Of a DNA stretch of 64,000 bases, positions 1-64,000 are shown piece by piece. The stretch covers positions 3,410,001-3,474,000 of the forward strand of contig NZ_CP151275.1 of the NCBI RefSeq assembly GCF_038235435.1, given 5' to 3'. Source of the DNA: Niveibacterium sp. SC-1 (GTDB lineage: Bacteria > Pseudomonadota > Gammaproteobacteria > Burkholderiales > Rhodocyclaceae). A program made the position numbers and the translations under genes. Below the pieces are notes generated by a model. That model did no database searches. It had not been told where the DNA came from and saw nothing but the letters and a program-made list of their open reading frames with translations. Each line of letters begins with the position of its first letter. The first letter of the stretch is position 1.

Positions 1-342
<342 letters not shown>

Positions 343-548
343 ATCCAGGGCCAAACTCATCATCACTGACTTGTTGGCACTCAATATTTCTGCTACTTTG
401 CAAGCAAGCTTGCAAATTGCATCAACCGAGCACCCACACTTATCGGTTGTTCATGTTTTTAAAGAGCGTTCGGCTTTCGCCGTTCTGCATCCCGACCGCT
501 TCGCAGTGACTTCGTCTTGCGCTGCGTTTCGTTCAGCAGAGAAACGAG
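343..548 (-). promoter_or_regulatory. 16S rRNA leader with boxA antitermination signal
   Basis: Transcribed leader between promoter P2 and mature 16S. Reading the minus strand, a boxA-like CGCTCTTTAAAA lies at about 456-470. It is followed by the GATAAGTGTGGG segment common in proteobacterial rRNA leaders. In the family, boxA binds NusB/NusE to support antitermination. No protein gene is credible here. Confidence 0.75.
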
Positions 549-577
549 ATTTTGTCAGCTCGTTTCGTTTTCGTCAA
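549..577 (-). promoter_or_regulatory. rRNA promoter P2
   Basis: Minus-strand -35 TTGACG (572-577), 17-nt spacer, -10 CAAAAT (549-554), giving a start near 542 upstream of the boxA leader. Spacing is ideal and the -10 is moderate. Position relative to P1 fits the tandem P1/P2 arrangement of rRNA operons. Confidence 0.6.
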
Positions 578-715
578 GCGTCTGTTTCATTTTTTTGATT
601 TCGCGTTTCGCCAAACTCCGGCAACCACGCAAAACCCCGAAACAGCGTCGATCGAATTACTCCCAATCGACTCGCCTGCCGCCTCACCGCGATACCGCTG
701 CAGCGAAGAAGCGGA

Positions 716-744
716 ACTATAGACCCTGAAACATCAGGCGTCAA
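716..744 (-). promoter_or_regulatory. rRNA promoter P1
   Basis: Minus-strand -35 TTGACG (739-744), exactly 17 nt, then -10 TATAGT (716-721). This is the strongest sigma70-like promoter upstream of the 16S gene and lies about 167 bp upstream of P2. The AT-rich 580-600 stretch lies between the two promoters. Nothing else is recognisable between 578 and 715. Confidence 0.7.
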
Positions 745-815
745 GCCCACCCACAGAATTTTCTTGCTTCCCTGCCCCATTGCTGGGGATGACGACTTTG
801 CAAGCCCCGAAAGTC

Positions 816-844
816 AAAGCGCCCCGCTGACGCGGGGCGCTTTT
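816..844 (-). terminator. Terminator of the SRP RNA gene
   Basis: Nine-base perfect GC-rich stem (GCGCCCCGC / GCGGGGCGC at 819-827 and 832-840) with a 4-nt loop, flanked by A and T runs, so it can act on both strands. On the minus strand it lies just after the 4.5S RNA 3' end and separates it from the rRNA promoters. Confidence 0.8.
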
Positions 845-851
845 GTATTCG

Positions 852-948
852 GGTGGCGAGCCTGACCCTCGGCACTTACAGGAAGCGGTTATGGCTGCTT
901 CCTTCCGGACCTGACCAGATTCCCACGCTGCAATGCGAGGAGACCCGC
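852..948 (-). ncRNA. ffs: 4.5S RNA (signal recognition particle RNA)
   Basis: On the minus strand the segment at about 893-918 carries the invariant SRP domain IV core (GGTCAGGTCCGGAAGGAAGC), the hairpin bound by Ffh. The flanking ends, GGCGGGTCTCC at the 5' side and GGCTCGCC at the 3' side, can pair to close the long stem. Length near 97 nt fits the small bacterial SRP RNA. The RNA works with Ffh and FtsY in co-translational targeting of membrane proteins. Exact ends are estimated from the terminal stem. Confidence 0.9.
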
Positions 949-956
949 CGACGCAA

Positions 957-985
957 ACTATACCACGTCGCAGCCACCGGTCAGG
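957..985 (-). promoter_or_regulatory. Promoter of the 4.5S RNA gene
   Basis: Minus-strand -10 TATAGT at 957-962, about 8 nt before the RNA 5' end, with a weak -35 (CCTGAC near 980-985). It overlaps the 3' end of rlmB, so the RNA gene probably has its own promoter besides read-through. Confidence 0.5.
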
Positions 986-1724
986 CTGCCGCGCCGCGCT
1001 GCCTCCTGGCTTCGAAGAGGCAAACACCAGACGCAACTGAAACGTTGAGACTCTCGACACTTCCGTACATGGGGATGCGGGCCAGTTCGTCACAGGTTTC
1101 GCGTGTCAGCCGCCGCAGGCCATCCCCTTCAGCGCCGAGCACCCAGGCTATCGGCCCCCGCTGATCGATGCCGTAGAGATCCTTGTCCGTTTCGCCGGCA
1201 GCACCCACGCACCAGACCCCCGATTCCTGCAGCTCCCTCAAGGAGCGCGCGAGGTTCGTGACTGTTATGTAGGGCACCGTGTCGGCCGCCCCGCTCGCCA
1301 CTTTCATGGCGGTCGCGTTCAGGCCGACAGCCTTGTCCTTGGGTGCGATGACCGCATGGGCACCGGCACCATCGGCGACACGCAGACAGGCGCCAAGGTT
1401 ATGGGGGTCCGTAATGCCGTCCAGCACCAACAGCAGCAAGGGCTCGGTCGCGGTCTCAACGACGTCCATCAGCTTGAGCACGCGCATGCGCGCGTCGACT
1501 CGGGCGACGACCCCTTGGTGGCGATGTGTCCCGGCCATGCCATCGAGGCGAACGGAGTCGACCGGGATAACTCGCACGCTGGCTGTCTCTGCTCTGGCGA
1601 TAAGGTCTTTGGCGCGTGCGTCCGCGCGCTGGCTCGCGACGAAGATTTCAAAGATCGCCTCGGGGTCGGTCCTCAGCTTGGCCGCGACCGCATGGAAGCC
1701 ATGAACGTAACGGGACTCAGCCAT
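981..1724 (-). CDS. rlmB: 23S rRNA (guanosine(2251)-2'-O)-methyltransferase RlmB
   Basis: A 247-aa SpoU/TrmH-family (SPOUT) methyltransferase that 2'-O-methylates G2251 in the peptidyl-transferase P-loop of 23S rRNA with S-adenosylmethionine. The N-terminal substrate-binding domain (YVHGFHAV start) is followed by the knotted SPOUT domain with the family motifs: [15 protein letters not shown] near residue 110, [14 protein letters not shown] near 193 and [15 protein letters not shown] near 223. Length is normal. The start overlaps the rnr stop by 8 bp, implying coupled translation with the upstream exoribonuclease gene. The rnr-rlmB pair is conserved in proteobacteria. Confidence 0.95.
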
Positions 1725-4308
1725 GACGACCTCCTTTTCGACGCGGCTTGGAACCGGCGGCCGTCGTCTTGGGCCGATCCGTCTGCGCCTGGGTCTTGGC
1801 GGTTTTCGCCTTCTTCGGCGCGCTCGCGACCTTGCGATCGGCCGGCCCGGAACTGACGGTCGCGCTCGTCGGGCCGCTTTTCCTGGTACGACGACGGCCC
1901 CCCGGAACTACGGCCGTGTCTTCGGATGCCACGACGCCCTGCAATTCGCGCCAGCTAGGGCCCTCATCCACAGGTTCGGCGTTTGCGCGACGCGCCTTGT
2001 CACTCGCCGTCTTGCCCGTCCGCTTCGTGGTGGCACTCTCGGCGGTCACCAGGCGGAAGTCGATTTTCCTGCTCTCGAGATCGACCCGGACGAGTTGCAC
2101 ACGCACTCGGTCCGCGAGACGGAAGCGTTGCCCGGACCGTTCACCGACAAGCGCATGCCGCGTTTCGTCGTAGTGGAAGTAGTCGGCGCCGAGTTCGGAG
2201 ATGTGCACAAGCCCCTCGATGAACACGTCATCGAGCGCAACGAAGATCCCGAACGGCACGACGGCGGACACGCTACCTTCGAACTCCTCGCCGACGCGGT
2301 CCTTCATGTAGAAACACTTCAGCCAGGCCTCGACGTCGCGCGTCGCCTCGTCAGCACGGCGTTCAGTCTGGGAGCAATGCAGGCCGATCGCGTCCAGATC
2401 AAGCGCGGCACTTTCCTTGCGGGTTCGACCCGCCTGCCGGGCAAGCGTGGCTTTGATCGCACGGTGCACCATGAGGTCCGGATAGCGCCTGATCGGTGAG
2501 GTGAAATGCGTGTAAGCCTCATAGGCGAGACCGAAGTGCCCGACGTTGTCGGGGCTATACATGGCCTGGCGCAAGGAGCGCAGCATCACGGTCTGTAGCA
2601 GCTGATGGTCGGGCCGACCCTTGATGCGCTCGATCAGGCGTGCGTAGTCAGAAGCCCGGGGGTCATCTCCGCCGCCAAGGTCCATCCCGAATTCGGCCAG
2701 GAAGGTGCGCAGCCGCTCCAGTTTTTCCGGGCTCGGGCCTTGGTGAATCCGGTACAGCGCGGGCTGTTCGTTAAACTCAAGGAACTCAGACGCGCACACG
2801 TTGGCGGCGAGCATGCATTCCTCGATCAGCCGGTGCGCATCATTCCGGTGTTCGGGCACGATCTTCTCGATTTTGCCCTGCTCGTTGAAGACCATGCGGG
2901 TCTCGCTGCTCTCGAAGTCGATCGCGCCCCGTCGCGCACGCGCCTTCAGCAGCACCCGGAAGATCTCGTCGAGCACTTCCAGCTGGGGAAGCAGCGGCGC
3001 GAGCTCGGCGCGCATCGCTTCGTCCTTCTCGTAGAGCGCAGCGGCCACCTTGTTGTAGGTCAGGCGCGCCTTCGAGTGCATCACTGAGGGATAGAACTTG
3101 TAGCGCTGGATCTTCCCCGCCGCGGAGATGGCCATGTCGCAAACCATGCAGAGCCGATCCACATGCGGGTTCAGCGAGCACAGGCCGTTGGAGAGTTTCT
3201 CCGGGAGCATGGGGATGACGCGGCGCGGGAAATACACCGAATTGCCGCGGTCATACGCGTCCTTGTCCAGCGCGCCTCCCTCGGTCACGTAGTGGCTGAC
3301 GTCCGCGATTGCGACGATCAGTCGATAGCCCGACCCATTGCGCTCCGCGAAAACAGCGTCGTCGAAGTCCCGAGCGGTCTCGCCGTCGATGGTGATCAGC
3401 GCAATTTCGCGCAGATCCGCGCGCCCCGCCCGATCTTTCTCGCGGACCTCATCCGGCAGGCGGCGAGTCTGTGCCAGCGCGGCGGGCGAAAACTCGAAAG
3501 GAAGATCGTGCTTGCGCAAGGCGATCTCGATCTCCATGCCCGGATCGGCATAGGTCCCCAAAGTTTCGACGATCTTGCCGATCGGCTGGCTGTGCTTGGA
3601 CGGCTGCTGCACAAGCTCGACCGACACGACCTGGCCGGCCTGAGGCAGCTTGGCCCTGCCTTCGCGTGCCAGCAGGATCTCCTGATTGATGCGGCGGTTC
3701 TCAGGCACGAGGTAATGCACGCCGTGCTCCACCACGATCTTGCCGACGATCCGGGTATTCGCACGCTCGAGCACCTCGACGATCTTTGCCTCGCGGCGCC
3801 CGCGCTGGTCCAGGCCACTGACGCGAGCCAGGACACGATCACCGTGCAAGACTTCTTTCATGTCCCGCGGCCCGATGAACAGGTCGTCCGCGCCGTCGTC
3901 CGGCTTGAGGAATCCGTAGCCGTCGGGATGCCCCTCGACACGGCCGCGAACAAGATCCGCGCGATCGGGAAGAATGTAGGCGCCACGACGGTTACGCATC
4001 AGTTGGCCATCGCGGACCATGGCGCCCAGGCGGCGCTCGAAGACTTCGCGTTCACCTTCGCGGATGTCCAACATGTCGACGAGTTCGTCGAGAGTCAGCG
4101 GCACGCCACGTTCGGTCAGTTGCTGCAGCACGTATTCGCGGCTCGGCAGCGGGTATTCGTATTTCTCGAGTTCGCGCTCAATAAACGGATCCGCCTTGCG
4201 GACCTTGGACAGACGCGGCGCCCGGCGCGGGGCCGGAGCAGTCTCGGTTGTGGATGCCAGGACTTTGGGGGAGGCGGAGCGAGGTTTTTTGTTCGATGTA
4301 GTTGACAA
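1717..4308 (-). CDS. rnr: Ribonuclease R
   Basis: An 863-aa 3'-to-5' exoribonuclease that degrades structured RNA and helps in rRNA and mRNA quality control. Order: N-terminal winged-helix region, cold-shock domains, RNB catalytic domain with the metal-binding [10 protein letters not shown] motif near residue 312, a C-terminal S1 domain ([20 protein letters not shown]), and a Lys/Arg/Ala-rich tail of about 100 residues typical of RNase R. The start is a TTG at 4306-4308 with AAGGA six bases upstream; no nearby ATG is in a better position. The start codon overlaps the -35 element of the divergent tRNA-Leu promoter. Followed by rlmB with an 8-bp overlap. Confidence 0.95.
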
Positions 4309-4329
4309 CGCTTATCCTTGGTTTATACT
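4302..4329 (+). promoter_or_regulatory. Promoter of tRNA-Leu
   Basis: Consensus -35 TTGACA (4302-4307), 16-nt spacer, -10 TATACT (4324-4329), placed about 25 bp before the tRNA. The -35 hexamer overlaps the TTG start codon of rnr on the other strand, so the two transcription units share this sequence. Confidence 0.75.
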
Positions 4330-4354
4330 TCTCAGCTCACCGAAACGGTGAATT

Positions 4355-4439
4355 GCCCAGGTGGCGAAATTGGTAGACGCGCTAGTTTCAGGTACTAGTG
4401 CCGCAAGGTGTGGAGGTTCGAGTCCTCTCCTGGGCACCA
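4355..4439 (+). tRNA. tRNA-Leu (anticodon CAG)
   Basis: An 85-nt class II tRNA. The acceptor stem GCCCAGG pairs with CCTGGGC and is followed by encoded ACCA. The anticodon stem CTAGT/ACTAG encloses loop TTCAGGT, giving anticodon CAG. A long variable arm and the T-arm GGTTCGAGTCC are present. It decodes CUG, the dominant leucine codon in a genome this GC-rich. Confidence 0.97.
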
Positions 4440-4452
4440 AGAACGCACAGAG

Positions 4453-4480
4453 AAGCCCGCTCATTGAGCGGGCTTTTTTG
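4453..4480 (+). terminator. Terminator of tRNA-Leu
   Basis: AAGCCCGCTCA / TGAGCGGGCTT hairpin followed by six T residues, 14 bp after the tRNA CCA end. A textbook intrinsic terminator on the plus strand. Confidence 0.85.
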
Positions 4481-4535
4481 TTTTCTGGCGCAGCTTGTTG
4501 AATGGTCTTCGGCAACGGTTGGGCTTGTTGATGAA

Positions 4536-4560
4536 CGGGAGCCCTTTCACAGGGCTCCCG
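4536..4560 (-). terminator. Hairpin downstream of purA, probable end of the large operon
   Basis: Perfect 10-bp inverted repeat CGGGAGCCCT / AGGGCTCCCG with a 5-nt loop, 9 bp past the purA stop. The T-tract on the minus strand is poor, so termination may be partial or Rho-assisted. Confidence 0.55.
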
Positions 4561-4569
4561 CGACGGCAA

Positions 4570-7049
<2,480 letters not shown>

Positions 7050-7052
7050 GTA

Positions 7053-7238
7053 TCAGCGGAAAAGAATAAGCAGGACGAGCCCGATCAGGATCGAGGTCAG
7101 ACCGATGAAGCGGATCTGGCCTTCGGCAAGGCGGGCAATCTGCAAAAACAGGCGGCGCCAGACCGACGGCGCCACAAAGGGCAAGAGGCCTTCGAGCACC
7201 AACAACAGCGCGAAGGCCACCAGCAGCTTGTCGAGCAT
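7053..7238 (-). CDS. DUF2065 small inner-membrane protein
   Basis: A 61-aa protein with two predicted transmembrane segments (about residues 5-22 and 43-60) separated by a short loop with WRRLFLQIARL. Length and position between hflC and hisZ match the DUF2065 (YjeT-type) family that commonly follows hflKC. Function is unknown; association with HflKC complexes is only suggested by gene order. It starts 2 bp after the hflC stop. Confidence 0.85.
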   Translation of the reverse strand: MLDKLLVAFALLLVLEGLLPFVAPSVWRRLFLQIARLAEGQIRFIGLTSILIGLVLLILFR

Positions 7239-7240
7239 GA

Positions 7241-8128
7241 CTACTTGCCGTTGGCCTTGGCCCCGGCGCCCGCTCGGTAGTACTTGAAGAAATCCGAACT
7301 CGGGTCGACCACCAGCACGTCAGACCGGCTGCGGAAGCTCTGGCGATAGGCCTCAAGGCTGCGATAGAACGCGTAGAACTCGGGGCTGCGACCGAAGGCC
7401 TCGGCGTAGATCGCAGCCGCCTTCGCATCGCCTTCGCCCTTCACCCGTTGCGCGTCACGGTAAGCCTCGGCAACGATGATTTCACGCTGCCGATCAGCAT
7501 CGGCACGGATCTTCTCCGCTTCCGCCGAGCCCTGCGAACGCAGTTCGTTGGCTACGCGCTTGCGCTCGGCCTCCATCCGTCGATAGACGGACTCGCTCAC
7601 GTCGCTGGGGAGCTCGACGCGCTTCAAGCGCACATCCACGATGTTCACGCCGATCTTGCGTGCGTCCAGATCAGCCCGGCGACGCATCTCGGTCATGATG
7701 TTCTCGCGCTCACCCGAGACGACTTCGTGCACCGTGCGCTTACCGAATTCCTCGCGCAGACCTGCATTCACCGTCTGCTCGAGACGGGTGCGCGCGCGCG
7801 CTTCGTCCCCGCCCACCGAGATGTAGTAAAGCTTGGGATCAACGATGCGCCATTTGACGAACAGATCCACCAGCACGTTTTTCTTCTCGCTGGTGATGAA
7901 GCGTTCCGGCTCATCCGTCTCGAAGGTCAGGATGCGCTTGTCGAAATAGCGCACGTTCTGGACCAAGGGTGTTTTCCAATAGAGACCGGGATCGATCGCG
8001 ACCTTACGCACCTCCCCCAATTGGAAGACGATTGCGTACTGGCGCTGATCAACCGTGAAGAGCGCCATGGATACGATGGCAATGATGGCAAGCAACAGGC
8101 CCGCGAAGAGCGGCAGACGTTCGCGCAT
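7241..8128 (-). CDS. hflC: Protease modulator HflC
   Basis: A 295-aa SPFH/band-7 protein with one N-terminal membrane anchor (residues about 7-26) and a periplasmic SPFH domain (PGLYWKTPLVQNVRYFDKR). A long Ala/Glu/Arg-rich coiled-coil follows around 170-235. With HflK it forms the large periplasmic cage around FtsH and regulates its proteolysis of membrane substrates. The start ATG overlaps the hflK stop (TGATG), consistent with equimolar production. The C-terminal FYRSLEAYRQSF segment is a family signature. Confidence 0.95.
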   Translation of the reverse strand: MRERLPLFAGLLLAIIAIVSMALFTVDQRQYAIVFQLGEVRKVAIDPGLYWKTPLVQNVRYFDKRILTFETDEPERFITSEKKNVLVDLFVKWRIVDPKLYYISVGGDEARARTRLEQTVNAGLREEFGKRTVHEVVSGERENIMTEMRRRADLDARKIGVNIVDVRLKRVELPSDVSESVYRRMEAERKRVANELRSQGSAEAEKIRADADRQREIIVAEAYRDAQRVKGEGDAKAAAIYAEAFGRSPEFYAFYRSLEAYRQSFRSRSDVLVVDPSSDFFKYYRAGAGAKANGK

Positions 8129-9366
8129 CAGCGTTCTCCCCGGTCGCGCGAGCGCATCGCTTCGCGGTTGCGATAGTCCGGAGCCTGATCGGACGAGATC
8201 GGTGCGGGTGGCGTGTCAGGCGGCGGTGTAGGCCGCGCGGTCTGGTTCGCGCTGTCCGTGGATGTTGCCGCGGGCCCCGCTCCGGTCGCTTGCATCAGTT
8301 TGTCCAAAGGGAGGTAGAGAAGGTTGCCATTGCTGCGGGTATCCACCAGCACCTTGCTGGTGTTGGCGAAGATCTGCTGCATCGTGTCCAGGTACATCCG
8401 CTGGCGCGTCACCTCGGGCGCCTTGGCATATTCGGCATAGACACTGCTGAACCGCGAGGCGTCGCCCTCGGCCGTCGCGACCACCCTGCCCCGATAAGCG
8501 TTTGCTTCCTCCAACAGACGCGCCGCGGTACCGCGAGCCTTGGGGATCACGTCGTTGGCGTAAGCCTGGCCTTCGTTCTTCTGACGCTCTCTGTCCTGTC
8601 CTGCCTTCACCGCGTCGTCGAACGCCGACTGGACCTGCTCGGGCGGCTGCGCGTTCTGCATCGTGACCTTGGAAATCAGGATGCCCGCGTTGTAACGGTC
8701 GAGGATTTCCTGCATCAACTTGGCGGCATTTGCGGCGATCTGCTCACGGCCTTCGTACAGCACGAAGTCCATCTTGCTCTTGCCGACAATCTCGCGGATG
8801 GCCGACTCGGCGGCCTGCACGACGTTGTCATCAGGCCCGCGATTGTTGAACAGGAAGTCCTGCGGATCCTTCAGTACGTACTGAACGGCAAACTGCATGG
8901 TCACGATGTTTTCGTCATCGGTGAGCATCAGCGCCTCATTGAGCACTTTGTTTTTGTCGCTGTTGCGATAGCCAATCTCGACCGTGCGTACGCCCGAGAA
9001 GTCGACAATCTCGTGCGTCTCGACCGGATACGGCAAGCGCCACTGGAGGCCCGGCTCCGTCGTACGCAGGTATTTGCCGAATCGCAACACCACGCCGCGC
9101 TGGTTGGCGTCGACGATGTAGAAGCCGCTCGCCAGCCACAAGGCGAGGATGACCAGGACGATCAGTCCGATGCCACCGCCAAAGCGTGGCGGAGTAGAAG
9201 GCGCGCCGCCGTCGTTGCGGTCTCCGCCGCCCTTGCGGCCGAAGAGGCCGGACAGGCGTCGGCTGACGTCGCGCCATACCTCTTCGAGATCCGGCGGTCC
9301 TTGGTTCGGGTTGCGATCCCCGCCATTCTGATTGTTGTTACCCCAGCGCGGATCGTTCAGGGACAT
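8128..9366 (-). CDS. hflK: Protease modulator HflK
   Basis: A 412-aa partner of HflC. A Gly/Asn/Pro-rich N-terminal cytoplasmic tail (NDPRWGNNNQNGGDRNPNQG) precedes one transmembrane segment (about residues 71-90), the SPFH domain (GVVLRFGKYLRTTEPGLQW), and an Ala/Glu coiled coil. A Pro/Thr-rich tail is typical of HflK. The ATG at 9364-9366 (MSLNDPRWG) is preferred over an upstream in-frame start because family members begin with this segment. It overlaps hflC by one base and lies 47 bp after hflX. Confidence 0.95.
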   Translation of the reverse strand: MSLNDPRWGNNNQNGGDRNPNQGPPDLEEVWRDVSRRLSGLFGRKGGGDRNDGGAPSTPPRFGGGIGLIVLVILALWLASGFYIVDANQRGVVLRFGKYLRTTEPGLQWRLPYPVETHEIVDFSGVRTVEIGYRNSDKNKVLNEALMLTDDENIVTMQFAVQYVLKDPQDFLFNNRGPDDNVVQAAESAIREIVGKSKMDFVLYEGREQIAANAAKLMQEILDRYNAGILISKVTMQNAQPPEQVQSAFDDAVKAGQDRERQKNEGQAYANDVIPKARGTAARLLEEANAYRGRVVATAEGDASRFSSVYAEYAKAPEVTRQRMYLDTMQQIFANTSKVLVDTRSNGNLLYLPLDKLMQATGAGPAATSTDSANQTARPTPPPDTPPAPISSDQAPDYRNREAMRSRDRGER

Positions 9367-9413
9367 GAGGATTCCGGTGATGACCATAGGAGGACGAGAA
9401 CCGTCGTCGGTGA

Positions 9414-10523
9414 TCAGCCCGCAGTCGCGGGCGAGACCTCGCCAAGCAATATGTCGGCGAGTGCTTCGCGCAGCCCGTCAAGGCCGGCACCCGTGTGCGC
9501 GCTGACAAAGGCGCGGGCGATGTTACCACAGGCGTCCACCTCGACCCGCGGCTCGGCCGGGGTGAGGTCGATCTTGTTCATGACGATCATTTGCGGGACA
9601 TCGGCAGCGCCGATCTCGGCCAGCACCGCATTGACCACTTCGATCTGTGTCTCACGGTCGTCGCTAGCGGTATCGACCACGTGCAGAAGCAGATCCGCGC
9701 TCGCGGTCTCCTCCAGGGTCGCATGGAAGGCTGCAACCAGCGAGTGCGGGAGATCGCGGATGAAACCGACCGTATCGGAAAGCACTACGTGCCCCGGCCC
9801 CAAAAACACGCGGCGCGAGGTCGTATCGAGCGTCGCGAACAACTGGTCGGCCGCATAGGCCCCGGCCTTCGTCAGGGCATTGAACAGGGTCGACTTGCCA
9901 GCGTTGGTGTAGCCAACCAGGGAAACCGTGGGGACGTCGCGACGCTCGCGTGCGCGACGACGTGTCTTGCGCTGCTTCTCGAACTGCGCGAGGCGATCCT
10001 TGAGCTGCTTGACGCGGACGCCAAGCAGGCGGCGGTCGGTCTCGAGCTGCTTTTCACCGGGACCACGCAGGCCGATGCCGCCTTTTTGCCGCTCAAGGTG
10101 GGTCCAGCCGCGGACGAGGCGTGTGGAGAGATGCTGAAGCTGGGCCAGTTCGACCTGCAGCTTGCCCTCGTGGCTTTTGGCGCGCAGCGCGAAGATATCG
10201 AGGATCAGGCTGTTGCGATCCACGACGCGACATTCGAGTTGGCGCTCCAGATTCCGCTGCTGGCCGGGCGACAGGGCGTGATTAAAGAGGATCAGGTCGG
10301 CGCCAAGCTGCGCCTTGAGTGCGGCGATTTCCGCCACCTTGCCGCTACCGGCAAAGAGCTTGGGATCGGGCGCGCGACGCCTGGCCTGCACCACTTCGAG
10401 CACTTCGGCGCCGGCGCTACGTGCGAGCAGGACCACCTCGGAAAGGCGCTCAGCCTCACCGGGCTCGCCGAAATCCAGCTGTACAACGATGGCCCGGTTA
10501 CCGGACGCAGGCCTGTCAAACAT
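9414..10523 (-). CDS. hflX: Ribosome-associated GTPase HflX
   Basis: A 369-aa GTPase that splits stalled or heat-damaged 70S ribosomes. It contains the N-terminal HflX domain (DPKLFAGSGKVAEI, LSPGQQRNLE), a basic coiled-coil linker around 160-190 (GPGEKQLETDRR), and the G domain with G1 GYTNAGKST near 204, G3 DTVGFIRDLP and G4 NKID. Length is slightly short of E. coli HflX, with the C-terminal region reduced as in other betaproteobacteria. It sits 42 bp after hfq, the classic hfq-hflX-hflK-hflC order. Confidence 0.95.
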   Translation of the reverse strand: MFDRPASGNRAIVVQLDFGEPGEAERLSEVVLLARSAGAEVLEVVQARRRAPDPKLFAGSGKVAEIAALKAQLGADLILFNHALSPGQQRNLERQLECRVVDRNSLILDIFALRAKSHEGKLQVELAQLQHLSTRLVRGWTHLERQKGGIGLRGPGEKQLETDRRLLGVRVKQLKDRLAQFEKQRKTRRRARERRDVPTVSLVGYTNAGKSTLFNALTKAGAYAADQLFATLDTTSRRVFLGPGHVVLSDTVGFIRDLPHSLVAAFHATLEETASADLLLHVVDTASDDRETQIEVVNAVLAEIGAADVPQMIVMNKIDLTPAEPRVEVDACGNIARAFVSAHTGAGLDGLREALADILLGEVSPATAG

Positions 10524-10565
10524 GCAGCAAGCGGCCGCTCAGGCAGCCGCGCTCAAAGTTGACGC

Positions 10566-10808
10566 TCAATCCTGCTTGTCTCCCTGTTCCTGCTGGATCG
10601 TCACCGGACGGGCCGGCACGACGGTCGAGATCGCATGCTTGTAGACCATCTGGGTCACGGTGTTCTTCAAGAGCACCACGTACTGATCGAAGGACTCGAT
10701 CTGACCCTGAAGCTTGATGCCATTGACGAGGTAGATGGAAACGGGGACATGCTCACGCCGCAGCGTGTTAAGGAACGGGTCTTGTAGCAATTGCCCTTTG
10801 TTGCTCAT
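10566..10808 (-). CDS. hfq: RNA chaperone Hfq
   Basis: An 80-aa Sm-like protein forming the hexameric ring that pairs small RNAs with mRNAs. Sm1 motif ([21 protein letters not shown], residues about 28-48) and Sm2 motif ([12 protein letters not shown], about 56-67) are intact. The proximal-face QDPFLNTLR segment is present. The C-terminal tail is short (about 12 residues), as usual outside enterobacteria. It lies between der and hflX with short gaps. Confidence 0.98.
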
Positions 10809-10870
10809 TGGTTTGTCCTCTTGTGCGTATTTTCGGGGGTAGAGAGATCAGGGAAAACCCAGAGCGCGCC

Positions 10871-12196
10871 CTACATGGACTCCACGTACGGGTTGTGCGC
10901 TGTCTTGAATTGTATCCGCATTGGCGTGCCCTGGAGCTTGAATGCCTCCATGAAGCAACGTTCCAGATAGCGCTTATAGGCGTCGGGGATGTTCTCCAGC
11001 GCATTGCCGTGGATAACAACAATGGGCGGATTTGATCCCCCCTGGTGCGCATAACGCATCTTCGGCCGGAAGCTGCCATGGCGAGGAGGCGCCTGCTTGA
11101 TTACCGCTGCGGCCAGCACCCGCGTCAGCCGTGGGGTCGAAAGCTTGGACATCGCAGCTGCAAATGCGCTGTCGACCGAACGCATGAGAGCTCCGATGCC
11201 ATTGCCCTCCAGCGCCGAGATGTAGTGAAAACGCGCCCAGGACAGGAAATACAGTTTTCGGCTGATTTCCTGCTTGAGACGTTCTCGCCGGTAATCGTCA
11301 ACCGCATCCCATTTATTTACTGCGATCACCATCGCGCGGCCCGCCTCCATGGCGAAACCGGCAATGTGCGCGTCCTGCTCAGAGATGTCCTGGCTTGCAT
11401 CCAGCACCATTACGACGATGTTGGACTCTTCGATCGCCTGGAGCGTCTTGATGACCGAGAACTTCTCGATCGCCTCAAAGACCTTGCCCTTGCGCCGCAA
11501 GCCCGCCGTGTCGATCAGCGTGTACTGCTTGCCGTCGCGCTCGAAAGGGATCGCGATCGCGTCACGCGTCGTGCCAGGCATGTCGAACGCAATGACCCGC
11601 TCTTCGCCCAGCAAGGTATTGATCAGGGTGGATTTGCCGACGTTGGGGCGGCCGATGATCGCCACGCGCGGCGACCGCCCGCCCGCGTCTTCTGCCACGT
11701 CCTCCGGGAAGGGGGTCAGCGCAGCCTCCATGAGGCCCTTGACGCCATCTCCGTGCGAGGCCGACACGACCCAGGGCTCGCCAAAACCGAGCTCATGAAA
11801 CTCGGCGGAGATCACGTCGCGATTGGCGCCCTCAGCCTTGTTCACCACGAGGTGAACAGGACGCCCGGCGCGCCGGAGCTGATTGGCGATCTGCTTGTCC
11901 TGGGGGGTCAATCCGGCACGGCCGTCGACCAGGAACAGCAAGGCGTCCGCCTCGGCGATCGCTTGTTCGGCCTGGCGTGCCATCTCGGCCAGGATGCCGT
12001 CGGTCGCGGCCGGCTCAAGGCCACCGGTATCGACGATGAGATAGTCGCGCGGCCCCACTCGCCCGATGCCGTAGTGGCGGTCGCGGGTAAGGCCGGGCAT
12101 GTCGGCCACCAAGGCATCGCGTGAACGGGTCAGGCGATTGAACAGGGTGGACTTGCCCACATTGGGACGACCGACAAGTACGAGAGTAGGTTTCAC
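10871..12196 (-). CDS. der: Ribosome biogenesis GTPase Der (EngA)
   Basis: A 441-aa essential GTPase for 50S maturation with two tandem G domains. The first has G1 [12 protein letters not shown] at residues 8-19 and DTGG at about 56. The second has G1 [12 protein letters not shown] near 186, G3 [10 protein letters not shown] and NKWD. The C-terminal KH-like domain includes [13 protein letters not shown] and [19 protein letters not shown]. Length matches the family. It lies 21 bp after bamB and 62 bp before hfq. Confidence 0.97.
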
Positions 12197-12217
12197 GCGC
12201 TAACCGCCTTGCTCTGC

Positions 12218-13357
12218 TCAGTCAGCTTTGAGCGCATAGAGTGCACCGTCTTCCGTCTGGGCCACGAAACCCTCGTCGGTGCGCACGAGCGGCGCAGCGA
12301 TCGGGGTGCCGTCGGTCGCCAGGCGTGCGACGAAATGGCCGTCGGACTTATCCAGCAAATGTACATAGCCTTCAAAATCCGCGACTGCGACATAGTTGTC
12401 CAGCGATAGGGGACGCCCGACGCGACGCAGCTTGAGTTCGTCCTGCTTCCAGATCGTCGCGCCGGAATCGGCGTCCAGCGCATAGACGGCGCCGCGCTCG
12501 TCGGTGACGAAGACGCGGCGGCTGTCAGCATCGACGCCGACCGGGGACGAAATGTCGCGCCCCCAGATGGCCTCACCCTTGCTGACGTCGAAACAGGTCA
12601 CGCGTCCCTGGAAGGCGGCAGCGCAAAGGCGTCGGCCGCTCGGCACAGCCTCGCCCACCACATCGGCGAGGCGCTCCAGTTCGGTTGAACCCTTGGGAAA
12701 GGCAACCGAGCCTTCCCAGGCAAGCTGGCCATTGTTCGTCGAAACGGCGGCCAGACGACCGCCGGCAAAGCCTGCAAAGACGAAGCGGTCGAAGCGACGC
12801 AGTCCGTTATAGGTGCGCAGCGAAAGCGGCGGTGTGGTGCGGCTGTAGGTCCAGCGCGGCTTGCCTCCCGCCATGTCGAGGGCAACGATGCGCGCATCCC
12901 CGACCCGTGCGTAGACCTGGTCGCCATCGAGCATCGGCGCGCCATTGATCTCGCCGGTCACGGTAAAGACCCACTTGCGCTTGCCATCCTTCTCGTCCAG
13001 CGCCGTCAGCACGCCGCGGCGACTTGCCACGACCACGAGACCGTAGCCCGCACCGACGCCGGCAACCAGACCTTCGTCGATGCGCGTGGTCCAGACCTTC
13101 TTGCCCTTTTCGATACGCGACACATCACCCTTGGCACTGGCAGCGAAGACCGCTTCACCCGATACCGCGGGCTGCAGCAGCGTCTTCTCGATGTCGCCAC
13201 CACTCAGGTACCACTGCCGCGTGATCTGCGTGCTCGCGGTGAAGGGCTTGAGCGGCGCCGGTTGCTCCAGCGGTTCGCTCTTGCGCCAGAACATCAGCGA
13301 AGAACAGCCCGAAAGCAGACCCACAGCGGCCAGGGCAAGCAGCAGGGAACGCCGCAT
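12218..13357 (-). CDS. bamB: Outer membrane assembly lipoprotein BamB
   Basis: A 379-aa lipoprotein of the BAM complex. The signal peptide ends with lipobox LLSGC (Cys about residue 18). An eight-bladed beta-propeller of PQQ-like repeats follows (recurring ALDxxxGxxxW units such as ALDMAGGKPRWTYS and ALDADSGATIWKQ). It scaffolds BamA and assists beta-barrel insertion. The ATG at 13355-13357 overlaps the yfgM stop as TGATG; a GTG one codon earlier is also in frame. The yfgM-bamB-der order is conserved in proteobacteria. Confidence 0.95.
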   Translation of the reverse strand: MRRSLLLALAAVGLLSGCSSLMFWRKSEPLEQPAPLKPFTASTQITRQWYLSGGDIEKTLLQPAVSGEAVFAASAKGDVSRIEKGKKVWTTRIDEGLVAGVGAGYGLVVVASRRGVLTALDEKDGKRKWVFTVTGEINGAPMLDGDQVYARVGDARIVALDMAGGKPRWTYSRTTPPLSLRTYNGLRRFDRFVFAGFAGGRLAAVSTNNGQLAWEGSVAFPKGSTELERLADVVGEAVPSGRRLCAAAFQGRVTCFDVSKGEAIWGRDISSPVGVDADSRRVFVTDERGAVYALDADSGATIWKQDELKLRRVGRPLSLDNYVAVADFEGYVHLLDKSDGHFVARLATDGTPIAAPLVRTDEGFVAQTEDGALYALKAD

Positions 13358-14004
13358 CACTGAGCGCCCCCGAGCGCGTCGTACTTGAGCTCGACAACGC
13401 TCTTGAGCGTCTGTGCTTCGCGCTCCGTACCGATCGCATCCAGCGCTTCCTTGTACGAAAGCTTGGCGGCGTCAGTCTTGCCCTGGGCGCTGAGCACGTC
13501 ACCCTTGAGGTCGGCGTAGCGGGCCCGGAAAGCATCTGCCGGCTTGGTATCGAGCAGCTTCAGCGCGCCGTCGAAGTTCTTTTCATCGAGCAGCAGCGCT
13601 GCCAGGCGCAGACGCGCCAGGTCGCGTAACAGCGGGTCGTTGGCCTTGTCGACCGCCCACTGGAGCTTGGTCTTGGCGCTCGCCTTGTCGCCGGTCTCGG
13701 CCTGGACCTGCGCGGCCAGCAGTGCCGAAAGGTCTGCATAGGCGGTACCCGAGTACTTCTCGGCGATCGCGCCCGAAGCTTCGCGGACCTTCTGCGCATC
13801 CTTGCGCTCGACGCCCTGGATCAGGGTGGTGTAGGCCGCACCCGCCTCGGAGGCCTTGCTGCCCTGGTAGTAGTCCCAAGCACGCCAGCCGACGACGACG
13901 ACGGCGAAGATCACCGCGATCGCGGTGATGAGGTTGCCCCACTTCTCCCACCAGGCCTTGAGCGTTGCAAGCTGTTCCTGTTCTTCGAGGTCAAACGCTG
14001 CCAT
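13357..14004 (-). CDS. yfgM: YfgM family periplasmic TPR protein
   Basis: A 215-aa inner-membrane protein with a cytoplasmic N-terminus ([19 protein letters not shown]), one transmembrane segment (about 22-42, [20 protein letters not shown]) and periplasmic TPR-like helices. Homologues associate with SecYEG and PpiD and take part in periplasmic chaperone networks. The ATG at 14002-14004 lies inside the end of hisS (14-bp overlap); homologues start at MAAFDLEEQ. It is coupled to bamB by a one-base overlap. Confidence 0.9.
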
Positions 14005-15292
14005 CTTCTTCTTCCACGTTGTAGAGCAGTGCGGCGAGGGTCTCGCCAAGTTGGGCCGCGGGGATGCGACGCTGTTCTCCGCCCTCGCGAAGCAACTTGA
14101 AGCTCGCTTCCTCGCTCTGGGCTTCTTCGTCACCGATCACGACGGCCACCGTAGCGCCCGAGGTGTCAGCCTTTTTCATCTGGTTCTTGAACTTGCCACC
14201 GCCGCAGTGCAGGACCACGGAGAAACCGTAGTCGCGCAACTGTTCGGAAACACGCACCGCGAACCGGCCGGCTGCTTCGCCCTGATGCACGAGATAGACG
14301 TCCGGCGGCACGCGGGCCGCATCGCCCTGCACTTCCGACCACAGCAGCATCAGGCGTTCGATGCCCATAGCGAAACCGCAGGCGGGCATCGGCTTGCCGC
14401 CGAGTTGCTCGACCAGGCCATCGTAGCGGCCGCCCGCGCAGACGGTCGCCTGCGCGCCGAGCTTGTCGGTCACCCACTCGAACACGGTGCGGTTGTAGTA
14501 GTCGAGACCGCGCACGAGGCGTGGGTTGATGCGATAGACGATGGACGCCTCGCGCAGCCAGTCCTGCACGCCCTCGAAGTGCGCACGCGACTCCTCGCCG
14601 AGGAAGTCGGTCAGTTTGGGCGCGGCCTCGACCATCTCCTGCATCGCCGGGTTCTTGGTATCCAGGATCCGCAGCGGGTTGGCGTAGAGGCGACGCTGGG
14701 CGTCTTCGTCGAGCAGATCCTTGTGCTGTTCGAGATAGGCAATCAGCGCCTGGCGATGCGCGGCACGCTCATCGCTGGAGCCCAGGGAGTTGATCTCCAG
14801 GCTCACATGTTCTTCGAGGCCGAGATCGCGCCACAGCCGGGCACACATGATGATGTGTTCGGCATCGATGTCCGGCCCGGTGAAGCCCAGCGCTTCGACA
14901 CCAACCTGGTGGAACTGGCGCTGGCGCCCCTTCTGCGGACGCTCATGGCGGAACATCGGGCCTTGGTAGTAGAGACGTTGCGGCCCTTCGGAGTTGACCA
15001 GGTTGTGCTCGAGCACCGCACGCACGCACGCTGCAGTGCCTTCGGGACGCAGGGTCAGGTGATCGCCGTTGAGACGGTCTTCGAAGGCGTACATCTCCTT
15101 CTCGACGATATCGGTGTGCTCACCGACGCCGCGCACGAACAGCTGGGTGAGCTCGACGATAGGCGTGCGGACCGGCCGGTAGCCGTAGTCGCGCAACCAG
15201 CCGCGCACGAGCTCCTCGAAGAGCTCCCAGCGCTCGGCCTCGTCGGGCAGGATGTCGTGCATGCCGCGCACGCCCTGGATCAGCTGACTCAT
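13991..15292 (-). CDS. hisS: Histidine--tRNA ligase
   Basis: A 433-aa class II aminoacyl-tRNA synthetase. Motif 1 region [17 protein letters not shown] at the N-terminus, motif 2 ([20 protein letters not shown], about 113-132), histidine A motifs ([13 protein letters not shown] near 259), motif 3 ([11 protein letters not shown] near 310) and an anticodon-binding C-terminal domain are all present. It lies 28 bp after ispG and overlaps yfgM by 14 bp. Confidence 0.97.
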
Positions 15293-15320
15293 TGTTCTCC
15301 CTGTCTCATGCCCGCAGGCC

Positions 15321-16565
15321 TCAGCCCTTGCGGGTGTACTTGGTGGTGACGTAGTCGTCGATGATCGCGACGAACTCGTTGGCGATGTTGTCGCCCCGCA
15401 GGGTCACCGTCTTCTGTCCGTCGACGAACACCGGTGCTGCCGGCGACTCGCCGGTTCCCGGCAGGGAAATACCGATATTCGCGTGCTTGCTCTCGCCGGG
15501 ACCGTTCACGATGCAGCCCATCACGGCCAGCGTCAGATTCTCGACGCCGTCATACTGGGTCTTCCACTCCGGCATCTTGTCGCGCACGTAGGTCTGCACC
15601 GATTGCGCAAGCTCCTGGAAGAAGGTGCTCGTGGTACGGCCGCAGCCCGGACAGGCCGTCACCATCGGCGTGAAGGCGCGCAAACCCATGCTCTGCAGGA
15701 TCTCCTGCGCCACCACGACTTCCTGCGTGCGCGCGCCGCCCGGCTCGGGCGTGAGCGAGACGCGGATGGTATCGCCGATGCCTTCCTGCAGGAGCACGGC
15801 CAGCGCGGCCGTGGAGGCGACGATACCCTTGCTGCCCATGCCGGCCTCGGTGAGACCCAGGTGCAGCGGGTAGTCACTGCGCGCGGCGAGCATGCGATAG
15901 ACCGCGATCAGATCCTGCACGCTCGACACCTTGGCCGACAGGATGATGCGATCGCGCGCCATGCCGAACTCTTCGGCCTTTGCGGCGGATTCCAGCGCGG
16001 AGGTGACCAGCGCCTCGCGCATCACCGCGCCGGCGTCCAGCGGCTCGGCGCGCTGGGCGTTGGCGTCCATGATACGGGCGAGCACGCTCTGGTCGAGCGA
16101 GCCCCAGTTCACCCCGATGCGTACCGGCTTGTCGTACTTGCAGGCAAGCTCGATGATCGCGGCGAACTGCGGGTCCTTCTTCTGGCCCGCACCGACGTTG
16201 CCCGGGTTGATCCGATACTTGGCGAGGCCTTCCGCACACTCCGGGAACTGGGTGAGCAGGCGGTGCCCGTTGTAGTGGAAGTCGCCGACCAGCGGCACCT
16301 CCACGTTCATCTTCGCGAGCTGCTCAAGGATCCGCGGCACGGCGGCGGCGGACTCCTCGTTGTTCACCGTGATGCGGACCATCTCGGAGCCCGCGCGCGC
16401 GAGCTGTGCAACCTGGATCGCAGTGGCGATGTGGTCGGCCGTATCGGTGTTGGTCATCGACTGGACGACCACGGGCGCGCCGCCGCCGACCTTGACCTTG
16501 CCGATGCGAACCTGCCGCGTGATACGGCGCGCGAGCGCGCCAGCGGCATTCAGATGATCTGTCAT
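15321..16565 (-). CDS. ispG: 4-hydroxy-3-methylbut-2-en-1-yl diphosphate synthase IspG (flavodoxin-dependent type)
   Basis: A 414-aa [4Fe-4S] enzyme of the MEP pathway that converts MEcPP to HMBPP. The TIM-barrel N-terminal half has [11 protein letters not shown] near residue 34 and YRINPGNVG near 116. The C-terminal cluster domain has the cysteine ligands in [17 protein letters not shown] and in [18 protein letters not shown]. It is 11 bp after rodZ. The rodZ-ispG-hisS order is widespread in proteobacteria. Confidence 0.96.
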
Positions 16566-16576
16566 GGAATCCGGAC

Positions 16577-17509
16577 TCAGTTCAGCGTCAGGCGCGCGAC
16601 ATTGACCTTGGTCTTCTCGGCCAGCCCCACGTCCTTGCCCATGTAGCGCAGTTTCACGCCACGCGCATTGCCGACCACGAGGGCAAACGGAGCCTGCCCC
16701 TGCACCTGCTGGATTTCGCCCGCCTTGTTCAGACGCGAAAAGACGATCTTGCCGCTGGCATCGCGCACCTCAACCCAGGCGTCTTCCTCGAAACTGAATT
16801 CCAGGCTCTTCTGCCCTTCTACCACCGCTGCGGCGGACTGCGCCGCAGCCGGCTTCGTCGCGCTAGGCGCCGACTGCGCGGCCAGCGGCTTGCTGGCGGC
16901 CGCCGGCACATGCACTGCGCTCGCCGCGGCAACCGGGGTAACTGCGGGTTGCGAGGCCTCGGCAGACGGTTCGACCTGCGCCGTCACGACTGCAGTCTCT
17001 TCCGAGACGGGCGGGAACACCGGCTCCGAAGCCTGCGCGCTCGGCACGCTGTTCGCAGTCAAAGGCGCTTCATGCTTGCGCGTGGCAAATCCGGAGTACC
17101 AGAACACCAAGCCGACGATCACGAGCACCACCAGCGCCAGCAAGGCGGGCAGCGCTGAAGGCGACTTGTAGCCGTTGGGCTCGGCAGGCACGGTGCCCTC
17201 AGCGTTCGATTCGAGGTCGAGGCGCTGATCGACCGGACCGCGTGGCTGCAGGCGAGCGAGCAACGGCGCCGGATCCAGGTCAAGGTAGCGCGCGTAGTTG
17301 CGCACGAAACCCCGCACCCAGGCTTGTCCCGGCAGCTTGTCGAAACGCTCTTCCTCGATCGCCTCGATCTGGCGGACCGAGAGCTTGAGCATCTGCGCGA
17401 TGTCCGAACGCGTCAGCCCGCGCGCCTCGCGCGCCTGACGCAATGCCTCACCCGAAGCGGCAACGCCTTCAGGCTGCGCTTCGCTCTGCGAATCGACGCG
17501 TTCGCTCAC
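16577..17509 (-). CDS. rodZ: Cytoskeletal protein RodZ-like (HTH_25 + DUF4115)
   Basis: A 310-aa bitopic protein linking MreB to the elongasome. The N-terminal Xre-like helix-turn-helix ([20 protein letters not shown], residues 20-39, with [14 protein letters not shown] following) is in the cytoplasm. A transmembrane segment lies near residues 121-141. An Ala/Pro/Ser-rich linker (about 150-230) leads to the C-terminal DUF4115 beta domain. The start is GTG, overlapping the pilW stop as GTGA, so translation should be coupled to the broken pilW gene. Polar effects of that lesion on rodZ are possible. Confidence 0.9.
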
Positions 17510-18328
17510 TCGAAATTCCCCGCGAGGTAATCCTGGTATTGCTGCGAGTCCGGGAAGCGGCCCTTCAGCTTCTGCGCGTAAGACTCCATGGCGTCCTGAT
17601 GACCCAGCTTGCGCTCGATGCGCAGTCCCAGCCAGACGATCTCCGGATTGACGTCAGAACGCTGGTTGAGCTCGGTCACGAGCCCGCGAGCGCGGTTGAA
17701 GTCACCCTGCTTGTAAGCCAGCTCGGCAAGATTGAAGAGCGCCACGGTATTCGACGGATCCAGGGTGTAGGCCTTCGCGAACTGCGCCGCCGCGCCCTTC
17801 TCGTCCTTCGCGCGCAGCAGGCACAGGCCGGCGTTGGTCGCCGGCCGCGTCGGCGTTGTGTAGAACGGATTCTGCTTAGAACGGATTCTGCTGCGCCTTG
17901 GCGAGCCGCTCCAGACCTTCCTTCTCGCGCCCGTTCGAGCACAGAAACCAGCCGTAGGCGTTATTCACCTCGGGGTCGCCCGGCGCCGCAGCTGCCGCCG
18001 CCTCGAAAGCCTTCTGGGCCGCCGGCTTCTCGTCGAGCAAGGCGTGCACCGAAGCGAGCAGAAGCTGCGCCGGTGCATAGCTGGGGTCGATCGCGACCGA
18101 GACCCGGGCCTCTTCCATGGCCGTGCCGATACGTCCCGACTGCAGATACGCGTTGCCCAGCTCCACATGGCTGCGTGCCATGCGCCGCTGTTCCGTCACC
18201 ACGGGCTGTTCGGACACCGGACGTTCGGCCTCACCCTCCGCGACTTTCGCAACTTGAGGACCGCTGGGCGCCACACAGGCGGCGAGGACGGCGAGGACGG
18301 CCAGGGACTGCAAAGACCTCAGGGTCAA
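17506..18328 (-). pseudogene. pilW: Type IV pilus biogenesis/stability protein PilW, frameshifted
   Basis: Lipoprotein with TPRs needed for PilQ secretin multimerisation in type IV pili. The 5' part (TTG start at 18328 with GGAGG seven bases upstream; signal peptide; lipobox LAAC) runs through TPRs to an abrupt stop at 17876-17878. The remaining TPRs continue in another frame to 17506. A 16-bp sequence is present twice in tandem (17861-17876 and 17877-17892), and the junction itself makes the TAA stop. Removing one copy gives a continuous 268-aa PilW with the expected NPFYTTPTRPATNAG segment. The first piece alone would be 150 aa, with no C-terminal half. It overlaps rlmN and rodZ by 4 bp each. 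Either a real slippage mutation or an assembly artefact. Confidence 0.88.
17861..17892. repeat. 16-bp perfect tandem duplication inside pilW
   Basis: TAGAACGGATTCTGCT occurs twice head to tail. Because 16 is not a multiple of three, the duplication shifts the pilW frame and its junction creates a stop codon. Slipped-strand loss of one copy would restore the gene exactly. Confidence 0.97.
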
Positions 18329-19416
18329 GATCGAACCTCCGTGACGGGAATGGTGCGCTTGCTGGTGCGACGGGTCTTGTCGACCACCTGACCGGCCAGT
18401 TGGCCGCAGGCAGCGTCCACATCGTCACCGCGAGTCTTGCGGGTCGTCGTGACAATCCCGGCATCCATCAGCACCTGCGAGAAGCGGCGGATCTGCTGGG
18501 CGGGGGACCGTCCGAAACCGGAGTTCGGGAAGGGATTGAACGGGATCAGGTTGAACTTGCACGGCACGTCGCGGGTGAGCGCCACGAGCTGGTGAGCATG
18601 TTCAAGACTGTCATTCACGCCATCGAGCATCACGTACTCGAAGGTGACGAAATCCCGCGGGGCACGCTCGAGGTAACGCTGACAGGCAGCCATCAGCTCC
18701 TTGAGCGGGTACTTCTTGTTGATCGGTACCAGTTCGTCGCGCAGCGCGTCGTTGGGCGCATGCAGCGACACGGCCAGCGCGACCGGGCAGGCATCGCGCA
18801 GGCGATCCATCGCCGGGACGATGCCCGAAGTGGATACCGTCACCCGACGTCGCGACAGCCCGTAGGCGTTGTCGTCGAGCATCAGGTTGAGCGCCGACAC
18901 TACGTTCTCGAAGTTCGCCAGGGGCTCGCCCATGCCCATCATCACCACGTTGCTGACGATCCGGTCGCCATCTGGCGAGGCGCCCAGCATGCGGTTGGCA
19001 AGCCACAGCTGGCCGATGATCTCGGCTGCCGAAAGATTGCGGTTGAAGCCCTGCTTGCCGGTCGAGCAGAAAGCGCAGTCCAGCGCACAGCCGGCCTGCG
19101 AGGAGATGCACAGCGTGCCGCGCGTCGCCTCGGGGATGAACACGGTTTCGACAGCGTTGTTGTTGCCGACGTCGAGCAGCCATTTGCGGGTGCCGTCGGT
19201 CGAGGTGTTGTCGCGCACCGGCACCGGCGGCTGTACGCAAGCCGAAGTGGCCAACTTGGCGCGCAGCGACTTGGCGACATCGGTCATCGCCTCGAAGTCG
19301 GTGACGCCGAACCGATGGATCCAGCGCAGCACCTGACGGGCGCGGAAAGGCTTCTCGCCTTGCGCGGCGAACCAGTCGGTAAGGCTGGTGGCGTCGAAAT
19401 CGAGGAGATTCTGCAT
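18325..19416 (-). CDS. rlmN: Dual-specificity 23S rRNA/tRNA adenine-C2 methyltransferase RlmN
   Basis: A 363-aa radical-SAM enzyme that methylates C2 of A2503 in 23S rRNA and A37 of some tRNAs. The N-terminal region ([21 protein letters not shown]) contacts RNA. The radical-SAM cluster motif is [19 protein letters not shown], near residues 106-124. [10 protein letters not shown] is the glycine-rich SAM site. Catalytic Cys residues lie in the CxxxCxxC region and near the C-terminus ([10 protein letters not shown]). The ATG at 19414-19416 ([11 protein letters not shown]) is chosen as homologues begin there. Overlaps pilW by 4 bp; a 59-bp gap separates it from ndk. Confidence 0.95.
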
Positions 19417-19475
19417 CGGTACGGTCCTACACGGGCAAAGCGGCAACGCCGCTTCGCCGCGCTACCACTCGCCGA

Positions 19476-19901
19476 TCAACGGGAGTAGACGTTCATGCCG
19501 GGGAAGAAGAAAGCAACTTCCACCGCGGCGGTTTCGGGGGCGTCGGAACCATGGACCGCATTGGCGTCAATGGATTCCGCAAAGTCGGCGCGGATGGTGC
19601 CTGCAGCGGCCTTCTTCGGATCGGTGGCGCCCATCAGTTCGCGGTTCTTGGCGATCGCGCCCTCACCTTCCAGCACGGAAATCACCACCGGGCCGGAGGT
19701 CATGAAGCTCACCAGATCCTTGAAGAAGGGGCGCTCCTTGTGCACGGCGTAGAACTGACCGGCTTCGGCTGCGGACAGCTGCACCAACTTGGACGCAACG
19801 ATCTTCAGGCCCGCGTCTTCGAAGCGGGTGTAGATCTTGCCGATCACGTTCTTCGCGACGGCATCGGGCTTAATGATGGAAAGAGTGCGTTCGATCGCCA
19901 T
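19476..19901 (-). CDS. ndk: Nucleoside diphosphate kinase
   Basis: A 141-aa enzyme that equilibrates nucleoside di- and triphosphates through a phosphohistidine. The active-site His117 lies in NAVHGSDA, preceded by [11 protein letters not shown]. The N-terminus [15 protein letters not shown] is diagnostic. The start at 19901 (MAIERTL) is preferred to an upstream ATG four codons earlier. It is probably the first gene of the minus-strand housekeeping block; the 188-bp gap upstream could hold its promoter. Confidence 0.97.
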
Positions 19902-20089
19902 GAACTGCTCCAAATCTGCCAGGGGAAATAGCTAAACGGCTGATTGTATCAGGCTTTTGGCGCCGTCCCGGCAGGCTTCAGGCCCTTTGCTGGCCTTTAC
20001 CTGCCGCCGCCGCAGACGCGCTGGCGAGCCGCGCAGCCCGCCGGAAATATGCCTCCGTCCTCGCCGGGAAGGCGTGGACAGGCACATCT

Positions 20090-20830
20090 TCAGGCCTGGG
20101 TCGCACGCAGGGTCGGATCCAGGGCTTCTCGCTCGTCGAACACGAAGCAGGTGCCATCGAAATGGCGTGACTGGGTGCGCTCGAAATAGGCCAGGATGCC
20201 ACCCTCGAGCTGGACGACGTTGTCCAGCCCTTGCTCGTGCGCCAGCAACGCCGCCTTCTCGCAGCGGATCCCACCGGTGCAGTAGCTCACCACCGTTTTT
20301 CCTGCCAACGCCTCGCGATGGGCCTGCAGCGCCCGGGGAAACTCGGTGAACTTGTCGATGCGCCAGTCGATCGCGTTGCGGAAGCGGCCGAAGTCGACCT
20401 CGAAGGCGTTGCGCGTATCCAGCATCACCACCGGACGGCCCTCGTCATCTGCGCCCGCGTCGAGCCAGCGTTCCAGCGTCTCGGGGCTGACGGCGGGCGC
20501 GCGACCGGCCTCGGGACGAATTGCCGGGTGGTCCATGCGGATGATCTCGCGCTTGATCTTCACTCGCAGACGCTTGAAGGGCTGGGTCGCCGACCAGCTT
20601 TCCTTGATCGTGAGTCCGGCGAGGCGCGGGTCGCGCTCAAGCCAGGCGAGGAAGCCACGCACCGCGTCGGACGGCCCTGCCAGAAAGAGATTGATCCCCT
20701 CTTCCGCGAGTAACACGGTACCCCGCAGCTGCGCTGCGTCGGCCGCATCGCGGACCGCGATGCGCAGTTCTTCAAGTGCGTCCAGCGTAACGAAACGATA
20801 GCTGGCGATGTTCAGTACTGATTGATCCAT
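20090..20830 (-). CDS. trhO: tRNA uridine(34) hydroxylase TrhO (rhodanese-fold)
   Basis: A 246-aa protein of the UPF0176/YceA family that hydroxylates U34 of tRNAs to ho5U using prephenate-derived chemistry. An N-terminal ferredoxin-like UPF0176 domain (NIASYRFVTLDALEELR; GTVLLAEEGINLFLAG) is followed by a rhodanese domain. That domain has the conserved DTRNAFEVDFGRF segment and catalytic loop CTGGIRCEKAA near residues 192-202. It lacks the extra C-terminal zinc-like extension of longer members. It is separated from ndk by 188 bp with no other gene. Confidence 0.88.
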   Translation of the reverse strand: MDQSVLNIASYRFVTLDALEELRIAVRDAADAAQLRGTVLLAEEGINLFLAGPSDAVRGFLAWLERDPRLAGLTIKESWSATQPFKRLRVKIKREIIRMDHPAIRPEAGRAPAVSPETLERWLDAGADDEGRPVVMLDTRNAFEVDFGRFRNAIDWRIDKFTEFPRALQAHREALAGKTVVSYCTGGIRCEKAALLAHEQGLDNVVQLEGGILAYFERTQSRHFDGTCFVFDEREALDPTLRATQA

Positions 20831-20945
20831 GGCGCAATTGTAAGGCTTGCCGTCAGTCGGAAAGCGCTGCTGCCCTTGCCGCCATCCGCCCGGCCACGGC
20901 TACACTGCGCGTCTGTCGACCATGCAGGACCGAGGACGTCGCACC

Positions 20946-21350
20946 ATGCTCCCACCGCGCCACACCCGCCTGATCGTCTCGCTCTGCCTGCTCGCCGGCG
21001 CCCTTGGCGTCCAGGCCGCAGGCTCCGACGTGTACAAGTGGCGCGATGCCGACGGCAAGATCATCTACGGCGACCGCCCGCCCCAGGGCGTGAAGGCCGA
21101 AAAGGTGGAAGCCCAGATCACTACCGTCCCGGCGCAGATCAACACGCCCAATCAGCCACTCCGCAACCCCGCGCCCGCCAGGCCCACCGCCAAGGAACAG
21201 GCCCCGATGGCCATCACCGGCGCCACCCGGCAACAACTGCTCGACACCTGCGCCGCGGCGGGCGGGACGGACTGCGAAGCCTTGGTGAACCAGGCCATGG
21301 AAGAAGCGGTGAAGCGCCAGGCCGAGGCCGCGAGCCGCCCCACCGAGTAA
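20946..21350 (+). CDS. DUF4124 domain periplasmic protein
   Basis: A 134-aa secreted protein. Signal peptide of about 23 residues (LIVSLCLLAGALGVQAAG) is followed by a DUF4124 domain with the typical VYKWRDADGKIIYGDRPPQG segment (about residues 28-47). A Pro/Ala-rich middle and a Cys-containing C-terminal helix (LLDTCAAAGGTDCEALV) follow. The ATG at 20946 has GAGGA nine bases upstream. The function of DUF4124 is unknown. It is transcribed divergently from trhO. Confidence 0.8.
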   Translation: MLPPRHTRLIVSLCLLAGALGVQAAGSDVYKWRDADGKIIYGDRPPQGVKAEKVEAQITTVPAQINTPNQPLRNPAPARPTAKEQAPMAITGATRQQLLDTCAAAGGTDCEALVNQAMEEAVKRQAEAASRPTE

Positions 21351-21362
21351 GACCGCGCAGCC

Positions 21363-21950
21363 TCAGGCGGTCGCGGCCGCCCGCTTGCGCCTGGCCATGG
21401 CTCCCTGCAGCAGTGCCGCCCCAAGCCCGAGGATGAAGGCCAGGTAGGCGAAGACGAATCCGCCGAACTTGACCGCGGAGAAGCTCGAATACACCCAGGC
21501 CCAGGCCGGCGCAAAGCCAGTCGGATCGGCCAGCATCACGTAGCTCACCAGGTTCTCCAGGGCATCGCACAGGGGCGCGATCAGCGAGATCAACGCAGCC
21601 CCCACCAGCCAGCTACGCCCCCGGCTCAGGAGCGGGAAGAGGCGCGACACCGCCAGAAGTGCCAGCGGATGCAGCAAAGCCACCGAAGCGATGAACAGGA
21701 AGTCGATGTTCTGGGTGTGCACATACGTCTGCAACGTGCCCAGCTGGATCATCGTGGCGTACCAGCCCTTGATGCGTTCCGCGCTGAAGGACAACTGCGC
21801 GACGTGGTAAGGCACCGGATAGCGCGAGGCGGCATAGCTCGCGTTCAGGATGTTCATCGCCAGGCCGCGCAGGACCAGTGCGACGGGTACGGACAGCCAC
21901 AGCACGAAGCCGGACGGGGTACGCGAAAGCGTCTGGATCAGTTTTTTCAT
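21363..21950 (-). CDS. Uncharacterised four-helix inner-membrane protein
   Basis: A 195-aa protein with about four hydrophobic segments (near residues 15-33, 83-103, 115-135 and 160-182) and a basic C-terminus (RRKRAA). The short N-terminal cytoplasmic part is followed by a periplasmic-looking loop with SYAASRYPVPYHVAQLSFSAERIKGW. I do not recognise the family. It follows the epimerase gene by 18 bp in the same direction, so the two likely form an operon controlled by the divergent LysR regulator. Confidence 0.7.
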   Translation of the reverse strand: MKKLIQTLSRTPSGFVLWLSVPVALVLRGLAMNILNASYAASRYPVPYHVAQLSFSAERIKGWYATMIQLGTLQTYVHTQNIDFLFIASVALLHPLALLAVSRLFPLLSRGRSWLVGAALISLIAPLCDALENLVSYVMLADPTGFAPAWAWVYSSFSAVKFGGFVFAYLAFILGLGAALLQGAMARRKRAAATA

Positions 21951-21968
21951 GGCAGCGCTCCGATTCGC

Positions 21969-22943
21969 TCAGGCCGAAACAGCTTGGGTGGAAGTGCTAT
22001 TTGCAGCCGCCGGCGCGAGACTCGCGCGCAAGGCCACTTCGATGGGGGTCTGGGGCAAGGCGCCCACGCGGGCCAGCAGGGCGCGGCCGTCGATGCGATG
22101 CGAGCGTTCCCACAGGTAGCGCAGGCGCAGCACTTGCGCCATGGCCGGCGAGAACAGGCCAAGGACGCGCACCGGCCCCCAACCCATCTTCTTGAACGCG
22201 AGCGGTCGGCCCAGCACGCGCTCGCAGGCCTGATGAAACTGGTCGCCGGTGAGGGCGTGGCCGGCAAAGCCGAAGCTGTTGTAGCCCTTGAAGTCCGCCG
22301 CCTGTTCGGCGAGTGCCACGAAAGCGCGCGCGAGGTCCGGCAGGTAGGCCCAGCTGTGAACCTTGTCGGGGCTGCCCGGATAGACAAGCGTGCCGCCGGC
22401 GAGCTTGCCCTTCATGACGAGGTCGATCCAGGTCCCGGAACGATCGCCGCCGAAGTAGTCCCCTGCGCGCAGGACCACGCTACGCACACTCTGCGCGGCC
22501 GCCGCACGCATGCCTTCTTCCAGCATCACGCGGACCTTGCCGTTGGGCGTGTCAGCCTGCCAGGGCGTGGATTCATCGACCCGCTCCGGCAACTGGCTGC
22601 CGTAGTTGTACACATTGCCGGGCAGCATCAGCAGCGCACCGCTCACGCGGGCCGCGGCCTCGACGGCGCGGGCGATCGGCGGCACCAGCGTCGCCCAGCG
22701 GCCGTAGTCGGGGTTGAGCGCATTCACGATCACCGACGCGCCTTGCGCGGCGGTGATCAGGGCTGCGGCGTCCGTCGCATCGCAGGCGACGGACTGCACG
22801 CCGCTCGGCGGCACATAGCTGCGACCGGGGCGGTGCTGGGCGAGCACTTCCCAGCCGGCCTGCGCAAAAGCGGCGGTGGCCACCGCGCCAAAGCGGCCAT
22901 TGGCGCCGAGAATCAGAACGCGACGGACAGACGTGGATTTCAT
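21969..22943 (-). CDS. NAD(P)-dependent epimerase/dehydratase family protein
   Basis: A 324-aa extended/atypical short-chain dehydrogenase. The Rossmann nucleotide-binding motif LILGANGRFGAVATAAF lies at about residues 10-26. Further features are PPIARAVEAAARVSGAL and a YNYGSQLPERVDES region near 130 in the position of the family's active-site tyrosine. Substrate is unknown; sequences of this type are often annotated as NAD-dependent epimerases acting on sugar nucleotides or as NmrA-like. The ATG at 22941-22943 follows an in-frame extension with no similarity to the family. It is divergent from a LysR gene with an 88-bp shared promoter region. Confidence 0.8.
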   Translation of the reverse strand: MKSTSVRRVLILGANGRFGAVATAAFAQAGWEVLAQHRPGRSYVPPSGVQSVACDATDAAALITAAQGASVIVNALNPDYGRWATLVPPIARAVEAAARVSGALLMLPGNVYNYGSQLPERVDESTPWQADTPNGKVRVMLEEGMRAAAAQSVRSVVLRAGDYFGGDRSGTWIDLVMKGKLAGGTLVYPGSPDKVHSWAYLPDLARAFVALAEQAADFKGYNSFGFAGHALTGDQFHQACERVLGRPLAFKKMGWGPVRVLGLFSPAMAQVLRLRYLWERSHRIDGRALLARVGALPQTPIEVALRASLAPAAANSTSTQAVSA

Positions 22944-22973
22944 GATGCGGCTCCTTGTGTTGGTGTGGACGCA

Positions 22974-22990
22974 TTGTCGAAACCCGGCAA
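22974..22990. promoter_or_regulatory. Candidate LysR operator (TTG-N11-CAA)
   Basis: TTG-N11-CAA palindromic box in the 88-bp region between the epimerase and LysR genes, the T-N11-A form bound by LysR-type regulators. Its central position fits control of both genes. No binding evidence is available from sequence alone. Confidence 0.4.
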
Positions 22991-23031
22991 GAATCCAGCA
23001 ATGCATGACTCGCCATACGAGAATTTCACCC

Positions 23032-23982
23032 ATGAATAGCTCTGCCGCGAATTCCCAGACGTCCCCTGCCCTGCCCGTCGATCTGCGCAGCCTCGACTGG
23101 AATCTCGTGCGCAGCTTCCTGGCGGTTGCCGAGACCGGCTCGCTGACCGCGGCAGCGGAACAACTGGCGAGCAGCCAGCCCACCCTTTCGCGCCAGATCA
23201 CCAGCTTCGAGGCCGCGGCCGGCGCTGCGCTGTTCGAGCGCACCGCGCGAGGCCTGCGGCTCACCGGTGCGGGCGAGGCGCTGCTGGAGCCCGCGCGGCA
23301 GATACAGGCCGCCTTCAACACCCTGACGCTGGCGGCCGCCAGGCGCGACGAGCAGACCCGGGGCAGCGTGCGGATCACCGCCAGCGAGATGATGTCCGCC
23401 TACGTGCTGCCGGAAATCCTGGCGGGACTGCGCGCACTGCATCCGCAGATCCAGATCGATCTGGTGGCCTCCAACCGGGTCGACAACCTGCTCGAACGCG
23501 ATGCCGACATTGCACTGCGCATGGTCGAACCTGACCAGAGCGCGCTGATCGCCCGGCGCATCGGCGCCTTCCCGCTCGCCTTCTATGCGCATCGCGAATA
23601 CCTCGCCCGCCGCGGGCGGCCGTCCCTGCATGGTCCAGCCGACCACGACTGGATCGGCTACGACCGCTCGCCGGTGCTGATCCAGGGCTTCCGCGGCGCG
23701 GGCTTTGATATCAGCCGCGAGTTCTTCGCCTTTCGCAGCGACAGCCACATCGTCGGCTGGAATGCGGTGTTGAGCGGCCTGGGTATCGGCATCGCGATGC
23801 GCTACGTGGGTGATCTCTCGCCGGACGTCGAACGCGTGCTGCCCGAGCTGCCCCTGCCGGAACTGCCGATCTGGCTCACCGCCCACCGCGAGCTGCGCGA
23901 TACGCCGCGCATCCGCATCGTCTTCGATTTCCTCGCCGAGGCGCTGAGCGCGCGCATCGGCCCCGCACCGCGCATAGCCTGA
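23032..23982 (+). CDS. LysR family transcriptional regulator
   Basis: A 316-aa LTTR. The N-terminal winged helix-turn-helix spans about residues 20-78 (LVRSFLAVAETGSLTAAAEQ, SSQPTLSRQITSFEAAAGAA). The C-terminal substrate-binding domain has RIGAFPLAFYAHREYLARRG near 180. Starting at ATG 23032 removes a non-homologous upstream frame and leaves a normal LTTR length. It is divergent from the epimerase gene, which is its most likely target. Confidence 0.9.
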   Translation: MNSSAANSQTSPALPVDLRSLDWNLVRSFLAVAETGSLTAAAEQLASSQPTLSRQITSFEAAAGAALFERTARGLRLTGAGEALLEPARQIQAAFNTLTLAAARRDEQTRGSVRITASEMMSAYVLPEILAGLRALHPQIQIDLVASNRVDNLLERDADIALRMVEPDQSALIARRIGAFPLAFYAHREYLARRGRPSLHGPADHDWIGYDRSPVLIQGFRGAGFDISREFFAFRSDSHIVGWNAVLSGLGIGIAMRYVGDLSPDVERVLPELPLPELPIWLTAHRELRDTPRIRIVFDFLAEALSARIGPAPRIA

Positions 23983-24063
23983 GCCTGCGCGGCGGGCTTG
24001 CGTGGGTCATAATCGCGGCACAAGAAACGCGTTACCCCACAAGACTTCCCCCACACCCGCGCA

Positions 24064-24936
24064 ATGCCCGACAAACGCCATGAGAAGGCCGACGCGTTCA
24101 CGCGCCGGATGAACAAGGTGCTCGACCATATCGACGCGCACCTGGCGGGCGACCTGCGCCTGGAGCAACTCGCCGCGCTGGCCGCCTTCTCGCCCTTCCA
24201 CTTCCATCGCGTCTTCCGCGCCTGGACCGGAGAAACCCTGCAGGACTTCGTGCGCCGTCGTCGCCTGGAGGCCGCGGGCGGACAACTGCGTTTCAATCCG
24301 GACGAAACGGTCACCGAGGTAGCCCACGCCTGCGGCTTTGCCTCGGGCGAATCGCTTGCGCGCGCCTTCCATCAACACTTCGGGATGACCCCGACGGCCT
24401 GGCGCCACGGCGGCTATCGCGAGTGGGAAGCGCGCCAGCGCCCCGGCTATGAGCGCCCGGAAGCCACCTACCCGGGCGAGATCAGCGTGCGCACGCTGCC
24501 GGAGCTGCAGGTCGTTTATCTGCGGCATCGCGGTGAATACCGCGCAACGGTTCCCGCGGCGTGGGACGCCTACGAGAGCTGGGCAGCCGAGATCGGACTG
24601 GGCCGCGCGGAAAAGCTCGGCATGGGCATCGACGACCCGACCATCGTGCCGGCCTCCAGTTGCCGCTACGACACCTGCGCCATCCCACCCGAAGGCTGGA
24701 CACCGCCCGGACGGATTTCCGCCAAGCGCGTCGCGGGGGGCGCCTACGCCTGCCTGCACTACCGCGGACCGCGCAGCCGCATGAATGTCGCGTGGCGGAC
24801 GCTGCTTGTAGACTGGCTCCCCGCCAGCGGCTTCGCCCTGGCGGAAACCCCTTTCGTGGAAGCCTATGCCGGCGGCGCAAACGCTGGCGGCGCCGAAGAC
24901 ATCGAGGTCGAGCTGCGCATGCCGCTCGCCGGCTGA
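24064..24936 (+). CDS. AraC family regulator with GyrI-like effector domain (copy 1)
   Basis: A 290-aa regulator. The N-terminal AraC-type double helix-turn-helix spans about residues 12-112 (LRLEQLAALAAFSPFHFHRV, VTEVAHACGFASGESLARAF). It is followed by a GyrI-like small-molecule-binding domain from about 135 (SVRTLPELQVVYLRHRGEY). This order, DNA-binding domain first, is as in Rob/SoxS-related MarA-Rob types with an effector domain behind. Homologues control efflux or stress genes; the ligand is unknown. It is followed after 5 bp by a close paralogue in the same operon. Confidence 0.88.
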   Translation: MPDKRHEKADAFTRRMNKVLDHIDAHLAGDLRLEQLAALAAFSPFHFHRVFRAWTGETLQDFVRRRRLEAAGGQLRFNPDETVTEVAHACGFASGESLARAFHQHFGMTPTAWRHGGYREWEARQRPGYERPEATYPGEISVRTLPELQVVYLRHRGEYRATVPAAWDAYESWAAEIGLGRAEKLGMGIDDPTIVPASSCRYDTCAIPPEGWTPPGRISAKRVAGGAYACLHYRGPRSRMNVAWRTLLVDWLPASGFALAETPFVEAYAGGANAGGAEDIEVELRMPLAG

Positions 24937-24941
24937 ACACC

Positions 24942-25826
24942 ATGACACGCATCCCCGACAAACGCGGCGACAAGGCCGCCGCCTTCGCCCAGCGCATGAA
25001 CAAGGTGCTGGACTACATCGACCAGAACCTCGCCGACGAACTGAGCCTGGAGCAACTGGCCGGCGTCGCCGCGTTCTCGCCCTTTCATTTCCACCGCCTC
25101 TTCCGTGCCTGGACCGGCGAGACCCTGCACGACTTTGTGCGCCGTTGCCGCCTCGAGAAAGCCGGCGGCCAGCTGGAGCACAACTCGGCGATCTCGATCG
25201 CTGCGGTCGCGGAGCAATGCGGTTTCAACTCCAGCGAAGCCTTCTCGCGCGCTTTCGCCCAGCACTTCGGCATGCCGCCCAGCACCTGGCGCAAGGGCGG
25301 CCACAAACGCTGGCAGTCCGAAGCCCGTCCGCAAGACGGCCCGATCGAGAGCACCCTGCCGGTCACCCTGCGCGAACTCCCGTCGCAGACCGTCGCCTAC
25401 GTCCGCGTCTTCGGCGACTATGGCGTGAGCGCCTGCGAAGCCTGGGCACAGCTGCTGCCCTGGATCGCCGAACACGGCCTGCAGGCGCAGCCGCGCATGG
25501 GCATGGCGCTGGACGATCCGCAGATCGCGCCCGCCTCGCACTGTCGTTATGACGCCTGCGTGGTCTTGCCCGCCGGCTGGAACGGCGCACCGCGCATGTC
25601 GCGCAAGCTGGTGAGCGGCGGCTGGTACGCCTGCAGCGAGTTCGCCGGCCCGCGCGACGACATCGGCGCGCAATGGACCCGCATGATGCGCGAATGGTTG
25701 CCCACGACCGGGCATGCGCTGGGCGAGCCGCAGTTCTTCGAGGCCTACACGCCGGAACAGGACCCCTGCGCGCCGCAGGGCACGCACGCCACGCTCTGCA
25801 TGCCGGTGGTGCTCAACCGCTTCTGA
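24942..25826 (+). CDS. AraC family regulator with GyrI-like effector domain (copy 2)
   Basis: A 294-aa paralogue of the preceding gene. It has the same layout: AraC helix-turn-helix pair (LSLEQLAGVAAFSPFHFHRL; VAEQCGFNSSEAFSRAFAQH), then a GyrI-like domain (TLRELPSQTVAYVRVFGDYG). The first 110 residues are nearly interchangeable with copy 1, while the effector domains are more diverged, suggesting duplication followed by ligand specialisation. ATG 24942 follows the stop of copy 1 by 5 bp. A strong terminator follows. Confidence 0.88.
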   Translation: MTRIPDKRGDKAAAFAQRMNKVLDYIDQNLADELSLEQLAGVAAFSPFHFHRLFRAWTGETLHDFVRRCRLEKAGGQLEHNSAISIAAVAEQCGFNSSEAFSRAFAQHFGMPPSTWRKGGHKRWQSEARPQDGPIESTLPVTLRELPSQTVAYVRVFGDYGVSACEAWAQLLPWIAEHGLQAQPRMGMALDDPQIAPASHCRYDACVVLPAGWNGAPRMSRKLVSGGWYACSEFAGPRDDIGAQWTRMMREWLPTTGHALGEPQFFEAYTPEQDPCAPQGTHATLCMPVVLNRF

Positions 25827-25856
25827 GCCACTACAGGCACGCTGGCAAGACAAAGA

Positions 25857-25885
25857 AAAAGCCCCGGTCGATGACCGGGGCTTTT
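25857..25885. terminator. Bidirectional terminator between the AraC operon and the siderophore receptor
   Basis: AAAGCCCCGGTC / GACCGGGGCTTTT stem with a 3-nt loop, with A-run before and T-run after, between convergent genes. Confidence 0.88.
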
Positions 25886-25925
25886 GTCCTTTGAGGCGGG
25901 CCGGATCACGCCCGCCTGACCACGC

Positions 25926-28121
25926 TCACCACATGTACTTGGCAGTTGCCATCACCGTGCGGGCGTAGCCGTAGTAGCACCAGGAAGCGCTGGTGCAGTT
26001 CGACACGTAGCGCTTGTCGAAGAGGTTATTGACGTTGAGCTGCAGGCGCACGCTGGAGACGTCGTAGTGCGCCAGCATGTCGTACAGCGTGTAGCCCGGC
26101 GTGCGGAAGTCGTTCGCTACGTCGCCGTAGCTGGCGCCCACGTAGCGGACACCGCCACCCACGCCCAGGCCGCGCAGCGTGCCGTCGGCCAGCGTGTAAT
26201 CCATCCAGGCGGAGGCCTGGTGCTTGGGCACGTTGACGATCTGGTTGCCGACGGTGCTCGGATCCGAACTCTCCTTCACCTCGGAATCGGTGTAGGTGTA
26301 GGAAGCCATCGCCGAGAGGCTGCGGCTCAGTTCGAACTTGCCGTCGAGCTCCAGGCCGCGCACACCGACCTTGCCCTGCTGCACCGAGTAGAAGAGGTGG
26401 TCGGGATCAACCGTCAGCACGTTCTTCTGCGTGATGTCGTAGAAGGCCAGGGTGATCAGGCTGCGGGAACCCTTGGGCTGGTACTTCACGCCGGCTTCGA
26501 GCTGGCTGCCGGTGGTCGACTTGAAGGTCTGGCCGTTGAAGTCGGTGCCCGGCGTAGGCTGGAAGGACTGCGAGTACGCGATGTAGGGCGCGAAGCCGTT
26601 GTCGAAGACATAGTTCAGGCCCGCGCGGCCGGAGAACTTGCTCTCGTCGTTGGTGGTGGTGTTGCTCGGGTAGAGCAGGTCTTCGCTGTCGGTCTTGACC
26701 CAGTCCTGACGGCCGCTGAGCGTCAGCAGCCAACGCTCGTAGCCGATCTGGTCCTGCAGGTAGAAGCCGGTCTGGCTCTGCTTCTGGATCACATGCGAGC
26801 TGTCGGCCGGCGTGGTGATCGGCGCGCCATACACCGGGTTGAAGATGTCCAGCGTGGGCGCGGAACCGAAGCCCGAGGCGAGATCGTTCTTGCCGCGGCG
26901 GTAGTCCAGCCCGGCCAGGACGGTGTGGGCGAAGTCGCCGGTAGCGAAGTCGGCCTGCGCCTGGTTGTCGACCGTGAACATGTGCGACGTTTCATGCGGC
27001 GTCCACGAGTAGCGATTGATGGTGCGGTAGTCGAGCGGATTGCCGTCCGGCCCCAGCACGAAGCCGTTGGCGCCCACCAGCTTGTGGTCCACGCTGGCTT
27101 CCGTGAAGCGCAGGTTCTGGCGCACTTGCCAGGTCTTGTTGAAGCGGTGCTCGAACAGGTAGCCGATGGACGACATGTCCTTCTCGTACTTGTCGAAGTC
27201 GGGCTCGCCGGTGAAGACGTCGCGCGGGATCTCGCCGTTCGGGTTGAAGTACAGCGTGCCCTGCGAGGGCAGGAAACCACCGGCCAGCGCGGTGTTGGCC
27301 TTCTGGTAGCTCGTCAGCAGCGTGAAGCTGGTGTCCGCATTGGGGCGCCAGGTCAGCGCCGGCGCGATGTAGTAGCGGTCGTCGTCGCCGTGGGTCGTCT
27401 GCGCGTCGCCCTTGCGTACGAGGCCGGTCAAGCGATAGAGCAGCGTGCCGTCCTCGTTGAGCTTGCCGCCCACATCCAGGGTCAGTTCCTTGGTGTCGAA
27501 GTTGCCCAGCGTGAGGCCGACTTCATTGACCATGTCAGAAGTCGGACGCTTGCTCACCAGGTTCACCATGCCGCCCGGGGGCATCTGGCCGTAGAGCACG
27601 GAGGACGGGCCCTTGAGCACGTCGATGCGCTCCATGCCATAGGTCTCCATGCGTGCGACGCCCGTCCAGGTGCCGTTCGGCGTGGACATGCCGTCGAGGA
27701 AGCGGGCCGGGGCGAAACCACGCACCAGCACCCAGTCGCTGCGCGGATCGGAGCCGAAGTTGCCGCCCAGGATGCCCGGCGAATAGCGCACGGCTTCGTC
27801 GATCGAGGTCGCGCCCTGCGCGGCGATCTGGTCCTGGGTGATGACGGTCACTGCCTGCGGCGTTTCGAGCAGCGAGGTGTTGGTCTTGGTCCAGGCGCTG
27901 CTCTGCTTCGCCACGATGCCACTCACTGCGCCGTCGCCAGTCTCGCGGTCGGCGCGCACTTCCACGGTGGAAAGCACCTTGGCGCTGCCCGCGTCGACCT
28001 CGGCGGCCCAGGCCGCACTGGCGGGCAGGATCGCGCACAGGGCGAGCGAAACGTGGTGCGCCATGGCGCGTGCGCGGAAGGACGGTGCGCGGAATGCGCG
28101 GGATTGTTCTTGTGACGTCAT
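25926..28121 (-). CDS. TonB-dependent siderophore receptor
   Basis: A 731-aa outer-membrane receptor of the FhuA/FpvA type. A signal peptide of about 40 residues (LALCAILPASAAWAA) precedes the plug domain (TPQAVTVITQDQIAAQGATSIDEAVRYSPGI, in two stretches near residues 85-115; the GPSSVLYGQMPPGGMVNLVSKRP loop near 185). The 22-strand beta-barrel ends with a terminal aromatic residue (AKYMW). The Cys pair near the C-terminus (NCTSASWCYYG) is a family trait. It imports ferric siderophore with TonB-ExbBD energy. The start is ATG at 28119-28121. A Fur-box-like sequence lies about 100 bp upstream. No siderophore synthesis genes are nearby, so it may take up xenosiderophores. Confidence 0.93.
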   Translation of the reverse strand: MTSQEQSRAFRAPSFRARAMAHHVSLALCAILPASAAWAAEVDAGSAKVLSTVEVRADRETGDGAVSGIVAKQSSAWTKTNTSLLETPQAVTVITQDQIAAQGATSIDEAVRYSPGILGGNFGSDPRSDWVLVRGFAPARFLDGMSTPNGTWTGVARMETYGMERIDVLKGPSSVLYGQMPPGGMVNLVSKRPTSDMVNEVGLTLGNFDTKELTLDVGGKLNEDGTLLYRLTGLVRKGDAQTTHGDDDRYYIAPALTWRPNADTSFTLLTSYQKANTALAGGFLPSQGTLYFNPNGEIPRDVFTGEPDFDKYEKDMSSIGYLFEHRFNKTWQVRQNLRFTEASVDHKLVGANGFVLGPDGNPLDYRTINRYSWTPHETSHMFTVDNQAQADFATGDFAHTVLAGLDYRRGKNDLASGFGSAPTLDIFNPVYGAPITTPADSSHVIQKQSQTGFYLQDQIGYERWLLTLSGRQDWVKTDSEDLLYPSNTTTNDESKFSGRAGLNYVFDNGFAPYIAYSQSFQPTPGTDFNGQTFKSTTGSQLEAGVKYQPKGSRSLITLAFYDITQKNVLTVDPDHLFYSVQQGKVGVRGLELDGKFELSRSLSAMASYTYTDSEVKESSDPSTVGNQIVNVPKHQASAWMDYTLADGTLRGLGVGGGVRYVGASYGDVANDFRTPGYTLYDMLAHYDVSSVRLQLNVNNLFDKRYVSNCTSASWCYYGYARTVMATAKYMW

Positions 28122-28220
28122 ATGCAGCTCTGAAATCCAGTAAGCGGGATCGGCCGCCACCCCATGGCAGCGGACGGACGCGACGGCGCGCGCTGTGCCA
28201 GATTGTAGCAGGATGCCGCG

Positions 28221-28239
28221 AATGCGAATCGTTATTGTC
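28221..28239 (-). promoter_or_regulatory. Candidate Fur box upstream of the siderophore receptor
   Basis: AATGCGAATCGTTATTGTC matches roughly half of the 19-bp Fur consensus and closely resembles betaproteobacterial sites of the form GCGAATCGTTAT. Located 100 bp upstream of the receptor start, fitting iron-repressed expression. Confidence 0.55.
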
Positions 28240-28291
28240 TTGATGCGCATCAGACTTGCCGACGGGTTGGCGTTTCCGGGATAGCGGCGAT

Positions 28292-28326
28292 CCAAAAGAA
28301 AAGGGCGCCAGCTTTCGCCAGCGCCC
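28292..28326 (-). terminator. Terminator downstream of hrpA
   Basis: On the minus strand, GGGCGCTGGC / GCTGGCGCCC hairpin followed by TTTTCTTTT. It lies 249 bp beyond the hrpA stop. The intervening segment (28327-28574) holds no convincing gene. Confidence 0.7.
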
Positions 28327-28574
28327 ATCAAGAGGATGGATTGCCTGCCAGGCAGCGCCCGGCCCACTTCAAGCAAGACACCGTGCGGCTGGATGAGACC
28401 AGTCCGGAGCCTCGTTACTGCAGGGCCATGCTAAGGCGCTGCAGCAGGACATCGACATGACTTCCCTTGCGCAAAGCCGCCGCGGTTCTTGCCGGCCTTG
28501 CGAATTACCCTGAGAACGCGGGTAAACCCCGATGCCATCGGGATGCGGAACCCTCATCCGTTCCGACCAAGGCT

Positions 28575-31500
28575 TCAGCGCGGCCGGCTGTCCCAGATCT
28601 TCTGCAGGCGCTTCACGCTCACCGGCATCGGGGTCTTGAGTTCCTGCGCGAAAAGCCCGACCCGCAACTCTTCGAGCATCCAGCGGAAGTCCTCCAACGA
28701 CGGATCGTTCACCCCGGCTTTCGCCTTGGCGAGCGCCTCGCGCTCGAAAGGCTGGGCGAGGCTCTTCCACTCCGCCATCAACTGGGCGTCCCGGCTCACG
28801 TTGGCGCGCAGCTTGTCGACGCGAACCGCAGCGGCCTTGAGGTAACGCGGCACCTGCGTCAGGCGTTCCCACAGATGCGCGACGAGGAAGTTCTTCGGCA
28901 TCAGGCGCGCCGCCTGCGCCTGCATGTCCGCCAGCACGTCCGGCCATTGCTTGATGCCGGCGAGCCGCTTGTTGAGCGCCGTGTGCTCGGCGATCAGGCT
29001 GGTCGCGATGCGCATCACCTCCTGCGCCACCAGGGTGATGCGTGGCTTGGCTTCCTGCGCCCGCTGCGCGAATTGCGCCTGCGTGGCCGGCAGCGGCGCC
29101 ATCAGGCAGCAACGCTCCAGTGTCGCCACCACCAGTTGCTGCTTGAGTTCGGCCTCGGTGCCGTAGGGCATGAACTGCAGCGAGAGCTCGCGCAGGCCGG
29201 GCAGCTTTTCCACCGCCTTGACCTGGGCCGCGAGTTCCAGCGCGAAGAGCCGCGCCAAGCCCTTGCGATGCACGCGCGCCGCCTCGTCCTCGGTGTCGCA
29301 GGCGACCAGGCTCACGCTGGCGCCGTCATCCTGCAAGGCAGGGAAGCCGATCACTTGGCGGTTGCCGACCTTCACCTCCAGCAGCTCGGGCAGCTCGCCG
29401 AAACTCCAGGTGGTGAGGCCCTTGAGTTCGGGAGTCGGCGCGGCCGGCGCCGCGTCGACCGGCTCGCTCGCTGCAGTCGCGGGCGCGTTCGTAGTGGTTT
29501 CCGCAGGCTCCGCCTTCGCGGCCCCGGCCTTGCGCAGCGCAGCGACCATCGGACTCGACGGTGCAGCGAGCTGCGCGCCCTTGAAGGCACTCGTCACCTC
29601 ATCACGCCAGCGGGTGCGCAGCTCGGGCAGGTTGCGCGACTGGCCGAGCACGCGGCCGTGCTCGTCGATCACGCGGAAGTTCATGAAGCAGTGCGGGTTG
29701 AGGTTCTCCGGCCGGAAGCTGGCGAGTTCCAGCTTGAGCGAGATGCGCTCCTCGACGAAACGCTGCAGCACGCGCAGCAGCGGCTCGTCAGTGTCGAACT
29801 CGTTCTCGTCGAACAACACCATGAAGTCGCGCGCGCTCTCCGAGATCGGCTGCAGGCGATGGCGATGCTTCTGCGGCACGGTCTTGAGCAGCGCGACGAC
29901 CTTCTCCTCCAGCAAGCCCGGCACCAGCCATTCGCAACGGTTCGCGGGAATCTGGTTGAGCATCGCCAGCGGCACGGTGAGCGTGACGCCGTCTTCCGCG
30001 TCGCCCGGCTGGTGCAGGTAAGTGAGCTTGAGCTTCTGCCCGAGCACGCCGAAAGTCGCCGGGAAACGATCGCTGGTGACGCCGGCCGCTTCGTGGCGCA
30101 TCAGCTGGTCGCGCTCCAGGTGCAGGAGCTTCGCGTTCTCGCGCTCCGCCTTCTTGCGCCAGGCGTCGAAGGCGCGCAGGTCGGTCACGTCGGCCGGTAG
30201 CAGCGAATCGTAGAAGGCGTAGATGAGCGCCTCGTCCACCAGCACGTCGGGCCGGCGCATCTTGTGCTCCAGGCGCTCGATCTCCGCCACCAGCTTGCGG
30301 TTGTGCTGGAGGAAGCCCATCGCGCGCAGCGCGCCCTCCTCCACCTCGGCCTGCACCAAACCTTCGCGGATCAGCAGCTCGCGGCACAACGCGGGATCGA
30401 TGTCGTCATAGGGCACGGCGCGCCGCGGATAGAGCGTGATGCCGTGGAGCACGCCGCGCTCCCAGGCACGCACGGCACCGTAGCGCTTCTCCCAGTGCGG
30501 CTCGTAGCTGCTCTTCTTGAGCAGGTGGGCGCCGACCTCCTCGACCCATTCCGGCTCGATGCGCGCGATGCAGCGCGCAAAGAGCCGCGAGGTGTCGATC
30601 AGCTCCGCGGCCATGATCCACTTGCCCGCCTTCTTGGCGAGGTAGGACCCCGGATGCGGCCAGAACTTGATGCCGCGCGCGCCGAGGTACGAACCTACGG
30701 CCGGTCCGGTCGCGTCCTCGACCCGCACGCCGATGTGGCCAAGGAGACCGGTGAGCAGCGCCTTGTGGATCGCCTCGTAGCCCGCAGGCTTCTCGCTCTC
30801 CTTCCAGTCGTGCTCGGCGCAGAGGCTGTGCAGCTGGCTGTGGATGTCGCGCCACTCGCGCATGCGCAGCCAGGAGAGGAAGTGCTGCTTGCACCACGCC
30901 TTCTGCTTGCTGGACGTCTCGTGCTTCCAGACCTCGTCGAAGGCGCGCCACAGGTTCCAGTACCAGAGGAACTCGGACTTCGGCTCCTCCTTGCCCTCGG
31001 AGGGATGCGAACGGAATTTCGCATGCGCCTGGTCGGCCGCGCCGGTGGACTCCGGCGGACGCTCGCGCGGGTCCTGCACCGAGAGCGCGGCGGCGATCAC
31101 CAACACTTCGCGCAGCGCGCCACGATCGCGGGCGCCCAGGATCATGCGGCCGATCTTCGGGTCCAGCGGCAACTTGGCGAGCTCGCGCCCGATCGGCGTG
31201 AGCTCCTTGGCCTCGTCCATCGCGCCCAGTTCCTGCAGGAGCTGGTAGCCGTCGGTGACCATGCGCGGGCTGGGCGCATCGATGAAGGGGAATTCTTCGA
31301 CCGCGCCGAGCTTGAGCGACTTCATGCGCAGGATCACGCCGGCGAGCGAGGAGCGCAGGATTTCCGGATCGGTGTGTTCGGGCCGGCGGCTGAAATCCTC
31401 TTCGTCATAGAGGCGGAAACAGATGCCGTCCGAGACGCGCCCGCAACGACCGGCGCGCTGCTTGGCGGCCGACTGCGCGATCTTCTCAACCTGCAAGAGC

Positions 31501-32678
31501 TCGACCTTGTTGCGCACCGAATAGCGGTTCATCCGCGCCAGGCCCGTGTCGACCACGTAGCGGATGCCCGGCACGGTGAGCGAGGTCTCGGCCACGTTGG
31601 TGGAGAGCACCACGCGCCGCCCCTTGTGGCCACCGAAGACCCGCGCCTGCTCCGCCGCCGACTGGCGCGCGAAGAGCGGCAGGATCTCGGTGTGCGGCGG
31701 ATGGTGCTTGCGCAGCGCCTCGGCGGCCTCGCGGATCTCGCGCTCGCCGGGCAGGAAGACCAGCACGTCGCCGGGACCGGCCGAGTGCGCTTCGTCGACC
31801 GCGTCGACGATCGCCTCGTAGAGATCCTTCTTGGCCTTCTCCTCGGCGCGCCGCGATTCGCGCACGCCGGCCCTCGGCGCAGGTCCGCCACGGGCCACTT
31901 CGTCCTCCGGCTCGACCGGCCGATAGCGCATCTCGATCGGATAGAGCCGGCCGGAGACTTCGATCACCGGCGCCGGCTTGCCACCAATCGCGAAGTGCTG
32001 CGCAAAGCGTTCCGCGTCCAGAGTCGCCGAGGTGACGATCAGCTTCAGATCCGGCCGCTTCGGCAGGAGCTGGCGCAGATAGCCGAGCAGGAAGTCGATG
32101 TTGAGGCTGCGCTCGTGCGCCTCGTCGATGATGATCGTGTCGTAGGCGGAGAGCTGCGGATCGCCGGTGGTTTCCGCCAGCAGGATGCCGTCGGTCATCA
32201 GCTTCACGTAGCTCTGCGCGCTGGTCTGGTCGGTGAAGCGGATCTTGAAACCGACCGTCTGCCCCAGCTCGCTGCCCAGCTCCTGCGCGACGCGGGTCGC
32301 AGTGGCACGTGCGGCGATCCGCCGCGGCTGGGTGTGGCCGATGAGCCCTGCTTCGCCTCGCCCCAGCTCCAGGCAGATTTTGGGCAGCTGCGTGGTCTTG
32401 CCCGAACCGGTCTCGCCACAGACGATCACCACCTGGTGATCGCGGATCGCCTGCGCGATCTCCCCGCGCCGCGCGCTGACCGGCAGTTCTTCGGGGAACG
32501 TGGGCTTGGGCAAGCCCTCGCGCCGCCGCGCGCGTGTCGCGATCGACTTCTCGAACTTCGCGCGCAGTCCCTCGGGCAACTGCGCCAGCGTGTCCGTGCG
32601 CTGGTTGAGCGCACGCAACTGGCGGCGAAGCACGGGGCGGTCTGCGGAGAGGACGAGTTCGAGAAGCGAGGCGGACAT
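28575..32678 (-). CDS. hrpA: ATP-dependent RNA helicase HrpA
   Basis: A 1367-aa DEAH-box helicase. RecA-like domain 1 has Walker A GETGSGKTTQLPK near residue 87 and DEAH near 180. RecA domain 2 has the QRAGRCGR motif. Helicase-associated and OB-fold domains follow, with the long DUF3418 C-terminal region specific to HrpA. An Ala/Thr/Pro-rich linker interrupts the C-terminal half (about residues 1008-1045). HrpA resolves stalled or collided ribosomes and processes some fimbrial mRNAs. Start chosen at ATG 32676-32678 (MSASLLELVL); the open frame extends a further 52 codons upstream without similarity. Confidence 0.95.
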   Translation of the reverse strand: MSASLLELVLSADRPVLRRQLRALNQRTDTLAQLPEGLRAKFEKSIATRARRREGLPKPTFPEELPVSARRGEIAQAIRDHQVVIVCGETGSGKTTQLPKICLELGRGEAGLIGHTQPRRIAARATATRVAQELGSELGQTVGFKIRFTDQTSAQSYVKLMTDGILLAETTGDPQLSAYDTIIIDEAHERSLNIDFLLGYLRQLLPKRPDLKLIVTSATLDAERFAQHFAIGGKPAPVIEVSGRLYPIEMRYRPVEPEDEVARGGPAPRAGVRESRRAEEKAKKDLYEAIVDAVDEAHSAGPGDVLVFLPGEREIREAAEALRKHHPPHTEILPLFARQSAAEQARVFGGHKGRRVVLSTNVAETSLTVPGIRYVVDTGLARMNRYSVRNKVELLQVEKIAQSAAKQRAGRCGRVSDGICFRLYDEEDFSRRPEHTDPEILRSSLAGVILRMKSLKLGAVEEFPFIDAPSPRMVTDGYQLLQELGAMDEAKELTPIGRELAKLPLDPKIGRMILGARDRGALREVLVIAAALSVQDPRERPPESTGAADQAHAKFRSHPSEGKEEPKSEFLWYWNLWRAFDEVWKHETSSKQKAWCKQHFLSWLRMREWRDIHSQLHSLCAEHDWKESEKPAGYEAIHKALLTGLLGHIGVRVEDATGPAVGSYLGARGIKFWPHPGSYLAKKAGKWIMAAELIDTSRLFARCIARIEPEWVEEVGAHLLKKSSYEPHWEKRYGAVRAWERGVLHGITLYPRRAVPYDDIDPALCRELLIREGLVQAEVEEGALRAMGFLQHNRKLVAEIERLEHKMRRPDVLVDEALIYAFYDSLLPADVTDLRAFDAWRKKAERENAKLLHLERDQLMRHEAAGVTSDRFPATFGVLGQKLKLTYLHQPGDAEDGVTLTVPLAMLNQIPANRCEWLVPGLLEEKVVALLKTVPQKHRHRLQPISESARDFMVLFDENEFDTDEPLLRVLQRFVEERISLKLELASFRPENLNPHCFMNFRVIDEHGRVLGQSRNLPELRTRWRDEVTSAFKGAQLAAPSSPMVAALRKAGAAKAEPAETTTNAPATAASEPVDAAPAAPTPELKGLTTWSFGELPELLEVKVGNRQVIGFPALQDDGASVSLVACDTEDEAARVHRKGLARLFALELAAQVKAVEKLPGLRELSLQFMPYGTEAELKQQLVVATLERCCLMAPLPATQAQFAQRAQEAKPRITLVAQEVMRIATSLIAEHTALNKRLAGIKQWPDVLADMQAQAARLMPKNFLVAHLWERLTQVPRYLKAAAVRVDKLRANVSRDAQLMAEWKSLAQPFEREALAKAKAGVNDPSLEDFRWMLEELRVGLFAQELKTPMPVSVKRLQKIWDSRPR

Positions 32679-32902
32679 CGATGCTGCGAAAGGGCGAAAG
32701 GGCCGGATTCTAACGGAGCCAGCCCGCCCCTCCCCGCGAAAGCGCGGGCCGCGCTCGCGACTCCGGCACGCGAAAGCGCGGCCCAAGTCTTTCACACCCG
32801 CCGACAGGGAGTTCTGACGCCGCGCGGCCAGCACCTATCTTTCAGGGGTAGCGCTTCGACGGCGCGCCGTGCGCCAGCGAACCCGCGCAGGAAATCTCCC
32901 CC

Positions 32903-33187
32903 ATGAGCGCCACGACCTACCTCCTCGTAGTACGCCCCCGGACCGGACACGCCCTTCCCGACTACGCAGCGACTGCGGACGCAGGCTTATGCCGAGCGCG
33001 CGTCCATCTGGCGAGCGCACTCAAGCGCGACGACGGCGCCCGGCAACGCATGGGCCTCTGCGCGTTCCGCAGCGACTGCGATGACCCGCGAGGCCGGGCG
33101 GCCGTGCGAAGCCACGCGACCGCGGACTACACCACGCTTGCGCCTGCCCCAACGTGTGCAGCCGCGTTGCAGGGACGCCTGTCTTGA
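32903..33187 (+). CDS. Possible small ORF upstream of the TPR gene
   Basis: A 94-aa open frame starting with ATG and an AGGA about nine bases upstream. Its TGA stop overlaps the TTG start of the next gene (TTGA), which suggests translational coupling. Against it: no recognisable domain, five cysteines, no signal peptide, and a third-position GC content clearly below that of its neighbours. It may be a coupling leader ORF or spurious. Nothing else is visible between hrpA and the TPR gene. Confidence 0.3.
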   Translation: MSATTYLLVVRPRTGHALPDYAATADAGLCRARVHLASALKRDDGARQRMGLCAFRSDCDDPRGRAAVRSHATADYTTLAPAPTCAAALQGRLS

Positions 33188-34419
33188 CCCGGAAGCGCGC
33201 GCCGCCACGCCACGCGGTGGCAAGTCCGGGGGCCACCGGGGGCTCGACCCTTGATGCGCCCCCTGCCGATCCTCCCCCGGCGGGCAAGCCGCGCAAGCTC
33301 TCGATCGGCAAACTGTCTTTCCTCGGCGTGGAAATCGGCCCGATCGAGCTCCCGCTTCCTGCGCGCTGGGGCTTGGGCCGCAGCCTCGCCGCGCTGGCGG
33401 TGCTCGCGCTGCTGGGCTTGGGCACCGGTCTGCTGCTGGTGCGCGGTCCGCTGTCCGAAGCGCGCACGGCACTGCGCATGGTGCGCTACGACCTGGCGCG
33501 CGACGCGCTAGCCCGGTTGCCGGCCTGGATGGCTTGGTGGCCAGAAGTCGCGCGGAGCGAGCGGAAGATCCGCCTGGGCCTGGATTTCTACGCGAAATCG
33601 CTGGACCACGAAGCCTTGGGTGCGGAGCTGCGCCGCCAGCGCGCGGCCGCCCCGGCGGATCCGGATCTCATGGTTCTGGAAGCCAACTACCGGCTCGCCC
33701 AGGGTCAGCCCGACTTCGCCCAAGTGCGGGTGTTGGCCGACTCGGCCAGGCAACTCGACCCGCAACTAGCGGAAGCCTGGTTCCTGCTCGGCATGGAGGA
33801 TGACCTCGGCGGTAACTCAAGCGAGGCCATCGCGCACTATCGCAAGGCGGTGGAGCAGGCTCCAGAGTCGCCCCAGTACCGGGGCAACCTGGCGCGTGCC
33901 CTGCTGGACTCCGGCGCGCGGGACGAGGCGATTGCGCAGTACAGCCAGATCGACGCCTACCCGCTGGCCCGCCTCGAACAGGCCCTGGGCGAGTGGAGCG
34001 CCGGTGAGTGGGGCAGGGCCCGCCAGGCGCAACGCGACGCCTTGCAGATGCTGGACGACGCGCGCCTCATGGACAACTACTTCAACCGCCGCGCCTGGCT
34101 CTTCGCGCTCGCCGAAACCGGCGTGCGCCTGAGCGCGTCGGCCGACAAGCGTTGCTATGCCCTGCTTGGCGAGGCGGCCTCGTCCCTGCTTGGCGGCGAG
34201 ACGCAGACCGTCTTTCCTCCCGCAGCCTGCAAGGACCCGGCCCCCGAGATCGCGCAGCTGGTGGCGCATGACCTGTGCCGCTACGTGGCCGCCGCGCATG
34301 CCGGACAGGTCGCGGTGGTGGCGCAGCTGCGCCAGGCGCTGAGGCTCGCGCCGGCCTGTCCGGAACTGGCCGCGGAAACGGGCACCTCTCCAACGAGCGC
34401 GACGGGAGGGTCGACATGA
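33184..34419 (+). CDS. Membrane-anchored TPR protein coupled to the caspase gene
   Basis: A 411-aa protein. A basic, Pro-rich cytoplasmic N-terminus (residues 1-60) is followed by one transmembrane helix (about 67-86, SLAALAVLALLGLGTGLLLV). The rest is a large, presumably periplasmic, helical region with TPR-like repeats (AEAWFLLGMEDDLGGNSSEAI and APESPQYRGNLARALLDSGA near residues 190-250). Start TTG 33184 has AGGGA eight bases upstream; a GTG 10 codons earlier is possible. The stop overlaps the start of the WD40-caspase gene (ATGA), so the two are co-translated and likely act together, the TPR protein perhaps as scaffold. Role unknown. Confidence 0.75.
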   Translation: MTRKRAPPRHAVASPGATGGSTLDAPPADPPPAGKPRKLSIGKLSFLGVEIGPIELPLPARWGLGRSLAALAVLALLGLGTGLLLVRGPLSEARTALRMVRYDLARDALARLPAWMAWWPEVARSERKIRLGLDFYAKSLDHEALGAELRRQRAAAPADPDLMVLEANYRLAQGQPDFAQVRVLADSARQLDPQLAEAWFLLGMEDDLGGNSSEAIAHYRKAVEQAPESPQYRGNLARALLDSGARDEAIAQYSQIDAYPLARLEQALGEWSAGEWGRARQAQRDALQMLDDARLMDNYFNRRAWLFALAETGVRLSASADKRCYALLGEAASSLLGGETQTVFPPAACKDPAPEIAQLVAHDLCRYVAAAHAGQVAVVAQLRQALRLAPACPELAAETGTSPTSATGGST

Positions 34420-37283
34420 GCGCCCGACTCCTGTGCGGATTCCTGCACCGACTCAGCTTCGCGCTGGTACTCCTCCTGCCCTGCGCGGCAGCCCCGAATG
34501 TGCGGGCCGAGGAAGTGCCCGGCGCGCCGCTTCCCCGCCTGGAGACGGGCATGCATACGGCGGTCATCAAGCGCATCGCCGCCGACGCCATGGGACGCTG
34601 GGCGGTGACCGTCTCGGAGGACAAGACGGCGCGCATCTGGGAGCTCTCCACCGGCAAGCTCCTGCGGGTACTGCGCCCGCCACAAGGCAGCGGCAACGAG
34701 GGCAAGCTCTATTCCGCCGCGATGTCCCCGGACGGCAGCCTCGTGGCGGTGGGCGGCTGGACGCAGTTCAAGGGCGGCCGCGGCGAAGCGCCCGGGTACA
34801 GGATCTACCTGCTGGACCGCGCGAGCGGCCATCTGCTGCGGCGGATCGGGGCTTTGCCCAGCGTGATCAACCATCTCGCCTGGTCGCCCGACGGGCGCTG
34901 GCTCGCAGCGAGCGTGGGCGCGACTGGCGGCGTGCATGTCTTCAAGGTGGCCAACGGCGCGGAAACCGGCCGCGACACCGACTACGGCGACGACTCGTAC
35001 AGCGTCCACTTCAGCGCCGACGGCCAGCGCCTCGTGACCACCAGCTACGACGGCAGGCTCAGGCTTTATGCCGTCGCGCAAGGAACGCTCCGGCGCCTCG
35101 CGGTCGTCACGCCGCTCGGCGACGACAAGCCCTACGCGGCGCGCTTCTCCCCCGACGGCCGCCTCGTCGCCGTCAGCTACAGGGACAAGGGTGCGCTGCT
35201 CGTCCTCGACGCGGGCAGTCTTGCCCTCGTCGCGCGCCCCGATGTCTCGGGCATCGACGGCAACCTGAGCAGCATCGCCTGGAGCGATGACGGGCGGCAG
35301 CTCTACGCGGGTGGCCCCGCGCACGTCTCCCACCGCAATCCGGTGCGTCGCTGGCAAGTGGGTTCGTGGTCCCGCTACGACGACATTCCCGTGGCGAACG
35401 ACACGCTCACGGATCTGGCCCCCCTCCCCGGTGGAAAGCTCCTCTTCGCCACGGCGGAACCCACCTGGGGTGTACTCGACCGGGACGGCAGGCTCACCGC
35501 CCGCCAAGCCAGCGCGCTGGCAGACTTCCGCGATCAGCGGGATTTTTTCGGCCTCTCCGCCGACGCGCGCCGCGTCCGCTTCGGCTACGACACGGGCGGC
35601 GCCGGCGCCTCGAACATGGACGTACCCAGTCGCGCGCTGGGTGCCGACGATCCGAGCCTCGCCAGTGCCAGGACGCAAGCAGATGGGCTCCGGATCGAGC
35701 ACTGGAAGAACGACGAACGGCCCACCCTCAATGGTCGTCCGCTCGCGCTGAATCCCGGAGAGCAGGCACGCAGCCTGGCCATCAGCGCGGATGGCCAACG
35801 CTTCGTGCTGGGCACGGACTGGTCCCTGCGCATGTATGACCGCGCGGGCGAGCTCATCTGGTCGCGCGACACGCCGGGCGCCGCCTGGGACGTCAATCTG
35901 AGCCAGGACGGCCGCTTCGTCGTCGCGGGCTACGGCGATGGCAGCATCCGCTGGCATCTTGTCGCCGACGGCGCACCGGTACTCGCCTTCTTCCCCCATG
36001 CCGACCGCAAGCGCTGGATCGCCTGGACGCCCGAGGGCTTCTACACGGCCTCCGGCCCCGACGCCGAGGCCTTGATGGGCTACCACCTCAATCGTGGCGC
36101 CGACAGGGAGGGCGAGTTTGTCAGCGCCCGGCAGCTGCGCGAGATCTTCTATCAGCCCGGCCTCATCAGTGCCCGCCTCGATGCGCAGGGAGATGCGCTG
36201 ATGGCCGGGGCAGTCAGCCGGCTGGGCGACGTACGCAAGTTGCTCGCGGGCAACCGCGCATTGCCGCCCGAGGTGGAACTGCTGAGCCCGGGCGAAACCA
36301 CGGGCAACGAAACCGTCACCGTCAAGGTGCGGGTCAAGGACCAGGGCGGCGGTATCGGCGACCTGGTCTTCTATGTCGACGGTCAGCCCGACACGGGGCG
36401 ACAGGCCGGCCCCATCGGCGCGGACCGCACCGCGAGCCGCACCTTCACGCTGCCACCCGGCAAACGCCGCATCGAAGTCGCGGCGCGCACGCCCAACGGC
36501 GTGGAGGGCTCGCGCCGGCTGGTGCTGGCTACGCTGACCGGACCCTCCCGCGATACCGCCCTGCACATCCTCGCGGTGGGCGTGGAGCACTACCAGCAGC
36601 CCGACCTGGCGCTCGGTTACAGCGTCGCCGACGCCCAGAGCATCGCCGACGAATTCGCGACGCGCGCCAAGCCGCTGTTCCGCCGTGGCGTGACACGTCG
36701 CGTGCTGCGGGATGACGAAGCCAGCCTTGCCGGCATAGAACGCGCCTTCGCCGACATCCGCACACGGCTGCAGCCGCAGGACACGCTGGTGATCTTCCTC
36801 GCCGGCCATGGCGAAGCGCCGATCGGCAAGGGCTACACCTTCCTGCCCTGGGACTTCCGCCGCGGTGCCGCGGGGGACGCCGGGGAAGGCCTCAGCGAAG
36901 CGCGCCTGCGCCGCCTGATGGCCGGCGCGCCGGCCCAGACCCTGTTGCTACTGGATACCTGCGACGCAGGCGGCGCGGTCGAGATGATGGAAGGCGCCTA
37001 CGACCGCCTCAACAACGTGAGCAAGCAGGTGGTGATCGGCGCGAGCCGGCGCTTCCAGCTCGCACGCGAAGGCTTCGAAGGCCACGGGGTGTTTACCGCG
37101 GCGCTGCTGCATGTCCTGCAGAGTCCGCCGCGGGACGAGGCGGACCGCCTGCTGCGCGTGACCGACCTGCGCGCCGACGTGGACAGGGAAGTCCGGCGCA
37201 TCCTGCGCACCATGGGCGCGAGCGAGCAGCAGCGCGTTTCCGGTTTCCTGGGCAGCGCGGACTTCCCGCTCGTGATGCGCTAG
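34416..37283 (+). CDS. Secreted WD40-repeat caspase-family (peptidase C14) protein
   Basis: A 955-aa protein. Signal peptide of about 31 residues (ALVLLLPCAAAPNVRA) precedes a WD40-like beta-propeller over about residues 40-560 (repeated units such as VTVSEDKTARIWELSTGKLL). An Ig-like segment spans about 620-710 (VELLSPGETTGNETVTVKVR). The C-terminal caspase-like p20 domain spans about 715-955. The catalytic dyad is visible: His798 in FLAGHGE and Cys849 in LLDTCDAG. Caspase-like proteases of this kind are arginine/lysine or aspartate endopeptidases in bacterial signalling, maturation or self-killing; the substrate here is unknown. The signal peptide points to the periplasm. It is translated from an ATGA overlap with the TPR gene. 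Confidence 0.85.
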   Translation: MSARLLCGFLHRLSFALVLLLPCAAAPNVRAEEVPGAPLPRLETGMHTAVIKRIAADAMGRWAVTVSEDKTARIWELSTGKLLRVLRPPQGSGNEGKLYSAAMSPDGSLVAVGGWTQFKGGRGEAPGYRIYLLDRASGHLLRRIGALPSVINHLAWSPDGRWLAASVGATGGVHVFKVANGAETGRDTDYGDDSYSVHFSADGQRLVTTSYDGRLRLYAVAQGTLRRLAVVTPLGDDKPYAARFSPDGRLVAVSYRDKGALLVLDAGSLALVARPDVSGIDGNLSSIAWSDDGRQLYAGGPAHVSHRNPVRRWQVGSWSRYDDIPVANDTLTDLAPLPGGKLLFATAEPTWGVLDRDGRLTARQASALADFRDQRDFFGLSADARRVRFGYDTGGAGASNMDVPSRALGADDPSLASARTQADGLRIEHWKNDERPTLNGRPLALNPGEQARSLAISADGQRFVLGTDWSLRMYDRAGELIWSRDTPGAAWDVNLSQDGRFVVAGYGDGSIRWHLVADGAPVLAFFPHADRKRWIAWTPEGFYTASGPDAEALMGYHLNRGADREGEFVSARQLREIFYQPGLISARLDAQGDALMAGAVSRLGDVRKLLAGNRALPPEVELLSPGETTGNETVTVKVRVKDQGGGIGDLVFYVDGQPDTGRQAGPIGADRTASRTFTLPPGKRRIEVAARTPNGVEGSRRLVLATLTGPSRDTALHILAVGVEHYQQPDLALGYSVADAQSIADEFATRAKPLFRRGVTRRVLRDDEASLAGIERAFADIRTRLQPQDTLVIFLAGHGEAPIGKGYTFLPWDFRRGAAGDAGEGLSEARLRRLMAGAPAQTLLLLDTCDAGGAVEMMEGAYDRLNNVSKQVVIGASRRFQLAREGFEGHGVFTAALLHVLQSPPRDEADRLLRVTDLRADVDREVRRILRTMGASEQQRVSGFLGSADFPLVMR

Positions 37284-37300
37284 GGGGCGTCCGGGCTCGG

Positions 37301-38416
37301 TCAATGCCCGAACAGGCCCTTGAGCTTGTTGGCGGCGTTGATGATCGCGTTGGCATCATCCACCGGCGAACGCGTGTTCTCGCCTTGGTTGGCGGGCGTT
37401 GGGGTCGGGGTCTGCGCAGCGGGCTTTGCCTGCGTGGTGGTCGTCCGCGTGTTGTTGGCCGCGGGTGGCGGCGAACTCAGGGCGACGATCTCGACCCGCC
37501 GATTCTTCGCGCGGCCGGCCTCGTTCTTGTTGTCGGCCAGCGGCTGGCTCGCGCCCTGGCCCGATACCGCGAGGCGCCCCGCGTCGATGCCATGCTGCTC
37601 ACCCAGGGCAGCGGCAACGGCCTGGGCCCGCGCTTCGGAGAGGGTCTGGTTGGCCGTCTCGTCGCCCACGTTGTCGGTGTGACCGATGATCTCGATCTTC
37701 AGGCTCGGGTTGTCGTTCAACACGGTGGCGAGTTCGCCCAGCGTGGCCTTGGACTCGCTACGCAGCACCGCCTTGCCGGTGTCGAAACGGAAGCCATAGA
37801 CATCCACCTTGCCGGCGTCGTTGAGCGCCTTGGCCATCGGGCTCGCGCCCGTCACGCCCATGCGGTTCTCGTCCAGCGCCTGCTTCTCGACCACGAAGAG
37901 GAAGACGTTCGGCTCACCCATCTCGTCCACCCACATGGACACATAGGTGTTGCCGCGCTGGGCGGCGATGTATTGCGCATCCTTGGAACCGTTGAGGTAG
38001 AGGTCACGCGACTTCATCAGGCTTCGATAGGCCGAGAGGTTGCGGCCGCCACAGGGGCGCTCGCAGACGAAGAGCTCCTTGAAGCCGGAGCGCTTCAGCG
38101 AGGACTGGTAGTTGCGGAAGACCTGCAGCGCCGAGGTGGTCCTCGGGGTTTCGTAATGGATGTAGGTCACGCGGCCTTCGACCGGCAGCAGCTTGTCGGC
38201 GACGACGCCATCCTTGCCGTCCTTGGGCGTGCTGAGGATCAGCTGCGCCTCTTCGTATTCGCGGAAGTCGTAGTCCTTGATCACGGCGCCCGGAAAGCGC
38301 GCAACCTCCGGATGGTCCTCGCCGGTTTCGGCCGTCGCCATTTGCGGGAACATGGCCCCGGCGGTCACCGCCAGGGCAAGCGCTGCATGGCGCAGCTTCG
38401 AGAGCGTTCGGATCAT
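37301..38416 (-). CDS. OmpA-domain protein with DUF4892-like N-terminus
   Basis: A 371-aa envelope protein. A signal peptide (ALALAVTAGAMFPQMATA) precedes an N-terminal domain with a Cys pair (FVCERPCGGRN) resembling DUF4892. A peptidoglycan-binding OmpA C-terminal domain follows from about residue 200 (FRFDTGKAVLRSESKATL, IGHTDNVGDE, KNRRVEI). The tail is Thr/Pro/Gln-rich. ATG 38414-38416 gives a proper signal peptide; an upstream in-frame extension is discarded. Convergent with the caspase gene, 17 bp apart. It probably anchors the outer membrane to the cell wall. Confidence 0.85.
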   Translation of the reverse strand: MIRTLSKLRHAALALAVTAGAMFPQMATAETGEDHPEVARFPGAVIKDYDFREYEEAQLILSTPKDGKDGVVADKLLPVEGRVTYIHYETPRTTSALQVFRNYQSSLKRSGFKELFVCERPCGGRNLSAYRSLMKSRDLYLNGSKDAQYIAAQRGNTYVSMWVDEMGEPNVFLFVVEKQALDENRMGVTGASPMAKALNDAGKVDVYGFRFDTGKAVLRSESKATLGELATVLNDNPSLKIEIIGHTDNVGDETANQTLSEARAQAVAAALGEQHGIDAGRLAVSGQGASQPLADNKNEAGRAKNRRVEIVALSSPPPAANNTRTTTTQAKPAAQTPTPTPANQGENTRSPVDDANAIINAANKLKGLFGH

Positions 38417-38562
38417 CGACCTGATCTCCTGATGCAAAAGCCGCGATGATGTCGCGCGCATAGGCGGGCCGCCAGACGCAAACTCCACAACACGCAGCAG
38501 ATCTGCAGGGACGAGCCCGCAATGCGGCCTGGACCGACAGACCCAACTCCCCGGAGACCCTC

Positions 38563-39018
38563 ATGGAAGCAATCCGCGCAAACCTTGGCAAGGCCGCACC
38601 AGCGCTCTATCAAACCGTCGCCAGGCTCGACGCCGAGGCCGCTCAGTTCGCCGCGGGCGCCGGCATCGCCGAAGGCTTCACCCATCTGCTGCGCCTGCGC
38701 GCTTCCCAGATCAACCAGTGCGCCTTCTGTGTGCGCATGCATCACCGCGACGCTCTCAAGAGCGGCGAATCGGCCGACCGCATCGCGGTGCTGCCCGCCT
38801 GGCGGGAAACCGGCTACTTCGACGCGCGCGAGCGCGCGGCCCTCGCGCTGATCGAGGCCATCACCCTGGTGGCCGAGGGGCAGGTGCCGGAGGCCGTCTA
38901 TGCGCAAGCGGCAGAGGTGCTCGACGAAGCGGCGATTGCGGCGGTGGAATGGTTGGGCGTAGTGATCAACGCCTGGAACCGCATCGCGATAGCCAGCCGC
39001 TACCCGGTGCATGCCTGA
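38563..39018 (+). CDS. Carboxymuconolactone decarboxylase/AhpD-like protein
   Basis: A 151-aa AhpD-fold protein. The redox CxxC is in INQCAFCVRMH near residues 50-60 with the downstream His, the alkylhydroperoxidase-like motif. The rest is helical, with WRETGYFDARERAALALIEA, typical of the family (pfam CMD). Such proteins act as thiol peroxidases or decarboxylases; the specific substrate is not predictable. Start at ATG 38563 with an upstream GGAG. It is followed by two hairpins and a convergent methyltransferase gene. Confidence 0.88.
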   Translation: MEAIRANLGKAAPALYQTVARLDAEAAQFAAGAGIAEGFTHLLRLRASQINQCAFCVRMHHRDALKSGESADRIAVLPAWRETGYFDARERAALALIEAITLVAEGQVPEAVYAQAAEVLDEAAIAAVEWLGVVINAWNRIAIASRYPVHA

Positions 39019-39038
39019 GCCAACCCGGCGCACGCAGC

Positions 39039-39091
39039 GACGAGCCCAGCACGCCGCCGGGCTCGTCACGCCCGAGCGCGACGGGCGTGAC
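39039..39091. terminator. Two adjoining hairpins between convergent genes
   Basis: GACGAGCCC / GGGCTCGTC (39039-39067) and a perfect 10-bp GTCACGCCCG / CGGGCGTGAC (39065-39091) share three bases, so they are alternative structures. They lie between the AhpD-like and FkbM genes; no T-tract. Confidence 0.5.
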
Positions 39092-39095
39092 GACC

Positions 39096-39878
39096 TCAGT
39101 GCGCCAAGGCGGGTCGCGCGAGGCCGGCCAGCACGATGCTCTCGCCGGAATGCGAACGCCGGCAGTCGCGGCCTTGCAGCGCGGCTTCCAGCGCCTCGGT
39201 ACAGCCGGGGCGGAAGCGGTCATGGAGCTCGATCACGAGCGCGCCCACCGCATCAAGCCAGGCCGGCGCGTCGCGCAGGACCTCCACCTCGGAACCTTCA
39301 ATATCCATCTTGAGCACATCGATGCGCGGCAGCGCGAACTCGCTCATGAGGTCGGCGATGCCCACCGCCGGAATGCCTTGCCCGGAGGCGTCCTCGACGA
39401 CGCGGAAACTCCAGGTTTCCACACCCGGGTTCTCGATCCGCAGATGCGTCTTGCGGCTCCAGAGACCCGCACGCAGCGGTCGGATGTTGTCGTGCGCGCG
39501 CACGTTGCGCAGCAGAAGCTCGAAGTTCGACGGTTCAGGCTCGATCGCCACCACTACGGCCTGCGGATAGCGGCTGGCGAAGTACACGGCAGCCAGCCCG
39601 ATGTGCGCGCCGGCGTCGATCACGAATCCCGGCGACCCCAGTTCCAGTTCGTATTCGCGAGACAGGAAGATCTCGGCATAGACATCCTGGTCGGTCGTGC
39701 CGGGACGCAGATAAACCCTGCCGCCCGTGAGCGTGTTGGGCGCGCTGCCCATGCCCTGGTCGCGCAGCAGCCTGAGATAGGCCGACAGGGCTGCCGCGAG
39801 GCCGAAGTGTTGCCGGTACCAGCTCATGAAGAGCCAGCGCTGCTCACCTACCGCCTGCTTGAACAATGCCTTGAGCAT
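39096..39878 (-). CDS. FkbM family SAM-dependent methyltransferase
   Basis: A 260-aa methyltransferase. The SAM-binding motif I is FVIDAGAHIGLAAVYFASRY near residues 84-103, followed by VVAIEPEPSNFELLLRNV and the FkbM signature IDVLKMDIEGSEVEVL near 190. Members O-methylate sugars or polyketides, and many lie in polysaccharide loci; this one stands alone, so the substrate is unknown. Start ATG 39876-39878 has GGGAGG eight bases upstream, better than the longer in-frame extension. Confidence 0.85.
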   Translation of the reverse strand: MLKALFKQAVGEQRWLFMSWYRQHFGLAAALSAYLRLLRDQGMGSAPNTLTGGRVYLRPGTTDQDVYAEIFLSREYELELGSPGFVIDAGAHIGLAAVYFASRYPQAVVVAIEPEPSNFELLLRNVRAHDNIRPLRAGLWSRKTHLRIENPGVETWSFRVVEDASGQGIPAVGIADLMSEFALPRIDVLKMDIEGSEVEVLRDAPAWLDAVGALVIELHDRFRPGCTEALEAALQGRDCRRSHSGESIVLAGLARPALAH

Positions 39879-40068
39879 GTTGCACGCCTCCCTGCGGTTC
39901 CGGGCACGGATTGTCGGCGCAGCATAGTCGAGGCCCGGACGGGTCTGAAGCGCCGGCAGCCGGTGTGACGTGGCCCAATTCACGGGTACCGCCCCTCCCG
40001 GTTCGCGGGGCCGGCGGACCCGGTGCGGCGCGAACGAAGCGATGTTCCGCGCCGCCGCCCGCTCCGTC

Positions 40069-40551
40069 TCAGGCGCGTAGCGCGCTCACGCGTGGAGCCT
40101 GCTTGGGCAGCGCGGCGCCGGCATCAAAGCTCGCGCGCATGGCCTGCGCGATGAGCAGGAAATCCGCCTCGGGCACGCGCACGTAGCCGAAGCGGAAGGC
40201 CGCGCCCCAATGCGTCTTGTCGCGGATGAAACTCAAGTCTTCGATCAGCGGCCGGATCGATGCTTCTTCGCAGGGAAGAAAGCGCACATCCACCCGGTAG
40301 GGCTTGAAGTCCGGCGCCATCTCGACTTGGTAGACCTCACCGCTCACGACTTCGCCGATGGCGGTGAAGGCCTGCAGCGGCGCCCCGTCCGGATAGGCCT
40401 CGCGCGGCGAGTAGAGGGCCACCCGATCGCCCGCCTGCAGCCTCTGCAAGGGCGCGCGCTTGCCGTGGTTCAACTGGATGAAACCGCCTTCCACGCCGCG
40501 CATCACATGCTCGCGCGACACCACGCCGATCCAGCATTGAGGGTTCTGCAT
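40069..40551 (-). CDS. EVE domain protein (UPF0310)
   Basis: A 160-aa single-domain EVE/PUA-like protein. CWIGVVSREHVMRGVEGGFIQL at residues 5-26, AGDRVALYSPREAYPDG near 40, and the aromatic cage region FRFGYVRVPEADFLLI near 125 are typical. EVE domains bind modified bases in DNA or RNA and occur in restriction and epigenetic-defence contexts; the present neighbours do not show such a system. The ATG at 40549-40551 follows AAGGAG with ideal spacing. Confidence 0.82.
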   Translation of the reverse strand: MQNPQCWIGVVSREHVMRGVEGGFIQLNHGKRAPLQRLQAGDRVALYSPREAYPDGAPLQAFTAIGEVVSGEVYQVEMAPDFKPYRVDVRFLPCEEASIRPLIEDLSFIRDKTHWGAAFRFGYVRVPEADFLLIAQAMRASFDAGAALPKQAPRVSALRA

Positions 40552-40613
40552 CGCGAGCTCCTTGTCAGAGGCGGACGCCGCCGCCATTCACAGCCTTGCC
40601 CAAGTGACCGGCC

Positions 40614-40829
40614 TCAACGGCTGGCCGCCGTGCGCTCCTGTTCGTAGCTCTGGTAGTCCGACTTGCGGGCGTCCTCCATGCAACGCGCGCGCCGATCGCC
40701 GTCGGCCAGACCCTTGCACTGCTCGGTCTGCCAGTTCATGCCGGTGGTGTAGCGGGCCGCCGGCGTACAGGCCTGCAACCCGCTGAGCGCGATCGCGATG
40801 GTGGCGATGCCCATGAGTCCGTGACGCAT
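40614..40829 (-). CDS. Small lipoprotein with paired cysteines (paralogue A)
   Basis: A 71-aa putative lipoprotein. Signal peptide MRHGLMGIATIAIALSGLQAC ends in lipobox LQAC (Cys21). The mature part contains WQTEQCKGLADGDRRARC, i.e. two cysteines 13 residues apart. The next gene upstream encodes a protein with the same layout and motif, so the two look like tandem duplicates. No known domain; function unknown. A 60-bp gap separates them. Confidence 0.6.
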   Translation of the reverse strand: MRHGLMGIATIAIALSGLQACTPAARYTTGMNWQTEQCKGLADGDRRARCMEDARKSDYQSYEQERTAASR

Positions 40830-40889
40830 CCGTGCTCCTGACGTTGTTCCCGATGTCCACGTCGTTTCCGGTGCATGGACGCCGACCCG

Positions 40890-41117
40890 TTACTTGGCAG
40901 CCTTGGCCGCCTCTTTCTGCTGCCGCACATACTCGTCGTAGCCAACGCCGGCGCGTTCGACGCAGCGCGCACGCTCGGCTTCGTCCTCCAGTTTCGCGCA
41001 CTCGGTGTCTTCCCATTTCGCCGCGGGCTGCGGGGCCAGCTTTGGCGCACTCGCGCAGGCCGCCAGCAGCGCCGTCGCGGCGATCACGACGACGCGACGG
41101 CCGACGTCGATTGCCAT
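40890..41117 (-). CDS. Small lipoprotein with paired cysteines (paralogue B)
   Basis: A 75-aa putative lipoprotein. The signal (VGRRVVVIAATALLAAC) ends in lipobox LAAC, and the mature part has WEDTECAKLEDEAERARCVE followed by a Lys/Ala-rich tail. Matches paralogue A in the spacing of the two cysteines and in the RARC motif. An alternative start at 41162 has a much stronger Shine-Dalgarno (AGGAGG, eight bases) and would add 15 residues to the signal peptide n-region. Function unknown. Confidence 0.6.
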   Translation of the reverse strand: MAIDVGRRVVVIAATALLAACASAPKLAPQPAAKWEDTECAKLEDEAERARCVERAGVGYDEYVRQQKEAAKAAK

Positions 41118-41513
41118 GCACCCCGCTCCAAGGTCCTGAGCCGACTTGCCGATCTGTCGCATCTCGCACTCCTCCTCGTATCCGCCGGCAGCGTCCGCGC
41201 CGCGCGGATTGCGCCTCGGCTGCGAGCGTGGAGGACAACGCCCGCGCGAAGCGGTCCGAGCATTGGACTGCGCCAGCGCCACGGGTTCCGTCCCAGTCGC
41301 GGCTCGTTTTCGCTTGATTGCATCCTGCAGCCACGCTCCTGACAAGATGTGTCAGTACGCAGTCCCGTCCGGCGTATTGGGAACCGCGGGAGTGCCAATC
41401 CGTGCTTCCACCTTGGGATGTCCTGAAGCAGCGGCACGAACTGCGCGCGGGTGTGCGACAGACGCCCACACCGACCTGCCGCGCAAGCTGTCGTCGCTCC
41501 CGCAGAACAGGTC
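41118..41513. other. Non-coding or unassigned segment
   Basis: About 395 bp between a lipoprotein gene and a DUF1801 gene, both on the minus strand. It holds the Shine-Dalgarno and possible alternative start of the lipoprotein at about 41160-41175. Open frames here overlap in several registers without domain support. No RNA gene or clear promoter is visible. Confidence 0.5.
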
Positions 41514-41924
41514 TCAGGCGCGAACCGGTTTGCGCTTGCGTGCTGCGGCTTTCCCGGCAGCCGCCGCCAATACCTTTTCGCGCCGCAAACGCACGACGCG
41601 CTCGATCAACGCATAGGGAATCGGCCGGTCCAGCGGAAAACGCAGATTGCCTTTCTCCCCCGCGTACGGCGCCAGCTCCGCCTCCAGCGCCGCATCGCCG
41701 CGTACCGGCGGATAGAGGCCGATGTGCTGCTTGAAAGCCGCGAAATAGACCAGCACCGCGCCGATGCGAAACGCCGGCATGCGATAACTGATGGCCTCCT
41801 CGGCCTCCGGCGCGGTGGCGGCGATCAGTTGCCGGATCTTCTGCAGATGCGCCTGCACTTCCGGCGCAAAGCCGGCGATGTAGTCATCGATGCTGGCCGG
41901 CGGACCGGCGGTCGGGTCGGGCAT
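41514..41924 (-). CDS. DUF1801/YdhG-like protein
   Basis: A 136-aa protein with the DUF1801 pattern: IDDYIAGFAPEVQAHLQKIR near residues 12-31, EAISYRMPAFRIGAVLVYFA near 42-61, and the C-terminal FPLDRPIPYALIERVVRLR. The basic tail (AARKRKPVRA) is common. The family includes proposed iron-chaperone and general stress proteins without a defined activity. Start ATG 41922-41924. It precedes a GFA-family gene by about 54 bp. Confidence 0.78.
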   Translation of the reverse strand: MPDPTAGPPASIDDYIAGFAPEVQAHLQKIRQLIAATAPEAEEAISYRMPAFRIGAVLVYFAAFKQHIGLYPPVRGDAALEAELAPYAGEKGNLRFPLDRPIPYALIERVVRLRREKVLAAAAGKAAARKRKPVRA

Positions 41925-41978
41925 GGCGGCGGCTCCGGATGCGCGCCGGCTGGCGCTTCTCCATCCTAGCCGCTGCGC

Positions 41979-42401
41979 TCACGGCGCGAAGCCCGCGAAC
42001 TGCGGCAACTGATCGCCGATCGCGTGCCAGGGGGCTTTCTGCGCCGCGAAGAGGTGAAACTGCGGCGCAATGCCCGGGTCTGCCACCAGCGTCCCCATCT
42101 GCACATGCGCGTACTCGCCCTCGCGCACCACGGCGTAGAGCAGCGTGCCGCAGCGGCTGCAGAAGTGACTGAGGTTGTCCGGGTTGCGTGGGTAGATCGT
42201 GAGCAGCTCCGCGCCCGCATCGATGCGCAGCGCCGCCGCGCGCGCCGCGGCAAAGACGCTGCAGGCCGATCCCGTGGCGAGGCGGCAGCGCGGGCAATGG
42301 CAGTAGCCGGCGTACTCGAAAGGCGCCGCCACCGTGTATTGCACCGCGCCGCACAGGCAATGGCCGTAGGCTGCGGCGCCCACGCCGCAGGCCTGGCTCA
42401 T
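41979..42401 (-). CDS. GFA/CENP-V family zinc protein
   Basis: A 140-aa protein of the glutathione-dependent formaldehyde-activating enzyme fold. Zinc ligands occur in HCLCGAVQY near residue 14, CHCPRCRLATG near 34, and HFCSRCGTLLY near 79. The family binds one or two zinc ions; only some members act on the formaldehyde-glutathione adduct. The start ATG overlaps the stop of the upstream glutathione S-transferase gene by 4 bp (ATGA), which supports a glutathione-linked function. Confidence 0.87.
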   Translation of the reverse strand: MSQACGVGAAAYGHCLCGAVQYTVAAPFEYAGYCHCPRCRLATGSACSVFAAARAAALRIDAGAELLTIYPRNPDNLSHFCSRCGTLLYAVVREGEYAHVQMGTLVADPGIAPQFHLFAAQKAPWHAIGDQLPQFAGFAP

Positions 42402-43039
42402 GCGGCCTGCTCCAGGCGCAGCCGCGAGGTGGGCCAGGGGTCGGCCCAAGCGGGGATCCGCATCAGGCCGTCGAGCCAGCGCACAATGTTCGGGAACGCG
42501 TCCATGGGCATGGCCGATTCGCGCCAGTAGGTGGCCATCGAGGCGAGCTGGAAGTCGGCAATGGTGAGACGACCACAGGCGACGAAGGCGCGATCGGTGA
42601 GGTGCGCGTCGAGCACCTTGGCGTAGCGGACGAAGTCCGGCATCCGGTCGATCAGGCGTGCACTGTCCGGCGGCCCGAAACCAAAAGTCGCCTTCACCAC
42701 GTGCTCGAAGTAGAAGGGCGCGACCGCCGGCCCCCAGTGGCAATCGCTCCAGGAGAGCCAGCGCAGCACCTCCACCATTTGCATCGGCGCATGCGTGGGC
42801 CACATGTCCGAACCGACCCGGGTGCACAGGTAGGCCATGATCGCGGACGATTCCCACAGCACGACCTCGGCGTCGATCAGGGTCGGCGCCTTCATGTTCG
42901 GGTTGAGCCAGGCGTAATCCGGCGTGCGCAGCTCGCCTGCGACCAGGTCCAGCTCGATGAGCTCCGCCTTGATGCCCAGGTGCTTCGCCAGCGCCAGCAC
43001 CCGCCGCGGTGCCTGCGCCTCGATCCAGTAGATCTTCAT
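42398..43039 (-). CDS. Glutathione S-transferase family protein
   Basis: A 213-aa GST. The thioredoxin-like N-terminal domain has NPNMKAPTLIDAEVVLWESSAIMAYL (split here as residues 47-72), with the cis-Pro and Glu-Ser glutathione-binding residues. The helical C-terminal domain has LTIADFQLASMATY, the N-capping motif. The ATG at 43037-43039 gives the standard GST start MKIYWIEAQAPRR. It is translationally coupled to the following GFA gene. Confidence 0.88.
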   Translation of the reverse strand: MKIYWIEAQAPRRVLALAKHLGIKAELIELDLVAGELRTPDYAWLNPNMKAPTLIDAEVVLWESSAIMAYLCTRVGSDMWPTHAPMQMVEVLRWLSWSDCHWGPAVAPFYFEHVVKATFGFGPPDSARLIDRMPDFVRYAKVLDAHLTDRAFVACGRLTIADFQLASMATYWRESAMPMDAFPNIVRWLDGLMRIPAWADPWPTSRLRLEQAA

Positions 43040-43138
43040 GAACGTCCTCCGTCGATGAACCGTGTACGGCTTGTCGAACGGGCCAGGACGGATTCGACAC
43101 TTGCACGCACAGGGTGTCGAAGAAGACATCGGAACTGG

Positions 43139-43627
43139 TCACGAACTGCCCGCGCCCTCGCCCGAGATTGCCCCACTGTTCTTTCGCCGCGCACGCAGCA
43201 CCCAGAGCATCAGGATCACCACCAGCAGATTGAGGATCAGCAGCACGAGGCCGAGCAGGCGCGGACGCCGCACCAGCTCCAGCACTTCAAACGGCACGTA
43301 CAGCGCGCCGCTGGCTGCGGCGAGCACCTCGGCCCACGCCTTCTCGAACCACAAGCCGTAGGCCTCGACGAAGCGCACCGACGCATAGGTCGCGGCACCG
43401 CAGGCAAGCAGCACGAGGGGCAGATTCTCGAAATGCCTGGCGGCGGCGATGAAGATCCCGGGATAGTGCGCGGCGGGGTTCAGATGCGCGTGCTCGACCA
43501 GGCGCATCGCCACCTCTTGCAGGTCATGGTGGACGAAGAACAGCAGGCCGGACCCTGCCAGCACGGCGACGCTGCCCTTGAAGGCTTCGAACAGGGCGAC
43601 GGCGCGGATGGCCTTGCGTGCGCGCAT
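43139..43627 (-). CDS. DUF2127 membrane protein
   Basis: A 162-aa integral membrane protein with about four hydrophobic segments (near residues 17-32, 70-86, 97-114 and 121-143). The family-typical start is AIRAVALFEAFKGSVAVLAG, followed by YASVRFVEAYGLWFEKAWAE. The function of DUF2127 is unknown. Start ATG 43625-43627 with GGAG upstream. The 100 bp to the cupin gene downstream holds nothing recognisable. Confidence 0.82.
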   Translation of the reverse strand: MRARKAIRAVALFEAFKGSVAVLAGSGLLFFVHHDLQEVAMRLVEHAHLNPAAHYPGIFIAAARHFENLPLVLLACGAATYASVRFVEAYGLWFEKAWAEVLAAASGALYVPFEVLELVRRPRLLGLVLLILNLLVVILMLWVLRARRKNSGAISGEGAGSS

Positions 43628-43729
43628 GGATGCTCCAGCGGAGGAGAGAGAGTCGGGTCGGCTCCGGCGCCATTTCCCGGCCGGTCGCCGGCCGCGAGTC
43701 TAGCGCGCCAGGGCCAACCCGCTGAGCGC

Positions 43730-44197
43730 TCAGTAGCGTCGTCCGTCCTTGTGGATGGCGACAGTGCCTTCCGGCGTCTCCAGCCAGGCGAGGTCGTCGT
43801 CCGGATAGAAGGCCACGTCACCACGGATACGGCCGCCGATGATGAGGTAGCGGGCCGGCGCCTCGCCGCGGTTGCGCAGCAGATGCGCCCTGCGCTCGCC
43901 GCCGCGGAACCCGGCGCACATGCCCGCCTGCAGGCGGTGTTCGCCGTCGTCGAGCTGCAGCATCAGCTCGCCTTCGAGCACGAAGATCAGCTCCTCTTCC
44001 TGCGAATGCCAGTGACGCAGGCCGGACTGGTCGCCCGGCACGAGCGTGTTGAAGCTGACCCCGAACTGCGAGAGGCCGAAGTGATCGCCGAGCTTGCGGC
44101 AGCTCGACCCGGGCAGCCCCTTCGGGAAGGGATCGGGATAGCCGGAGCCAAGGTCCTGAGCGATGTCGAGGGCGGATGCTGGACGGGTTGCGGACAT
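43730..44197 (-). CDS. Cupin domain protein
   Basis: A 155-aa single-domain cupin. Motif 1 is SGLRHWHSQEEELIFVLEGE near residues 59-78 (HxH and Glu metal ligands), and motif 2 follows around 95-120 (AGMCAGFRGGERRAHLLRN) with the third His. A metal-dependent sugar isomerase, dioxygenase or storage role cannot be distinguished. ATG 44195-44197 is preferred to a longer in-frame start upstream. Confidence 0.85.
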   Translation of the reverse strand: MSATRPASALDIAQDLGSGYPDPFPKGLPGSSCRKLGDHFGLSQFGVSFNTLVPGDQSGLRHWHSQEEELIFVLEGELMLQLDDGEHRLQAGMCAGFRGGERRAHLLRNRGEAPARYLIIGGRIRGDVAFYPDDDLAWLETPEGTVAIHKDGRRY

Positions 44198-44453
44198 GAA
44201 GCAGGCACTCCTCAGGAAAGGTCGCGAATGCGCGGGTGCGCTCCTGCAGTCGAGTGGACCGCGCCGATTTCGACACACGGCGCCCACCTTCGCCACCGCG
44301 GCAATCGCCTCACGCGCAGCGCGCGCCGACATCGGTCACGCCGGCGCTTTTGCGCGCGCCACACAATGTGCGCCCTGAACTTCGCCCACGCACGGGCGGA
44401 GCCCGAAAACAGGCGGGCCCCATGGAGCCCGCTATCCACGAAAGGCGTTTGCG

Positions 44454-45053
44454 ATGCTCTATCTGTTCTCGGAACAAATCGGCGTAGACGCGGCAGCCCT
44501 GGGCTTTCCCTCGGTGGAGACCTGCCTGGCCGTAGTGCTGCAGACCGACCAGGTCTTGGCCGGCTGGCACAGCTTCAATACCTCGGGCACCGTCACGGCG
44601 GCCAATGCGGCCAAGTTCGGCACCTTCCTGGCGGCCAACGCGCCGGGCACCTGGCTGCGCCTCTATGGCGCGACCAACCGCGAGGGCCACGGCAAGAACT
44701 GGAAGTCCGAGATGCGCGACATTGCCAACGCCATCGGATTTACCGGCACGGTGATCGGCCTGGACATGGGCGTCGTCGGCGAAGGCGTGCACGTCGAGTT
44801 CCATCGCAACGGCAATGCCCGCTGCGAGATCTATCACAAGCGCAATTCGAAGATGATCTATACGCAGACGAAGACGCCGCTGGCGGCGATCCCGCATCGC
44901 CGGATCACCAACAGCGCCGCCACCGACCAGCCGCTCTACACCTCCGACGGGAGTCCCTCCATCTTCACCAACGCCACGATCGACCCGGCCACGTCCAAGA
45001 AGGGCAAGTTTCACCACTCAAGCTGGATGGGTCTGCAGAGCTTCACCGTCTGA
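44454..45053 (+). CDS. Uncharacterised 199-aa protein
   Basis: A soluble-looking protein without signal peptide or membrane helix. It has a compact N-terminal alpha/beta half (LYLFSEQIGVDAAALGFPSV) and a basic, Lys/His-rich second half (IYHKRNSKMIYTQTK, HHSSWMGLQSFTV). I do not recognise the family. The start ATG is the first in frame with a good codon pattern; the two upstream intergenic spaces (256 bp and 204 bp) suggest a monocistronic gene. Convergence with nothing and divergence from the cupin gene do not indicate a role. Confidence 0.7.
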   Translation: MLYLFSEQIGVDAAALGFPSVETCLAVVLQTDQVLAGWHSFNTSGTVTAANAAKFGTFLAANAPGTWLRLYGATNREGHGKNWKSEMRDIANAIGFTGTVIGLDMGVVGEGVHVEFHRNGNARCEIYHKRNSKMIYTQTKTPLAAIPHRRITNSAATDQPLYTSDGSPSIFTNATIDPATSKKGKFHHSSWMGLQSFTV

Positions 45054-45209
45054 GTGCTCGCCACGCGCGCGGAATGGGCGCCGCGCAGAGCGTGCCGCCG
45101 GTTTGTCCCGGGCTCAGTCTCCACCGCCGTGGCGGAGGGCTTCGCCGTGGTCGCCGCGGCTCCGGAATTGCCGACTGGGGACCGTCCCCCTCCCCGCACC
45201 GGACAACAC

Positions 45210-45265
45210 TTAAGCATCGGCTTGACTATCCGATATCGCGCGCCAATACTTAAGTCCATGCTTAA
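45210..45265. promoter_or_regulatory. Twin operators of the ArsR operon
   Basis: Two copies of TTAAG-N6-CTTRA: TTAAG-N6-CTTGA at 45210-45225 and the perfect palindrome TTAAG-N6-CTTAA at 45250-45265, exactly 40 bp apart. One overlaps the -35 and the other covers the -10/start codon. This is the arrangement expected for autorepression by an ArsR-type dimer. Confidence 0.65.
45222..45250 (+). promoter_or_regulatory. Promoter of the ArsR operon
   Basis: -35 TTGACT (45222-45227), 17-nt spacer, -10 AATACT (45245-45250). The predicted transcription start falls at or within a base of the ArsR ATG (45258), and there is no Shine-Dalgarno, so the mRNA would be leaderless. Confidence 0.65.
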
Positions 45266-45602
45266 CCAATCAGATCCCCTCAACGCCGTCTTCCGCGCGC
45301 TGGCCGAGCCGACGCGTCGGGCCATCGTCCTGCAACTCTCGCGCGGTCGCGCCTCGGTGAGCGACCTCGCCGCGCCGCTGGATCTCTCGCTCGCGGCGGT
45401 GGTCCAGCATGTGCAGGCACTGGAGGAAAGCGGCCTGGTCCGCACGCAGAAACTAGGGCGCGTGCGCAGTTGCGAACTGAACAGCGAGGCCCTGGGTCTG
45501 GCGGAACAGTGGTTGAGCCAGCGGCGCCTGCAGTGGGAGGCGCATTTCGACCGACTCGGCGCCGTACTGGCCGAAGACGCACCCGGGAGCAGCTCTGAAT
45601 GA
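45258..45602 (+). CDS. ArsR family transcriptional regulator
   Basis: A 114-aa winged helix-turn-helix regulator. FRALAEPTRRAIVLQLSRG at residues 12-30 and the recognition region LSLAAVVQHVQALEESGLV at about 43-61 match the ArsR/SmtB group typically paired with AHSA1 (SRPBCC) genes. No metal-binding cysteines are visible, so it is unlikely to sense arsenic. Start ATG 45258 is fixed by the family N-terminus. It overlaps the downstream AHSA1 gene by 4 bp (ATGA). Confidence 0.9.
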   Translation: MLNQSDPLNAVFRALAEPTRRAIVLQLSRGRASVSDLAAPLDLSLAAVVQHVQALEESGLVRTQKLGRVRSCELNSEALGLAEQWLSQRRLQWEAHFDRLGAVLAEDAPGSSSE

Positions 45603-46096
45603 ACGCAGCCGACACCAAGCCCGTAGCCCATGGTTCCTTCACCCTTGAGCGCCGCTTCCCTGCCCCACCCGGGCGCGTGTTCGCGGCCTGGACCGACCCC
45701 GCGATCAAGCAGCGCTGGTTCACCGGCCCGCCCCACTGGACGCCGATCGAACGCTCGCTCGACGTGCGCGTAGGCGGCACGGAAACCCTGCACGGCCGCT
45801 TTGAAGGCGCGCAGCCGCTGGAAACCCGCTTCACCGCGCGTTACCACGAAGTCCTGCCCGACACCCGCCTCGTCTATGCCTACGACATGCACCTGAACGG
45901 CCAGCATCACTCGGTCTCGCTCGCCACGGTGGAATTCGTCGCCCTCGAAGGCGGCACCCGCATGCGCTACACCGAGCAGATCGTCTTCCTCGATGGAACG
46001 CCCTCGGACCAGGGCGTGCCCTCGCGCCAGGGCGGCACCGAGTCTCTGCTCGACCGCATGGCGCAGCTCTTCGCGCACGCCGAGGCGCAGGCGTGA
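45599..46096 (+). CDS. AHSA1/SRPBCC domain protein
   Basis: A 165-aa START-like ligand-binding protein. FTLERRFPAPPGRVFAAWTD at residues 14-33, RWFTGPPHW near 39, and LDVRVGGTETLHGRF follow the AHSA1 pattern. ArsR-AHSA1 pairs are common; the AHSA1 protein is thought to bind a hydrophobic ligand. It overlaps both neighbours (ATGA with arsR, GTGA with the serine hydrolase). Confidence 0.9.
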   Translation: MNAADTKPVAHGSFTLERRFPAPPGRVFAAWTDPAIKQRWFTGPPHWTPIERSLDVRVGGTETLHGRFEGAQPLETRFTARYHEVLPDTRLVYAYDMHLNGQHHSVSLATVEFVALEGGTRMRYTEQIVFLDGTPSDQGVPSRQGGTESLLDRMAQLFAHAEAQA

Positions 46097-47295
46097 GCAC
46101 CGCCTTCAACAAGGAAGGCCTGGCGCGGATGCGCCGCACGCTCGCCGGACATGTGGAGGGCGGGAACGTCCCGGGCATGGTGTCGCTGGTGAGCCATCGC
46201 GGCGAAACGCATGTGGACGCGTTCGGCACGCTCGCTGCAGGCGGCGAAGCACCGATGCAGCGCGACACGATCTTCCGCATCGCCTCGCTCACCAAGCCGA
46301 TCACCGCCGTAGCCGCGATGATCCTGATCGAGGAATGCCGCATGCGGCTGGACGACGCGATCGACCCCTGGCTGCCGGAGCTCGCGGGACGTCGCGTGCT
46401 CAAAGCCATCGATGCCGAACTGGACGACACAGTGCCGGCGCAGCGACCGATCACCGTGCGTGACGTGCTCACCTACCGCATGGGTTTCGGCAGCGTGATG
46501 GCGCCGCCCGACACTTACCCGATCCAGCGCGCGATCCGCGAACACCGCATCGGCGGCGACGGACCACCCAAGCCCAAGAGCGCCCATGCGCTGGATGAAT
46601 GGCTGCGCCGCCTGGGCTCGCTACCGCTGATGGCACAACCGGGCGAACGCTGGCTGTACAACGCGAGCGGCGACGTGCTCGGCGCACTGGTGGCGCGCGT
46701 CTCCGGCCGCCCGCTCGGCGACTTCCTGCGCGAACGCCTGTTCGAGCCACTGCGAATGCGGGACACCGGCTTCCACGTACCGGCCGACAAACTACATCGG
46801 CTGCCGCTCTGCTACTTCCGCAAACCCGGAGAAGACGCGCTCACGGTTTTCGACGACGCACCCGACAGCGACTGGAACGCGCCCCCGCCCTTCGAGTCGG
46901 GCGCGGGCGGCCTCGTCTCCACTGTCGACGACTGCTTCGCCTTCCAGCAGATGATGCTCAGCGGCGGCCGGCTGGGCAGCGTACGCATCCTCTCGCCCGC
47001 CTCGGTCGCGCTGATGACGACCGACCAGCTCGATGCCGGAAACCGCGTCGGGGCCGACATCTTTCTTGGCGACTACGCGGGATGGGGCCTGGGCGTCGCC
47101 GTGGACATCCGCAGCCGCGAGATTTTCCAGACGCCAGGCCGCTTCGGCTGGACCGGCGGCCTCGGCACCACCGCCTACACCGACCCGGCCCGCCAGATGA
47201 TCGGCATCCTGTTCACCCAGCGGATGATGGATTCACCCGAGCCGCCCCGGTTCTTCAGCGACTTCTGGACCCTGGCCTACGCGGCCATGGAGTGA
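46093..47295 (+). CDS. Serine hydrolase, class C beta-lactamase fold
   Basis: A 400-aa cytosolic-looking protein (no signal peptide) of the beta-lactamase/esterase EstB type. The nucleophile motif SLTK is at Ser65-Lys68 in FRIASLTKPITA, the second motif Tyr189 in LYNASGD, and a late GWTGGLGT segment near residue 353 corresponds to the third motif. Probably an esterase or peptidase rather than a true beta-lactamase. Start GTG overlaps the AHSA1 stop (GTGA), making it the third gene of the ArsR operon. Confidence 0.88.
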   Translation: MSTAFNKEGLARMRRTLAGHVEGGNVPGMVSLVSHRGETHVDAFGTLAAGGEAPMQRDTIFRIASLTKPITAVAAMILIEECRMRLDDAIDPWLPELAGRRVLKAIDAELDDTVPAQRPITVRDVLTYRMGFGSVMAPPDTYPIQRAIREHRIGGDGPPKPKSAHALDEWLRRLGSLPLMAQPGERWLYNASGDVLGALVARVSGRPLGDFLRERLFEPLRMRDTGFHVPADKLHRLPLCYFRKPGEDALTVFDDAPDSDWNAPPPFESGAGGLVSTVDDCFAFQQMMLSGGRLGSVRILSPASVALMTTDQLDAGNRVGADIFLGDYAGWGLGVAVDIRSREIFQTPGRFGWTGGLGTTAYTDPARQMIGILFTQRMMDSPEPPRFFSDFWTLAYAAME

Positions 47296-47311
47296 AGCCG
47301 AGAGCACGCGC

Positions 47312-47788
47312 TCAAAGCCGCGCAACAAGCTCTTCCAGCTGGTCCGTGGCCTTGCCCCAGCCTTCATGGAAACCCATCGCCTCATGCGCCTTGCAGTCCT
47401 CCGCGTTCCAGTGGAGGACGCGCGCGGTGTAGCGCGTCTTGCTGCCGGGCTCCTCGTCGAAACTGATCACGCCGGTCATGAAGGGCTTGGCCGAGGGCAG
47501 CCAGGCTTCGGTATAGGCATCCGTGAATACGAGGCGGCGGTTCTTCTCCACCTCCAGATACACGCCGCGATTCGGAAACTCCTGCCCGTCCGGTCCGCGC
47601 ATCACGATGAGGCTGGCACCCCCCACGCGCAGGTCGGTTTGGGCAACCGTCACCGTCCAGGGCTTGGGCGTGAACCACTGCTTGATCAGCTCAGGCTCGG
47701 TCCATGCGCGGAAGAGCTTGTCGGGCGTCGCGTCGATCACGCGGACCAGCGACAGTTCGTGGAGCTGGGTGGTGGTTTCCTGATTCAT
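47312..47788 (-). CDS. AHSA1/SRPBCC domain protein
   Basis: A 158-aa START-like protein. LVRVIDATPDKLFRAWTEPE near residue 13, KQWFTPKPWTVTVAQTDLRV near 35, and the C-terminal HWNAEDCKAHEAMGFHEGW segment are characteristic. The ATG at 47786-47788 has GGAG five bases upstream. It lies convergent with the ArsR operon, 16 bp away, and is a distant relative of the AHSA1 protein in that operon. Confidence 0.88.
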   Translation of the reverse strand: MNQETTTQLHELSLVRVIDATPDKLFRAWTEPELIKQWFTPKPWTVTVAQTDLRVGGASLIVMRGPDGQEFPNRGVYLEVEKNRRLVFTDAYTEAWLPSAKPFMTGVISFDEEPGSKTRYTARVLHWNAEDCKAHEAMGFHEGWGKATDQLEELVARL

Positions 47789-48000
47789 GACGACTCCTGC
47801 GGGAAGAGTGATTTGCATTGCGAATGATGCATCGGACCCCGACCTTTGGCGACGTGCGCCGCAGGTGCTACACGGCACGCGTCGTCTCACGTGATCCGGA
47901 CTGCGTGCAGCCACCTTTGTCGCAAGCCACCTCACATGAGTTCGTGGTGACGCGCACCCGTCGCCGCAATCCGTGCGACGCCCGACGCTTCGTGCACACC

Positions 48001-48594
48001 TCAGGCAGCGCCCCCATCCGTCCAGCCGACGCTGACTCGCCACGCGGCCTCGGCGGCCTTGCGAGAGGCGTACTCCTGCTCAGAGGGTCGCGGCTCATGT
48101 GCCAGGGCGCGCAGGCGGTCGCTGACCGGTCCAAGGCCGATCTGTTTGCGTCGCTCGTCCAGGCTTTCGGGCGCTTCCGTCACGCAGAGGACAGCGCCTT
48201 GCGGGGTCAGTTCGAACTGCGTGCCAAAGCGCTGCGACTTGCCTTCGAATACCCGGATGCGGTCGTCGAGGTAGGCGTGCTGCCACTGCGGAATCCTGTC
48301 CGCAACGGCCTCCTGGGCCAGCAGATCCCGGCACCGCCGCATGAACGCCGGTTCGCCGATCGCGTGCTGTGCTACGAGCCATGCAGCTTCGGCGCCGTCC
48401 TTGCCAACCAAGCCCTCGTGCGGCCAACCGTAGAGCTCGATCAGGCGCCTCAAGGCCGTCGCGTTTTCACGATGAACCGCCTCCATGCGCGGGGCGTAGC
48501 CGCCAAAGAGCGTTCCATCGGCAGCGAGCTGCGCACTCACGGAGCGGTCGCGGTCCTGCATGGCCAGCAGCGCATCGCGAATCTCGCTAAGCAT
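48001..48594 (-). CDS. DUF6624-like protein
   Basis: A 197-aa soluble protein resembling DUF6624: LYGWPHEGLVGKDGAEAAWL near residues 54-73, VAQHAIGEPAFMRRCRDLL near 74-92, and YLDDRIRVFEGKSQRFGTQF near 107-126. Function is unknown. The ATG at 48592-48594 is taken because upstream in-frame sequence is Arg/Pro-rich and unlike the family. The 267 bp between it and the IS481 element (48595-48861) contain nothing convincing. Confidence 0.72.
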   Translation of the reverse strand: MLSEIRDALLAMQDRDRSVSAQLAADGTLFGGYAPRMEAVHRENATALRRLIELYGWPHEGLVGKDGAEAAWLVAQHAIGEPAFMRRCRDLLAQEAVADRIPQWQHAYLDDRIRVFEGKSQRFGTQFELTPQGAVLCVTEAPESLDERRKQIGLGPVSDRLRALAHEPRPSEQEYASRKAAEAAWRVSVGWTDGGAA

Positions 48595-48856
48595 GACGGC
48601 AGCACCCTGCGCATGGCCGCCGGGTGAATCGGAGCGCCGGCGCCGCGGCACGGCCCCGGAGCGCGGACGCGGCCGGGATACGGGGCAAGCATCGCACATC
48701 CTGCGCCGGCCACTGCGCCTTGGGCACGCCACGCGGCGGACGGCGGACGGTGCCGATGCGCAAGCCTTCGCCGGCCTCTCGCGGACTACCGAGTCTGACG
48801 ATGCGGATGCCCATGCGTGCCTCCTGTGCCCACGCAGACCAGACGGCCCGCCGGGG

Positions 48857-49807
48857 CTAGTTGTGAAGAGTCAAGACGTTGTTTGCGTGTTCTGAGAGAC
48901 GGGCCATAGGTACATGGCATCCGATGCCGTAATGCGGGCGGTGCCAGTTGTAGTAGTGATTCCAAAGGGTCAGAGCCGTGCCGCGCTCATGAGAATTCTG
49001 GTAAGCGTGGCCGTAGGCCCATTCTCGTAGGGCGGACTGGATGAAGCGTTCGGCCTTGCCGTTGGTCTGTGGGCGGTAGGCGCGCGTGAACTTCTGCGTG
49101 ATGCCCAGTTCGACACAGGCGTGTCCAAAGGCGTGGGAGCGGAAGGCGGACCCGTTGTCGGTGATCAGCCGCTGGATTGGCACGCCCAGGGTCTTGAAGT
49201 AGTCGTGGGCCGCGCGCAGGAAGGCGATGGCACTGGAGCGGCGCTCGTCCGGATAGAGCTGGGTGAAGGCCGTGCGGCTGTGGTCGTCGATGGCCACGAA
49301 CAGATATTCCCAGCCGCAGTGCCGACTTCGATGCTGACGCTCGCCGGTAATCCGATGGCCAGTGTGCTCGAAGCGGCCGAGTTTCTTGATGTCGAGGTGC
49401 AGCAGTTCGCCGGGCGTGTCGCGCTCGTAGCGCTGCACCGGCTCGGGCGGCTGCAGATCGCTCAGTCGAGATAGCCCTGCGCGGCGCAGTACGCGGCTCA
49501 CGGTGGCGCGCGACACGCCCATGTAGCTCGCAATGCGGGCCTGCAAGAAGAGCTTGCGACGCAGCTCGACGATCGTCAGCGCCACGTCCGGGGCGATCGC
49601 GCGCGGCGAGCGCTCGGGGCGCGAGGACTTGTCGAGCAGGGCCGCAGCACCACCGGCCAGATAGCGGCCCAGCCACTTGCGCGCGGTCACCGCGCTTACG
49701 CCGTGACACGCCGCTGCCTGCGGGACTGGCAGCCCACGTTCGGTAATGTCCTGGACCATCTCCAGGCGACGCAGATACGTCAGTCGGGCATTCTTATGGG
49801 TGTTCAT
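48857..49807 (-). CDS. IS481-family transposase
   Basis: A 316-aa DDE transposase. An N-terminal helix-turn-helix (VPQAAACHGVSAVTARKWLG) precedes the rve/integrase core with the catalytic residues Asp (GELLHLDIKKLG), Asp (LITDNGSAFRSH) and Glu (QTNGKAERFIQ). The C-terminal LWNHYYNWHRPHYGIG is typical. The gene appears intact and probably functional. Its last sense codon is inside the element, but the TAG stop is provided by the CTAG of the target-site duplication. Confidence 0.95.
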   Translation of the reverse strand: MNTHKNARLTYLRRLEMVQDITERGLPVPQAAACHGVSAVTARKWLGRYLAGGAAALLDKSSRPERSPRAIAPDVALTIVELRRKLFLQARIASYMGVSRATVSRVLRRAGLSRLSDLQPPEPVQRYERDTPGELLHLDIKKLGRFEHTGHRITGERQHRSRHCGWEYLFVAIDDHSRTAFTQLYPDERRSSAIAFLRAAHDYFKTLGVPIQRLITDNGSAFRSHAFGHACVELGITQKFTRAYRPQTNGKAERFIQSALREWAYGHAYQNSHERGTALTLWNHYYNWHRPHYGIGCHVPMARLSEHANNVLTLHN

Positions 49808-49904
49808 CCGGTGTCTTGTTCTCGTCTGACTGGGGGTTTGGCGATTTCCAGTCTCTCAGAACCTCTCCGGGTGAACACCCGAAACAACCTATTGAGCCTT
49901 CACA
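48862..49904 (-). mobile_element. IS481-family insertion sequence
   Basis: A 1043-bp element with imperfect inverted ends of about 30 bp, both starting TGTGAAG (48862 onward, and the complement ending at 49904). It is flanked by the perfect 6-bp direct repeat GCTAGT (48856-48861 and 49905-49910). This fits the NCTAGN target and 6-bp duplication known for IS481. One transposase gene fills it. The insertion lies at the stop codon of the downstream esterase gene, which it leaves intact. Confidence 0.93.
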
Positions 49905-49905
49905 G

Positions 49906-50742
49906 CTAGTCGTCGAACGCGAAGCCGACCACGTCGTTCAAGACCTGCGGGACGATGCCCCCGTGCGTCCCGTTGTACAACTGCCGCTTGAAGCTCAAAC
50001 CCGCGTAGCCGCTTTGCTCGATCACCGTCGCGTACTGGGCGTTGGGGCCGGCGTTGCCTGCGGACGCGTATGAAAGATGCAGTCGCACCGGCAAGTCGCG
50101 ATAGGCCGCTGCGTAGTCGTGCTCCCAGTCGCGCGCGACTGCCGGCATGCAGCCGATCGAAGCGTCGCTCGCCAGATAAGCCTTGAAGCTGTGCCCGCCG
50201 GGCGGCTCCGAGAACAGGGCGTACAAGACCAGGCTGCCGCCGTGCGAATGGCCGAACAAGGCCCGCTGCGCCGGATCGCCGCCGATGCTGCCCTCGACAA
50301 ACGGAATCAGCTCCTGGCGGACGAAGTCGAAGTAGGCAACGTAGCCACCCCCGTGTGGCGTGCAGGTGTTGGCCGGGACGAAATCCCGGTTGCGCTGCCC
50401 CGCCGTCTCGACGCCGACGATGATCACGCCGCGCTGCGCCGCCTCGACGTTGCCCACCAACGTGTCGAACCAGCCCTCCCCGTCCAGCACATAGATGACG
50501 GGCAGTTGATTGCGAGGTCCTGCACTCGCCGGTGGCAGATAGATGCGCAGCGGATACTCGGTGCCGGTGATGCGCGAAGCGATGCTCTTCGTCTCGCGCG
50601 AGCCCTGTATCGGATGCGCCGCCTCGTCCGCCCCACCACCGCCGCCGCAGGCGGCCAGCGCGCTGGCGAGTGCGGCGAGTGCGGCGATTGCGAGCAGGCG
50701 CGTCCAGTGCGCCCGCCAGTGCTGCCATGAAGTCGCGTTCAT
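49906..50742 (-). CDS. Alpha/beta-hydrolase esterase lipoprotein
   Basis: A 278-aa putative lipoprotein esterase (esterase D/PF00756-like). Signal peptide ends with lipobox ALAAC (Cys32), followed by a poly-Gly linker. The nucleophile elbow is GHSHGGS with Ser166. A late NGTHGG segment probably carries the catalytic His. The start ATG 50740-50742 has AGGGA upstream. The TAG stop lies inside the duplicated IS481 target, so the IS joined the gene without truncating it. Confidence 0.82.
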   Translation of the reverse strand: MNATSWQHWRAHWTRLLAIAALAALASALAACGGGGGADEAAHPIQGSRETKSIASRITGTEYPLRIYLPPASAGPRNQLPVIYVLDGEGWFDTLVGNVEAAQRGVIIVGVETAGQRNRDFVPANTCTPHGGGYVAYFDFVRQELIPFVEGSIGGDPAQRALFGHSHGGSLVLYALFSEPPGGHSFKAYLASDASIGCMPAVARDWEHDYAAAYRDLPVRLHLSYASAGNAGPNAQYATVIEQSGYAGLSFKRQLYNGTHGGIVPQVLNDVVGFAFDD

Positions 50743-50900
50743 TCGGTCCCTTGCCGGTTCTTGTAGCGAATGAGTCATGGGCCGCGGCTTGCTGCCGCGG
50801 AATTGCGATGCAGACCAACACTGCATTCGTGAGCTGCTGAGGCCACGGCTCCATCCGGCCTCGGGCAACACCGGTCCTCGTCACCGGGATGGTTGTCGCT

Positions 50901-51422
50901 TCAAACGCGCAGCAGGCCGCGAAAGCCCCGCGCAGCGTAATAGGACTGCACCCCGTTGTGATAGACGAAGACCTTGCCGTAGCGCCGGTCGCAGAAGAGC
51001 GCGCCGCCCAGCGCGCGCACTTCGGGTGGCGTCGCGATCCAGCTCGATGTCTTGCTGTCGAACTCGCCGAGTTCCTGCAGCGCGCGGTATTGCGCCTCGC
51101 TCAGGAGTTCGATGCCCATCGCCGCGGCCATCTCCATCGCGCTGCTTTCGGGTGCGTGCTCCTTGCGGGCAGTCCGCGCCTGCGCGTCGTAGCAAGTGCT
51201 TCGGCGGCCGGCCGGGCTTTCTCGCGCGCAATCGCAGAAGAGGAAACGCCCGTCGTCCTGGCCGATGACATCCGGCTCGCCGCCGGAGTCTTCCATCGCC
51301 AGGAGCGCGCCGAGCGCAACCGCGTTGTCCTTGAGCCGTGCCGCCACCGCATCCCAGGCAATGCCCGCATGTCGTGACGGATTCTTCTCGAAACGAGTCT
51401 TCAGGACTGACAGCAACTCCAT
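50901..51422 (-). CDS. DUF4256 protein
   Basis: A 173-aa protein of the DUF4256 family: LKTRFEKNPSRHAGIAWDAV near residues 7-26, GGEPDVIGQDDGRFLFCDCA near 47-66, YDAQARTARKEHAPESSAME near 77-96, and CDRRYGKVFVYHNGVQSYYA near 145-164. Function is unknown. The ATG at 51420-51422 has GGAG seven bases upstream. It stands between an esterase and a GST gene on the same strand, with gaps that suggest separate transcripts. Confidence 0.82.
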   Translation of the reverse strand: MELLSVLKTRFEKNPSRHAGIAWDAVAARLKDNAVALGALLAMEDSGGEPDVIGQDDGRFLFCDCARESPAGRRSTCYDAQARTARKEHAPESSAMEMAAAMGIELLSEAQYRALQELGEFDSKTSSWIATPPEVRALGGALFCDRRYGKVFVYHNGVQSYYAARGFRGLLRV

Positions 51423-51520
51423 GCCCAATCTCCAGTTGGTTATGCCTGCGCGGCCACACCCTTGAGGTGTCTTGTGTTCCCAAGCGCAGGGCAACGGTTT
51501 CGTTGCGTCGCAGGCAGCCC

Positions 51521-52174
51521 TTAGCCGCCCGAGGGCTTGTCCGCGTTGATCGCCCATTGCGCGGCGAATGCCCGCTGGTAGGCGGGTCGCGCCTCGCCAC
51601 GCGCAACGTAGGCGGCCAGGTTCGGAAACTCATCCAGCATGCCTGATGTTTTCAACCTGAGCAGCACCGACACCATCATCAGGTCACCCGCACTGAAGGC
51701 GCCGTCGAGCCAGTCGGCACCGGCAAGGCGGACTGAGAGCTGGCGCAACCGGTTGCGAATGCGCTCCTCAACCAGCGGAAGACGCTCCTCGCGCCAAGGC
51801 TTGTCGGCCTCCAGCAGCTTGGCGGTCACGAGTTCCAGGATCGGCGGCTCCACGGTATTGAGCGCCGCAAACATCCAGGCGATCGCACGCGCCCGGGCGT
51901 TCGCCTCGTCCGGGAACAAGCCCGCGTGGTGCTCGGCGATATGGAAGACGATCGCGCCCGTCTCGAACAACACCAGATCGCCTTCCTCGTAAGTAGGAAT
52001 CTGGCCAAAAGGATGCGCGCCAAGATGCGCCGGCGCCTTCATCGCTTCGAAGGACAGGAGGCGGACCTCGTAGGGCAAGCCCGCCTCCTCCAGCGTCCAG
52101 CGAACGCGCGTGTCACGCGCCAGCCCCTTGCCACCGTCGGGCGAGCGTTCAAAGGCGGTGATGACGATAGTCAT
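51521..52174 (-). CDS. Glutathione S-transferase family protein
   Basis: A 217-aa GST. The N-terminal thioredoxin-like half has HPFGQIPTYEEGDLVLFETGAI near residues 54-75 (cis-Pro and Glu-Thr/Ser positions). The C-terminal helical half has WLDGAFSAGDLMMVSVLLRL, the usual capping Asp. ATG 52172-52174 (MTIVITAFERSP) is taken as start. It differs clearly from the GST at 42.4 kb. Confidence 0.87.
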   Translation of the reverse strand: MTIVITAFERSPDGGKGLARDTRVRWTLEEAGLPYEVRLLSFEAMKAPAHLGAHPFGQIPTYEEGDLVLFETGAIVFHIAEHHAGLFPDEANARARAIAWMFAALNTVEPPILELVTAKLLEADKPWREERLPLVEERIRNRLRQLSVRLAGADWLDGAFSAGDLMMVSVLLRLKTSGMLDEFPNLAAYVARGEARPAYQRAFAAQWAINADKPSGG

Positions 52175-52310
52175 TGCAAGATCTCCTGCTGGAAGCAATC
52201 ACGATGCGGCTGGCCGGGTTTCGCGCAGGTCGTGCTACGCCGACCGAGCCTTCGGCTCGTCAGCACACGTCCAAGTCTGGCGCGCCACTCACACGCGCAT
52301 GGGGGCGGGC

Positions 52311-52880
52311 CTACGACGACAGCTTGTACTCGAGCACGACCAGTCCACCTGCAAACGACTGCGCGGCAACCAGCGACATGCGACGCGTCCCGAGATCCGC
52401 CGGCGCAAAAGAGCGGCCGCGACCGAGCAGTACCGGAAGCACGCGCAAACGCAGCACGTCGGCCTCCCCCGCGCGCAGCAGGGCATCGCTCAAAGTCAGG
52501 CTGCCCCAGATGATCAGGTTGCCCGCAATTCGCTGGCGCAGCGCGCGCACCGCGGCCACGCCATCGCCCCGGAGAATCTCCACCGAATCCTCCGGTCCCC
52601 AGGGGGCCGATTCGAGCGTCGAGGAGACAACGAACTTCGGCAGCGCACGGATCGGCGCTGCGACCGGTTCGGCCGCCGGATCGGCAGACGGCCAATAGCC
52701 GGAGAACATGCGATAGGTCTTCGCGCCGAAGACGATGGCCGCGACGCCCGACAACATGCGCAGTTGCTCGGTATCCGCCGCGTTGATCCCGCTCGCGTTA
52801 CCGAAGAACCCGATACCGCCCTCCGCGTCCTCGGCATAACCGTCCGCGCTGACGATCTGCTCTACGATCACCTTGCCCAT
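52311..52880 (-). CDS. RibD C-terminal/dihydrofolate reductase family protein
   Basis: A 189-aa reductase-fold protein. VIVEQIVSADGYAEDAEGGI at residues 4-23 and VFGAKTYRMFSGYWPSADPA near 50-69 match the RibD_C (DHFR-like) family. LIIWGSLTLSDALLRAGEAD near 121-140 and LLGRGRSFAPADLGTRRMSL near 152-171 complete the pattern. NADPH-dependent reductase activity on an unknown substrate is likely; it is not a folate enzyme of the FolA type. It is the last clear chromosomal gene before the integron. Confidence 0.85.
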   Translation of the reverse strand: MGKVIVEQIVSADGYAEDAEGGIGFFGNASGINAADTEQLRMLSGVAAIVFGAKTYRMFSGYWPSADPAAEPVAAPIRALPKFVVSSTLESAPWGPEDSVEILRGDGVAAVRALRQRIAGNLIIWGSLTLSDALLRAGEADVLRLRVLPVLLGRGRSFAPADLGTRRMSLVAAQSFAGGLVVLEYKLSS

Positions 52881-53008
52881 CTGCAGCCCCCTCGCTCAGT
52901 TGGCGCCAGGAAATCGGTCCCGGCCTCCTGCGTGGTCGAACGGGAGCGCGCCAAATCGACAGGACATCCACCGGCTAGCAATGTCGGCAGCACACATTTG
53001 ACACTAGG

Positions 53009-53137
53009 GCAGCTCGCGCGCTGGCCAACAAGCTCGCCCGCATCTGCTACGCGGTCCTGCGCGATCACGTGCCTTACGGCACCGCGCAGTCGCCCGCGCG
53101 CAAGCTCGAACGCGCGAGCTTTGTCACCGCTGTCTGA
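53009..53137 (+). pseudogene. C-terminal relic of an IS110-family transposase
   Basis: The plus strand reads RALANKLARICYAVLRD, the characteristic C-terminal helix of IS110-type transposases, ending in TGA at 53135-53137. The rest of the gene is missing upstream. Directly after the stop comes a sequence (about 53141-53160) containing GTCTGTAGGGAGAAA. A near-identical copy with GTCTATAGGGAGAAA recurs at about 55251-55265 inside the downstream IS1111 element. A remnant of an older insertion next to the integron. Confidence 0.7.
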
Positions 53138-53413
53138 AAACCGTCTGTAGGGAGAAAGGCTTACCCCGCGCTTGCACCGAGACTGATCGCTCATCATGGC
53201 CCACCGGGTCACCCCCACGCGATGTCACGCCGATAACTCTTCCGGCTCACCCGCAGCCGTTTGTATCGTTTGGCGGCGTCGCGCGCAGATTCCATGTCGG
53301 CACGGGTCATTGCGAACCCACTTCAGATGCCGGATATACGACTGCAGGCGCTTTCCCCGGAAAAGCCAGACCTTCGATCAGCCTTGATTTAGGGGGGAGT
53401 CCATATAGGAAGG
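53138..53413. other. Unassigned junction segment at the end of the cassette array
   Basis: A 276-bp stretch between the IS110 relic and the truncated attC of cassette 2. On the minus strand it contains overlapping short frames coupled by ATGA, one of 33 aa beginning MTRADMESARDAAKRYKR, but nothing with recognisable domain or good coding evidence. The attC stem that should follow cassette 2 is absent here, so this segment represents a rearrangement breakpoint. Confidence 0.5.
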
Positions 53414-53420
53414 GTTAGGC
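53414..53420 (-). other. attC R'' core of cassette 2 (truncated attC)
   Basis: GCCTAAC on the minus strand matches RYYYAAC exactly, is the complement of the core that opens cassette 2, and contains the TAA stop of the cassette gene. Beyond GCCTAACCCTTCC no L''-L' stem is found, so the attC has been cut off by rearrangement. Confidence 0.65.
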
Positions 53421-53810
53421 ATCTTGTGCGACATACGGTGCCTTGCCTGACCAAAAGCTGTTGAGGCCTTTCCACCAAGCTTGACTCTCTGGAAGAAGAA
53501 AGAGTGTGAACCGTTCAAGATCTGTGGGGCTGCAAGACCAGACATTTTGGATGCCCTCTAGGACTCCGATGGTGGCGAACTCTTTGACCCAGGGTGAGCC
53601 TTCGGTGTGAAGACGTTCGATCGCTGACGCAACGGCCGGAAACGACGACAGGTTGCCAGCTTGATGGAGGGAGAGAAGGTGCTCTGCAAATGCACCAGCT
53701 GCCACATACAACAACTCGTTTCCGTGTTCCTGCAAGTGCGCAAGCCACTCTTCGGAAAACGAAGGGCAGGCTTCGACCAAGAGCTGCATTGCTTCGTGCT
53801 GCTCGATCAT
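53415..53810 (-). CDS. Cassette 2 protein, DUF7674-like
   Basis: A 131-aa acidic soluble protein resembling the DUF7674 group: PSFSEEWLAHLQEHGNELLY near residues 16-35, and EGSPWVKEFATIGVLEGIQN near 70-89. A Trp-rich C-terminus follows. Related small proteins occur near toxins as immunity-type proteins, but the function is unproven. Start ATG 53808-53810 is 11 nt after the attC core, with almost no Shine-Dalgarno, and the stop is inside R''. Base composition is near 50 percent GC, unlike neighbouring chromosome. Confidence 0.72.
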   Translation of the reverse strand: MIEQHEAMQLLVEACPSFSEEWLAHLQEHGNELLYVAAGAFAEHLLSLHQAGNLSSFPAVASAIERLHTEGSPWVKEFATIGVLEGIQNVWSCSPTDLERFTLFLLPESQAWWKGLNSFWSGKAPYVAQDA

Positions 53811-53820
53811 TACTTGAGAT

Positions 53821-53827
53821 GCCTAAC
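53821..53827 (-). other. attC R' core (GTTAGGC) left of the IS1111 element
   Basis: Minus-strand GTTAGGC fits GTTRRRY. It is the recombination point between cassettes 1 and 2, now separated from the rest of its attC by the inserted element at its right. Confidence 0.7.
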
Positions 53828-53934
53828 GAATGAAAGGGCATTCCCCATCCCGCACCGGTCGCATGGCGACAGTGCGTTGCGGGAGCCACGATGGGATTGC
53901 AGTTCGCATTGCGGTCTCGCTGGAGGGGAAGCCC

Positions 53935-54969
53935 ATGAAAGTCATCGTGCTCGGAATCGATCTGGCCAAGCAGGTCTTCGCCCTGCATGGCGTGGATGAA
54001 CACGGCAAAGCCGTATTGATACAGCCCGCGGTGCGCCGCGACAAGCTCCTTGGTGTGGTGGCAGCGCTGCCGCCGTGCCTGATCGGGATGGAGGCGTGTT
54101 CGGGTGCACACCACTGGGCGCGGCAGTTCGTGCGCTTTGGCCACACCGTGCGCCTGATGGCGCCGAAGTTCGTTTCTCCTTACCGGCTCTCGGGCAGGCG
54201 TGGCAAGAACGATGCGGCCGATGCGGCCGCGATCTGCGAGGCGGTGCAACGCCCGCAGATGCGCTTCGTGCCGATCAAGGACGAAGCGCAGCAGGCGCAC
54301 CTGACGGTGCATCGCGTGCGCGAGGGGTTCGTGGCCGAGCGCACGGCCACGATCAATCGCCTGCGTGGGCTGCTCTCAGAGTTCGGCGTGGTGTTGCCGC
54401 TCAAGGCGAGCGTGGTGCGCCGCCAGGCGCGCGCGGCGATCGAAGCCTTGCCGGTGATCGCCCGCGAGGTGCTCGCGGATCTGCTCGAGGCCATTGCGGC
54501 ACTCGACACGCGCATCACCGCCTACGACGCGAAGCTGCGCGCCTTCGCGCGCCAGGACGGGCGTATCACGCGGCTCATGCAGCTCCCCGGCCTGGGCGAG
54601 ATCACCGCGGGGGCCTTGGTGGCCAGCGTGGGTAACGGGCATGACTTTCGTAACGGGCGGCAATTCGCCGCCTGGCTCGGACTCACGCCAGGCCAATACA
54701 GCTCCGGGGGCAAACCGCGTCTGGGGCGCATCACCAAGGCCGGGGATCGTTACCTGCGCAGCCTCCTGGTCATGGGCGCACGTGCCGTGCTCGCACTCGC
54801 CGCCCGACGCACCGATCGGGTGAGTCGCTGGGCCCATGCACTCGCACTCCGACGCGGCTATTGGCGCGCGGTCGTGGCGATCGCCGCGAAGAACGCGCGG
54901 CTCGCCTGGGCCTGCCTCGCGCGGGGTGAGGCCTTTGTGCTCAGCGGCTTCGCTGACAGTCCGCCTTGA
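53935..54969 (+). CDS. IS1111-type IS110-family transposase
   Basis: A 344-aa transposase with an N-terminal RuvC-like DEDD domain. The acidic residues are Asp9 (LGIDLAK), Glu53 (GMEAC), Asp93 and Asp96 (KNDAADAAAI). The C-terminal Tnp domain has PGLGEITAGALVASVG near 218 and the QYSSGGKPRLGRITK segment, where Ser256/257 is the expected nucleophile. The C-terminal helix is KNARLAWACLARGE. Start ATG 53935 is fixed by MKVIVLGIDLAK. It looks intact. Confidence 0.95.
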   Translation: MKVIVLGIDLAKQVFALHGVDEHGKAVLIQPAVRRDKLLGVVAALPPCLIGMEACSGAHHWARQFVRFGHTVRLMAPKFVSPYRLSGRRGKNDAADAAAICEAVQRPQMRFVPIKDEAQQAHLTVHRVREGFVAERTATINRLRGLLSEFGVVLPLKASVVRRQARAAIEALPVIAREVLADLLEAIAALDTRITAYDAKLRAFARQDGRITRLMQLPGLGEITAGALVASVGNGHDFRNGRQFAAWLGLTPGQYSSGGKPRLGRITKAGDRYLRSLLVMGARAVLALAARRTDRVSRWAHALALRRGYWRAVVAIAAKNARLAWACLARGEAFVLSGFADSPP

Positions 54970-55343
54970 AACGCCTCGCCAACCCGTACCACTCCACCTA
55001 CAACCGCGCCCCTTTTTCCGCCGAGCATGACGGCACACGTTGATGATTTCGGGTTGGACCCGCGCGAGGATTGTCCTGATTAATTCAAGGCGGCGGCACT
55101 AAGCCTGTCCGTGACTAACGATCGAGGCCCCCGCGCGCGTCTTGCATCAGGGTCCGCAGCATTTCGTTCGCTGCACCAATGACCGTTTGTAGTACCGCAG
55201 TCCGCATCCCGATTTCACGCCGTGTCGACGCTCGCCGGCGGAATGCAAAAACGTCTATAGGGAGAAAACACCCCCGCGACCCGGCCATTTCATCCGAATA
55301 GCCGAGGAGACGTATTGCTTGACTACCAGGGAAGCCCTTGTAG
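54970..55343 (+). ncRNA. Non-coding region of the IS1111 element, presumed seekRNA/bridge RNA locus
   Basis: A 370-bp tail between the transposase stop and the right end with no protein gene. In IS1111-type elements the guide RNA that specifies donor and target is known to be encoded in this downstream region; IS110-type elements carry it upstream. I infer an equivalent RNA here but cannot delimit it. A TTGACT at 55319-55324, close to the right end, could act as -35 of a junction promoter when the element circularises. Confidence 0.4.
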
Positions 55344-55344
55344 T

Positions 55345-55416
55345 AGAGGTAAGCGGATGGCGGAAAGCGGAGCGAAGCGCAGCTTTTCGCCGGTCCGCTT
55401 GACCGCCATGTTAGCC
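55345..55416 (-). other. attC of cassette 1, split by the IS1111 element
   Basis: Minus strand: R'' GGCTAAC (55416-55410), L'' GTCAAGCGGACCGGCG, a short loop with GCGCTTCGCT, then the L' complement ending CCGCTTAC (about 55357-55349). The arms pair as in attC hairpins, with one unpaired extrahelical base (the C of GTCAAGC), the feature that dictates strand choice. R' is displaced to 53821-53827 by the insertion. Recombination at this site is probably blocked. Confidence 0.75.
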
Positions 55417-55452
55417 GCCGAACTCAATTGGAGACGACAGGTTGAGTTCCGA

Positions 55453-55878
55453 TCAAAAGCACGCTCCCGCTATTGTGCAACCAATGTAAATGGCGACGAA
55501 GAGGCCGATAGGTGCAAAGACAAATGCAAGGCATGCTGCTACGCGAGGACCCCATGAGCCGAACGAAGTCTGACGAAGAACAAGCCCTGACGAAAACAGA
55601 GATGCCATGAGGATGGGCGTAAACAGTCCGACAAAAGCGGCGGGGCCTATAAACAAATTGCGAATGATCTGTTCAGTATTGGACCAACCAGCTATCGGCG
55701 TGGGGCCGTGGAAGCTATTGGCGGACAAGACTGAAGCAACCACCCAAATAAATGCGACAAGCGATGCAGCAAACACAGGTCCGGCAAAGCGCCTATGCCG
55801 ATCACGAATGGCAACGCTAATTGCGTACGCGACTGCCACTATAACTGCCCAGATCAAACCGAGAACAAGAGCGTACAT
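55453..55878 (-). CDS. Cassette 1 protein, four-helix membrane protein
   Basis: A 141-aa integral membrane protein with about four hydrophobic segments (residues 2-24, 31-53, 73-96, 112-138). No family recognised. It begins 17 nt after the attI core and ends 37 nt before its attC R'', the compact layout of a gene cassette. GC content is near 50 percent. The ATG is at 55876-55878; no Shine-Dalgarno is obvious. As first cassette it should be the most strongly expressed. Confidence 0.75.
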   Translation of the reverse strand: MYALVLGLIWAVIVAVAYAISVAIRDRHRRFAGPVFAASLVAFIWVVASVLSANSFHGPTPIAGWSNTEQIIRNLFIGPAAFVGLFTPILMASLFSSGLVLRQTSFGSWGPRVAACLAFVFAPIGLFVAIYIGCTIAGACF

Positions 55879-55894
55879 TGGCTGATAAGTAGGT

Positions 55895-55901
55895 GGCTAA
55901 C
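55895..55901 (-). other. attI x cassette 1 junction core (GTTAGCC)
   Basis: Minus-strand GTTAGCC, exact complement of the GGCTAAC that closes cassette 1, about 115 bp from the integrase start. It marks the attI recombination point; the attI site proper is on its right (about 55895-55960). Confidence 0.65.
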
Positions 55902-55925
55902 TAGTTGTATACGGCAGGAGTCTGC

Positions 55926-55955
55926 ACGATAACGCCAACCTTGACGGATAATCAA
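55926..55955 (-). promoter_or_regulatory. Candidate cassette promoter Pc
   Basis: Minus-strand TTGATT (55950-55955), 18-nt spacer, TATCGT (55926-55931), each matching four of six consensus bases, located in the attI region and directed into the cassettes. A plausible weak Pc. Confidence 0.35.
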
Positions 55956-55982
55956 GGCGAGACCGGGCCCCGCAGATCGTCT

Positions 55983-56010
55983 TGCGACAAGGCCGGCAGC
56001 CCTCTATGCT
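55983..56010 (+). promoter_or_regulatory. Candidate intI promoter
   Basis: TTGCGA (55983-55988), 16-nt spacer, TATGCT (56005-56010), with a predicted start close to 56017, the ATG of intI. The LexA box overlaps its -10 and start. Confidence 0.5.
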
Positions 56011-56024
56011 GTACGCATGTACAG
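56009..56024. promoter_or_regulatory. LexA box over the intI start
   Basis: CTGTACGCATGTACAG is a perfect CTGT-N8-ACAG LexA operator and is itself fully palindromic. It spans the -10 end and the ATG of intI, as in SOS-controlled integron integrases. Confidence 0.82.
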
Positions 56025-57066
56025 GTATAAAAATCCCGCGAAAGACGGCAAACCGCCGCTGCAGGCCGTGAGGCTGCTCGACCAGGTGCGGGAACGGGTC
56101 CGGTACCGGCACTACAGCCTGCGCACCGAGAAGGCCTACGTTTATTGGGTGCGCGCGTACGTCCGCTTTCACGGTCTGCGGCATCCGCGAGAAATGGGCG
56201 CCGCGGAACTGGAGGGCTTCCTCAAGTACTTGGCGGCGCAGCGCAATGTTGCTCCTGCCACGCATAACCAGGCGCTCTCGGCCCTGCTATTCCTGTACCG
56301 CGAGGTTTTGGACGTCGACTTGCCGTGGCTGCAGGACATGGGGCGACCCAAGGTTCGCGAACGGCTTCCGGTGGTGCTCTCGCAGGAGGAGACGCGTGCG
56401 CTGCTGACGGCGGTGGAGCCGGACCTGTCTTGCCTCGCGCGCCTGATCTACGGCACCGGCACGCGGTTGATGGAAGCACTGCGCTTGCGCGTGAAGGATG
56501 TGGATTTTGAGCGCGGCTGCATCGTGGTGCGCGAGGGCAAGGGCGGGAAGGACCGCGTATTGATGCTCCCCGCCTCGCTGGAGAAGGATTTGCGTGACGC
56601 CTTGGCCGGAGCCCGTGTCATCTGGGCCGCTGACCGCGCCGCAGACGCGCCAGGAGTGTTCATGCCGGATGCGCTGGCGCGCAAGTATCCGCGGGCCGAC
56701 CGAAGCTGGGCGTGGTTCTGGGCGTGGTTCTGGGCGTGGTTCTGGGTGTGGCCTTCGCCGGTGGAGTCCACCGACCCCGTCACCGGCATCGTGCGTCGCC
56801 ATCATCTCTACGAAGGCCGACTTCAGCGCGCCTTGCGCAGTGCGCGCGAACGCGCCGGGATCGCTAAACCGCTGAGCGTGCATACGCTGCGGCATTCCTT
56901 TGCGACGCATCTGCTGGAAGCCGGGCAGGACATCCGTACGGTGCAGGAACTGCTCGGCCACGCGGATGTGTCCACGACCATGATCTACACGCATGTGCTG
57001 CGCCGCGGCGTGCTCGGGGTGCAGAGCCCTCTGGACCGATTGCCGGCGCAGCCACGCGGCTCCTGA
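56017..57066 (+). CDS. intI: Integron integrase IntI
   Basis: A 349-aa tyrosine recombinase that inserts and excises gene cassettes at attI and attC. It has an N-terminal SAM-like domain ([19 protein letters not shown]) and a catalytic domain with Arg150 ([16 protein letters not shown]), His289-Arg292 ([15 protein letters not shown]), His315 (LGHADVS) and Tyr324 (MIYTH). The integron-specific insert around residues 205-260 ([20 protein letters not shown], then [13 protein letters not shown]) separates it from XerC/D and is extended here by repeated WAWF units. Start ATG 56017 lies inside the LexA box; length before the conserved VRERVRY region equals that of class 1 IntI. All catalytic residues are intact. 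Confidence 0.95.
56707..56754 (+). repeat. 12-bp tandem repeat in intI encoding WAWF units
   Basis: TGGCGTGGTTC-like unit TGGGCGTGGTTC occurs three times perfectly (56707-56742) and a fourth time degenerate (56743-56754). Translated: three WAWF copies then WVWP. Class 1 IntI has a single equivalent (SWPWFWVF), so two extra units are inferred. The unit length keeps the frame. Confidence 0.9.
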
Positions 57067-57128
57067 CAAAACGCTGTCAGGAAGCGCTGCGCAGAATGGC
57101 GTTCATTCACCCCGAGGAGAGACGTGCG

Positions 57129-57533
57129 ATGCAAAAGACCTACCACGGCAGTTGCCATTGCGGCGCGGTGCGTTACGAAGCGGACATCGATCTGTCGCAG
57201 GGCACGGGCCGCTGCAATTGTTCGATCTGTACGAAGATGCGGCGCTGGAGCGTTGTCATCAAGCCTGAGGCCTTCCGCTTGCTGTCGGGCGAGGATGCGC
57301 TGAGCGACTATCAGTTCAATACGCATCAGGGGCATCACCTTTTCTGCAGGCACTGCGGCATCGCTTCGTTTTCCCGCGGCGACATCCCGGAAATCGGCGG
57401 CCCGTATGTGTCGGTCAATCTGCCCTGCCTGGATGACGTGTCGCCCGAGGAGCTGATCGCCGCGCCCGTGCAGTATTTCGATGGGCGCAACAACGCCTGG
57501 TGGAATCCCCCTGCGGAGACGCGGCATCTCTGA
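57129..57533 (+). CDS. GFA family zinc protein
   Basis: A 134-aa GFA-fold protein. Zinc ligands are in [15 protein letters not shown] near residue 7, [14 protein letters not shown] near 26, and [11 protein letters not shown] near 72. [13 protein letters not shown] end: [21 protein letters not shown] 57129 has GAGGAG nine bases upstream; an ATG 11 codons earlier is in frame. It follows intI by 62 bp but faces the same way, so it belongs to the chromosomal side of the integron. A small inverted repeat CCTGACA/TGTCAGG (57062-57081) lies between the two. It is paralogous to the GFA protein at 42 kb. Confidence 0.88.
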
Positions 57534-57613
57534 CTTGGCGAAGAACGACCATTCGACCTGATGCGGACTTGATGCGATTTGCGCATGGCCGAATGGCAGA
57601 GCCACATGACAGC

Positions 57614-57639
57614 AGAAAGCCGCCCGAGGGCGGCTTTCT
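57614..57639. terminator. Bidirectional terminator between GFA and amylase genes
   Basis: Perfect 12-bp stem AGAAAGCCGCCC / GGGCGGCTTTCT with a 2-base loop. T-rich on both strands, between convergent genes. Confidence 0.8.
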
Positions 57640-57687
57640 GATTTCTGTTTTGCTGCTGTGTTCAGGAAGGTGCTGCACACCCTGAAC

Positions 57688-57733
57688 GTCCCGAGCGCTT
57701 GCCGGCACGGCGGCCGGCAAGCGCTTCCGGGAC
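57688..57733 (-). terminator. Large hairpin abutting the amylase stop codon
   Basis: About 20-bp nearly perfect stem (GTCCCGAGCGCTTGCCGGC with its complement) and a 6-nt loop, starting one base after the amylase stop. It has no T-tract, so it may stabilise the mRNA 3' end or assist the adjacent terminator. Confidence 0.55.
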
Positions 57734-60700
57734 TTACGGCTTGAGGTACGGGCCGTCGCTGCCGATCTTGCCCGGCGCCGGGTTGCCGGCGATGTCGAGC
57801 ACGTAGATGCGGGCGTTGCCCTGGCCGGAGACCGAGGCGGTCAGCGTGCCGTTGCTCACCGTCTTCACGTCACCCGTGACGGCGTCCTTGTAGGTGCCGT
57901 TGGGGATGCCGCTGAAGGTAGCGCCGCTGCTGACGGCGACGAGCGCGAAGCTGTCGATGCCCTTGGCGGTGTCGGTGAAGCGGCGCTTGTAGGCGATGCC
58001 GCCGGAGACGCCGTCCGTGGAGTACTGGCCTTTCTGCAGGGCGGGGATTGCGCGGCGGATCTGGTTCAGGCGCTGCACATGGGTGACGAGCGGATACGAC
58101 AGCGTGCTGGCCACGGCGCCGGAGGCCGAGGACACCTTGCCGAAGTCGCTGGCAACCACCGAGCCTTCCAGCTTGTCGCCGAAGTAGGCGCGACGCGTGG
58201 TGGCCAGCGGGCAGGTGGGGCCGCAGTCGATCTGCTTGCCGGCCTGGAACTCGATCTCGGAACCCATGTACAGCGTCGGGATGCCGCGGAAGGTCCACAT
58301 CAGGCTCATGTTCTCCGCCCAGGCGTTGGTGCCGCCTGCATAGGCGACCGAGGACTTGTTGGGTCCGAAGTCGTGGCTATCCACGTACACCACGTTGTAG
58401 GTGGCGTCGTTGGTGGAGTCGTCCGAGTCCTTGCCGTTCCAGAACGCGTTGCCGGCATCGCCGAAGTTCATGTGCATGCGCATGTCGATGATGCCCATGC
58501 CGGAGAACTGGCTGTAGTCCGGGGTGTGGTAGCTGTTGCCGGAGAGGAAGGCGTTGGTCGAGGTCGGCTGATTGCCCGTGCCGAGTTGCTCCTCGTAGTT
58601 GTACTGGTCCAGCGCCGCCTGCACGTCGTCAGCCGTGTAGTCCTTGCGTTCCTTCCAGGTGTAGAACTGGGCCGAGTGGTTGACCGAACCGCGGTTCCAC
58701 TTGTCGTTCACGAAGGCGCCCACCTCACCGAACATGAAGAAGTTCTTGCCCTTGTCACCGAAGGTGGCAATCGCGTGGTTATGCGCGTCGGGCAGGAAAT
58801 GGCGGTTCCAGGTGATCCGCGGGATGTGCACCGCGGTGTCGATCCGGAAGCCGTCGACCCCCATGTCGATGAACTTGTTGTAGGCGTCGGTCAGGTACTT
58901 CTGCACCGTGGCGTTCTCGGTGTTGAAGTCCGCCAGGTCTTCGTGGATCCAGCAGCTGCGCGAATCCTCCCCTTCCCAGTTGCCGATCCAGCACTGGTGG
59001 TAAAGCGTGGACGGGAACATGCCCGAGGTCGGCGACGGCCACTGGCAGTTGTAGATGGTGTAGCCCTCGGCGCTGTAGTAGCCGCTCGCCGTGCCCCAGT
59101 TGCGGCAGGTATTGCCCGCGGGTTCGGCCGTCGACCAGATGTCACCGTTGTAGGCCTTGGCGGCCACGTCGGTGGGATACAGGCCGTCGTACACGTAGTT
59201 GCTGATCGGCGTGTCGTAGTACCAGCTCCACTGCGCGTCCTGCTTGCCGAAGACCTTGGGCGTGAAGAGACCCTTGGCACCCCAGCGGCTGGAGTGGTTG
59301 TAGACCACGTCCTGGATGATCTTGATGCCCTTGGCGTGCGCGGCATTGATCAGGTCCTGGTAGCTCGCACCGGCCGATTCCAGCCGCGGGTCCACACGGT
59401 AGAAGTCGTAGCCGTGGTAGCCGTGAAAGTCGTAGTCGGAACGGTTGAGGATCACCGGCGTGATCCAGATCGCGGAGAAGCCCAGCGCCTTGATGTAGTC
59501 GAGCTTCTGGATCAGGCCCTTGAAGTCGCCGCGGAACATCGGATCGTTGTTGGCCGCATTGCCCGACTTCACATGGAACTGGCCGCCGCGGTTGTTGCTG
59601 GCGTCGCCGTCGTAGAAGCGCGCCGTCATCACGAAGTAGATCGAGTCTTCGCGGATGTCGGTACCGATCGGCGTGCCCGCTGCCGCGCCCGCGCCGGTGG
59701 TCACCGAGGCGATGCCGCTGGAGGCGGACTTGTTGCCAGCCGCGTCGAAGGCCTTGATCGAGTAGGTGTAGGCGGTGTTGGCTTCGCCGCTGTCGGTGGC
59801 CGTGGTGGTGGCGCCGACCGAGAAGGTCTTCGCACCCTGCGTGCCGCCGCTACGGCTGATCTCGTAGCCGGTAACGCCCACGTCGTCACTGGAGGCCGTC
59901 CAGCTCAGCGTGACGGTCGTGCCCGAGGCCGTGCCGGAAAGCCCGCCCGGTGCGCTCGGCGCAGTGGTGTCGACCACCGAGTTGGTGCTGGCGACCAGGG
60001 CCGCGCTCTGCGCCGACCGGTTGCCCGCTGCATCGCGCGCCGCCACGGTGAAGCTGTAGCTGGTGCCCGCGGTCAGGTTGGAGGCGGTATAGCCATTGGA
60101 GGTGGTGCTGCCGTTGAGCGCACCACCGATGTAGACGTCGTAGGCAGCCACGCCCACGTCGTCGGACGAGGCCGTCCAGCTCAGGCTGATGGAGCCAGTG
60201 GTCGCGCCCGTCTTGGCCAGTCCTGCGGGCACGCTCGGCGCGGTGGTGTCGACGCCGTTGCAGGGGTCGCCCGAACTCACGACGCCCGCGTTGACCTGGA
60301 TGTTGCCTGTGCCCAGCGCGTAGTTCTTGCCGCTGTTGTTGTCCCAGGTGCCGCTACCGTTGTTGAAGGTGACGGCCAGCCCCGTGGCCGAAGCCAGGGC
60401 GATGGTCTTCTTGCGCCAGCCGGTGCAGGCCGCATCCATCGCCACGCCGGGCACGGTGGTCCAGGAACCGCCGTTGGGCGCGTAGTGGATGTTGACCGTG
60501 GTCCAGCTGGTGTTGGGCTTGTAGAAGACGGTGGCGCTATTGTTGGCCGTGGCGCAGGGGTCGCCCGCGTTGGTGACGATGGCACCGTTCTTCACCTGGT
60601 GCGTGCCGGCGACCACGGTGTAGTTGCCGCCACCCGTGGGGTTGTCCCAGGTGCCGGCGTTGTTGTTGAAGACGGCCTGGAAGCTGGTGCCGGAGAAATC

Positions 60701-60922
60701 CAGCGTCTTCTTTGTCCAGTTGGTGCAGGCCGCATCCATCGCCACGCCTGGAACGGTGGTCCAGGTGCCCGTGGCGTTGTGGTGGATGTTGACGGTGCTC
60801 CAGTTCTTGTAGGGCGTGTAGTAATAGACCGTCGCGCTGGCTGCATGCGCGAGCGGAGCCGCCCCGGCGATCGCGAGGCCGAGCACGGGCCCGGCCAGCG
60901 CGACGATGCGCCGATTCCTCAT
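57734..60922 (-). CDS. Secreted modular alpha-amylase (CBM25-CBM25-FN3-FN3-GH13)
   Basis: A 1062-aa secreted starch-degrading enzyme. Signal peptide of about 27 residues (IAGAAPLAHA). Two CBM25 starch-binding modules span about 28-120 and 130-225 (ATVYYYTPYKNWSTVNIHH; ATVFYKPNTSWTTVNIHYAP, both with VPGVAMDAACT). Two fibronectin-III linkers follow (about 235-325 and 330-420). The GH13 (beta/alpha)8 domain covers about 435-1062: region I DVVYNH, region II GFRID with nucleophile Asp695, region III GEVGA with acid/base Glu733, and region IV DSHD with Asp851. The start ATG 60920-60922 has AAGGAG six bases upstream. Catalytic residues are complete. Confidence 0.95.
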   Translation of the reverse strand: MRNRRIVALAGPVLGLAIAGAAPLAHAASATVYYYTPYKNWSTVNIHHNATGTWTTVPGVAMDAACTNWTKKTLDFSGTSFQAVFNNNAGTWDNPTGGGNYTVVAGTHQVKNGAIVTNAGDPCATANNSATVFYKPNTSWTTVNIHYAPNGGSWTTVPGVAMDAACTGWRKKTIALASATGLAVTFNNGSGTWDNNSGKNYALGTGNIQVNAGVVSSGDPCNGVDTTAPSVPAGLAKTGATTGSISLSWTASSDDVGVAAYDVYIGGALNGSTTSNGYTASNLTAGTSYSFTVAARDAAGNRSAQSAALVASTNSVVDTTAPSAPGGLSGTASGTTVTLSWTASSDDVGVTGYEISRSGGTQGAKTFSVGATTTATDSGEANTAYTYSIKAFDAAGNKSASSGIASVTTGAGAAAGTPIGTDIREDSIYFVMTARFYDGDASNNRGGQFHVKSGNAANNDPMFRGDFKGLIQKLDYIKALGFSAIWITPVILNRSDYDFHGYHGYDFYRVDPRLESAGASYQDLINAAHAKGIKIIQDVVYNHSSRWGAKGLFTPKVFGKQDAQWSWYYDTPISNYVYDGLYPTDVAAKAYNGDIWSTAEPAGNTCRNWGTASGYYSAEGYTIYNCQWPSPTSGMFPSTLYHQCWIGNWEGEDSRSCWIHEDLADFNTENATVQKYLTDAYNKFIDMGVDGFRIDTAVHIPRITWNRHFLPDAHNHAIATFGDKGKNFFMFGEVGAFVNDKWNRGSVNHSAQFYTWKERKDYTADDVQAALDQYNYEEQLGTGNQPTSTNAFLSGNSYHTPDYSQFSGMGIIDMRMHMNFGDAGNAFWNGKDSDDSTNDATYNVVYVDSHDFGPNKSSVAYAGGTNAWAENMSLMWTFRGIPTLYMGSEIEFQAGKQIDCGPTCPLATTRRAYFGDKLEGSVVASDFGKVSSASGAVASTLSYPLVTHVQRLNQIRRAIPALQKGQYSTDGVSGGIAYKRRFTDTAKGIDSFALVAVSSGATFSGIPNGTYKDAVTGDVKTVSNGTLTASVSGQGNARIYVLDIAGNPAPGKIGSDGPYLKP

Positions 60923-61326
60923 GTGAGTCTCCTTTGGTGTCTGTCGTCCCGCTCTTCTGACGGGATGAAGCGCTGAGGATGGCGGTTGACGCGGCCGGGC
61001 CTCTCCAGCGCCGCGGACTCTAGGCGCGTGTCGAAGCGGCCGACTTGACGGGAATTGCCCCCTGGCAAGCCCCGCTGCGGCGCAGCACGTCGGCATAAGC
61101 GCAGCCACGCTGGAAGCAGATGCTTCGCGCAGCGCGACACATCGCAGATGCACAAATCAAGAGTTGGGGTGTCGTCCTACAGCGCAGGCCTGAGGACGCT
61201 ACAGATGCGGGGGCTTGGACCTCACCTGCGAGGGTCGATGCCCACGTGGCCGAGGAAGGCGTCCGCCTCGTGCGAGCAGATTCCCGCTGCCGCCTCGTGA
61301 TCGTCGGCAGCCGCCCGCAGGCGTCT
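60923..61326. other. Intergenic region upstream of the amylase
   Basis: About 404 bp between the amylase start and the stop of the next minus-strand gene. Short frames exist on both strands without domain support. It should contain the amylase promoter and operator. I cannot identify a strong -35/-10 pair or a clear binding palindrome. Confidence 0.5.
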
Positions 61327-62382
61327 CTACTTCTGCGGCGTTGCGGCGACCGAAACGCCGGCCTGCAAGGCGAAGGCAAGTGCCGCGGCGTCGCCGCGCA
61401 CGCCCAGGCGCACGATGACCAGCGAAAGCGCAGGCACGACGAAGACCGCCTGTCCCTGCTCGCCCAGCATCGCCGTGCCGGGCAGGCCCGCGTAGGTGAA
61501 GTGCCAGAGCCCGAGGCCGTAGCCGTCGAACAAGGTGGCGCCAGACACGCCGTCAAAGCGCACCTGGGCCGAGCTCGCTTCCTCGATGAAGCGCTGAGGC
61601 ACGAGCTGCTTGCCGTTCCAGCGCCCTTGCTGCAGCACCAGCTGGCCGAGCCGGGCGAAGTCACGCGGCCGCATGTGCAGGCAGCACGCGGCCAGCGTGT
61701 TGCGCCCCTCCACGTCCATGGTCCAGGCCGGTGTGCGGCCTGCCGCGGTGAGGCCCAGCGGTTGCCAGAGTCGTGACGAAGCGTAGGCCGCGAGCGACTT
61801 GCCCAGCGCGCTCTCGATCACCATGCCAAGCAGGAAGATGTCGCCCGAGGCAGCGCGCCAGCGCGAACCCGGTTCCACGTCGAGGCGGAAGCCTTCCATG
61901 TAGCGCTTCATGTTCACGCCGCCATTGAGCACCCGCGGCAAGTCGCGCGCTTCCAGCCACGCGAGGCCGGAGCCGTTCTCTGCCAGATGCCGCAGGGTGA
62001 TCCGGTCGCGCGCGTCCGCCGCCAGCGCGGGCAGGTAGCGCGCGGCGCGATCTTCCAGCCCGCCGATGCGCCCTTCACCGATGGCGCTGCCCAGCAGCAA
62101 GGCCGTCACGCTGCTGGCGATGCCCTGCGCGGGCTCGGCGCGGAACTGCGCGCCGCGGCCAAAGTAGAACTCGGCCACCAGCCCGCCTTCCTGCAGCACC
62201 AGGAAAGCGGTGGCGCCGTCCGCCTCGATGCGACGAATCTGCTCCGCGCCGAGCGTCCCGAACCGCACCGCGGACGCGGGCGGCCAGTCTTCCTGCGCGG
62301 CCACCGGCCGGCCACACAACAGCAGGCATAGCGCGGCCCACCACAGCAGGCGGCCGCGTGAAAACAGCTTTGTCTCGCTCAT
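61327..62382 (-). CDS. Beta-lactamase-fold protein lacking catalytic residues
   Basis: A 351-aa secreted protein of the serine-hydrolase/class C beta-lactamase family. The signal peptide (WWAALCLLLCGRPVAA) and overall fold features are intact (VTALLLGSAIGEGRIGGLED, HMRPRDFARLGQLVLQQGRW, YGLGLWHFTYAGLPG). But the SxxK motif is replaced by GIAS at 87-90 (Ser to Gly, Lys to Ser). The Tyr of the YSSGD-type second motif is replaced by Ala177 in RAASGD. It is therefore probably a non-enzymatic binding or sensor protein. ATG 62380-62382 is chosen as start over a longer upstream frame. Confidence 0.75.
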   Translation of the reverse strand: MSETKLFSRGRLLWWAALCLLLCGRPVAAQEDWPPASAVRFGTLGAEQIRRIEADGATAFLVLQEGGLVAEFYFGRGAQFRAEPAQGIASSVTALLLGSAIGEGRIGGLEDRAARYLPALAADARDRITLRHLAENGSGLAWLEARDLPRVLNGGVNMKRYMEGFRLDVEPGSRWRAASGDIFLLGMVIESALGKSLAAYASSRLWQPLGLTAAGRTPAWTMDVEGRNTLAACCLHMRPRDFARLGQLVLQQGRWNGKQLVPQRFIEEASSAQVRFDGVSGATLFDGYGLGLWHFTYAGLPGTAMLGEQGQAVFVVPALSLVIVRLGVRGDAAALAFALQAGVSVAATPQK

Positions 62383-62470
62383 CGGCCTCGACTCTATGTG
62401 GGAGGCTTTCCCCATCCACAAAGCATAGGTCGGTGGCGTTTATCGGCCTGATTTTTCTTGTCCCGTGCGC

Positions 62471-63397
62471 TCAGGCCGGCTGCTGCAGCGGCTGCAACAA
62501 GGCGGGGAGCTCCAGTGCAAGTGCGTCGATCAGCATGCGGGTGCGCAGCGGCAGGTAGCGGGTACTGGGCCACACGAGGAAGAGCGTCGGCCCGGTGGAA
62601 GGCAGATAGGTCAGCAGCGGTTTGAGGCGGCCGTCCGCCACATAGTCATGCGCCAACCAGTGCGGCAGGCGCACCACGCCAAAGCCGGCAACCGCCGCCT
62701 CGGCCATGGCTTCGAGGTCGTCCATGCAAAGGCGCTGCGGCACGTCCAGTTCGATCGGGGCACCGTCCTCGTCCGTCAGGCCCCAGGGCTGCGGCGTGCC
62801 GGTGCGCGAATAGACGATGCATTGATGCTCCGCCAGATCCCGCGCGCGCAAAGGCTCGCCCGCGCGCGCCAAGTAAGCCGGTGCCGCATAGGCGCCCAGC
62901 CACTGCTTGCCGACCGGCCTCGCGACCACTTCGGCCGAAGGCCCCGGCGTGCCGCTGCGTATCGCGAGATCGAAGCGCTCTTCCACGAGATTCGCGATCT
63001 GGTCGCGGAAAGCGATATCGAAGGCGAGTTGCGGATGCGCGGCGGCCAGCCGCGAGACCGTGGGCAAGACGCAGCGCCGGCCGAAGGCGGCGGGCGCGGT
63101 CAGGCGCAGGCGCCCGGCGGGCTGGCGGCGCGTGCCGTCCAGTGCATCTTCGGCCGCCTGCAGTTCGGCCAGCGCCCGCACGCAGCGCTCGTGGTAGGCG
63201 GCACCGTCCTCGGTCAGGCTCAGGCTGCGCGTGCTGCGGGCGAAGAGCCGTGCGCCCAGGCGGGCCTCCATCCGCGCGACGGTCTTGGCCACGGCCGAGC
63301 GCGTCAGGTGCAGGCGCTCGGCCGCCCGCGCGAAGCTGCCCGACTCGACCACCTGCACGAAAACCGCGACGCCCCCCAGGCGATCGGGAGTCTGCAT
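62471..63397 (-). CDS. LysR family transcriptional regulator
   Basis: A 308-aa LTTR. The winged helix-turn-helix spans about residues 8-66 (VFVQVVESGSFARAAERLHL, RSAVAKTVARMEARLGARLF). The C-terminal domain has LRLTAPAAFGRRCVLPTVSR near 97 and QPWGLTDEDGAPIELDV near 203. This type usually controls an adjacent oxidoreductase gene. It is divergent from the alcohol dehydrogenase gene on the right edge; 114 bp lie between them. Confidence 0.92.
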   Translation of the reverse strand: MQTPDRLGGVAVFVQVVESGSFARAAERLHLTRSAVAKTVARMEARLGARLFARSTRSLSLTEDGAAYHERCVRALAELQAAEDALDGTRRQPAGRLRLTAPAAFGRRCVLPTVSRLAAAHPQLAFDIAFRDQIANLVEERFDLAIRSGTPGPSAEVVARPVGKQWLGAYAAPAYLARAGEPLRARDLAEHQCIVYSRTGTPQPWGLTDEDGAPIELDVPQRLCMDDLEAMAEAAVAGFGVVRLPHWLAHDYVADGRLKPLLTYLPSTGPTLFLVWPSTRYLPLRTRMLIDALALELPALLQPLQQPA

Positions 63398-63418
63398 GCC
63401 TCGCCTCCGATTGATTCC

Positions 63419-63434
63419 ATATGGTCGCCATTAT
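63419..63434. promoter_or_regulatory. Candidate LysR operator near the oxidoreductase gene
   Basis: ATATGGTCGCCATTAT, an imperfect inverted repeat with perfect ATGG-TCG-CCAT core, in the 114-bp LysR/oxidoreductase intergenic region. Proposed as regulator-binding site by position and symmetry only. Confidence 0.35.
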
Positions 63435-63511
63435 GTCCACGAAACTCCGCCACAGGAGCCCATGGTTCGTCGATAAGGTGGCTGCATCCCCAACACAGAT
63501 GGAGAAGAACC

Positions 63512-64000
63512 ATGACCGAACGGATGCGCAGCTGGTCGCTCAAAGGCCTCGACCGCAACCTCAGCCTCATCGAGATCCCCCGCCCCACGGTGCAGCCGGA
63601 CACTGTGCTCGTGCGGGTGGAAGCGGTGTCTCTGAACTATCGCGACAAGGCGATCGTGGATTCCGGCATGGGACTGGCGCTGCCCTACCCGCTGGTGCCG
63701 GGCTCCGACATGGCCGGCACGGTGGTGGCTGTCGGCCGCGATGTGCGCGAATTCCGCGAAGGCGACCGGGTCATCAGCACCTTCTGGGGCGGCTGGCAGG
63801 ACGGCTCGGGCGAGCACTTCAGCGGTTCCGACGGCCCGGCGCTGGGCGCGATGCTGCCCGGCGTACTGTCCGAATATCTCGCGCTGCCTGAAACCTGGCT
63901 TACCCACGCACCGCAGACGCTGGATGCCGCCGAAGCGAGCACTCTGCCTTGCGCGGCGCTGACCGCCTGGACGGCCCTGGTGGAACATGGTCCGGTCCGG
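63512..64000 (+). CDS. Zinc-type alcohol dehydrogenase-like oxidoreductase (partial)
   Basis: The first 163 codons of a medium-chain dehydrogenase/reductase; it continues beyond the window. The GroES-like N-terminal domain has IEIPRPTVQPDTVLVRVEAV, SLNYRDKAIVDSG, and YPLVPGSDMAGTVVAVG (the family's GxDxxG region). Next comes the start of the nucleotide-binding domain (STLPCAALTAWTAL). The proximal zinc-binding Cys is absent at the NYRDK position, as in quinone oxidoreductase-like members. ATG 63512 has GGAG upstream. It is probably controlled by the divergent LysR gene. Confidence 0.85.
   Translation, partial: MTERMRSWSLKGLDRNLSLIEIPRPTVQPDTVLVRVEAVSLNYRDKAIVDSGMGLALPYPLVPGSDMAGTVVAVGRDVREFREGDRVISTFWGGWQDGSGEHFSGSDGPALGAMLPGVLSEYLALPETWLTHAPQTLDAAEASTLPCAALTAWTALVEHGPVR

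Follow-up and report, generated by a model that had tools for sequence, protein, structure and literature searches.

An IS1111-family element at the R' end of an integron attC site in Niveibacterium sp. SC-1, with a predicted guide RNA and a lineage distinct from that of known IS1111-attC elements

The closest described systems are the transposons of the IS1111 family, a group of which is inserted in the attC sites of integron cassettes. In excerpts of PMC11187229, IS1111 elements are characterized by subterminal inverted repeats of about 11-13 bp, terminal extensions of 6-7 bp and 3 bp, and a transposase motif of the form GL-P----S(t)G. The same excerpts state that ISPst6 shares the target of ISKpn4, and it is solely through that description that ISPst6 is placed with the attC group here. 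A further point of reference is IS621 of the IS110 group, one of two solved relatives, which like the element described below combines a DEDD transposase with a two-loop guide RNA addressing target and donor; however, according to the excerpted text of PMC11208160, the guide RNA of the IS110 group lies upstream of the transposase, and 2-3-bp repeats are found in place of long subterminal ones. Group IIC-attC introns are also mobile and land in attC (PMC9229058, in excerpt), but they are retrotransposing introns unrelated to these transposons.

The window considered here is the whole stretch of 64,000 nt that was analysed (Niveibacterium sp. SC-1, assembly GCF_038235435.1, contig NZ_CP151275.1, positions 3,410,001-3,474,000 of the forward strand). 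It contains an integron with one integrase on the + strand and two cassette ORFs on the - strand, between which an IS1111-family element is situated on the + strand. The integrase (56017-57066; TIGR02249, 440 bits) is the only gene of its genome over the cut-off of that profile, and its frame is open with the expected motifs; an in-frame tandem repeat with units tgggcgtggttc is present at 56700-56760, with the frame still open. The cassette 1 ORF (55453-55878) codes for 141 aa of no known family, and a search for it was positive in 1 of 369, namely the window's own genome. The cassette 2 ORF (53415-53810) codes for 131 aa with a DUF7674 domain. Cassette DNA was looked for in plasmids and none was found. 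Cassette 1 starts at attI with TTAGCC and ends with the R'' sequence GGCTAAC; these are complementary and the cassette thus looks normally acquired. Elsewhere in the window an apparently intact IS481-family transposase is encoded at 48857-49807 on the - strand.

The element occupies 53828-55342 (1,515 bp), with both ends recurring at the same positions in its relatives. Its left end comprises a 6-bp extension, GAATGA, followed by the subterminal repeat AAGGGCATTCCC (53834-53845), and its right end the repeat GGGAAGCCCTT (55329-55339) followed by the 3-bp extension GTA. The repeats are imperfect, the 12 bp of AAGGGCATTCCC differing from the 11 bp of the reverse complement of GGGAAGCCCTT by one single-base indel, and the pair is absent from the 25 longest pairs returned by an unguided inverted-repeat search. 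The transposase (53935-54969, + strand; 344 aa plus stop, frame intact) possesses the DEDD_Tnp_IS110 (PF01548) and Transposase_20 (PF02371) domains and matches the 'IS110 family RNA-guided transposase' profile NF033542 with 348 bits; a GLTPGQYSSG motif, which conforms to the IS1111 definition, and DEDD-type residues were identified by eye. The bulk of the non-coding DNA lies downstream of the gene (54970-55342, 373 bp, as against 107 bp upstream), as is typical of IS1111, and the repeats and the extensions of 6 and 3 bp likewise agree with the family anatomy excerpted from PMC11187229. The element is thus a member of the IS1111 family. A candidate end near 55210, taken from blastn, was discarded: the alignment of relatives places a variable stretch there and the true end at 55342. 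One intact copy of the element is present in the genome.

The attC site of cassette 1 (attC1, - strand) is divided by this element in such a way that the stretch from 53821 to 55416 runs exactly from one of its outer boxes to the other. The R' box lies on one side (53821-53827, GCCTAAC on the + strand; the 3' part belongs to cassette 2), while the spacer, L', centre, L'' and R'' lie on the other (55343-55416), with R'' reading GTTAGCC on the + strand at 55410-55416. No target duplication was seen, and one G at the junction may be assigned to the left or the right side. The junction is backed by a locus of a same-family genome (L115), in which CTAAC/element/GCCTGAATTAAGCC (slashes here and below mark borders and insertion points) matches the uninterrupted R'-L' halves in L102, L105 and L107. 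When rejoined, the 81-nt bottom strand folds into a canonical attC hairpin (MFE -22.0 kcal/mol with DNA parameters) in the order R''-L''-L'-R', and with L'/L'' paired around an extra-helical base; complete pairing of the R box gives -21.2 kcal/mol. For a 91-nt version the MFE is -25.3, whereas 500 dinucleotide shuffles average -15.1 +/- 2.3 (z -4.5; 0/500 as low); the MFE structure of this longer version mispairs the outer boxes. The earlier note, made from the letters of the sequence, had described an IS1111-type element sitting precisely in an attC site, with R' on one side and the other boxes on the other, subterminal repeats just inside the ends and no target duplication. The domains, the anatomy and the rejoined hairpin bear this description out to the base, with the provisos of the indel and the ambiguous G; the note had named the failure of the joined flanks to form a normal hairpin as evidence against itself, and a normal hairpin was obtained.

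This position recurs among relatives, which were drawn from the best 80 of the 151 found. In the closest lineage the left end is in most cases CTAAC/GAATGAAAGG, and CCCTTGTA/G is the sequence at nearly every right end that was located. The right flank was tested for attC among the loci whose transposase is at least 63% identical, a set of 42 that contains the window but not L034. Of these, 32 were testable; 18 gave p<=0.05 against 1.6 expected, the window itself having p=0.005. Reading by eye, L011, L019, L023, L050 and L069 (the last 60% identical and outside this test) are attC sites; L012, L015, L017, L022, L025, L026, L037 and L071 are not attC-like; L016 and L038 are ambiguous; and L029, which passed the test, appeared not attC-like or ambiguous. 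A congeneric genome (G369) carries three copies with 83% transposase identity in what by eye are three different attC sites, all downstream of an integrase gene and in an identical attC position and orientation (L120, G369:C1 1298000-1317900). A genome of the same family as the window (G400) has five copies, by eye three in attC (L112, L115, L117) and two elsewhere (L118, L119). In the SC-1 genome itself, a left end like that of the window element, but degenerate, is found at 3.018 Mb within L098, where a cassette-like cluster without an integrase extends over 5000-7300 (G000:C1 ~3.017-3.019 Mb). The same genome harbors eight copies (L002-L009) of a 52% identical IS1111 relative with TGAATCAATGG / GTACGCCCC-like ends, which are not at attC. 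The viral contigs searched yielded no match.

The downstream non-coding region contains a predicted guide (seek/bridge) RNA core at 55053-55203. The consensus structure of 35 relatives has 28 pairs, of which 15 show changes on both sides, with 96% of cells paired; a search of Rfam returned one chance-level match only. The predicted right target guide (RTG, 55076-55090) and left target guide (LTG, 55113-55127, containing the CTAAC of R') form opposing arms of one internal loop, and are followed by predicted guides to the element's own left end (RDG, 55139-55149) and, by eye, own right end (LDG, 55184-55194, TTTGTAG). Guides and flanks were compared at 65 loci, with a right flank and RTG available in 50 (42 distinct) and a left flank and LTG in 56 (49 distinct); the RTG window of L035 was misread here, and corrected in the shuffled-flank tests, and L017 has no RTG window. 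RTGs score 7.01 with their own right flanks against 4.70 with others (42 rows), and LTGs 4.81 against 4.13 with left flanks (49 rows), both values being reached in 0/20,000 permutations, which leave shared ancestry uncorrected. Within the set of at least 63% identity the values are 6.80 against 4.93 (RTG, 32 rows) and 4.90 against 4.44 (LTG, 36 rows), again with 0/20,000 permutations. A locus's own guide ranks first, alone or in a tie, in 16 of 42 cases for the RTG and 25 of 49 for the LTG. Strong individual matches are those of L012 and L015, described below, and of L022, L025, L050 (11 nt), L034 and L062.

In the window copy the LTG matches exactly and the RTG weakly: 24 of the other 41 guides outscore its own, and against shuffled flanks it has p 0.705, or 0.243 under a second scoring that was chosen afterwards. 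Taken as a set, which was partly picked by eye, 22 attC loci pair at 6.59 against 4.76 for shuffled flanks (0/1,000), with 5 of them having p above 0.48; adding the three congeneric copies under the second scoring gives 7.80 against 6.81 (0/300), none of the three being significant singly. CTAAC is contained in the LTG at 21 of the 22 attC loci, and at some non-attC loci too.

These observations are best accommodated by a model in which the non-coding DNA that follows the transposase gene would give rise to a seekRNA/bridge RNA, the LTG of this RNA would read the R' box (CTAAC) and its RTG the spacer and L' box, and the circular element would be joined at CTAAC/G, separating R' from L' and lying antiparallel to the cassette. 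The insertion point presumably lies about 1 base from the integrase crossover. In the known IS1111-attC elements the R'' box would be read by the other guide arm, with insertion between L'' and R''. We consider it likely that the window element is an RNA-guided IS1111 element of this kind, reading the R' end of attC and belonging to a separate lineage that has converged on attC targeting. The predicted RNA is presumably made and guides insertion, and the window copy may be active, although this is less sure because its donor guide is one base off the usual form of its relatives by eye (TTGCAT in place of the TTTCAT or CTTCAT of most relatives).

Alternatively, the transposase might recognize the folded attC hairpin, single-stranded or as a cruciform, with the guide matches being secondary, as the earlier note implied in holding that such elements target by structure. 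The number of relatives at attC hairpins and the weak right-guide pairing in the window and the three congeneric copies would fit such a mechanism. However, L012, L015, L022 and L025 occupy sites that fail the attC test and match their own altered guides: L012 is flanked by GCATAAG on the left and CGTGGGTGC on the right, both of which are found in its guides, and the ATAGC and GTCAAGCAG flanks of L015 are similarly matched. Elements related to IS1492, ISPsy16 and IS5708 also lie at other repeat-like sites with matching guides. The earlier note had regarded the occurrence of relatives at unrelated targets as contrary to its reading; such relatives do occur, but with corresponding guide changes. 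Targeting by structure only was rejected on this ground, and a primary role for the hairpin appears unlikely. The covariation of guides with flanks, also at non-attC targets, argues instead that the aiming is most likely RNA-guided sequence matching.

The element could also be an ordinary member of the IS1111-attC group (ISPst6/ISKpn4/ISPa25) with the same mode of action, the signature of which the earlier note had seen here. The two indeed share the IS1111 anatomy with a guide region downstream of the transposase, the type of host site and insertion antiparallel to the cassettes, and the diverged ISPa25 shares the target of ISKpn4 in the excerpted text of PMC11187229. Their position in attC, however, is the mirror image. 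Eight plasmid loci with elements of the ISKpn4, ISPa21, ISPa25, ISPa62 and ISPpu25 types were read by eye, selected among 60 listed out of at least 5,000 matching records. In seven of them the element has L' and L'' on its left and, within a few bases, an R'' box on its right (e.g. CCATAT/ACGAATTGTTAGAC); R' is clearly recognizable on the left side in six of these seven; the eighth, an ISPa21-annotated copy (L101), is unlike the others not in attC. Thus, ISKpn4, ISPa62, ISPpu25 and ISPa25 cut attC between L'' and R'', whereas the window element cuts it between R' and L'. In the window element it is the left guide that reads R', and in the named elements, by eye, the right guide that reads R''. 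Their transposases are 34-41% identical to that of the window element. A tree was calculated from 48 transposases: in this tree, obtained by a quick method and with long branches, and with IS1492 and ISPsy16 not included, the R''-end group forms one side of a fully supported branch, while the R'-end elements lie elsewhere, intermixed with elements of other targets and beside an IS5708-like clade. A constraint that unites all attC targeters in a single clade costs 342 likelihood units (-342, p-AU 2e-55), and one that places the window element and L011 alone in the R'' group costs 47 (-47, p-AU 2e-5); placement within the R'' group is unsure because of the long branches. The window lineage is separate from the known IS1111-attC elements, and membership of that group was rejected on attC position and clade, leaving the ordinary-member reading at a low probability, slightly below that of hairpin recognition. 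This separation suggests that the attC targeting of the window lineage is convergent, two distinct lineages having come to use this type of target. The literature searched, the two founding papers of the group lying outside its scope, contained no description of an IS1111 insertion at the attC R' end, and an earlier description is possible.

Chance insertion or an assembly artefact, for which the single intact copy in the genome might speak, is hardly credible given the exact attC obtained on joining and the many relatives that share this junction.

The same array contains a second IS1111-lineage remnant, of the R''-end type, at 53008-53406 (+ strand), comprising a transposase end, a non-coding region and a right end. 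That right end, GGGGGGAGTCCATAT, lies 7 bp from the R'' box (53414-53420, GTTAGGC on the + strand) of the truncated attC of cassette 2 (- strand), and by eye GATAACTCTTCC, which is part of the remnant's non-coding DNA, pairs with the R'' flank over 10 nt (9 Watson-Crick and one G-U). A relative with an open transposase frame is found in L078 of Herbaspirillum sp. ST 5-3, for which ISPa25, at 47-48%, is the nearest plasmid element among the matches listed; a class search with the L078 transposase, run without a positive control, recovered 0 of 274 genomes at E<=1e-120. Two further degenerate right ends of the R''-end type are present in L098. Two lineages have therefore struck two neighbouring attC sites from opposite ends. 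An 81-bp remnant-like stretch on plasmid pAZKH of Azoarcus sp. KH32C (L099) adjoins a one-strand row of small genes resembling a cassette cluster.

The nearest named elements of the window lineage are IS1492, ISPsy16 and IS5708, with 62-65% identical transposases. They share with it the lineage, the left end GAATG, the C/G junction and the guide layout, but differ in possessing other guides and sites of the form CTTARC/GTA. IS1492 and ISPsy16 are found at CTTAGC/GTACGA-type sites, one ISPsy16 locus and the IS5708 locus having no readable right end, and CTTAAC/GTACAATAATTTTCGATATCCAAACTGACCCC is an example of the sites of IS5708-like loci; of 18 scanned flanks, which include that of the attC locus L069, 12 have a CCCC-like end at the corresponding distance. 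We take these sites to resemble the inverted repeats of Tn3-family transposons; in one IS5708-like copy (L046) a Tn3 transposase gene adjoins the element. IS5708-, IS1492- or ISPsy16-like elements at Tn3-repeat-like sites with matching guides were noted at L046, L131, L132, L135 and part of L034-L067. In L062 and L066 a change of guide is accompanied by a change of target. The name 'IS5075-like', considered for an enterobacterial clade at 60-63%, was dropped, the annotation being IS5708 or ISShdy1 and IS4321 being 36% identical. On balance, we favor the broader proposal, with less assurance than the guided-insertion model itself, that a second, so far unrecognized lineage of RNA-guided IS1111 elements specializes on the recombination ends of other mobile elements, guide changes having moved it between Tn3-family inverted repeats (CTTARC/G) and attC R' (CCTAAC/G) in convergence with the known IS1111-attC lineage, both being present in one integron.

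With regard to the array, neither cassette retains an intact attC, that of cassette 1 being split and that of cassette 2 cut at R''. The earlier note had held that the insertion locks cassette 2. The attC broken by it is that of cassette 1; cassette 2, the R' of which lies beyond the element, should nevertheless be locked too, because its own attC was cut at R'' by the second remnant. Both cassettes are probably immobilized and not excisable by the usual attC reactions. As regards the suggestion in the same note that array turnover may have stopped, attI may still accept cassettes: it seems undisturbed, and the integrase has an open frame and its expected motifs, so new cassettes might enter. 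That IS1111 insertions possibly freeze arrays has already been proposed for ISPa21, in excerpts of PMC11616780.

If the proposed model is correct, attC targeting would have arisen at least 2 times among RNA-guided transposons, at mirror positions and through different guide arms. The relatives, dozens of elements of which several are retargeted, would constitute a natural guide-target dataset for the targeting rules of IS1111, including those on core bases and mismatch tolerance, and through it the question of sequence or structure in attC recognition would become directly testable. For integrons, the locus illustrates a route by which cassette mobility is lost while attI may stay open.
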